A stretch of 32,970 bases of DNA from Candidatus Gastranaerophilales bacterium (GTDB lineage: Bacteria > Cyanobacteriota > Vampirovibrionia > Gastranaerophilales > Gastranaerophilaceae), in assembly GCA_947589115.1 (NCBI GenBank), contig CANPZP010000017.1:1-32970 (forward strand), given 5' to 3'. Every line of letters starts with the position of its first letter. The stretch's first letter is position 1. This document shows, piece by piece, positions 1 through 32,970 of the stretch. A program made the position numbers and the translations under genes. Below the pieces are notes generated by a model that was given only the letters and a program-made list of their open reading frames with translations, was not told the DNA's origin and did not search any database.

Positions 1-266
1 TGTCTGATGAAATTAGCATTAGCATCAGGATTCGAAGTACAACCGTAATCTTCACATATTCCGGTAAAATCGCTGCCATTTCTTAATTCTCCGTAAATAG
101 CAGGTTTTTCGAACATTCCTGCTCTTTTATATAAGCCGGGGTTTAAAAATTCATTTCTGTCACAGCCAATTTGTTCAGCATACTTGTCGCCCTGCTTGTT
201 TAATTTAGCCATCCCGAATGAAGGTGTGCACTTAGATGTCATTGCCGGTGAAATACCATTAATCAT
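1..266 (-). CDS. Unknown small protein, 3' end beyond the window
   Basis: An open frame of 88 codons starts at an ATG behind an AAGAAAGGA ribosome site and runs off the left edge without a stop. The visible protein begins MINGISPAMTSKC and has the segment TPSFGMAKLNKQG near the N-terminus. It has no signal peptide or membrane segment. Five cysteines are visible (C13, C35, and three toward the visible end), including a CEDYGC pattern. I do not recognise the family. The short Asn/Ile/Ser N-terminus with a PSF box resembles the protein encoded at 24964-25239. It lies 88 bases downstream of proA on the same strand, with only a weak hairpin between them, so it may or may not share that transcript. 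Confidence 0.7.
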   Translation of the reverse strand, partial: MINGISPAMTSKCTPSFGMAKLNKQGDKYAEQIGCDRNEFLNPGLYKRAGMFEKPAIYGELRNGSDFTGICEDYGCTSNPDANANFIR

Positions 267-354
267 ACTTATTTTCCTTTCTTTGTATATTAATTAACTA
301 TTTTAATGAATTATGACTATCTAAAACACATAAATATTAATAATTGCTTAAATG

Positions 355-1608
355 TTAAGAATTTTTAATAAAATGTCTTTTACCCGAAACAAAATCACTA
401 ACGATATCACCGTTTCCATAGAGTCTGTATTTATATATTGTCAAACCATCAAGTCCGACAGGGCCTCTGGCATGAGTTTTATTGGCGGAAATCCCAACTT
501 CTGCGCCAAACCCGTATCTGAATCCGTCGGCAAACCTTGTGGATATATTTTGATATACCCCCGCAGAATCTACATACATCATGAATTTTTCAGCATTTTG
601 CTCATTTTCAGTCATAATACAGTCCGTATGTCCTGAACCGTATGTATTAATATGATTTATTGCTTCATCAATATTATCTACAATTTTTATTGAAACTACT
701 TTATCTGAATACTCCTTATGCCAATTTTCAGGATTAAAAATAACTTTAACTCCGTTATCTTTATACGCATTTAACAATTTATCAGAGATTTTATGAGCAA
801 TATTTTTATGTATAAGTATGGATTCAACAGCGTTACAGGCACTCGGATATTGGCATTTTGCATCAATACAGACATTAATTGTTTTATCTGTATTTGCAAA
901 TTCATCTATATAAATATGGCAAACTCCGTCAGCGTGACCAAGCACAGGTATTTTAGTATTTGATTTAATAAATTTAACAAGAGTATTTGAACCCCTCGGT
1001 ATAATTAAATCTATATATTCATCCATATTCAAAAGTTCAGTAACATCTTCTCTTGAATATACTAAACTAATCATATTTTTGGGGAATGCATCAATTTTAT
1101 TCAGTGTATTATTAATAATATTATATATGCAGGTATTTGTATTTGAAGCTTCTTTTCCGCCCTTTAAAATAACTGCGTTTGAAGATTTGACGGCAAGAGA
1201 AGATATTTGAGTAATTACATCCGGTCTTGCTTCAAAAATAACCGCAATAACACCAATAGGACATGAAATTTTTTTCAATTTAATTCCCTCAGAGATATTC
1301 CTCTCCCATATAATTTTATTAACGGGATTTTCTAAGCCGGAAATATCAATAACTCCCTGAATCATGTCACGAATTTTATTTTCATCAAGTTTCAGTCTGT
1401 TATATAAACTTTGAGATAGTTCGTTTGTTTTTAATAGATGCTGTGCATCTGCCAAATCAAGCTTATTAGCTTCGATTATATTTGTAATATTATTTTTTAA
1501 CTCATCCGCAATCGATTTCAAAGCAAAGTTTTTAACTTCATCTGTTAATTTCAGGGCATTAACCGATGCCAGTTTAGATTTTCTTGCAATATCAAGAATA
1601 CTACTCAT
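355..1608 (-). CDS. proA: Gamma-glutamyl phosphate reductase (glutamate-5-semialdehyde dehydrogenase)
   Basis: Second step of proline synthesis: NADPH-dependent reduction of gamma-glutamyl phosphate to glutamate-5-semialdehyde, in the cytoplasm. The 417 residues are the usual full length for ProA. Family signatures include the cofactor-domain segment GVIAVIFEARPDV (about 119-131), LKGGKEA (148-154), and the catalytic cysteine C258 in YPSACNAVE. The C-terminal part has RFADGFRYGFGAEVGIS and HARGPVGLDGLT, both typical of the family. The ATG follows a strong TAGGAGGG ribosome site. It sits 8 bases behind proB, as expected because the two enzymes handle a labile intermediate. Identity is very secure. 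Confidence 0.97.
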   Translation of the reverse strand: MSSILDIARKSKLASVNALKLTDEVKNFALKSIADELKNNITNIIEANKLDLADAQHLLKTNELSQSLYNRLKLDENKIRDMIQGVIDISGLENPVNKIIWERNISEGIKLKKISCPIGVIAVIFEARPDVITQISSLAVKSSNAVILKGGKEASNTNTCIYNIINNTLNKIDAFPKNMISLVYSREDVTELLNMDEYIDLIIPRGSNTLVKFIKSNTKIPVLGHADGVCHIYIDEFANTDKTINVCIDAKCQYPSACNAVESILIHKNIAHKISDKLLNAYKDNGVKVIFNPENWHKEYSDKVVSIKIVDNIDEAINHINTYGSGHTDCIMTENEQNAEKFMMYVDSAGVYQNISTRFADGFRYGFGAEVGISANKTHARGPVGLDGLTIYKYRLYGNGDIVSDFVSGKRHFIKNS

Positions 1609-1616
1609 TAACCCTC

Positions 1617-2741
1617 CTAAAGAACAGCGATATTATCCTTTGTAATAACCGCATCATAATTTTTATGACCGAGTATATTAAAAATATTGTCTGAATGAAT
1701 TCCGATAACTTTACGGCAATCATCCGAGCAATAGTTAGCAATGCCTCTTGCAAACTCAACATTATTTTCATCTAAAACGGAAACAACATCTCCTCTGTCG
1801 AAATTTCCGTTAACTTTTAATATACCTATTGCCAATAAACTTTTATCTTTTTCAATTACAGCTTTTTTAGCCCCTTCGTTAACGATAATTTGTCCGGTAA
1901 TATTTGTGGCATAAGCAATCCATCTGCGTTTTTGAGAAAGCTGCTCAACGGGATAAAAAATTGTACCTGATTTTTCACCTGAGAATAAACGTTTAATAAT
2001 ATTAGGAGATTTACCGTTTGCAATAATAGCGGTACCTCCTGAGTGTGTAACAACCTTAACCGCTTGTATTTTTGAGCGCATTCCGCCTCGTCCGCCCAAG
2101 GAAGCATTTTGACCGTAATTCTCTATTTCAGAGGTTATTTCATGGACTTCATCAATATGCTTTGCGTTCGGGTTTTCCTTCGGATTATCATCATACAATC
2201 CGTCAACATCAGATAAAATAACTAATAAATCCGCATCTAATTTACCTGCTACTAAAGCTGAGAGTTTATCATTATCAGAAAAACTAACCCCGTAGACAGA
2301 CTCTTCAAGCTCTGATGATGAAACCGTGTCATTTTGATTAATAATGGGAATAACCCTTAAATCTATTAAAGTATTAAGAACATTGCTTAAACTGAGATAA
2401 CGGACTCTGTTATTAAAATCATCTTCAGTGAGAAGCACTTGAGCCGTATTTATGGAATATTTTCCAAATCCGTCCTCATATATAGACATTAACTGACACT
2501 GACCAACGGCGGCACAAGCTTGTTTTACAGCTAATGATTCGGATGATGAAACTTTTAATCTTTTTGACCCGAGTCCAACTGCGCCGGAAGTTACTATAAT
2601 TACTTCTTTTCCCATATAATGAAGTTTTGATATTTCTTCAATAAAAGAATATATTCTTGATAAAGAAATTTCTTTATCGTCATTTCTTAATACATTAGTT
2701 CCGAATTTAAATACAATTCTTTTAGCATCACTTATATTCAT
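1617..2741 (-). CDS. proB: Glutamate 5-kinase with C-terminal PUA domain
   Basis: First committed step of proline synthesis: ATP-dependent phosphorylation of glutamate. The amino-acid-kinase domain occupies about residues 7-260, with FKFGTNVL at the start (11-18), TSGAVGLGSK (51-60), IINQNDTVS (133-141), LSDVDGLYDDNP (176-187) and the glycine-rich loop GGRGGMRSK (216-224). A PUA domain fills about 280-360; 374 residues is the normal length for the PUA-containing form. In E. coli ProB, proline feedback acts through the kinase domain, so regulation by proline is likely but not shown here. No clear Shine-Dalgarno precedes the ATG. It is 35 bases downstream of the ykgJ-like gene and probably read with it and with proA. 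Confidence 0.96.
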   Translation of the reverse strand: MNISDAKRIVFKFGTNVLRNDDKEISLSRIYSFIEEISKLHYMGKEVIIVTSGAVGLGSKRLKVSSSESLAVKQACAAVGQCQLMSIYEDGFGKYSINTAQVLLTEDDFNNRVRYLSLSNVLNTLIDLRVIPIINQNDTVSSSELEESVYGVSFSDNDKLSALVAGKLDADLLVILSDVDGLYDDNPKENPNAKHIDEVHEITSEIENYGQNASLGGRGGMRSKIQAVKVVTHSGGTAIIANGKSPNIIKRLFSGEKSGTIFYPVEQLSQKRRWIAYATNITGQIIVNEGAKKAVIEKDKSLLAIGILKVNGNFDRGDVVSVLDENNVEFARGIANYCSDDCRKVIGIHSDNIFNILGHKNYDAVITKDNIAVL

Positions 2742-2776
2742 AATATAAATTATAAATTATAAATACTTTTAAGCAA

Positions 2777-3175
2777 TTATTTATTTAGTTTATCAAAAAC
2801 TTCTTTAAATGATTCAATGGGAACAAACTTATAACCGCAATTTTCAGACATAACTGCACCCATTTTAAATATAATCTCGGAAGGATATCTTCTGCAAATA
2901 CCGGGTCTTAACTTATGGATTTTACATATTCTTTTTTCCGCATCAAAATTATTACACTTAAATACAAGTCCGTTTTCATCCTCTCCTATGACCTCCAAAT
3001 AGGTATAAAAAGGATGCAATTTTTTTAATTTTTCAAACTCTTCTACATCTGTAATCATCTTTTTTCTTGTGTTAACATAGATTTTTGTACAACAATCGCC
3101 GCAGCGTTTACATTCACCCTGCCTGTAATAATTTCTTTTTAAAATATATTTGTAAAAAAATTTTTTAATATCCAT
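2777..3175 (-). CDS. YkgJ-type cysteine-cluster protein
   Basis: A 132-residue protein of the CxxCxxCC (YkgJ, PF03692) family, thought to bind zinc or an iron-sulfur cluster. The signature is CKRCGDCC at C22, C25, C28 and C29. Further conserved cysteines follow at C74 (FKCNNFD), C84 (RICKIH), C94 (RPGICRRYP) and C113 (ENCGYKF), the usual family layout. The N-terminus is rich in Lys, Tyr and Phe and has no signal peptide. It is the first gene of a probable operon with proB and proA, and is divergent from uvrC with only 46 bases between starts. Its substrate is unknown; the proline context may be only operon sharing. Members of this family have been linked to metal-dependent modification, but I cannot assign a reaction. 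Confidence 0.88.
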   Translation of the reverse strand: MDIKKFFYKYILKRNYYRQGECKRCGDCCTKIYVNTRKKMITDVEEFEKLKKLHPFYTYLEVIGEDENGLVFKCNNFDAEKRICKIHKLRPGICRRYPSEIIFKMGAVMSENCGYKFVPIESFKEVFDKLNK

Positions 3176-3182
3176 ATACAGT

Positions 3183-3191
3183 ATTATATCA
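3183..3191 (-). promoter_or_regulatory. Extended -10 promoter for the ykgJ-proB-proA operon
   Basis: On the minus strand the bases read TGATATAAT, a perfect TGN-TATAAT extended -10 element. Its last T is 7 bases before the ATG of the ykgJ-like gene, so the predicted start of transcription is at or within one or two bases of the start codon. No Shine-Dalgarno lies upstream of that ATG, which fits a leaderless mRNA. No good -35 box is seen, as is allowed for extended -10 promoters. Confidence 0.55.
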
Positions 3192-3221
3192 GGATTATTA
3201 AAACTATTGTAAAATATAAGT

Positions 3222-5072
3222 ATGGATATAAAATCACAGTTAAAATTAATTCCGGAGTCAAGCGGTTCTTATCAATTTTATGATAAGAATAATACAATTA
3301 TTTATGTCGGGAAAGCAAAAAACCTAAAAAGAAGAGTATCAAGCTATTTTAATAAAAAACATACGAGCGTAAAGCTCTTAATTATGGTGCCTCAAATTGA
3401 AAAAATAGAATTTATAATAACAAATTCAGAAGTTGAAGCGTTAATTTTAGAATCACACTTGATAAAAAAATATAAACCTAAATATAACGTATTACTAAAA
3501 GATGATAAAAAATTCCCGTATTTCTTAATTACTGAGGAAGAATATCCGAGAATACTGGTAATAAGAAAACGGAACAAAAATCCCATAAAAGGTAAATATT
3601 TCGGCCCATATACCAACGGTAAATCAATGTATACAACACTTGATTTATTAAAAAAATTATTTCCTCTAAAACAGTGCAAGACTCCAAAATTTAAAGACAG
3701 ACCATGCATATACTATCAAATAGGAAGATGTATGGCGCCATGTCAAAAAATGATTAGCCCTCAGGAATACCAAAAACTTATTAAAAATGTTGAATTATTT
3801 TTATCAGGCAAACAAATGCAGCTTGTAAATGAATTAAAATCACTAATGGAGAAATATTCACAGTCCCAGGAGTATGAGAAAGCAATCAAGTATCGTGACA
3901 GCTATTTCGATGTTTTAAAAACAATAGAAAAGCAAAAAGTTGTTTATGAAAATACAAAAATAAATCAAGATATAATATCAATAAGTATGAATGAATATAT
4001 TGGAAGCATATCACTGCTTCAAATAAGAGACGGCAGGCTTACAAACAAAAAAGATTTTGAAATTTCAAAATCAGACTATGACAGCGAAGATGAAATTATT
4101 TCTTATTTTATAAAAGAATACTATCAAATGTCAGGAACGGATGATATTCCGAATGAAATATTATTTTCTGCCCCAATAAATAAAGAAGAAAAAGAAATTC
4201 TTGAAAAATGGCTAAGCGAAATAAGAGGAAAAAAAGTAATAATAAATCCGAATACTACCAAAAAGAATGAAGAAATCCTTGAACTGGCGCTGAAAAATTC
4301 AAACTATCATCTTGAAGAAATGAAAATTAAATCACTTCAAGAAATCCAAAGTAATTATAATCAAACCGGTGCATACATACAAGAAAAACTCGGGTTAAAA
4401 AACTTCCCGCACCGTGTGGAATGCTTTGATATATCACATATTCAAGGAACAAATACCGTTGCATCAATGGTAAGTTTCTATAACGGTGTGCCTAAAAAAA
4501 GTGAATACAAAAGATTTAAAATAAGAACCACTGAAGAAGGTAAACCTGATGATTTTAAATCTATGCGGGAAGTAATAAAAAGACGTTATTCAAGACTATT
4601 AAACGAAAAACAGGAATTTCCCGACCTGATTATTATAGACGGAGGAAAAGGACAGCTCTCAAGCGCCGTTGAAATTCTTAACGAAATCGGAGTTAAAAAT
4701 CAAGATATAATATCGTTAGCTAAACGAATAGAAGAAGTGTTTATTCCGAATAAATCAACCTCCGTTATATTCCCCGCTAATTCACAGGCACTTTATTTCT
4801 TTCAGCGCATAAGAGATGAAGCCCACAGATTCGCAATTACCTATCACAGAAAACTGAGAGATAAAAATGCTCTTCAATCTGAACTTGATAATATTAAAGG
4901 GCTTTACGGAAAAAATAAAAAAATATTAATTGAAAAATATTCCGGTATTTCTAAAATATCTAAATTAACACTGCAGGAACTTATGCTTCTTTTAACCGAA
5001 AAACAAGCACATTTAGTTTATGATTATTTTAATAAAGAATCAAAAAAACTTGACAGTGAAAAACCACACTGA
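3222..5072 (+). CDS. uvrC: Excinuclease ABC subunit C
   Basis: UvrC makes the two incisions around bulky DNA lesions in nucleotide excision repair, acting with UvrA and UvrB (not in this window). At 616 residues it is full length. The GIY-YIG nuclease domain is at about 12-92, with GSYQFY and IYVGKAKNLKRRV carrying the catalytic arginine. The cysteine-rich segment CIYYQIGRCMAPCQ follows near 160. The UVR (UvrB-binding) motif is near 200-235. The RNase H-like nuclease domain has CFDISH (401-406), IDGGKGQL (from 472) and DEAHRF (from 532). The C-terminus holds helix-hairpin-helix repeats, somewhat degenerate (IKGLYGKNKKILIEKY). There is no clear Shine-Dalgarno; a TAAAAT element ends 7 bases before the ATG, suggesting a leaderless start. 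The DUF815 gene follows after 24 bases. Confidence 0.97.
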   Translation: MDIKSQLKLIPESSGSYQFYDKNNTIIYVGKAKNLKRRVSSYFNKKHTSVKLLIMVPQIEKIEFIITNSEVEALILESHLIKKYKPKYNVLLKDDKKFPYFLITEEEYPRILVIRKRNKNPIKGKYFGPYTNGKSMYTTLDLLKKLFPLKQCKTPKFKDRPCIYYQIGRCMAPCQKMISPQEYQKLIKNVELFLSGKQMQLVNELKSLMEKYSQSQEYEKAIKYRDSYFDVLKTIEKQKVVYENTKINQDIISISMNEYIGSISLLQIRDGRLTNKKDFEISKSDYDSEDEIISYFIKEYYQMSGTDDIPNEILFSAPINKEEKEILEKWLSEIRGKKVIINPNTTKKNEEILELALKNSNYHLEEMKIKSLQEIQSNYNQTGAYIQEKLGLKNFPHRVECFDISHIQGTNTVASMVSFYNGVPKKSEYKRFKIRTTEEGKPDDFKSMREVIKRRYSRLLNEKQEFPDLIIIDGGKGQLSSAVEILNEIGVKNQDIISLAKRIEEVFIPNKSTSVIFPANSQALYFFQRIRDEAHRFAITYHRKLRDKNALQSELDNIKGLYGKNKKILIEKYSGISKISKLTLQELMLLLTEKQAHLVYDYFNKESKKLDSEKPH

Positions 5073-5096
5073 TACCATATGAAAAAGGCTTAAAAT

Positions 5097-6308
5097 ATGA
5101 GTAATAACACAATTGCGCTACTTTTAATTTCAGTATTTAAAAACATTATAAAAGATAATGCAGTTAATTCTTATATCAATTTTTTATCTGCCGTCGATAA
5201 CAACGAATGCTTTGTTGATTTATTAAAAAAATACTCAGATTTTATTAATATTCTCTATGATAAACAAGAAAATCAGAATATATATGATTACATAAAAAAA
5301 TTACTTTATGAGGATAATAATATAATTTCAAGAGGATGTTCAAATTCACAAAAAGCAAACGAGCAAATACTCGAAACGGCAAGATTTGAATTAAAACAAA
5401 TCGATTTACTTTTGAATAATGATTATGAATATATTAAATCAACTTTAATATCAAGATTTCCGCACAGTACAAAAATTATAGAACATCTTCCCGTATTTTA
5501 TACAACAAAAAATAAACCCTTTAATCTTGAAGATATAACGGCATCATATAAAAAGAACGGCTACGGTATTTATTCTTGCTACAGCGCTTTTAAATACACT
5601 AAAAATAAAGAAATAATACCCGTAAAATATTTTGATACGATAACATTTAATGACTTAAAAAATTATGAGTACCAAAAAGAAATTCTTAAGAAAAATACTT
5701 TGGCATTCATAAACAATAAAGAAGCAAATAACGTTTTATTATACGGTGACAGAGGATGCGGGAAATCGTCATCAGTCAAAGCACTAATTAATGAGTACAA
5801 AGAATATAATTTAAAAATAATACAAGTATTTAAAGACAGCTTTATATATTTGGGCGAACTGTTTGATGAAATAAGAGATTTACCTTTAAAATTTATTATA
5901 TTCGCAGATGATATATCATTTGATGAAAATGATAAAGATTTTTCATCAATAAAAGCCGTGTTAGAAGGCTCGTTATCCAATAAACCTTCAAATGCCGTAA
6001 TATATGCCACCACGAACAGAATACATCTGGTTAAAGAAAGTTTCTCATCAAGAGGCGGAGATGAAATTCATCTGAATGATACAATCGATGAAATAACATC
6101 CTTGTCTGACAGGTTCGGAATAATGCTTACATATTCCCTTCTGAATAAAAACGAATATATTGAAATAGTGGAAAAAATTGCATCGGATTGCTGTGTCGAA
6201 ATAAACGATGAATTAAGAAAAAAAGCCGAAGAATTTGCCCTCTTAAAAGGAATCCGCACCCCAAGAGTCGCACGTCAGTTTATATGCGATTACGTAAATA
6301 TGATGTAA
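5097..6308 (+). CDS. DUF815-family AAA+ ATPase
   Basis: A 403-residue ATP-binding protein matching the DUF815 (PF05673) family in layout. The N-terminal 200 residues are helical and variable. They are followed by a P-loop GDRGCGKSS (217-225), a Walker B IIFADD (D271, D272), the sensor-like segment YATTNR with HLVKESF after it, and a C-terminal lid with RTPRVARQFI. It is cytoplasmic, without signal peptide or membrane segment. The biochemical role of this family is not established; its architecture resembles the AAA+ clamp-loader/RuvB group. It lies between uvrC and an LptF-type gene in one direction, with an AAGG ribosome site, and is probably co-transcribed. Family call is confident; function is unknown. 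Confidence 0.88.
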   Translation: MSNNTIALLLISVFKNIIKDNAVNSYINFLSAVDNNECFVDLLKKYSDFINILYDKQENQNIYDYIKKLLYEDNNIISRGCSNSQKANEQILETARFELKQIDLLLNNDYEYIKSTLISRFPHSTKIIEHLPVFYTTKNKPFNLEDITASYKKNGYGIYSCYSAFKYTKNKEIIPVKYFDTITFNDLKNYEYQKEILKKNTLAFINNKEANNVLLYGDRGCGKSSSVKALINEYKEYNLKIIQVFKDSFIYLGELFDEIRDLPLKFIIFADDISFDENDKDFSSIKAVLEGSLSNKPSNAVIYATTNRIHLVKESFSSRGGDEIHLNDTIDEITSLSDRFGIMLTYSLLNKNEYIEIVEKIASDCCVEINDELRKKAEEFALLKGIRTPRVARQFICDYVNMM

Positions 6309-6337
6309 TTTATTATTTTTTGGTTTAAAATTTATTT

Positions 6338-7456
6338 ATGAAATCACTGCTTAAATTTACAATTTTAGATAAATTTTTATTAAAACAAGTTATTGAAGTA
6401 TTCTTTTTAGGAGTTGTCGTATTTACTTCAATTATATTTGCTTCAGATACATTTATATCATTAATTAAACAGATATCTACTTATGGGATGTCAATGAATA
6501 TAGCATTAATGATTATAATGTTAAATCTTCCCGCCGTAATTGTTATGACAATACCTATGAGCGTACTTTTCTCAACCGTCATGACTATAAATAAAATGTG
6601 TCTGCAATCAGAAATAACTATTCTGAAAGCATGTTCTATCAGCATTAAAAGAATATCAAAACCTCTGTTTTTATTCGGGTTTATTATGGCACTTTTAACG
6701 TTTTTTATAAATGAAACAGTAGTTCCTTTAACGACATCACAATCTAAAACCCTTGCACTCTATGCTCTGGTGCAAAGAAATATTCCGGAAGGTAAAAGAA
6801 ATTTTACTATAAAAGAACTTAAAGACGGTAATAAACTTAAAAGATTATTCTATGTTGAAAAATGTGAAGATAAACAATTTTCTAACGTATCCATTCTGGA
6901 TTTATCAAATGATGATAAAGTACAAATACTTCAGGCAAAAACCGGTACTTCTGTTATTGAAGGCTGGCAGTTTGACAATGCTTCCGTTTATACAATATCA
7001 AAAGAAGGTAAAACCCTTAATACTTCTTGGATTGAAAAATCTATTGTTGATTTCGGTACGGATATTCAGTCCCAGCTTAATAAAAAAGATGACGGTTCGG
7101 ATTTAAATGTTATACAACTGACTCATTATCTTAAAAATAATACAGACAGTAATTTATCCCCCGAAACTCAAGTGAAATATCAGGTGCAATTTTGGGAAAA
7201 AATGGCTCTTCCAGTTACTACTTTAGCTTTTGTTTTACTTGGTATTCCTTTAGCTATAACTCCTCCCAGAGTAAGACATAATCGTGGACTTTTATTTTCT
7301 ATAGGCGTTATCTTCTGCTATTACATTATTCGTGCTTTTTCAATGTCTTTAGGGCTGAATCAAACAATTTCACCATTTTTCGCGGCAAATCTTCCCAACA
7401 TAATCCTTATAATTATTGGCTTTATACTTTTTTATAATAAATCAGAAAAAGTATAA
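6338..7456 (+). CDS. LptF/LptG-family permease (YjgP/YjgQ)
   Basis: Inner-membrane component of the lipopolysaccharide export ABC transporter, which with LptB extracts LPS and passes it to LptC and LptA. The 372 residues show the family pattern: about three N-terminal membrane segments (about 14-36, 52-80, 102-124), a periplasmic beta-jellyroll region of about 150 residues, and three C-terminal membrane segments. The first periplasmic stretch has FASDTFISLIKQISTYGMS, and the last cytoplasmic loop has PLAITPPRVRHNRGL, both typical. I cannot decide between LptF and LptG. It follows the DUF815 gene by 29 bases with a poor ribosome site. Its presence implies an LPS-type outer membrane or a related glycolipid. 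Confidence 0.9.
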   Translation: MKSLLKFTILDKFLLKQVIEVFFLGVVVFTSIIFASDTFISLIKQISTYGMSMNIALMIIMLNLPAVIVMTIPMSVLFSTVMTINKMCLQSEITILKACSISIKRISKPLFLFGFIMALLTFFINETVVPLTTSQSKTLALYALVQRNIPEGKRNFTIKELKDGNKLKRLFYVEKCEDKQFSNVSILDLSNDDKVQILQAKTGTSVIEGWQFDNASVYTISKEGKTLNTSWIEKSIVDFGTDIQSQLNKKDDGSDLNVIQLTHYLKNNTDSNLSPETQVKYQVQFWEKMALPVTTLAFVLLGIPLAITPPRVRHNRGLLFSIGVIFCYYIIRAFSMSLGLNQTISPFFAANLPNIILIIIGFILFYNKSEKV

Positions 7457-7489
7457 TATTAAGATTTGTAAATTTTAAATTTAAAAATT

Positions 7490-7510
7490 TTTATATATCG
7501 AATATATAAA
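7490..7510. repeat. Perfect 9-bp inverted repeat
   Basis: TTTATATAT is followed after CGA by its exact complement ATATATAAA. It sits 34 bases past the lptF-type stop. The arms are all A/T, so it is a weak candidate for transcript-end structure or a protein-binding palindrome. The surrounding 255-base gap (7457-7711) also holds the promoter and leader of the next gene. Confidence 0.4.
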
Positions 7511-7611
7511 TAGAATATAAAAAGAAAATAATAAATATTTAATAAATACATATAATTTTAAATATAAAAATGGCTTAAAGGCAAACTGCGAGCTAATTTT
7601 AAAGGTATATT

Positions 7612-7620
7612 GGTATAATA
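7612..7620 (+). promoter_or_regulatory. Extended -10 promoter of the coiled-coil protein gene
   Basis: The sequence TGGTATAAT is a perfect TGN-TATAAT extended -10. No convincing -35 is seen. The predicted transcription start is near 7627, giving a leader of about 85 bases before the ATG at 7712, unusually long for this window. Confidence 0.6.
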
Positions 7621-7640
7621 AAACAAATACTGACTTTGTT

Positions 7641-7653
7641 AGGCAATTTGCCT
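7641..7653. promoter_or_regulatory. Short GC-rich palindrome in the leader
   Basis: AGGCAA and TTGCCT flank a single T, a perfect palindrome of 13 bases lying just after the predicted transcription start. The outer copy AAAGGCAAA at 7578-7586 is complementary to TTTGCCTTT at 7647-7655, so the element also has a partner on the other side of the promoter. This placement suits an operator, but no regulator is identified. Confidence 0.4.
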
Positions 7654-7678
7654 TTAAAAAAAGTTTTTATATAAGTGT

Positions 7679-7712
7679 GGTTAGTTAAATCTGGGAAAAG
7701 GTAGGTTAGTTA
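7679..7712 (+). repeat. Direct repeat in the 5' leader, covering the ribosome site
   Basis: GGTTAGTTA occurs at 7679-7687 and again at 7704-7712, the second copy running into the A of the start codon. Both copies are complementary to AACTAACC in the 3' untranslated region of the same gene (8251-8258). The AGG at 7703-7705 is part of the likely ribosome site. Confidence 0.6.
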
Positions 7713-8233
7713 TGGGTTATGCTTTATTTGCGAATCGTAAGATTTATTACACAAATCTTATTTTTAGTATTCAACAACAACTTGACAATATAACTCAACA
7801 AAAAATGAGTTTAATGAATTTTTCAGGCAACATTAGTGACGGTCAAGTAACGGTTGACGAAATTGCATCAGATGCATCAAATTTGTCAAATTACAAAGAT
7901 TATTTAGCCGGAGCAGATGCATATGCTAACAAAGCAGATGATGAAGGCGGAGCTGCGACTTCTATAGGAGAAATCGGAGGAATGGCTGCTCAACAAAACA
8001 ACAGTGAAGAATACTTAGCATCAATTGCTGAAATGCTGAATAAATCTGTTAATGAAGCATATTCAAAACAGTATTCAAAGAAATTAGAAATTTTAGAAAA
8101 TCAGTTAGATATGAAACAAAAACAGTTAGAAACAAAATTAACGGCAGCTCAATCACAATTACAAACAATTGAACAGGCTGAAGCTCAAGCAATTCAACAA
8201 GCAACTCCTAAATTTGCAGGACTTCAGGGATAA
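7712..8233 (+). CDS. Unknown coiled-coil protein, probably highly expressed
   Basis: A 173-residue protein of no family I can name. Residues 1-35 are helical and glutamine-rich (IQQQLDNITQQKMSL). The middle (about 45-105) is rich in Ala, Gly, Asp and Ser. Residues about 110-163 form a strong coiled coil with regular heptads (KKLEILENQLDMKQKQLE). The protein ends in PKFAGLQG. It has one short hydrophobic patch but no true signal peptide or membrane span, and no cysteine. It is monocistronic, with its own extended -10 promoter, an AGGTAGG ribosome site and a strong terminator. Codon use is cleaner than in neighbouring genes, suggesting high expression. The layout recalls small exported or structural helical proteins such as secretion-system filaments, but that is speculation. 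Confidence 0.82.
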   Translation: MGYALFANRKIYYTNLIFSIQQQLDNITQQKMSLMNFSGNISDGQVTVDEIASDASNLSNYKDYLAGADAYANKADDEGGAATSIGEIGGMAAQQNNSEEYLASIAEMLNKSVNEAYSKQYSKKLEILENQLDMKQKQLETKLTAAQSQLQTIEQAEAQAIQQATPKFAGLQG

Positions 8234-8250
8234 AAAATCATAACTGGCTA

Positions 8251-8267
8251 AACTAACCGAACTAACT
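8251..8267 (+). repeat. 3'-UTR repeat complementary to the 5' leader
   Basis: AACTAACC (8251-8258) and AACTAACT (8260-8267) lie between the stop codon and the terminator. The first is the exact complement of GGTTAGTT at 7679-7686 and 7704-7711; the second matches over seven bases. Base pairing would bring the two mRNA ends together over the ribosome site. Confidence 0.55.
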
Positions 8268-8270
8268 GAG

Positions 8271-8297
8271 AAAACGACCTTAACGGGTCGTTTTTTT
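8271..8297 (+). terminator. Strong intrinsic terminator, usable from both strands
   Basis: The stem AAAACGACC pairs with GGTCGTTTT across a six-base loop and is followed by a run of T on the plus strand. The A run on the other side gives a shorter U-tract for the minus strand, so it probably also ends the seven-gene minus-strand unit whose last stop codon is at 8296. Confidence 0.85.
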
Positions 8298-9063
8298 AAT
8301 TGTCTGATTGAACTTTCGCCGAATAACCTTTTGACCTCAATTGAGATGCCAATTCATTTGCATTATCTTTATTATCAAAAGTTCCCGCCTGTATAACATA
8401 ACCGTTAGCTGTTTTTTTAATAAACGGAATAATATTTAATCTTTCTCTAATTATATTATCTCTTGCAACGGTAGCTTCATCAACGGAAGAAAAAGTTCCG
8501 ACAATAACTTTATTTATAGATGATTTAGAACTCATATCCGTCTTTTTGGGAAGAGGGATAACTCCTGAATTTTCAGCTGCTTTTCTAAAATCAGCTTTAA
8601 TATAATCAATTTGCTGTTTATTGGGAGCAGGTGCTTTTTTTACTTTTTCTTCAGTATTATTATCTGTCTTTTTCGGTTTTTCATCATAATCCTTTTTTTT
8701 AGGAGCTTCAATAACAGCCTTGTTACGTCCGGAATCCTCAGTACTATCATTATTGTATTCATTGTCAGGCTCTAATAATTTCGGTTCTTTTTCACCTGCC
8801 GAGGGGAGTTCATCTTCTTCTTGAATCCATTTTAATCTTTCATCAATTGTTTTTTCTTCCAATGCAATATCAGAATCCGAAAGAGTTATGGGTTCTGAAT
8901 TACCTATTGCAACATCAACATCCGGAGAAAATGAATCAACAATATACGATAGTCCGAATAAAGTAAGCGCAAATATACACGCAAACAATAAAAAATATTG
9001 AAAGAAATGATTTTTTTTCTTTTTTCTGCGTCTTTTTGGCTGTTCGTTATGCTGTTCTTGCAT
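8296..9063 (-). CDS. Membrane-anchored SPOR-domain protein
   Basis: A 255-residue type II membrane protein. The cytoplasmic N-terminus is very basic (KRRRKKKKNHF, about 10-20). One membrane helix spans about 20-42. A low-complexity periplasmic linker rich in Lys, Glu, Pro and Asn runs to about 178. The last 75 residues form a SPOR domain (INKVIVGTFSSVDEA, then GYVIQAGTFDNKDNANELA and a final SKGYSAKV). SPOR domains bind peptidoglycan strands stripped of stem peptides at the septum, so a division or wall role is likely (FtsN/DedD-like layout). It is the last gene of the pheS-to-SPOR run; its ATG shares one base with the stop codon of the DUF366 gene. Confidence 0.88.
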   Translation of the reverse strand: MQEQHNEQPKRRRKKKKNHFFQYFLLFACIFALTLFGLSYIVDSFSPDVDVAIGNSEPITLSDSDIALEEKTIDERLKWIQEEDELPSAGEKEPKLLEPDNEYNNDSTEDSGRNKAVIEAPKKKDYDEKPKKTDNNTEEKVKKAPAPNKQQIDYIKADFRKAAENSGVIPLPKKTDMSSKSSINKVIVGTFSSVDEATVARDNIIRERLNIIPFIKKTANGYVIQAGTFDNKDNANELASQLRSKGYSAKVQSDN

Positions 9064-9626
9064 TAAATAACTCCTCTTACTTTTGTAACTGCAAGATTTA
9101 TATCATCAACTTCATTTTTAAATAAATTAAGCAGTGTTTGGGCAAAATTTTTAACATCTAATATTTTTGCATCATTCAATAAATCCGAAGCATTAACCGG
9201 AGCCCCCTGAGCTTCAATATTTAGTCCGAAATGAATAAGTGTTGAGGTTATCGACTTTGTAGCTATTGATACGGATAATTTTTTATCATTAACAAATAAA
9301 TCGTCACCATCTCTTTTAATTTCAATATCAGGATTTGATTTTTCAATTATCTCCTTAGCCAATGTAACCAATAACCGCTGCATATAGACTGTTTCAACTA
9401 AGGAAGAGTTAAATGATTCATATATAAAATTAAGCATCTTAGCGCTATATATCGGCTCATTATTAATAACATCTTCAATATCAACCATATGAGTTAGGTT
9501 AACATCACATTCACCTATAAAAGCGACAAGCGCATCACCCATTATGTTAAAATTTTTATAAATCCAGTGAGGAGCAAGCTGCTCACCGGTATATTTAATT
9601 TCTTTGTCTATAAATAATGTCTGCAT
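9063..9626 (-). CDS. DUF366-family protein
   Basis: A 187-residue soluble protein matching the DUF366 (PF04017) family. The N-terminal block KYTGEQLAPHWIYKNF and the following GDALVAFIGECDV, VDIEDV and PIYSAKMLNFI are its signature. No catalytic role is established for the family. It starts one base after the stop of queC in the same direction. This tight pairing hints at a link to queuosine or tRNA modification, but this is context only. No signal peptide or membrane segment is visible. The gene belongs to the pheS-to-SPOR run. Confidence 0.88.
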   Translation of the reverse strand: MQTLFIDKEIKYTGEQLAPHWIYKNFNIMGDALVAFIGECDVNLTHMVDIEDVINNEPIYSAKMLNFIYESFNSSLVETVYMQRLLVTLAKEIIEKSNPDIEIKRDGDDLFVNDKKLSVSIATKSITSTLIHFGLNIEAQGAPVNASDLLNDAKILDVKNFAQTLLNLFKNEVDDINLAVTKVRGVI

Positions 9627-9627
9627 A

Positions 9628-10323
9628 TTAAACCTTTAAAAATATCTTATCAATTATGGCATGTCCATTATTATTTTCAAGGGCTCTTTTTAATCTTAAA
9701 CACGACTCGCATTGTCCGCAATTTTTTTCATAACCGCAATAACAACTGTATATTAATTCAAAAGGAACATTTAATTTTATGGCAAGTTCTGCAATTTGAG
9801 TTTTATTAAGATTAATTAAAGGGGCAATAACTTTAACTTCAGCATTCGATGAATTTTTTAAAGATAAATTAATGGATTCAATAAATTCAAGTGAATTATC
9901 TTTAAAAGTTTCAGCCTCTTCACTGTTAGCCCCGATAACAATGGAATTATACCCTAATGCCTCGCAAAAACACGCTGCAATGTTAACAAATAGTGCATTT
10001 CTGTTAGGAACCCAAACGTCATGTGCTGATTTTTTAGTAATATCAATATTATCCAAATCATCTTGAGTTAATTCTGGTAATGATTTATTTGTTATTAATG
10101 AAGAATCAGAAATTTCTTTTAACCAATCAAGATTGATACATTTATGTTTTATGTTATAAAAACTTGATATTTTTTGAGAAAAATAAAGCTCACGTTCAAA
10201 AGACTTTTGACCGTAATTAAAAGTTAAAGCAAGAATCTGTGAACAAGAAGGAATAATATCCGCCAAAGAAACAACAGAATCAAGACCGCCTGATAATAAA
10301 ACAACAGCTTTATTCTTTGTCAT
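9628..10323 (-). CDS. queC: 7-cyano-7-deazaguanine (preQ0) synthase
   Basis: QueC converts 7-carboxy-7-deazaguanine to preQ0 using ATP and ammonia, on the path to queuosine in tRNA. The P-loop LLSGGLDSVVSL lies at the N-terminus, and the C-terminal zinc site has CYCGYEKNCGQCESCLR (four conserved cysteines). I choose the ATG at 10323 (protein MTKNKAVVLL, 231 residues) because AAGGA lies about 10 bases upstream and this places SGG near residue 11, as in E. coli. Earlier starts are a TTG at 10347 and an ATG at 10341. With the chosen start it overlaps the HEAT gene by 14 bases. Other queuosine genes (queD, queE, queF, tgt) are not in this window. Confidence 0.95.
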   Translation of the reverse strand: MTKNKAVVLLSGGLDSVVSLADIIPSCSQILALTFNYGQKSFERELYFSQKISSFYNIKHKCINLDWLKEISDSSLITNKSLPELTQDDLDNIDITKKSAHDVWVPNRNALFVNIAACFCEALGYNSIVIGANSEEAETFKDNSLEFIESINLSLKNSSNAEVKVIAPLINLNKTQIAELAIKLNVPFELIYSCYCGYEKNCGQCESCLRLKRALENNNGHAIIDKIFLKV

Positions 10324-11281
10324 TTTCTTCAATTCCTTCATCTTCAAATGCTAAATCCTGCTTTAAATTTATAGCTTCTTCTTTTGCATAATCAGGCGAA
10401 TTTTCGTCGTTAATTATTTCTTCCAAAATACTGTCACCAAGCAGGTTGTATAAAGCGGTAACGGCATTTTGTACTACTTCTCTGTTAGAATCATAAAGCA
10501 TTTCTTTTATAAGTTTAGGCGCTCTGTCATCCTCTGAGTTCATTAACACTTCTATTGCATTAATTCTCACTCTTACAGATTCATCTCTAAGAGATTTTAC
10601 AACCGCATTAAAAGCTCTGTCCCCTTTGAAATTGAGTTTATTCAAAGCTTCAAGCGCTCTTTCTTTTAAAAATGTAAATTTATCTAAAAGTCCCTTTTTG
10701 CTCTCGAGTATGGAAACAAGTGAATCAACGGCTTTTGAATCTCCTATCATACCCAATGCCGAAACTGCAGATTCTTTTACATACACTGATGATTCTTCCT
10801 CATCTTCAACTATGTTCATCAAAGGTAAAACGGCATATTTATCTCCTATTTTCCCGAGAGCTTCCGCACAGGATAATTTTACCTTATAGTTTTCGTCTTT
10901 ACTGTTTAAACAATATAATAGAGGATAAACACACTGAGAATCTTTTGTATTGGCTAAAACTTTCGTTATATTTATTCTTATTCTTGTTAAATTATCCGTA
11001 TCTTTTATTCTTTGAGAAAGTTTTTCTTTCATTATCAAAGAATCAATTAAAACAGGTATACTTGATTTACTTCTGTACTTATCTATTTTTTGAAGCAAAA
11101 ACATTAATATTTCATATGAGTCAGATTTATCAAAAAAGTAATTATATATTAAAATTAAACTGTCGTTATCATAATCAGCACTTAAAGCAACAATATTATT
11201 TATAGCATCTTTAGGATGTTGAGTATTGACTATATTACATTCATTAACCAAGCTTTCGAATGGTATATTATTTTCTTCCAT
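10310..11281 (-). CDS. HEAT-repeat protein
   Basis: A 323-residue, all-helical protein with several HEAT/PBS-lyase-like repeats from about residue 85 to 300. Repeats show the pattern (A)(V)xxLxxxL..(D)xxxxVRxxAxxALGxxGD, for example AEALGKIGDKYAVLPLMNIV, AVSALGMIGDSKAVDSLVSI and IEVLMNSEDDRAPKLIKEML. The last 20 residues are acidic. Such proteins act as scaffolds; in cyanobacteria related repeats attach bilins to phycobiliproteins, but no phycobilisome gene is present here. No signal peptide is seen. The start has only a weak GAG ribosome site. The stop overlaps the start of queC, so the two are translationally coupled. The partner is unknown. Confidence 0.85.
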   Translation of the reverse strand: MEENNIPFESLVNECNIVNTQHPKDAINNIVALSADYDNDSLILIYNYFFDKSDSYEILMFLLQKIDKYRSKSSIPVLIDSLIMKEKLSQRIKDTDNLTRIRINITKVLANTKDSQCVYPLLYCLNSKDENYKVKLSCAEALGKIGDKYAVLPLMNIVEDEEESSVYVKESAVSALGMIGDSKAVDSLVSILESKKGLLDKFTFLKERALEALNKLNFKGDRAFNAVVKSLRDESVRVRINAIEVLMNSEDDRAPKLIKEMLYDSNREVVQNAVTALYNLLGDSILEEIINDENSPDYAKEEAINLKQDLAFEDEGIEENDKE

Positions 11282-11341
11282 ATCTCACATGCATTAGTAC
11301 TTTATAATAGGATATAAAAAACAAAGAACTATATCAAGAAT

Positions 11342-11920
11342 TTAATTAAAATTATAATAAGATGAAAACAAGCCCAAATCCTCTGATTTAATTACATTTT
11401 GAACCAACTCATTTATATCAGCGGATATATGAGCATTCTTTAATTTTTCAGGCAGTTTAATATCTTTAGTTGTATTAACATTAACAAAACCGTCATTTAA
11501 TTGTATAAATTCGGAATATAAAGATAAAATATTCTTCCACTCAACAGGGATACTATATTTTATTCCGGTATAATACAGCATATCTCTTTCAAATGAATCA
11601 AAGAAATTTTCCAAAAAATTAACCTGCATAAAAAAATCATATTCTTCTTTTTGTTCATCCGTCAAATTTAAAAAAGGATTATTAATGACGGTTTTCTCCT
11701 CGGTATTTGAAAGGTAGTAAGCCCAAATAAGACATCCGGTATAAAAATCAATATTATTTTTTATATATTTTTCTATTTTGGAATAATACAATTTAAAACG
11801 TGCTCTTTTTTGATGTATTGTTTTAAAGGACATCAATTGAGAATAAACATTATTAACAAAATCATTTAAATTAAGAACTAAATTACCGATACCCGGATCA
11901 AATTCAACACAATCACTCAT
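11342..11920 (-). CDS. Unknown protein, 192 residues
   Basis: I do not recognise this protein. It is soluble, mostly helical, and rich in Tyr, Phe, Asn and Lys (YYTGIKYSIPVEW, IKNNIDFYTGCLIWAYYL). It has no signal peptide, membrane segment or clear catalytic motif. Its ATG shares one base with the stop of hisF, and the HEAT-repeat gene follows 60 bases later, so it is a true member of the pheS-to-SPOR unit rather than a spurious frame. Codon use is like that of its neighbours. It may be specific to this lineage. Confidence 0.75.
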   Translation of the reverse strand: MSDCVEFDPGIGNLVLNLNDFVNNVYSQLMSFKTIHQKRARFKLYYSKIEKYIKNNIDFYTGCLIWAYYLSNTEEKTVINNPFLNLTDEQKEEYDFFMQVNFLENFFDSFERDMLYYTGIKYSIPVEWKNILSLYSEFIQLNDGFVNVNTTKDIKLPEKLKNAHISADINELVQNVIKSEDLGLFSSYYNFN

Positions 11921-12678
11921 TATATTCTAACCTCTATATTGTTTTTAAATAATTCACTTTTTAGTTTTGGGACACTTAATTCATTAAAATGGAAGATTGA
12001 AGCTGCAAGAGCAGCATCAGCCAATCCCGATTTAAAAACTTCAATAAAATGATTGACCTCAGCACCCGCTCCTCCCGAGGCAATAATAGGGATATGAGAA
12101 TTTAAAGCTGCAAGTTTTGTCATCTCAATGTCAAAACCACACTTAGTGCCGTCTTTATCCATTGAAGTTAATAATATTTCACCTGCACCCCTTTTTTGTA
12201 TTTCTTCAATCCAGTAATTAAGTTTTATTCCCGAATTTACTTTTCCGGCATTAATAAAAACATAAAAATCACCGTCATATCTTTTTGCATCAACAGCCAC
12301 AACAACACACTGAGAGCCAAAATAAGATGATGCAGTATTTATTAAATCCGGATTTTTTACCGCTGCCGAATTTATTGCAATTTTATCGGCACCTGCATTT
12401 AAAAGCAGTTTCATATCATCAATTGAATTTATTCCCCCGCCGACAGTAAACGGAATAAAAACATTTTCAGCAACTTTTTTAACCATATCAATAGTTGTTT
12501 TACGTTTTTCATTCGTTGCCGTAATATCCAGAAAAACCAACTCGTCAGCACCGTCATCAGAATACTTCTTCGCAAGAGATACAGGATTGCCTGCATATCT
12601 TAAGTTTTCAAAATTTATACCTTTAACCGTTTGTCCGTTTTTAACATCAAGACAAGGGATAATTCTTTTTGTCTGCAT
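11920..12678 (-). CDS. hisF: Imidazole glycerol phosphate synthase, cyclase subunit
   Basis: HisF takes ammonia from HisH and PRFAR to form imidazole glycerol phosphate and AICAR in histidine synthesis. The TIM barrel of 252 residues is standard. The catalytic aspartates sit in IPCLDVKNGQTVKG (strand 1) and VVAVDAKR (strand 5). The phosphate-binding glycines are in FTVGGGI and IIASGGAGA. TNEKRKTTID and GTKCGFDIEMT are also typical. It lies two bases after pheS and overlaps the next gene by one base. HisH and other his genes are absent from this window, so the pathway is dispersed here. Confidence 0.96.
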   Translation of the reverse strand: MQTKRIIPCLDVKNGQTVKGINFENLRYAGNPVSLAKKYSDDGADELVFLDITATNEKRKTTIDMVKKVAENVFIPFTVGGGINSIDDMKLLLNAGADKIAINSAAVKNPDLINTASSYFGSQCVVVAVDAKRYDGDFYVFINAGKVNSGIKLNYWIEEIQKRGAGEILLTSMDKDGTKCGFDIEMTKLAALNSHIPIIASGGAGAEVNHFIEVFKSGLADAALAASIFHFNELSVPKLKSELFKNNIEVRI

Positions 12679-12680
12679 AT

Positions 12681-13715
12681 CTAAAATTGGTTTAAAAATC
12701 TAACATCATTATTAAAGAATAATCTTATATCATTAATTGCATATTTAAGCATAGCAAGTCTTTCAACCCCCATGCCAAATGCGAAGCCCGAATAAATTTC
12801 AGGGTCAATACCTACATTTTTAAGAACATTTACATGCACCATGCCTGCCCCTAAAACTTCGAGCCAGCCGGAACCAGAACATGTTCTGCAGCCTTTTCCG
12901 CCGCACATTATACATTGAACATCAACTTCCGCACTGGGTTCGGTAAAAGGAAAATAACTTGCTCTGAATCTTGTAGGACGTGATGCTCCGAAATAAAGTC
13001 TTACAAACTCATTTAATATACCCTTCAAATCAGCGAATGTAATATCTTTATCCACTAAAAGTCCTTCAATTTGATGGAAGAGATTATTTTTTCTGGCGCT
13101 AACAGATTCGCATCTGTACACTCTGCCGGGAGAAATAACTCTAACTGGAGGATTTTGATTGAGCATTTGTCTGATTTGAGCACCCGATGTCTGGCTTCTT
13201 AATATTACATTCGGCGCAACCTTCGTATAAAATGTATCCTGCATATCTTTTGCCGGATGATTAGGCGGGAAATTTAACATATCAAAATTTATATATTCCG
13301 TTTCAACTTCCGGACTATACTCCTGAGGCATAACAGAAAAACCCAACCCCTGAAATATTTCAACTATTTCATTTATTGTTTGAGTTAAAGGATGCACCTT
13401 CCCTTGCGGTCTGAAATCAGAAGGAAGTGTTATATCTATTCTTTCGGATTCTAATTTATTATTTAACTGAACTTTATAAAGTTTTTGCATTTTTTCATCA
13501 ATTTGTTTATCAAGTTCATTAAATATATTATTAGCTAAAGCTCCAATAGTCCTTTTTTCTTCATCAGATAAATCTTTTAAATTCTTCTTTATTGAATTTA
13601 ATTCACCTTTTCTGCTTAAATACTTGAGTTTTACATTTTCCAAAGCATCAAATGTTTGTGCGTTTATAATTTCTTCAGCAGCATTTTTGTATATTTGTTC
13701 CAGTGTATTTTTCAT
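12681..13715 (-). CDS. pheS: Phenylalanine-tRNA ligase, alpha subunit
   Basis: The catalytic subunit of the alpha2-beta2 phenylalanyl-tRNA synthetase. The N-terminal coiled coil (about 1-85) binds tRNA. The class II core shows motif 2 (GRVYRCESVSARKNNLFHQI) and motif 3 (GFAFGMGVERLAMLKY). A cysteine cluster CIMCGGKGCRTCSGSGW lies before motif 3, as in many bacterial PheS. At 344 residues it is full length. Its GAGGAT ribosome site is clear. The beta subunit gene pheT does not follow; hisF does, so pheT must be elsewhere. It is first in a seven-gene unit with a promoter just upstream. Confidence 0.96.
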   Translation of the reverse strand: MKNTLEQIYKNAAEEIINAQTFDALENVKLKYLSRKGELNSIKKNLKDLSDEEKRTIGALANNIFNELDKQIDEKMQKLYKVQLNNKLESERIDITLPSDFRPQGKVHPLTQTINEIVEIFQGLGFSVMPQEYSPEVETEYINFDMLNFPPNHPAKDMQDTFYTKVAPNVILRSQTSGAQIRQMLNQNPPVRVISPGRVYRCESVSARKNNLFHQIEGLLVDKDITFADLKGILNEFVRLYFGASRPTRFRASYFPFTEPSAEVDVQCIMCGGKGCRTCSGSGWLEVLGAGMVHVNVLKNVGIDPEIYSGFAFGMGVERLAMLKYAINDIRLFFNNDVRFLNQF

Positions 13716-13750
13716 AAATCCTCGATTATTAAACTTTATAAGATACTAAA

Positions 13751-13779
13751 ATTATAAGACAAAGATAAATACATGTACA
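13751..13779 (-). promoter_or_regulatory. Sigma70-type promoter for the pheS unit
   Basis: On the minus strand TGTACA is followed after 17 bases by a perfect TATAAT. The predicted start is near 13744, giving a leader of about 28 bases with GAGGAT before the pheS ATG. The -35 box is weak (four of six). Confidence 0.5.
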
Positions 13780-13831
13780 TTAGAATATGGCAGTTATTTA
13801 AATTATGATATACTAAATCAGGGGATAAAAA

Positions 13832-15379
13832 ATGGTAATAAAAAAAGCAATATATCTACTAATATTTTTTATAACGGCAAACATATCGGCATACGGACAA
13901 AATACCGAAGAAACTGACAATTCCGGACTCAGAACAATGTTTCAAAACAATCAAGCCGTAATATATTCATTAAATATAAGAACTTTTAATGCAAACGATA
14001 AAAACGGAAACGGAATAATAGATTTTTCACTTGGTGAAACCTCCGGTTCATTTATTAACGCAATTGAACGTTTAGATGAATTAAAATCTCTTGGTATAAA
14101 TACAATACACCTGCTTCCTATAACTCCCACGGGCAAAATAAAAGCACTCGGAACGGCAGGTTCTCTGTATTCAATGGCTGATTTTACATCACTTAATTTA
14201 CAGCTGTCGGATTCACAAAGCGATTTATCCCTAAAAAATCAGGCAAAAAAATTTTTTGATGAATGCCACAAAAGGAATATAAAAGTAATAGTTGATTTGC
14301 CAAGCTGCGGAGCTTACGATTTATATATTAACAGACCTGATTTGTTTGCAGTTGACGAACAAAATAATCCCGTTATTCCCGCTGATTGGACTGACGTCAG
14401 ATTGTTCTATGTTCCTAATGACAATAAAAAATTGTTTAAATCAGATATTTATATTCTTCATAAATTTTTTATTGATTACATGATTAATTTAGGCGCTGAC
14501 GGAATAAGAGCAGATGTCGCAACAATTAAACCGTATAATTTCTGGCATGAACTGATAAAATATGCAAGAAGCAAGAAAAAAGATTTTCTGTTTTTGGCAG
14601 AAGCCTCTGAAAGCTGGAAACAACCCGCTTCGGATAAAGCATATTTTACCGACTATAAAAAATTACTTGAAGCAGGCTTTGACGGCTATTACGGCGACTA
14701 TTTTAACTTAAATAATTGGGAAACCTCAGAACCGTTCTATGAATCCATAATAACAAGAGAAAATTTCTTAACAAAATATGACGAAAAAAAATCAACCATA
14801 GGCAGTTTTGAAACACATGACATTATAAGTCCTCTTTTATTCGGAGGAGAAAACTATTCAAAAATAATAATATGGCTAAATGCTACTCTTCCTTTAAATC
14901 CGTACTATGTTGACGGATTTTTACAAGGAGATGATTATCTGTATAATTATTCAAATAAAAAAGCATCGGAAACATATACGGATGATGAATATTATTACGT
15001 ACACCAAGGGCAGATAGATATATTCAATTTTTCAAGAAAACCCACAGGCGATACTTCAGTCTTAATTGATGAACAAAAATTGGCTATGGATACAAGAAAT
15101 AAGAATCTTGAACAAATTACTCACGGTCAATTCATAAAACTTAACTCAAATAATAATAAAATATTTGCATACCAAAGGGTACTAAATAATAGAGCTGTAA
15201 CAGTAATAATAAACAGGAATCTGGCAGCCAGTGAAAACGCATGCCTGAAAATTAAAAATATAACAAAAAAATCAAAAATAAACTTCATAAAAGATACTGA
15301 AAATAAAAATTTAGTAAAATCCACCTTGAATATAGTTATGAAGCCCGCTCAAATTGTTATATTTACCATTGAAAATTGA
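13832..15379 (+). CDS. Secreted alpha-amylase family (GH13) protein
   Basis: A 515-residue glycoside hydrolase family 13 protein with an N-terminal signal peptide (about 1-22, ending near SAYGQ). The barrel begins at IYSLNIRTFNA and contains LGINTIHLLPITPTG. Catalytic residues are visible: nucleophile D228 in GIRADVAT, acid/base E257 in FLAEASE, and D330 with H329 in FETHD. Conserved region I reads VIVDLPS (D155) and lacks the usual NH pair, so substrate binding may differ from a true amylase. An Asp/Asn-rich loop (NDKNGNGIIDF) may bind calcium. The last 100 residues resemble a C-terminal beta domain. It probably acts on alpha-glucans outside the cytoplasmic membrane. Its ATG follows AGGGGA; TGATATACT just upstream may be its promoter. 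Confidence 0.88.
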   Translation: MVIKKAIYLLIFFITANISAYGQNTEETDNSGLRTMFQNNQAVIYSLNIRTFNANDKNGNGIIDFSLGETSGSFINAIERLDELKSLGINTIHLLPITPTGKIKALGTAGSLYSMADFTSLNLQLSDSQSDLSLKNQAKKFFDECHKRNIKVIVDLPSCGAYDLYINRPDLFAVDEQNNPVIPADWTDVRLFYVPNDNKKLFKSDIYILHKFFIDYMINLGADGIRADVATIKPYNFWHELIKYARSKKKDFLFLAEASESWKQPASDKAYFTDYKKLLEAGFDGYYGDYFNLNNWETSEPFYESIITRENFLTKYDEKKSTIGSFETHDIISPLLFGGENYSKIIIWLNATLPLNPYYVDGFLQGDDYLYNYSNKKASETYTDDEYYYVHQGQIDIFNFSRKPTGDTSVLIDEQKLAMDTRNKNLEQITHGQFIKLNSNNNKIFAYQRVLNNRAVTVIINRNLAASENACLKIKNITKKSKINFIKDTENKNLVKSTLNIVMKPAQIVIFTIEN

Positions 15380-15428
15380 TGAAATTATAAAAAAATATAC
15401 ATATTTAACATTATTTTTGTTAAAATAC

Positions 15429-15456
15429 TTGCCAAAAGTTGAAATATAAGTATAAT
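15429..15456 (+). promoter_or_regulatory. Promoter of the HU gene
   Basis: TTGCCA and a perfect TATAAT are separated by 16 bases. The predicted start is near 15463, giving a leader of about 22 bases with an AGAGGAGGT ribosome site. This is the best-formed sigma70 promoter in the window, fitting a highly expressed gene. Confidence 0.75.
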
Positions 15457-15484
15457 TAATTTTGTAATACAAGAGGAGGTTCTT

Positions 15485-15757
15485 ATGAACAAAGAAGAAT
15501 TAGTAAAAGAAGTAGCAAAAAAAGCAAAAGTTTCACAAAAAGCTGCAGCAGATGTTTTAAGTGCAACTATTGACACTGTACAAAAAACAGTTGCTAAAGG
15601 AAAGAAAGTTACTTTAGTTGGCTTTGGTACTTTTGAAGCTCGCAAAAGAAAAGCAAGAACTGGTCGCAACCCTCAAACAGGTGCTGCAATTAAAATTGCT
15701 GCTAAAACTGTTCCTGCATTCTCAGCTGGTAAAAAGTTCAAAGATGCTGTTAAATAG
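15485..15757 (+). CDS. HU-family DNA-binding protein
   Basis: A 90-residue nucleoid protein that bends and compacts DNA as a dimer. The N-terminal helices MNKEELVKEVAKKA and the beta-arm region VTLVGFGTFEARKRKARTGR with NPQTG followed by IKIAAKTVPAFSAGKKFKDAV are textbook HU. It is monocistronic, with a strong promoter, a near-perfect Shine-Dalgarno and a strong terminator. Codon use is biased (GCT, AAA, GTT), as expected for an abundant protein. IHF is unlikely because the sequence follows HU at the arm and the organism is not a proteobacterium. Confidence 0.96.
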   Translation: MNKEELVKEVAKKAKVSQKAAADVLSATIDTVQKTVAKGKKVTLVGFGTFEARKRKARTGRNPQTGAAIKIAAKTVPAFSAGKKFKDAVK

Positions 15758-15772
15758 TTTTTTGTTCTTTAT

Positions 15773-15805
15773 AAAAGAAACTGCCTAATCGGCAGTTTCT
15801 TTTTA
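15773..15805 (+). terminator. Intrinsic terminator after the HU gene
   Basis: AAAAGAAACTGCC pairs over 13 bases with GGCAGTTTCTTTT across the loop TAATC, with the T-run overlapping the 3' arm. Confidence 0.9.
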
Positions 15806-15842
15806 TTATGTTTTCGATATATTAATAAATGTGAATAAGTTT

Positions 15843-16343
15843 ATGAATAATAATGTTTTTAAAAAATTGTCATACGGTGTTTATATAGTAGCCTGTGAAT
15901 ATAACGGTAAATATACGGGTTGTACCGTAAACAGTATTATGCAAATTACATCCGACCCTGCAATAATTGCTTTGAGCGTAAATCATGAAAATTATACGCA
16001 TGTCTGTATTGAAGAAACAAAAAAGTTTTCAATATCAATTCTGTCAGAGCAGTCAAACCCTTTAGCAATAGGCACGTTTGGTTTTAGAAGCGGCAGAGAT
16101 TGCAATAAATTTGATATTATACCATATGATATTAAAAATTCTCTTCCCGTTATAAAAGATGCATGTGCGTATTTAATTTGTGAACTAAAAGGAAAAATTG
16201 ATACGCATTCTCATACCGTTTATATAGCAGAAGTCATTGACGGAGATGTTTTAAACGATATAAAGCCTATGACGTACGAATATTATCACAATGTAATAAA
16301 AGGCAAAAGTCCAAAGACTGCGCCTACTTACATTAAGGAATAA
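15843..16343 (+). CDS. Flavin reductase family protein
   Basis: An FMN-binding split-barrel protein of the flavin reductase family, which uses NAD(P)H to reduce flavins or acts as part of a redox relay. Family features are KLSYGVYIVACEYNGKYTGCTVNS at the N-terminus (shown here in two parts: KLSYGVYIV and YTGCTVNS), a central IALSVNHENYTH, and GTFGFRSGRDCNKF. The C-terminal half has TVYIAEVIDGD and MTYEYYH, as in the rubredoxin-associated flavin reductases. The start is uncertain: I use the ATG at 15843 (166 residues); a GTG at 15831 is in frame, and neither has a clear ribosome site. It stands alone between two terminators. Confidence 0.88.
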   Translation: MNNNVFKKLSYGVYIVACEYNGKYTGCTVNSIMQITSDPAIIALSVNHENYTHVCIEETKKFSISILSEQSNPLAIGTFGFRSGRDCNKFDIIPYDIKNSLPVIKDACAYLICELKGKIDTHSHTVYIAEVIDGDVLNDIKPMTYEYYHNVIKGKSPKTAPTYIKE

Positions 16344-16363
16344 TTAATAACAATCTAATTAAT

Positions 16364-16394
16364 AAAGACCCCTCTAACAAAGAGAGGTCTTTTT
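16364..16394. terminator. Terminator between flavin reductase and serA
   Basis: AAAGACC and CTCT pair with AGAG and GGTCTTT across the loop AACAA, with one C-A mismatch. T-runs lie on both sides, so it can serve both converging genes. Confidence 0.8.
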
Positions 16395-16416
16395 AGATTA
16401 AAATCAAAAAGTAATA

Positions 16417-18009
16417 TTAAGCATTTAATTTAATATACTGAGCATTTTGAATACCGTCTATAGCGTTTATTTTTGCCATTGTTTCATTGTTAACGTCTTT
16501 ATCAATAGTTAAAAGCATAATTGAAACATTGTCTTTTTGGCTGGATTTTTGCGCAACCTGCATGCGGTTAATATTTATATTATATTCACCAATTACAGCA
16601 GCTACTTTTGCGACCATGCCCGGTTTGTTTTCATGAGGTACAAGTAAAATATGTTTTTCAGCCTCAATACTCATGTTATATTCATTAATTCTTACTATTC
16701 TCGGCATATTTTTAGCTATTAAAGCACCCGTAACGGTATTTTCACCTGTATCTGTAGTTAATGTAACAGAAATTGACCCAATAAAGGTACAATCAGTTTG
16801 AGATTTAGAAGTGACTATATTAATACCTCTTTTCTTTGCAATAAGAGGAGCATTAACAAAATTAACACTTTCAACCGTAGAAGAAAATACACCTTTTTGT
16901 ACGGCAACTTCTAACGGTGAAACATTTAATTCTGATAAATTTCCGTTAACAGAAATATTTATATTTTTCAAATTGCCTGATGAAAGCTGTTGAACAAGTT
17001 CACCGAGATTCTCAGCTAATTGCATATATTCTTTAACCGGCTCTAAAATATCAGATTTAAGAGCGGGAATATTTATTGCAGCCTTAGCGCTGCCGCCTGA
17101 AAGAACTGCTTTTATTTGTTCGGCAACATCAATAGCAACATTAAACTGAGCTTCCGTAGTACTTGCTCCAAGATGAGGAGTCATTATTATATTACCTTCA
17201 ACCCCATATAAGGGTGATTTTGTTATATCAGGTTCGGTTTCATAAACATCCAATGCCGCACCTGCAACCTGTCCTGATAATATAGCTTCTTTCAAAGCAT
17301 TTTCATCAATAATTCCGCCTCTTGCGCAATTAATAATTCTGACTCCTTTTTTCATTCTGTTTAAAGTATTTTTATTAATTAAAGAAGTTGTTTCTTTAGT
17401 TTTTGGAGTATGAATAGTAATATAATCACACTGACCCCAAAACTCATCAAGTGATGTTATATATTTTGCGCCGATTTTTTCAACGGCTTCTTTTGTAGTA
17501 TAAGGATCTGAAACAACAACATTCATCCCGAGAGCCAATGCAACATTTGCAACGTGATGGCCGATTTTACCGAAGCCTATAATACCTAAAGTTTTACCAA
17601 ATACTTCAACGCCCGTAAACTTTGAACGTTCCCATTTTCCTTCTTTTGCTGAAAGAGCGGCAGATGGAATATTTCTTGATAATGCAAGCATAAGTGCAAG
17701 AGTATGCTCGGAAGCGGCATTAGTATTTCCGTCAGGCGAATTAACAACAATAACACCATTTTGAGTAGCCGCCTCGATATCAACGTTATCAACACCGACA
17801 CCAGCTCTTCCGACTATTTTTAAATTTTTACCCGCCTCAAGTATTTTCTTTGTAACTTTCGTTTGGCTTCTAATCATTAAAGCATCATAATCTTTAATTT
17901 TTTCAACAAGTTCATCTTCAGATAATGTAGGAATAAAATCAACTTGAGCAATACCTTCCAATACTTTTCCGGCTGCTTCATTAATTTTGTCTGTAATTAA
18001 TACTTTCAT
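16417..18009 (-). CDS. serA: D-3-phosphoglycerate dehydrogenase
   Basis: First step of the phosphorylated serine pathway: oxidation of 3-phosphoglycerate to 3-phosphohydroxypyruvate with NAD+. The 530-residue long form has a substrate/NAD core (1-310), an intervening domain (about 320-450) and an ACT domain (about 455-530) likely to bind serine. The NAD site is LGIIGFGKIGHHVA (from 141). Catalytic residues are R230 (NCARGGIID), E259 (YETEPD) and H279 (TPHLGAST). GRAGVGVDNVD and NGVIVVNSPDGNTNAASEH are typical. The ACT domain carries VPHENKPGMVAKVAAVIGEY. The ribosome site AGAGGT is good. It follows the aminotransferase gene by 8 bases. Confidence 0.97.
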   Translation of the reverse strand: MKVLITDKINEAAGKVLEGIAQVDFIPTLSEDELVEKIKDYDALMIRSQTKVTKKILEAGKNLKIVGRAGVGVDNVDIEAATQNGVIVVNSPDGNTNAASEHTLALMLALSRNIPSAALSAKEGKWERSKFTGVEVFGKTLGIIGFGKIGHHVANVALALGMNVVVSDPYTTKEAVEKIGAKYITSLDEFWGQCDYITIHTPKTKETTSLINKNTLNRMKKGVRIINCARGGIIDENALKEAILSGQVAGAALDVYETEPDITKSPLYGVEGNIIMTPHLGASTTEAQFNVAIDVAEQIKAVLSGGSAKAAINIPALKSDILEPVKEYMQLAENLGELVQQLSSGNLKNINISVNGNLSELNVSPLEVAVQKGVFSSTVESVNFVNAPLIAKKRGINIVTSKSQTDCTFIGSISVTLTTDTGENTVTGALIAKNMPRIVRINEYNMSIEAEKHILLVPHENKPGMVAKVAAVIGEYNININRMQVAQKSSQKDNVSIMLLTIDKDVNNETMAKINAIDGIQNAQYIKLNA

Positions 18010-18017
18010 TTTTACCT

Positions 18018-19169
18018 CTATTTATTTAGCTCTTTTATTAATGCAGCAACACCCGAGCCAAGTTCAAACTTATAACCCAGTTTATATAATGCTGCTTCCA
18101 ATGCGCCCACTGCAGTTATTGCATCACGCTCAGATACAAATCCCAAAGTTCCCATTCTGAATATTTTATCTTTTAATTCATTTTGTCCGTTTGCAACAAC
18201 TATATCATAATCATTTTTTAATACTTTTCTTATATCCGGTACCGTAATACCTTCAGGAGGTAAAATAGCGGTAATTGATGTTGATGCAATCGAATCATCC
18301 TCTACAAACAGCTTAAGCCCGATGGTCCTGATAGCTTTTCTGAGTGCATTTGCTATTTTTGTATGACGAGCAACTATATTTTCTATTCCCTCTTCCTTAA
18401 TCATTTCAAGTGCAACTTTTAAGCCGGCTATTAAACTTACATTAGGAGTAAATGCGGTTGAATTTTCCAGAACTGATTTTCTGTTAGTAGTCCAGTTAAA
18501 ATAGAAATCAGGTCTTTTACACTGCTTATGAACAGCCCAAGCTTTTTCGCTCGCAGCTAAAAATGCCAATCCGGGAGGAAGCATAAACCCTTTTTGAGAG
18601 CCTGAGAATAATACATCTATTCCCCACTCATCCATTTTACACTCAATTGCGGCAATACTTGTTACACCGTCAACAATGGATATTGCGCCATGCTCTTTTA
18701 TGACGGATACTAAAGTTTTTACATCATTTGTAACACCTGTTGAAGTTTCATTATGGATTAATGTTACAAATTTTATTTCCTTATTAACATCTTTATCCAA
18801 ACGTTCTTTTAATGCTTGAGGATTAATAGCCTTACCAGCCGCAACCTCCATAATTTCAACATCCGCACCTAATCCCTGTGCTATTTTAGATAACCTTCTG
18901 CTAAAATTACCTATAACTAGTGATAACACCTTATCTCCTTCATTAATAAGATTCGATAAAGCAGCATCCATAACACCTGTTCCGCTTGATGTGTATACAA
19001 TTACATCATTTTGGGTTTGGAAAACATATTTTAAATCTCTGTATACAGATTCCAATATTTTAGAAAACTCTGTGCTTCTGTGTCCGATAGGATGCTTAGC
19101 AATTTCTAAAAGTATTCTTTCAGGTACGGGTGTAGGTCCCGGTATCATTAAAAAAGTCTTGTCTTTCAT
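18018..19169 (-). CDS. Class-V aminotransferase (serine/alanine-glyoxylate type), probable phosphoserine aminotransferase
   Basis: A 383-residue PLP enzyme of fold type I class V. The N-terminus MIPGPTPVPERILLEIAKH (8-26) is the signature of the serine-pyruvate/alanine-glyoxylate group. The cofactor site shows SSGTGVMDAA (61-70), D167 in ISIVDGVTS, and the PLP lysine K193 in SGSQKGFMLPPG. It is in an operon with serA, 8 bases apart, and no classical serC is seen. So the likely role here is transamination of 3-phosphohydroxypyruvate; this is inference from context, and the alternative is a glyoxylate aminotransferase. The start has the ribosome site GAGGAGA. Confidence 0.93.
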   Translation of the reverse strand: MKDKTFLMIPGPTPVPERILLEIAKHPIGHRSTEFSKILESVYRDLKYVFQTQNDVIVYTSSGTGVMDAALSNLINEGDKVLSLVIGNFSRRLSKIAQGLGADVEIMEVAAGKAINPQALKERLDKDVNKEIKFVTLIHNETSTGVTNDVKTLVSVIKEHGAISIVDGVTSIAAIECKMDEWGIDVLFSGSQKGFMLPPGLAFLAASEKAWAVHKQCKRPDFYFNWTTNRKSVLENSTAFTPNVSLIAGLKVALEMIKEEGIENIVARHTKIANALRKAIRTIGLKLFVEDDSIASTSITAILPPEGITVPDIRKVLKNDYDIVVANGQNELKDKIFRMGTLGFVSERDAITAVGALEAALYKLGYKFELGSGVAALIKELNK

Positions 19170-19323
19170 CTCACAACTTCTCCTCTATCATACTTATTTT
19201 CTCACAAATCTTTGTCATAGTTAACCTTTTGTAAAATTTGTTACATATTCTGTAAAAATAGTAAATTATAGCGGACAAAATGTTTTTATAAAAATAGGTA
19301 AGTATATTTCCGGAGTATTTAGT

Positions 19324-19998
19324 ATGCCAAACGGAATTTCATGCGCATATTTTGCAGCAAAAAATTTCATAATTGGGAAAAAGGACGACAATATATTCAG
19401 AACAGGAATAGCCGGCGCTCAAACTGCCAGAACATTAAATTGCGTTTCAAAGTCGGCACCGATAATTAACAATGCATCAAAACCCGCAAAAGCTTTAAAT
19501 AAAATAGCGGCATTTGCAAGAAAAATTGTTTATCCGTTAATTATCGCATCGGGAGTTTATACAACGGCAAAATCGGATGATAAAATAAAAACCGGAACTT
19601 CACAAGCTGCCGCAATAACTACAATGTATTGCAGTGAAAAAGCTGCCGAAAAAATTCTGAAAAATTTGAGTAAAAAAATTCCTAAATATACAACAAACTC
19701 ATCAAATAAATATGCAAAAGTCATTTATTATATTTTAAAAGGATGTTTTTATGCTTCAGCATCAATACTCGGGTACGATTTAGGTAATAAATCAGGTAAA
19801 TTTGCGGTTGATAAAATAAGAGCATTAAAATGTCATAATAATACCGAAAATAATAATGAAAAAACTAAGCAAGACAAAATAACAAATGAGGGAAGCTCCG
19901 ATTTAAATAATGATGAATTTATAAACAGCGGTGAAGATATTTTTGATGACATAACGGAAAACGAAAAAAAGCCGGAGCATAATCAAACAAACTCATAA
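19324..19998 (+). CDS. Unknown protein with hydrophobic central region
   Basis: A 224-residue protein that I do not recognise. It starts MPNGISCAYFAAKN with the ribosome site CCGGAG. Two moderately hydrophobic stretches (about 68-82, KIVYPLIIASGVYTTA, and about 134-152, VIYYILKGCFYASASILGY) may be membrane helices. The rest of the first 160 residues is rich in Ala, Lys and Ser. The last 50 residues are a charged, disordered Asn/Glu/Lys/Asp tail. It is alone between divergent serine genes and a converging gene, whose 3' end it overlaps by 6 bases. It may be lineage-specific. Confidence 0.7.
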   Translation: MPNGISCAYFAAKNFIIGKKDDNIFRTGIAGAQTARTLNCVSKSAPIINNASKPAKALNKIAAFARKIVYPLIIASGVYTTAKSDDKIKTGTSQAAAITTMYCSEKAAEKILKNLSKKIPKYTTNSSNKYAKVIYYILKGCFYASASILGYDLGNKSGKFAVDKIRALKCHNNTENNNEKTKQDKITNEGSSDLNNDEFINSGEDIFDDITENEKKPEHNQTNS

Positions 19999-20898
19999 AA
20001 GTATAGCTAAAATCATTAACAAAATACCGCCAATTTGAGAAACTGTAGCCATATTTTGCATTTTTCTGTTATTTTCATACTTATAACTGTTCTTTTTAGC
20101 ATCATAAGCGACCATTACCCTTTGTAATCTTGTTATATCAGAATCATTCGGGAAATTTCTTTTAAAAAGCTTCTGCTCTAATCTGCCAAGTCGGTTTGAA
20201 TTATTATCATTCATATAAGAATTTTTAAGTAAGTCTTCTTCTAGAGCAGCCAATTGAAAAGGCATAGACTGGTCATTTATTGGTTCAAGTCCGCTGTTTG
20301 AATAGTATGAATCCATATCAGAGCTTGAATACATTGAATCATAAGAATTATTATTGTTTCTTGAAGGTGCAATTACGGATGCCAACCTGTCAACTCTTGT
20401 ATTTAAATCATCATTTGTTGTTCTGTTATAAACCTTCATTTCAAGCCTGTTTAATCTTGAATAAATATCTTCATTTTTATACTTTGTATTAAATAAAGCC
20501 TGCTCCATTTTATCAACCATAGGATACTCAACGCTTGCATCCTCTTTAAGAGCTGTTTTTTCAACCGGTTTTGTATTCGGTTTTTGATTCATTTGAGAAT
20601 ATAACTTATCATTTATTTGAGGTATTGAAGGAGTTGATTGCAAATTTTGGGGTGCTGAATATCCTATATCATTTTTTATATCGGAAACACGTTTTGAAAT
20701 ATTTCCGCTTTTCTTTTCGCCGTATAAATGTTTTTCAAGACGTTCAATACGCTTTGAATCAGAGTCATTAGGATAATCATATCCGAAAATAGTATTTTCA
20801 AGTATACCTATGTCTGAATTGGAAGCAAAGACCGGTAGCGAAAATATCGGTACAAAAATAATTATAAAGATTATTAAAAATTTTTTTAACATATTCAT
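19993..20898 (-). CDS. Secreted repeat protein with RLxRLExxL motifs
   Basis: The protein from the ATG at 20898 (301 residues, MNMLKKFLII) has a signal peptide ending near SLPVFAS. It contains three copies of a motif with the pattern E.xL(F)......(N)(D/E)..(S)RLxRLExxLYxxxxxxxxxRVxxL: LENTIFGYDYPNDSDSKR with RIERLEKHLYG; MEQALFNTKYKNEDIYSR with RLNRLEMKVYN; LEEDLLKNSYMNDNNSNR with RLGRLEQKLFKR. Linkers are rich in Asn, Ser and Pro. A membrane helix closes the C-terminus (IGGILLMILAILL), so it may stay anchored. An upstream TTG at 20943 is possible but would overlap the Yip1 gene by 41 bases; AGAG precedes the ATG. It lies last in the pgm-sppA-Yip1 unit. Function unknown. Confidence 0.8.
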   Translation of the reverse strand: MNMLKKFLIIFIIIFVPIFSLPVFASNSDIGILENTIFGYDYPNDSDSKRIERLEKHLYGEKKSGNISKRVSDIKNDIGYSAPQNLQSTPSIPQINDKLYSQMNQKPNTKPVEKTALKEDASVEYPMVDKMEQALFNTKYKNEDIYSRLNRLEMKVYNRTTNDDLNTRVDRLASVIAPSRNNNNSYDSMYSSSDMDSYYSNSGLEPINDQSMPFQLAALEEDLLKNSYMNDNNSNRLGRLEQKLFKRNFPNDSDITRLQRVMVAYDAKKNSYKYENNRKMQNMATVSQIGGILLMILAILL

Positions 20899-20902
20899 AT
20901 CT

Positions 20903-21481
20903 CTATATTGAGAATATATACCAAATTTTATGAATAATGCCAATCATCCAATATAATGCAAAAAATGAAGCAATAAAAGGAAGAAATATCAGCATAAAGG
21001 CCCGTGGAAAACTAATTTTATAAGCAGCTCTAAGGGAATAGGCATAAAGAAATATTACCCATAAGTATATAATTAGTTCTATATTTGAAGATAAAATATA
21101 GCCGAAATCTCCTATATTTTTAATGAGATTAAGCGGAGCAAAAAACATGTAAGGAACAGGAGCAAATGCCGTATAGTAAAGAATTTTAGCGGGATTTCCG
21201 CCTCTGTCAAATATTTTTGCAATATACTCAAAAAATAAGGATGTAAAAAACCAAATACAAACAGCACCGAAAATATTTAAAATAAACAACAGAATAAAAT
21301 ATTTCTCTCTGATTGAGCCGTCTGACACACCTGATGCAATTTTTACAACGGCAGCAATTATCATAACGGTAAATAATGCAAGTCTTAATGAAATTTTAAT
21401 ATCTTCACGCTCAAAAAATTTTCGGGGCGAAAAAATAACACAATAAATATTTTCAAAAAAATCGTTAAAAGTTATTCCCAT
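20903..21481 (-). CDS. Yip1-family integral membrane protein
   Basis: A 192-residue protein with about five membrane helices (near 27-48, 60-88, 98-118, 124-150 and 160-186). It opens with a soluble segment and the block IFSPRKFFERE, then has GGNPAKILYYTAFAPVPYMF, both typical of the Yip1 (PF04893) domain in bacteria. Bacterial members have no established reaction; membrane organisation or transport is guessed. It overlaps the sppA stop by 10 bases, and the repeat-protein gene starts 4 bases after it, so the genes are coupled. Confidence 0.8.
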   Translation of the reverse strand: MGITFNDFFENIYCVIFSPRKFFEREDIKISLRLALFTVMIIAAVVKIASGVSDGSIREKYFILLFILNIFGAVCIWFFTSLFFEYIAKIFDRGGNPAKILYYTAFAPVPYMFFAPLNLIKNIGDFGYILSSNIELIIYLWVIFLYAYSLRAAYKISFPRAFMLIFLPFIASFFALYWMIGIIHKIWYIFSI

Positions 21482-22488
21482 AAATATAACGGCTTTCTGT
21501 TAAGTATCATACTGGTCGGAATTATATCCGATAATTTAAAAGCAGATTTAGAATTATATTCCGCAAATCCTGCAAAATAATCACTAAACGAACTTTTTCT
21601 TTTATAGTTAACGAGTTTAACTTTTAATTTGTTCGAAAATTTTTCCTGCGCCATTTTTTCAATCATATTTTGAGCCGTATCAATATCTCCGAGTTCATCA
21701 ATAAAACCTTTTTGTTTGGCTTTTCTGCCCGTAAAAACTCTTCCGTCGGCATTTTTTTTCAAATTATCATAAGTTAATATTGTTTTCTTTGCGGTATATT
21801 CATCTTTTCTTTCAATACGTCCCATATTAATTGCATCAAGAAATTGAGAATAAGAATCATTAACTATATCTTGAAGCAATGCTTTTTCTTCTTCGGTTAT
21901 TTGTCTTGTTGATGAACCTATATCCTTATATTTACCGCTTTTTATAACTACAGGATTAATTTCCAATTTATCGGAGAGCAAATTATGATAGTCCATATAT
22001 GACATAATAACCCCAATACTTCCTGTTAAGGTACCGTCTTGGGCAATAATTCTGTCGGCTGCGGATGCAATATAATAACCTCCGCTTGCTGCAACATCAT
22101 CCAATAGTGCAATAACAGGTTTATTTTTCCTTATTTTCATAATTTGATTGTATATATTTTGCGACATTGCAACAGTTCCGCCGGGTGAATTTATTTTTAA
22201 TATTACACCTTTGATGTCATTTTCATCAGCGGCACTTTGTAAGGATTTTAATGCACTTGCTGCACTGTTATCACTCGAAAAGAAGCTGCTGTCATATGAT
22301 GAAGCAATAGCTCCTTCCAATTCAATTACGGCAATTTTATTAGCATTGGATATTATTTTTGAACTTGATTGAACAGAATCTTTTTTGTTCCCCAGATATA
22401 ACTTATCTTTATCTGTAGACAGAAAGCCTAAAATTAAGCATAAAAAGCATATTAATACCGTTATTTTTGCAACTAAAGATGCTTTCAT
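21472..22488 (-). CDS. sppA: Signal peptide peptidase SppA, short form
   Basis: A serine/lysine-dyad membrane protease that cleaves leftover signal peptides. An N-terminal membrane anchor spans about 7-24. The S49 domain has the Ser nucleophile S135 in DDVAASGGYYIASAADR and the general-base lysine, probably K188, in IKSGKYKDIGSS. KINSPGGTVAMSQNIY (98-113) and DGTLTGSIGV (151-160) complete the family signature. At 338 residues it is the single-domain form, as in Bacillus and cyanobacteria, which would assemble as an oligomer. Its ATG overlaps the stop of the upstream gene by 4 bases (ATGA), and GGAGG gives a strong ribosome site. Confidence 0.94.
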   Translation of the reverse strand: MKASLVAKITVLICFLCLILGFLSTDKDKLYLGNKKDSVQSSSKIISNANKIAVIELEGAIASSYDSSFFSSDNSAASALKSLQSAADENDIKGVILKINSPGGTVAMSQNIYNQIMKIRKNKPVIALLDDVAASGGYYIASAADRIIAQDGTLTGSIGVIMSYMDYHNLLSDKLEINPVVIKSGKYKDIGSSTRQITEEEKALLQDIVNDSYSQFLDAINMGRIERKDEYTAKKTILTYDNLKKNADGRVFTGRKAKQKGFIDELGDIDTAQNMIEKMAQEKFSNKLKVKLVNYKRKSSFSDYFAGFAEYNSKSAFKLSDIIPTSMILNRKPLYLWE

Positions 22489-23975
22489 TTTACCTCCGTT
22501 TCCGAAAATTTGCCGGTTATTTCATCTAAAACAGATATCATAACTTTCTTGTATTTTACTGCTTTTGCATGTGATTTAGCCTCGAATCTTAAAGTAAAAA
22601 CAGGTTCGGTATTACTTTGTCTGATTAAAGCAAAACCATCCGAAAAAATAATGCGAAAACCATCTAAGGTAACTATATCATTTATTTTTGCTCCAAAAAT
22701 ATCATCATGTTCATTTATATATTTTGAAAATTCATCAAGAACTTTCTTTTTTAAATCATTAGGGCATTTATATCTCATCTCTTCCAAAGTACAAACTTTA
22801 TTAAACGGCAATAATAAATCAGATATTTTAAAATTCGGATTAATTTTTTTATTTTTAGCAATAATCTCAATAATTCTGCATCCTGCATAAACAGCATCAT
22901 CAAAACCGTAATATCTGTCTTTAAAGAACATATGTCCCGACATTTCTCCGGCTAATATTGCCCCCGTTTCCCTCATTTTTGATTTAATAAAACCATGACC
23001 GGTTTTAGACATAATAGCAATACCGCCTTCTTTTTCAATTTGGTCATATAATACCTGTGAACATTTAACCTCGGAAACAACAATTGGTTTTTCACCTCTT
23101 ACGGACAAATCTTTTATAACATCACCGGCATAAATATATAAAAGCATATCCCCCGTTAATTCTTTACCCTCGGAATCAATGACACCTAACCTGTCAGAAT
23201 CACCGTCAAACGCAATACCTATATCAGCTTTGACTTCTAATACTTTTTTCTTAATATCATCAAGCGTTGAAAAATCACTCGGATTCGGATGATGATTCGG
23301 GAAGTTGCCGTCAGGTTCTGAATATAATTCAACCACTTCACATCCGATATCGGAATACAATTTGGGGGCAACAACACCTGCTGTACCGTTTGCGGAATCT
23401 ACAACCACCTTAATTCCCTCTCCGACTCTGCCGAATTTAGAAATCATTAAATCGATATATTGAGGAATAATATTATAAAGTCTTGATTCACCGTGTTTTA
23501 CGGCAGTTGTATCAATATTCATCTGTTCTTTTGTGTAATTCATAACTTTTTTTATTTCATCTTCATTTAAAGAACTCTTATTAAAAGTCATTTTCAATCC
23601 GTTATATTCCGGAGGATTATGACTTGCCGTTACGATTAAAGCACCTTGCACATTGACATCTTGAGCTATTGTATCGGGATACACGGCAAATTCTGAATAA
23701 TATCCTATAGGAGTAGGAACTAATTCCAAATTAATAACATTAGCTCCCATATGAGTTATACCCTTTATTAAAACTTTAGCTAATGACTCAGAATGAAGTC
23801 TTGCATCACGAGCAACACTCAGCCAAATATCCTTTGGCTTTAATCCCGTTTTATCCTGAACATATTTTACAAACGCTTTACCCGTATAATAAAACAGTTC
23901 TTCAGTAACGTCCTCTCCGTATACACCTCTAATGTCATTTTTGCCAAAGGCACTAAAAGAAATCGTATTTGTCAT
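22485..23975 (-). CDS. Phosphomannomutase/phosphoglucomutase
   Basis: An alpha-D-phosphohexomutase, converting hexose 6-phosphate to hexose 1-phosphate for polysaccharide, glycogen or LPS precursors. All four family elements are seen: the phosphoserine S118 in TASHNPPEYNGLK, the metal loop FDGDSDR (D257, D259, D261), the sugar-specificity loop GEMSGHMFFKD, and the phosphate loop RQSNTEPVFTLRF. At 496 residues it matches AlgC/ManB-type enzymes. The GEMSGH loop favours the bifunctional mannose/glucose type; the exact sugar cannot be fixed from sequence. AAGGAT precedes the ATG. It leads an operon with sppA and Yip1. Confidence 0.93.
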   Translation of the reverse strand: MTNTISFSAFGKNDIRGVYGEDVTEELFYYTGKAFVKYVQDKTGLKPKDIWLSVARDARLHSESLAKVLIKGITHMGANVINLELVPTPIGYYSEFAVYPDTIAQDVNVQGALIVTASHNPPEYNGLKMTFNKSSLNEDEIKKVMNYTKEQMNIDTTAVKHGESRLYNIIPQYIDLMISKFGRVGEGIKVVVDSANGTAGVVAPKLYSDIGCEVVELYSEPDGNFPNHHPNPSDFSTLDDIKKKVLEVKADIGIAFDGDSDRLGVIDSEGKELTGDMLLYIYAGDVIKDLSVRGEKPIVVSEVKCSQVLYDQIEKEGGIAIMSKTGHGFIKSKMRETGAILAGEMSGHMFFKDRYYGFDDAVYAGCRIIEIIAKNKKINPNFKISDLLLPFNKVCTLEEMRYKCPNDLKKKVLDEFSKYINEHDDIFGAKINDIVTLDGFRIIFSDGFALIRQSNTEPVFTLRFEAKSHAKAVKYKKVMISVLDEITGKFSETEVK

Positions 23976-24094
23976 ATTAATTCATATCCTTGTTATAAAA
24001 TATAAAACCAATTATACTTTTAATTATATAAAAGAATATATTTAAAATCAAAGAATGAAATATGATATTTAAAAAATTTTGATAATAAATAAAT

Positions 24095-24967
24095 ATGTAT
24101 AAAAAAAACTTTAAAAATTTAATAAAAGAATTAACATTTATACTTCCGTCATTTATCGGCTGCTTAATTTTTATATTCTTGCCGTCAATTATTTCATTTA
24201 CATTAAGTTTCACTAATTGGAACTTACTTGATACCATAAAATTTACAGGATTAAACAATTATATTAGTTTAATTGAGTCTGAAGAATTTTGGCAAATACT
24301 GAATAATACCCTATTTTACGCAATAACAACAACAATTTTCGGAACAATAATTCCTTTAATATTAGCTTGGATATTGAATGAAAAAATTAAAGGACAAGAA
24401 ATATATAAAACCGTATATTTTATTCCGTTTATAACTCCCATGATAGTAATTGCAATGATATGGCAATGGATATTTGACCCGAATATAGGATTAATAAATT
24501 CAATATTAAAATCAAATATACAGTGGTTATACGACAAAAAACTTGCTATGGGGGTATTAATTTTTATATCCGTATGGAAGCTCATCGGATACAATATGAT
24601 AATATTTTTATCAGGATTCGCATCATTAAATACACAAGTATTTGAAGCCGCAGAAATTGACGGAGCATCTAAGATAAAAACATTCACAAATATAACACTT
24701 CCCCTAATGAGTCCTACAATATTTTTTGTCCTGTTGATTACGACTATAAGCTCGTTTCAGGTATTTGACTTAATATATCTGATGACACAGGGCGAACCTG
24801 AAAATTCAACTAATATACTTGTTTACTGGTTATACAAAAATGCATTTGAATTTTTTGATATAGGGAAAGCATCAGCCATAGCATATGTTTTATTTATATT
24901 TATATTCATACTGACAATTATACAGTGGAATCTGAGAAAGAAATGGGTAATCAATGAGAAAGATTAA
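24095..24967 (+). CDS. Sugar ABC transporter permease, MalF/UgpA type
   Basis: One of the two membrane subunits of a carbohydrate uptake ABC transporter of the CUT1 group. The 290 residues have six membrane helices, the N-terminal segment FLPSIISFTLSFTNWNLL and the cytoplasmic EAA loop EAAEIDGASKIKTFTNITLP (from 184), which contacts the ATPase. The C-terminus WNLRKKWVIN is in the usual place. No substrate-binding protein, second permease or ATPase lies next to it, so the transporter genes are split or lost. The ATG has a poor ribosome site. It converges on the small gene ending at 24964, overlapping it by 4 bases. Confidence 0.93.
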   Translation: MYKKNFKNLIKELTFILPSFIGCLIFIFLPSIISFTLSFTNWNLLDTIKFTGLNNYISLIESEEFWQILNNTLFYAITTTIFGTIIPLILAWILNEKIKGQEIYKTVYFIPFITPMIVIAMIWQWIFDPNIGLINSILKSNIQWLYDKKLAMGVLIFISVWKLIGYNMIIFLSGFASLNTQVFEAAEIDGASKIKTFTNITLPLMSPTIFFVLLITTISSFQVFDLIYLMTQGEPENSTNILVYWLYKNAFEFFDIGKASAIAYVLFIFIFILTIIQWNLRKKWVINEKD

Positions 24968-25239
24968 GCATAAACGGCTACAAGCTTTTTAGTTGTATTT
25001 TTCATCTTATCTTCAGAACCGTTTTTACAAATATAATCTATCTGTTTTTTTAATTTTTCAGACTCATCCGAAACATCTTTTCCGAATAATTTATCAAAAA
25101 ACGATGAAAACATATTACTATTATCTTTATTAGAAGATGCATATGTATTTTCAAATTCAGGATAAGGAACAGCCGTATGTTTAAAACTCGGCACATTTAT
25201 ATTATATTTAATTGTATTATTTATTGAATTAACTCTCAT
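24964..25239 (-). CDS. Unknown small protein with PSF box near the N-terminus
   Basis: A 91-residue soluble protein of unknown family. It starts MRVNSINNTIKYN, then VPSFKHTAVP, and has a helical C-terminal half (SEKLKKQIDYICKNGSEDK). The ribosome site AAAGAGGTC is strong. A perfect hairpin lies 19 bases upstream of the start. The N-terminal arrangement resembles the partial protein at 1-266 (TPSFGMA). No signal peptide or membrane segment is seen. It may be lineage-specific. Confidence 0.72.
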   Translation of the reverse strand: MRVNSINNTIKYNINVPSFKHTAVPYPEFENTYASSNKDNSNMFSSFFDKLFGKDVSDESEKLKKQIDYICKNGSEDKMKNTTKKLVAVYA

Positions 25240-25555
25240 GATAAATGACCTCTTTGTTAAAGTGTTTAACTTACACTTTATTTTATATATTTATTATGAA
25301 TTAGAAAAATTATTTTGTCAATAGGTAATATTAAGATTGTTTAACTTTGTTGAAACCCTCTATTTTTAGACATTTTTTATTAAGTGTATTAATAGCACTT
25401 AATCGTTTAAAAAAATATTACCCGGAAGGATTATTTTTATTTAGCCCGATTGACTGATTGATTATAAAGTAATTATTTTGTTATATATAATTATCTTTTT
25501 CATACTTCCAACTATTCTTAATTCCAGACAGTAGGGCAGAAAATGCCCTCTTTTT
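25240..25555. other. Intergenic region of 316 bases
   Basis: No reading frame is supported. It holds, left to right, a hairpin near the small gene start (25258-25280), a second perfect hairpin at 25379-25403 (ATTAAGTG, nine-base loop, CACTTAAT), and a plus-strand terminator at 25533-25557. The terminator faces away from any gene on the plus strand, so a small RNA read from left to right is possible. A TTGTCA at about 25316 could be a -35 box, but the matching -10 is weak. No known RNA family was recognised. Confidence 0.4.
25258..25280 (-). promoter_or_regulatory. Perfect 8-bp hairpin upstream of the small PSF gene
   Basis: TAAAGTGT and ACACTTTA flank a seven-base loop. On the minus strand the hairpin ends directly before the AAAGAGG ribosome site, so it could be a leader structure or an operator. 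The four T residues beyond it on the plus strand also make it a weak end signal for the permease transcript. Confidence 0.4.
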
Positions 25556-25557
25556 TT
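25533..25557 (+). terminator. Intrinsic terminator reading rightward
   Basis: AGGGCA pairs with TGCCCT across GAAAA, followed by C and seven T. The T-run is only on the plus strand side. It overlaps the stop codon of pth on the other strand. Confidence 0.75.
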
Positions 25558-26116
25558 AATTATATTTATTTTGAGCGGTTATTATACCGTTATCACAGTA
25601 ATAAAGAAAAGCATCAACTGCTTTGTTAAGAGTTTCTTTTAACAATTTTATATCATCAGGGTCAAAGTTTTGAAGTACATAATCCTCAGATTTAAAAAAC
25701 GGAGGCTGAGGACCTATCCCTATTTTTAAACGATGGAAATCAGATGTTGCGGAATGCAAAATAATTGATTTAACTCCGTTATGCCCGCCGTCAGAACCTT
25801 TTGAACGAAATCTTATATGACCTAAATCCAAAGATATGTCATCATAAACTAAAAATAAGTCTTTAATATCAATTTTAAAATATCCTTTCAAAAGTGCTAA
25901 TGACTCACCGGACAGATTCATATATGTTATTGGTTTAACAATCCATATTGCTTCGTTATTATATACACCTTTAGCTATAAATGCTTTAAATTTTGATTCA
26001 AGAGAAAATGTGCAATTTAACTTTTCTGATAGTAAATCAGCGAACATAAAGCCGGTATTATGCCTTGTCTTAGAATACCTGTCCCCGGGGTTTCCCAAAC
26101 AAAATAATAATTTCAT
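25556..26116 (-). CDS. pth: Peptidyl-tRNA hydrolase
   Basis: Releases peptides from peptidyl-tRNA dropped by ribosomes. The 186 residues show the family residues: N9 in LGNPGDRYSKTRHN with catalytic H19, N67 in KPITYMNLSG, D93 in VYDDISLDLG, and N113 in SDGGHNGVKSI. It is full length and cytoplasmic. The ribosome site AAGGAGC is strong; an overlapping ATG four bases upstream is out of frame. It is divergent from the HTH gene. Confidence 0.96.
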   Translation of the reverse strand: MKLLFCLGNPGDRYSKTRHNTGFMFADLLSEKLNCTFSLESKFKAFIAKGVYNNEAIWIVKPITYMNLSGESLALLKGYFKIDIKDLFLVYDDISLDLGHIRFRSKGSDGGHNGVKSIILHSATSDFHRLKIGIGPQPPFFKSEDYVLQNFDPDDIKLLKETLNKAVDAFLYYCDNGIITAQNKYN

Positions 26117-26219
26117 TCATGCCGCTCCTTTAATAAAAATTATCCCATATTTTTATTCATCTTACTAATTAAAAACTTAATATTATGAATAATTATTATT
26201 AAAAAACAGGAGAAACAAA

Positions 26220-26795
26220 ATGGCAACACAAAAAAATTCAATTATTAAAATGAAAAGCAGTGAAATGCTTTATAATTTTCTTGAAAAGAACAATTTACAT
26301 AAAAAAGATTTTGCACAAATGATAGGGGTAACTCTTTCTTATGTATACAATTTAATTGATGAAACAATCCCGTTTTCGACCAGAAGTACAACTCTTGAGA
26401 GAATAGCTGCTGTTATGGATATATCGCCCGAAGAGTTTGCGGAATATAAGATACCGCAAGACCCTGTTGTGATTGATGAAACAACAGAATTTATAAGAGC
26501 GAAACAAAAAGAGAAAAAATTATCAACAGTACAATTTCTCAAAGCATTTCCGAGAAAACAGCGTTTAGATATTGTTGATATTTTAAGAGGAGCAAGACCT
26601 CTGCCTCTTGATTGGGAATCAGTCAGCGTTATAGCCAATGTACTTGATGTTTCAAAAGAAGAAATGTACGAATTTTGGGAATTACGTCTTAAGCAGCTTT
26701 TACAAAATTCAGGATTTAATATGGAAAACAATCAAGGACTTGCAAAAGCAATTTTCAGCTGTGCAAGAGATTATATTTATAAAAACGAAAAATAA
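26220..26795 (+). CDS. Helix-turn-helix protein with two HTH-like modules
   Basis: A 191-residue protein. The first XRE-type helix-turn-helix (about 14-62) has FLEKNNLHKKDFAQMIG and SYVYNLIDE, followed by LERIAAVMDISPEEFAEY. A second similar module (about 88-142) has LSTVQFLKAFPRKQR and VSVIANVLDVSKEEMYEFWE. So it may be a duplicated DNA-binding unit. No phage gene surrounds it, so a chromosomal regulator is more likely than a prophage repressor. The ribosome site AGGAGA is strong. Its stop directly abuts the 3' end of the metallophosphoesterase gene on the other strand. Targets are unknown. Confidence 0.85.
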   Translation: MATQKNSIIKMKSSEMLYNFLEKNNLHKKDFAQMIGVTLSYVYNLIDETIPFSTRSTTLERIAAVMDISPEEFAEYKIPQDPVVIDETTEFIRAKQKEKKLSTVQFLKAFPRKQRLDIVDILRGARPLPLDWESVSVIANVLDVSKEEMYEFWELRLKQLLQNSGFNMENNQGLAKAIFSCARDYIYKNEK

Positions 26796-27623
26796 TTATA
26801 CTTTAACTTTAGTAACAATAACTTCGATATCTTTAGGTGATTTATAAGAATCTTTATCATAGATTATTTTAATTAACTGGTAGGAGTGAGGCAAATCAAT
26901 AAATGCGGGAGCAGATATATGTCTTACTCCTACATCGTCTTGCTGGAATGCTTCCTGATGATAATGACCTGAGGATATAACAATTACGTTTGAATGTTTT
27001 TTCAACATTGCTTCATATTTTTCCGTATTAAGCATAGATAATTTATACTCAACTCTTGGCGGGAGTAAGGGACTATGCTGAAATATTAAAAACAACTTTT
27101 TGGGGTACTTTGTCAAAAGTTTATCAAGCCATAAAATTTGTTCGGGAGATATTTCTCCGTGAGATGATTTTGCGAAATCCGACGTATCATCAAGAACAAC
27201 CCCTATAACATCATGATTCGGTTTAAAATAGTAATACTTTGCATTTTCATCCTGATTCCTGTTAAATGTTGTAACGATATCAAGATATATTTCTTTTTCA
27301 ATCCCGTTTAATCTGTGCGCATCCGAGTTTCCCAGCGTTATATAATAAGGTGAATTAATTGAATGTATTGCTCTCATAAATCCAATCACGTCTTCTTCGG
27401 TTGAATTATTCACATTATCACCTAAGAATACAACAAAATCAGGATTCTTTTTCTTTAAAGAAAGAGATAAGAAATATAAATACTTATCCATATTTTTATC
27501 GTTAAGGGAATAATGAACGTCACTGACCTGTGCAAATTCTATCACATCAGCTAATGCGCCGTTTACATTAATCAGCGAAAAAATAAAAATAAATATAAAA
27601 AACTTTAATAATAACTTATGCAT
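26796..27623 (-). CDS. Secreted calcineurin-like metallophosphoesterase
   Basis: A 275-residue phosphoesterase with a signal peptide (about 1-25, ending near NGALA). The metal-binding motifs of the family are all seen: QVSDVHYS (D-x-H), FLGDNVN (GD), LGNSDAHR (GN(S/H)D in place of GNHE), FQHSPLLPP and SSGHYHQEA (GHxH). It acts outside the cytoplasmic membrane, possibly on a nucleotide or phosphodiester substrate; the substrate cannot be read from sequence. It overlaps the MshEN-like gene by 8 bases and is read with it. Confidence 0.9.
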   Translation of the reverse strand: MHKLLLKFFIFIFIFSLINVNGALADVIEFAQVSDVHYSLNDKNMDKYLYFLSLSLKKKNPDFVVFLGDNVNNSTEEDVIGFMRAIHSINSPYYITLGNSDAHRLNGIEKEIYLDIVTTFNRNQDENAKYYYFKPNHDVIGVVLDDTSDFAKSSHGEISPEQILWLDKLLTKYPKKLFLIFQHSPLLPPRVEYKLSMLNTEKYEAMLKKHSNVIVISSGHYHQEAFQQDDVGVRHISAPAFIDLPHSYQLIKIIYDKDSYKSPKDIEVIVTKVKV

Positions 27624-27855
27624 TATTGCATCTTTTCCGAATCATATCCTGAATGAATAATGCCTGTTTTAAATCTTTCTCGGTAATAACCTTCATGGCA
27701 AGAAGAATTTCACCAATAGGCATCTTTTTAAATTTCTGCATATCTAAGACCATGGACAAATGAAGCAAATTAATTTTGCCCGCTTCAATAAGGATTTCAC
27801 CCAGCCGCATTGCAGAGATTCCTGTCCAATCATTAATATCATACAGATTCTTCAT
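27616..27855 (-). CDS. Stand-alone MshEN-like domain protein
   Basis: A 79-residue protein that matches the N-terminal domain of GspE/PilB/MshE ATPases. It has two similar halves: RLGEILIEAGKINLLHLSMVLDMQ and MPIGEILLAMKVITEKDLKQAL (each shown partly), with the RLGEIL and xxGEIL turns. In MshE this domain binds cyclic di-GMP; whether the residues needed are kept here is uncertain. It has no ATPase portion. It overlaps the secreted metallophosphoesterase by 8 bases and follows the small repeat protein by 38 bases. No signal peptide is seen. The ribosome site is weak. Confidence 0.72.
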   Translation of the reverse strand: MKNLYDINDWTGISAMRLGEILIEAGKINLLHLSMVLDMQKFKKMPIGEILLAMKVITEKDLKQALFIQDMIRKRCNNA

Positions 27856-27893
27856 AGCTGTATTATATTAAAAATTATAAATTTAAGCAAATA

Positions 27894-28235
27894 TTAAGCC
27901 ATACAATATAAATTATTGCCTCTGAAAGCATCTCTTTGTTCAGGTGCCTGATATTGAGCATCCATTCTGTCAAGGCGGGCAACAAGTCCTTCATTTGCGT
28001 AAGGATTGAATGCTTGCTTATTTGTTGAAGATACTTCCTGAGCCGGATTCTTTTCATATAACATTTGTCCGGCATCTATTTTATTTAAACGGGACATTAT
28101 ATCTTCATTTGGATTTTGTTGTACTCCCTGACCGTTTGGAGAAAAAATGTTTCCGGGCACGGCATAATTTGAACCTGCCATTGCTTGGCTTTGATTGTTA
28201 TATTGAACAAACGGATTTATTGCTGATATTGCCAT
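27894..28235 (-). CDS. Unknown small protein with two RLxRxD motifs
   Basis: A 113-residue protein with the ribosome site AGGAG before its ATG. It is rich in Asn, Gln and Ala, and has no signal peptide. Two related motifs are seen: NEDIMSRLNKIDAGQMLY (about 43-60) and NEGLVARLDRMDAQY (about 81-95). The first closely resembles NEDIYSRLNRLEMKVY in the secreted repeat protein encoded at 19993-20898. It appears to lead the unit with the MshEN-like and metallophosphoesterase genes. Function unknown. Confidence 0.75.
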   Translation of the reverse strand: MAISAINPFVQYNNQSQAMAGSNYAVPGNIFSPNGQGVQQNPNEDIMSRLNKIDAGQMLYEKNPAQEVSSTNKQAFNPYANEGLVARLDRMDAQYQAPEQRDAFRGNNLYCMA

Positions 28236-28532
28236 TTAATTCTCCTGCCTAATCATATATATAAAGTCTTTTTTTTTAGTAAAATTGCTTAAATTTTAAA
28301 AAAATTTACATTTGTAACAATAATTTTTAGGTAAAACAATCTGAAATTTTGGGTTAATACAACAAATTTTAATAAAATACTTAAAACTTTGCAGGGGCTG
28401 TATTCGCTTTATTATTTAAAGTTCAACATGACGTTATATCTGTTTAACAGACACATTATGCGCAAAATTATATATAAATCCCGTAATTTTTTTCTTGAAA
28501 TAAAAAATTTATATGATTTAATAAAGAAGTAA
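28236..28532. other. Intergenic region before tRNA-Arg
   Basis: No reading frame is supported. The left part is A/T-rich and must hold the promoter of the leftward gene. Near 28439-28451 a perfect palindrome TCTGTT T AACAGA is seen. The right end holds the tRNA promoter. Confidence 0.4.
28495..28522 (+). promoter_or_regulatory. Promoter of tRNA-Arg
   Basis: TTGAAA and TTTAAT (five of six to TATAAT) are separated by 16 bases. The predicted start lies about four bases before the mature tRNA. Confidence 0.6.
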
Positions 28533-28606
<74 letters not shown>

Positions 28607-28634
28607 TTTTTTTTAACTAAAATTTTCTTTAGGC

Positions 28635-30008
28635 ATGAAAAGTATATTTAATATAAGAAAAAAATTTTTTATCAGTATGGTAGTTATTGTTATGTGTACA
28701 TTCATAGCAAATAACTTATTCCTTTTAAATCCGTTTTTTGAAATAAAAAATAACAGGCATGTACTTATTTTAGTTTGTTCTTTGGCTTTTGTTCTAACGT
28801 TTTTTCTTGCTTCCTTCATTAAAGACTACTATGAAGTTAAGAAAAAATCGTTTGAAGATATAATATTTTTATTTATATTTTTTATTCTTTTAATTATTCC
28901 TATATCCCATACAAATCAACAGAATACCTGTCCTGTTGAAAGAAGACAGCTGGCATTTTTTTATCCTGTTATTATTGAAAATAAAATTAATTTAAATTTT
29001 GGAAAAGACTTTGATAATTGGATTTCAGACAGATTTTTAACAAGAACAAGACTTATAAAATGTTATAAGTTATTTTTATATAAATTCTCATATAAATATG
29101 TCATTGCAGACAAATTACTATATAACAAAGAAACTCACTGGTCTTTCTTAAAATCCCAAGTTAAGCCGTATAATATGAAAACCAGTCATAAATCAGACAT
29201 TAATAAAGCATTAATTAAACTTCTTGATTATTGCAAGGAAAATAATATTAAATTTTATTTTATGGTTGTTCCGAGAAAATCCGCCGTTTATCCTGATGAA
29301 GCAAGTTCATATATAAATACCAAGATACTTGAGGTCGATACTAAGGATGTACAAGACATAGCAAATAGTGCGGGAATAAAAATAATATATCCGAAAGATA
29401 AACTTAAAGAAGCATCAAAAAATGCTTATACATTTTATAAGTCGGAACACCACTGGAGTGAATACGGGGCTTACATAGGATATCTGGAGCTTATTAATGA
29501 AATAAAAAAAGATTTCCCTGATGTTATACCATTGAATGAAAGTGATTATATAATACAAAAAAGCAATTTAACAAGGTCTAATTGGGATAGAATATTTAAT
29601 ATCGGAACAAACTATTATTATTTGGGACTCAAAGATGAAGAATTAAAAAAACTCTCTGATGCGGAATATGAATATTACGACTTTAAAGATAAAGATAATG
29701 TAATATTTTTGAAAGATAACCAAAGATTAATTAAAATTTATCATTATGATAAAGCTCCTAACATAAAAGTTATTTTAACGGGAAGAAGCATGAATGAAAA
29801 TTTGCTTGATTTTATTCCGTATAATTTCAGAGATTTAATGTATTTAAGACTTAACTCCCAGCCGGGGCTTAAAGAAGAAGATGAATTTAAATTATTTATG
29901 AGATACAAAGATGAAATAGAAAGGTTTAAACCTGATATTATTATACTTTGTTTAAATTACAGAAAATTAAAAGGCATTGCGGATTTATTCAGCGAGGACG
30001 GTAATTAG
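28635..30008 (+). CDS. AlgX/AlgJ-like SGNH-type protein, partner of the MBOAT enzyme
   Basis: A 457-residue protein with three membrane helices near the N-terminus (about 10-32, 42-62 and 75-92). A large extracytoplasmic domain follows, with VERRQLAFFYP and FDNWISDRFLTRTRLI, the usual start of the AlgJ/AlgX-type SGNH domain. The HHW box EHHWSEYGAY (H272, H273) is seen. Such proteins act with MBOAT proteins to O-acetylate exported polysaccharides. The nucleophile serine could lie in VILTGRSMNENLL (about 377-389). It is followed directly by the MBOAT gene with no gap. The ATG has a poor ribosome site. Confidence 0.85.
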   Translation: MKSIFNIRKKFFISMVVIVMCTFIANNLFLLNPFFEIKNNRHVLILVCSLAFVLTFFLASFIKDYYEVKKKSFEDIIFLFIFFILLIIPISHTNQQNTCPVERRQLAFFYPVIIENKINLNFGKDFDNWISDRFLTRTRLIKCYKLFLYKFSYKYVIADKLLYNKETHWSFLKSQVKPYNMKTSHKSDINKALIKLLDYCKENNIKFYFMVVPRKSAVYPDEASSYINTKILEVDTKDVQDIANSAGIKIIYPKDKLKEASKNAYTFYKSEHHWSEYGAYIGYLELINEIKKDFPDVIPLNESDYIIQKSNLTRSNWDRIFNIGTNYYYLGLKDEELKKLSDAEYEYYDFKDKDNVIFLKDNQRLIKIYHYDKAPNIKVILTGRSMNENLLDFIPYNFRDLMYLRLNSQPGLKEEDEFKLFMRYKDEIERFKPDIIILCLNYRKLKGIADLFSEDGN

Positions 30009-31406
30009 ATGCTATTTAGTTCCATATCATTTATATTTGTTTTTTTGCCGGCATTAATAATTTTATGTCTGCTGACTAAAAAAGAGTTCCACAATTTAAT
30101 ATTATTAATTGCAAGTATCATTTTTTATGCATTGGGAGATGCAAGATATCTTCCCGTAATGTTCGGTATAATTTTAATAAATTATATTGGCGCTTTACTT
30201 ATAGATAAATTTAAATTCAGAGGTTTTATTTTAGCTTTAACAGTTATTTTGAACCTCAGTATTTTATGTTATTTTAAATACTTTAATTTCTTTATAGAAG
30301 TAATTAACAACTTTAGATTTAAAGACATTGATTCACTAAATATTATATTACCTCTGGGTATATCATTTTATACTTTCCAAGCAATGTCATATATTACTGA
30401 TGTATACAGAAAAGAAGTAAAAGTACAAAAAAACTTATATAAATTAGCGTTATATATATGTTTATTCCCTCAATTAATTGCAGGCCCGATTGTAAAATAT
30501 CACGACATATATGACCAAATAGAAAATCGTGAGATAAGAATATCAAAACTAATATACGGAATAAAAAGATTTATAATAGGTTTATCAAAAAAAGTAATAA
30601 TAGCAAATACATTGGGAAATGTTGCGGACATAGTATTTAGCCAGCCTCCGGATACTTTGACCCCTCTTATAAGCTGGATGGGAGCTTTATTTTACTCTCT
30701 TCAAATTTATTTTGATTTCTCGGGATATTCGGATATGGTTATAGGTTTAGGCTTAATATTCGGGTTTAAATTCCTTGAAAACTTCAATTATCCTTATATA
30801 TCAAAATCAATAACGGAATTTTGGAGAAGATGGCATATTTCTTTATCATCTTGGTTTAAACAGTATGTTTATATTCCTTTGGGCGGAAACAAAAACGGCA
30901 AATTCAAAATGGTTGAAAATTTAATTATAGTCTTTCTTCTGACGGGATTCTGGCACGGCGCAAATTGGACATTTATATTTTGGGGAGTTTATAACGGATT
31001 TTTCATAATCGTCGAAAAATTAACCGGATTTGATAAAGAATTTAAAAATGTATTTATAAATTTTATTAAACACTTCTATACCATATTTATTTTTATAATC
31101 GGATGGGTCATATTCAGAGCTGAAGATTTAAAATATGCGAAAGGTTATATAAAGAATATGTTATTTTTAACAACCTCAAAACCAATCGAAATTACATATA
31201 AACTGCCATATTATTTAAATACAAAAGAAATTGTAATATTAATTATTGCACTGTTATGCGCAGCTCCGTTATTCTCTAACATTTTAAACATACAAAACAA
31301 AATCGGGAAAATATGCATTAACATTTGGCTTTTAGGATTATTTATAATATCAACCATGATGATAGCGGAATCAACATATAATCCGTTTATATATTTCAGA
31401 TTTTAA
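30009..31406 (+). CDS. MBOAT O-acyltransferase (AlgI/DltB/PatA family)
   Basis: A 465-residue membrane protein with about ten helices that passes acyl groups, usually acetyl, across the membrane to a polysaccharide-modifying partner. The family motifs are seen: LFSSISFIFVFLP at the start, LGISFYTFQAMSYITDVYR, FSGYSDMVIGLGLIFG, FWRRWHISLSSWFKQYVYIP (H276) and the catalytic histidine H316 in TGFWHGANWTFIFWG. The stop of the AlgX/AlgJ-like gene adjoins its ATG, so the two form one unit. The polymer modified is not known; no glycan synthesis gene lies next to the pair. Confidence 0.95.
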   Translation: MLFSSISFIFVFLPALIILCLLTKKEFHNLILLIASIIFYALGDARYLPVMFGIILINYIGALLIDKFKFRGFILALTVILNLSILCYFKYFNFFIEVINNFRFKDIDSLNIILPLGISFYTFQAMSYITDVYRKEVKVQKNLYKLALYICLFPQLIAGPIVKYHDIYDQIENREIRISKLIYGIKRFIIGLSKKVIIANTLGNVADIVFSQPPDTLTPLISWMGALFYSLQIYFDFSGYSDMVIGLGLIFGFKFLENFNYPYISKSITEFWRRWHISLSSWFKQYVYIPLGGNKNGKFKMVENLIIVFLLTGFWHGANWTFIFWGVYNGFFIIVEKLTGFDKEFKNVFINFIKHFYTIFIFIIGWVIFRAEDLKYAKGYIKNMLFLTTSKPIEITYKLPYYLNTKEIVILIIALLCAAPLFSNILNIQNKIGKICINIWLLGLFIISTMMIAESTYNPFIYFRF

Positions 31407-31412
31407 ATCAAA

Positions 31413-32970
31413 TTATATGGCGAATCGGAAGCCGAAATTAAAACCTGCTCCGTTCCTTCCTCCGTTTGTAACATAGGTTTGAGTAAATCCGAAAAAGCGC
31501 TCAGACCAATTTTTTCTTATCCCCGCACCATACAAAACAAATGGTTTAATACTTAAATTTGGCAGAGAAATGTCATTAGCCTTAAAGTTAGTTTTATCAA
31601 TAAGATTCCAAACCATATAAGCATTAACATAAGGCTGCCATCCTCCGTTAAGATTAACGGCAAATTGAATCCCCGGAGATATTTGAATCGCATTAAGAGC
31701 GGATGAATCTATTCTTACATTAGCAGAATTTTTATACGGATACGTATTTACGTATGTATATGACATTAAATAATTTGGCTGAATCAGATATTTAGAATCC
31801 GAAAATTTAAAATTATATCCGGTTTTTAATGCAATTCCGCTCATAAGCATGGCAAAACTTTCACTGCCATACATATTATTTGCAATACATCCGTTAGAAG
31901 AAACATTGGAAGTTGCAACAAGAAAAAAATTATCAGAGTATAAAAAAGCTAAAGCTCCTAAAGTTCCTCCATTTTGATAAATTTTTACACCGTTATATGC
32001 CTGATGTGAACCGTTATATCCGAAATAAGGCCCCCAAATTAAATTATATCCGTTTTTTAGTTGGATAGTTTCCGATTCAACTCCGAAAAAACTGCCATAG
32101 GCAACATTTGAAACCTTCGGCCCGTTCTTTAACGGCACTCTTTCAAAAATACTATATGGTCTTAACCATCCGTATTTTTTATCATATCTGTAAATTTGAG
32201 ATTTTAAAACTTCATTTGTATCTGATTGTGCATATAAATTTTTATATTTGTAAGATTGTCTTGAAAATTCGTTTTCAAGCATATATAAATCCATTTTTCT
32301 GAAAACTTCTTCATATGAGTTTAATTGTGTCAAATACCCGCCTAATTGTGCAGCAACAGGAGCAGCTAATACGGAAGGATTGTATTTATTTTCTTCAATT
32401 CTTTCAAACGTTATCATTCCGGTATCTGAATCATACGATGTTCTATACCTATAAACAGGAGAATTTATTACATCACCCGCATTATAAACGATTGCTTCTT
32501 TTAATAATTGCTTAACTTCGTCATTTATACAGTCCCCAATCGGTGTAACACTAAACTTTTTTTCATCTGTTGTTGTCATTAGAAATATATCTGAAATATT
32601 TATATTAAACCCGTTAGTTTCCAATGAATCCACAGAAAAAGTATCAATAATTTTTTCTTCAAAACTTCCGTCTAATTTAATATCCATATTATTAAACAGA
32701 GATAAATTTCCTAAATTTGTATTGGAAATATGATTATCTCTTAAATCAATAATACCGCCGTAATAGTTAAAATCTACGGTAGAATCAAAATTACCGGAAG
32801 CTGTTTCATCAATATTTCTTCCTAACTTCAAAGTTCCCGAATACATATTAACAATATTGTTTGAAACATTGTTATTTATAATTACATTTCCGTAATTTTC
32901 ACTACATACATCCAAAGGATTTATATTAATAACGGAATCGGTAATTTCATAAGTATTTCCCCCTGATATT
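31413..32970 (-). CDS. Autotransporter, C-terminal passenger and beta-barrel, 5' end beyond the window
   Basis: The frame is open to the right edge, so the start is outside; a TTG at 32915 is not needed. About 518 residues are visible. The first 150 have a repetitive Asn/Ser/Gly-rich beta-helix passenger (ISGGNTYEITDSVIN, NNNVSNNIVNMYSGTLKLG). A linker follows (SVLAAPVAAQLGGYLTQLN), then a barrel of about 280 residues with alternating aromatic strands (YGWLRPYSIFE, YNLIWGPYFGYNG, GWQPYVNAYMVWNL) and the end FNFGFRFAI. It carries its own passenger to the cell surface through the outer membrane. Adhesin or surface-layer roles are typical, but none is shown. It converges on the MBOAT gene with 6 bases between. 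Confidence 0.88.
   Translation of the reverse strand, partial: ISGGNTYEITDSVININPLDVCSENYGNVIINNNVSNNIVNMYSGTLKLGRNIDETASGNFDSTVDFNYYGGIIDLRDNHISNTNLGNLSLFNNMDIKLDGSFEEKIIDTFSVDSLETNGFNINISDIFLMTTTDEKKFSVTPIGDCINDEVKQLLKEAIVYNAGDVINSPVYRYRTSYDSDTGMITFERIEENKYNPSVLAAPVAAQLGGYLTQLNSYEEVFRKMDLYMLENEFSRQSYKYKNLYAQSDTNEVLKSQIYRYDKKYGWLRPYSIFERVPLKNGPKVSNVAYGSFFGVESETIQLKNGYNLIWGPYFGYNGSHQAYNGVKIYQNGGTLGALAFLYSDNFFLVATSNVSSNGCIANNMYGSESFAMLMSGIALKTGYNFKFSDSKYLIQPNYLMSYTYVNTYPYKNSANVRIDSSALNAIQISPGIQFAVNLNGGWQPYVNAYMVWNLIDKTNFKANDISLPNLSIKPFVLYGAGIRKNWSERFFGFTQTYVTNGGRNGAGFNFGFRFAI

Follow-up and report, generated by a model that had tools for sequence, protein, structure and literature searches.

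The stretch of DNA analysed here (the window; 32,970 nucleotides from a Candidatus Gastranaerophilales genome of 1.82 Mb in 98 contigs) raises the question of what a separately transcribed coiled-coil protein does in this lineage, and how its mRNA is controlled. The gene, P0001, is a single ATG open reading frame on the forward strand (7712-8233) encoding 173 residues (MGYALFANRK...ATPKFAGLQG). It is monocistronic; lptF/G, ending at 7456, lies on one side and a SPOR gene in convergent orientation (8296-9063) on the other. The AF2 model (pLDDT 83) comprised helices at residues 2-41 and 99-164 with short helices between 48 and 95, the layout running from a Gln-rich helical start through a Gly/Ala/Asp centre to a long C-terminal helix; both the ORF and the modelled helices agreed with a preliminary description of the locus. 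Its statement that the protein contains no cysteine was borne out for P0001 itself and likewise for 18 of 28 orthologues, and cysteine was depleted among the orthologues (0.35% relative to a background of 1.15%). The term 'free-standing' held for transcription only, since the paralogue search proposed in the same description found four clear paralogues in the own genome: three of 146-148 residues (MGYALFAxRK) and one of 114 residues (MAFLVAFNRK). HU, with which P0001 had been compared for its transcription signals, was not found among the small ORFs scanned in the window.

The family had been called unknown, and the searches bore this out: P0001 gave nothing above the cut-off in Pfam or NCBIfam and no match in a PDB sequence search, and generic coiled-coil noise was all that the Pfam, NCBIfam, PHROGs and PDB sequence searches returned. 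A phage origin was rejected, phage records having no match. Orthologues were clear in 33 of 35 genomes of the same genus (own genome counted), the two exceptions being 70% and 83% complete. A P0001 profile matched 121 of 240 genomes of the class, nearly all within the same taxonomic family, and homologues occurred in most Gastranaerophilaceae. In the contig search, a single P0001 sequence retrieved no loci (0), and the profile retrieved 79. The order of lptF/G, SPOR, DUF366 and queC was kept in the genus genomes read, and the gene order on the SPOR side was shared also by genus g41. A 92-residue C54 match (L007) was excluded as a paralogue, the common part being the ATPKxAGL tail only. In one genome (G025), a 675-bp stretch with a 147-residue paralogue was present at two unrelated places (L167:7092-7766 and L168:8006-8680; 99.7% identical); together with several assemblies that broke inside such paralogues, this duplicated stretch suggests recent duplication or gene conversion. 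Altogether, the data supported the description of P0001 as an undescribed, lineage-specific coiled-coil protein that is independently transcribed.

The N-terminus of P0001 was in register with that of proteins starting MGLAASQARFLxLTARKSD ('MGL'); a search with a 50-residue consensus confirmed such proteins in 56 of 58 genomes searched, and across the class they were present in 162 of the 240 genomes. Conserved at both ends, these proteins vary greatly in the length of the centre (open frames from about 100 to about 800 codons). Across the superfamily the N-terminal helix begins MGxxxSxxR or MGYALFAxRK, and the C-terminal coiled helix is conserved. N- and C-terminal HMMs were made from MGL-type proteins only (Z=2000; 600 background ORFs). 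The N-terminal HMM matched the P0001-type protein of genus g30 (E=0.0014), the syntenic g41 orthologue (0.0047) and short members (down to 9e-10). With the C-terminal HMM, the g30 and g18 proteins gave 3e-6 and 5e-4, respectively, and the own-genome 114- and 147-residue paralogues matched as well (6e-12 for the former). P0001 itself scored insignificantly against the MGL HMMs (C-terminal E=1.5); hhalign of P0001-type proteins against the MGL C-terminus gave E=1.7e-5, and one long helical hairpin was common to the AF2 models of both types. Judged by these similarities, which coiled coils inflate, P0001 appears to belong to the MGL superfamily transitively, via its orthologues and paralogues. 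The superfamily is large and unnamed, with a flagellin-like layout and no sequence match to flagellins, and its assignment is new. Each of the five genomes read encodes a conserved Gly/Ser-rich protein of 268-272 residues beside an MGL gene (L138:2582-3388; homologues in L151-L154), and the C-terminus of this protein weakly matched the MGL C-terminal HMM.

A possible route for such proteins out of the cell was indicated by the gene content of the genome, in which type III export gate genes (known here from the genes) coexist with P0001. Such genes lie on own-genome contigs C13 (L134) and C5 (L163): one cluster encodes FlhA, FliI, FliH, FliF, FliE, rod proteins, a lytic transglycosylase and a weakly FliG-like protein, and another encodes a FliM/N-type protein, FliP, FliQ and FliR. 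Flagellin was detected in 2 of 35 genus genomes, and in 21 of the 22 genomes from elsewhere in the order; a lone flagellin gene was seen at G003 C32:21421-21831, in a genus otherwise devoid of it, and may stem from contamination or transfer. Pfam scans of 26 family members gave no match to flagellin, and the own genome had no PF00669. Most other genomes of the order carried two full FlhA and two FliP types, of which the genus retained the lower-scoring type only; this second type, which differs from the flagellar FlhA/FliP, was present across the order. Having lost flagellin, the genus kept the basal body and the export gate of flagellum type. Di Rienzi et al. listed two flhA among 13 flagellum genes common to their four genomes and reported that MEL.A1 lacked the gene set needed for a fully functional flagellum (PMC3787301). 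A soluble protein of about 487 residues that has the cytoplasmic domain of FlhA/SctV but no membrane part (FlhA-C) was encoded near clpP (L135:8928-10391, own genome C11) and was found in all 45 of 45 genomes examined.

The MGL-positive taxa listed among the 240 genomes were all FlhA-positive, and the FlhA-negative families f8 and f13 had no MGL genes; MGL genes were likewise absent from the FlhA-positive families f10-f12, and one genome (G144, 99% complete) had MGL genes and no full FlhA match. Co-occurrence of FlhA and MGL tracks phylogeny. In four genomes, MGL genes lay 6-9 kb from fliE/fliF-fliG-fliH-flhA. In two genomes of genus g33 (L162, L164), the immediate neighbours of the P0001 homologue, all on one strand, were clpP on one side and the FlhA-C gene on the other, an adjacency seen in this one genus; in the own genome, no linkage of P0001 to export genes was found.

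P0001 can be compared with flagellins and flagellar axial proteins (PF00669, PF00460/PF06429), with which it shares conserved N- and C-terminal helices, a variable centre, few cysteines, several paralogues, its own transcription unit and an export gate in the genome. It differs from the flagellin and rod families in being much shorter and without a detectable sequence match, and from flagellin in its N-terminal motif (MGYALFAxRK / MGLxxSQxR), and its export is here an inference. The preferred reading, to which we give somewhat less than an even chance, is that P0001 is an exported subunit, built like flagellin, of an export system derived from the flagellum, and that the ends of its mRNA pair in cis and gate translation. 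P0001 would be exported by the flagellum-derived apparatus through an N-terminal signal, and its two end helices would pack to form a surface filament or rod, or the decoration of one. Export by a type III apparatus is plausible, on circumstantial grounds, and the 'exported filament-like' protein of the preliminary description likewise stays plausible, given the flagellin-like architecture, the FlhA-bearing taxa, the FlhA-C neighbour and the depletion of cysteine.

P0001 might instead be an intracellular accessory of the export apparatus (a chaperone, regulator or FlhA-C docking partner) that is not itself exported. The gene arrangement in g33 would fit such a role, as would the long helical hairpin, frequent in accessory proteins of this kind, and a sequence with no visible Sec signal. 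This is nevertheless unlikely, since conserved termini around a variable centre, many paralogues and cysteine depletion suit axial proteins better, and P0001 has its own transcription signals and is unlinked to export genes outside g33.

The fold comparisons bear on a further alternative, in which P0001 has no relation to type III export and serves as a coiled-coil scaffold (PspA/Vipp1-like or other) in the cytoplasm or at the membrane. Fold searches gave no significant match for either P0001-type or MGL models, generic helical bundles being the most that was returned. The MGL model superposed on PspA with a TM of 0.72, though with E=0.44. In the VIA comparison, a P0001-type model aligned with the N-terminal domain of IpaB over 99 residues at 1.9 A with a Z of 9.4, a score that many unrelated bundles reach alike; the helical hairpin resembles this type III translocator coiled coil, but there is no sequence relation and the fold score lies within the range of unrelated helical bundles. 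The generic nature of the hairpin, the PspA superposition and the taxa that have FlhA but not the family would all fit a scaffold, which we nevertheless consider distinctly unlikely, as the superfamily is missing from the FlhA-negative families of the class and its genes lie near fliE-flhA in four genomes.

The second part of the preferred reading, the gating of translation by the mRNA ends of an exported subunit, concerns the sequences on either side of the ORF. Alignment of 28 orthologue upstream regions revealed a conserved GCAATTT element (7643-7649, forward strand), a possible -35 region, and a conserved TTTTTATATAA (7664-7674, forward strand), the likely -10 region, from which transcription would start near 7680. 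The conserved block ran from GCAATTT to the ATG, and the leader was strongly conserved over about 75 nt before the ATG, in keeping with the long leader described previously. An extended -10 (TTGGTATAAT, 7610-7619) and a palindrome (AGGCAATTTGCCT, 7641-7653) proposed earlier are present in this genome but were dismissed as functional marks because neither has a counterpart in the orthologues. A consensus promoter scan reported no plus-strand sigma-70 site ahead of P0001, nor did it report the A-tract terminator. The strong terminator proposed earlier was recovered in the whole-mRNA fold and by orthologue comparison, as an intrinsic hairpin with a T-run (8268-8297, forward strand); a hairpin and T-run followed the stop codon in 30 of 30 orthologues, with differing stems. 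An Rfam scan gave no match near gathering scores.

The leader of P0001 holds GGTTAGTT twice, the second copy abutting the ATG, and the 3'UTR holds AACTAACC-like copies before the terminator. Two helices between these regions, all strands lying on the forward strand, were predicted. In helix H1 (duplex prediction and pairing statistics), GGTTAGTT at the mRNA 5' end (7679-7686) would pair with AACTAACT in the 3'UTR (8260-8267); in the whole-mRNA fold this helix appeared in a shifted register (7683-7687/8263-8267). In helix H2, GGTTAGTTATG, reaching from the ribosome-binding site (RBS) to the AUG (7704-7714), would pair with CATAACTGGCT (8239-8249; whole-mRNA and duplex prediction), with pairing probabilities in the whole-mRNA partition function that lay mostly between 0.94 and 1.0 over 7704-7711 and between 0.70 and 0.81 at the AUG. 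The only exact occurrence of GGTAGGTTAGTT in the genome was in the 7704-7714 region.

Of 160 own-genome genes compared, P0001 had the strongest leader/3'UTR duplex (-22.3, relative to a mean of -8.8 and an sd of 3.2). For 30 orthologues, own leader/3'UTR pairs averaged -18.5 kcal/mol relative to -16.3 for swapped partners (z -6.2), a permutation test whose force is limited by the relatedness of the orthologues; control duplexes (reversed sequences, upstream segment) lay between -6 and -10, and in these the own pairs had no advantage. Uninterrupted helices of at least 8 pairs were found in 25 of 30 orthologues for the RBS part and in 25 of 30 for the 5' part, relative to 22% and 32% of shuffles, respectively. 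Both strands were altered in the divergent orthologues L037 (GTGATTAATTA/TAATTAATCAC), L036 (TTTATAAGG/CCTTATAAA) and L020 (TTAGTTTAAAT/ATTTAAACTAA), as well as in L022 and L039, and it is on these few divergent orthologues that the covariation rests, because the leader is nearly invariant in the genus. Homologues in g18, g33 and g41 kept GGTTAG-type leaders (pairing of -13.8 to -23.1), and leader/3'UTR pairing was absent in the g30 homologues. The paralogue class overall showed a weaker own-pair effect (z -3.0), with many members having none. Some paralogues (L076, L083, L085, L095, L117, L139, L166 and L168) have leaders that are unlike that of P0001 and complementary to the start of their own 3'UTR, over at least 12 pairs and in several cases including the SD. 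The 5' and 3' UTRs of P0001 are complementary beyond chance, and the helices, as predicted, would mask both the 5' end of the mRNA and the region from RBS to AUG.

That the GGTTAGTT (5') and AACTAACC (3') repeats are sites bound by an RNA or protein acting in trans and not strands of one cis helix, as the two copies per side in many orthologues and the near-invariant genus leader might suggest, is improbable, given that own pairs beat swapped pairs, that L037, L036 and L020 change both sides together, and that some paralogues have unrelated yet complementary ends.

With the mRNA ends of P0001 paired in cis, the RBS and start codon would be closed and translation held down until something, such as a link to export or a factor acting in trans, opened the pairing; the paired ends may also stabilise the message. 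In the icaR mRNA of Staphylococcus aureus, a 3'UTR segment is complementary to the mRNA's own ribosome-binding region (PMC3868564), and the P0001 3'UTR is similarly complementary to its own RBS region and predicted to close the initiation site. Unlike icaR, P0001 has two helices (at the 5' end and from RBS to AUG) and a short 3'UTR ending in a terminator; its motif and gene are unrelated, and the pairing, known here from computation, is kept across genera.

Flagellum genes common to Melainabacteria genomes, including one that has no complete flagellum, have been interpreted as flagellum genes only (PMC3787301). A wider proposal, which we regard as rather doubtful, is that in Gastranaerophilales a second flagellum-derived type III machine outlived the flagellum, that the superfamily comprises its extracellular filament or secreted proteins, and that the end-paired mRNA of the main subunit gates translation, perhaps by export. 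If, in non-flagellated gut lineages, these genes make up an export machine apart from the flagellum, one that has a filament or secreted proteins of its own, it would give these uncultured gut bacteria a new route for contact with the host or with neighbours. In addition, an mRNA whose cis pairing is kept across genera would give a clean model of bacterial 5'-3' UTR control, for which icaR is the worked example.
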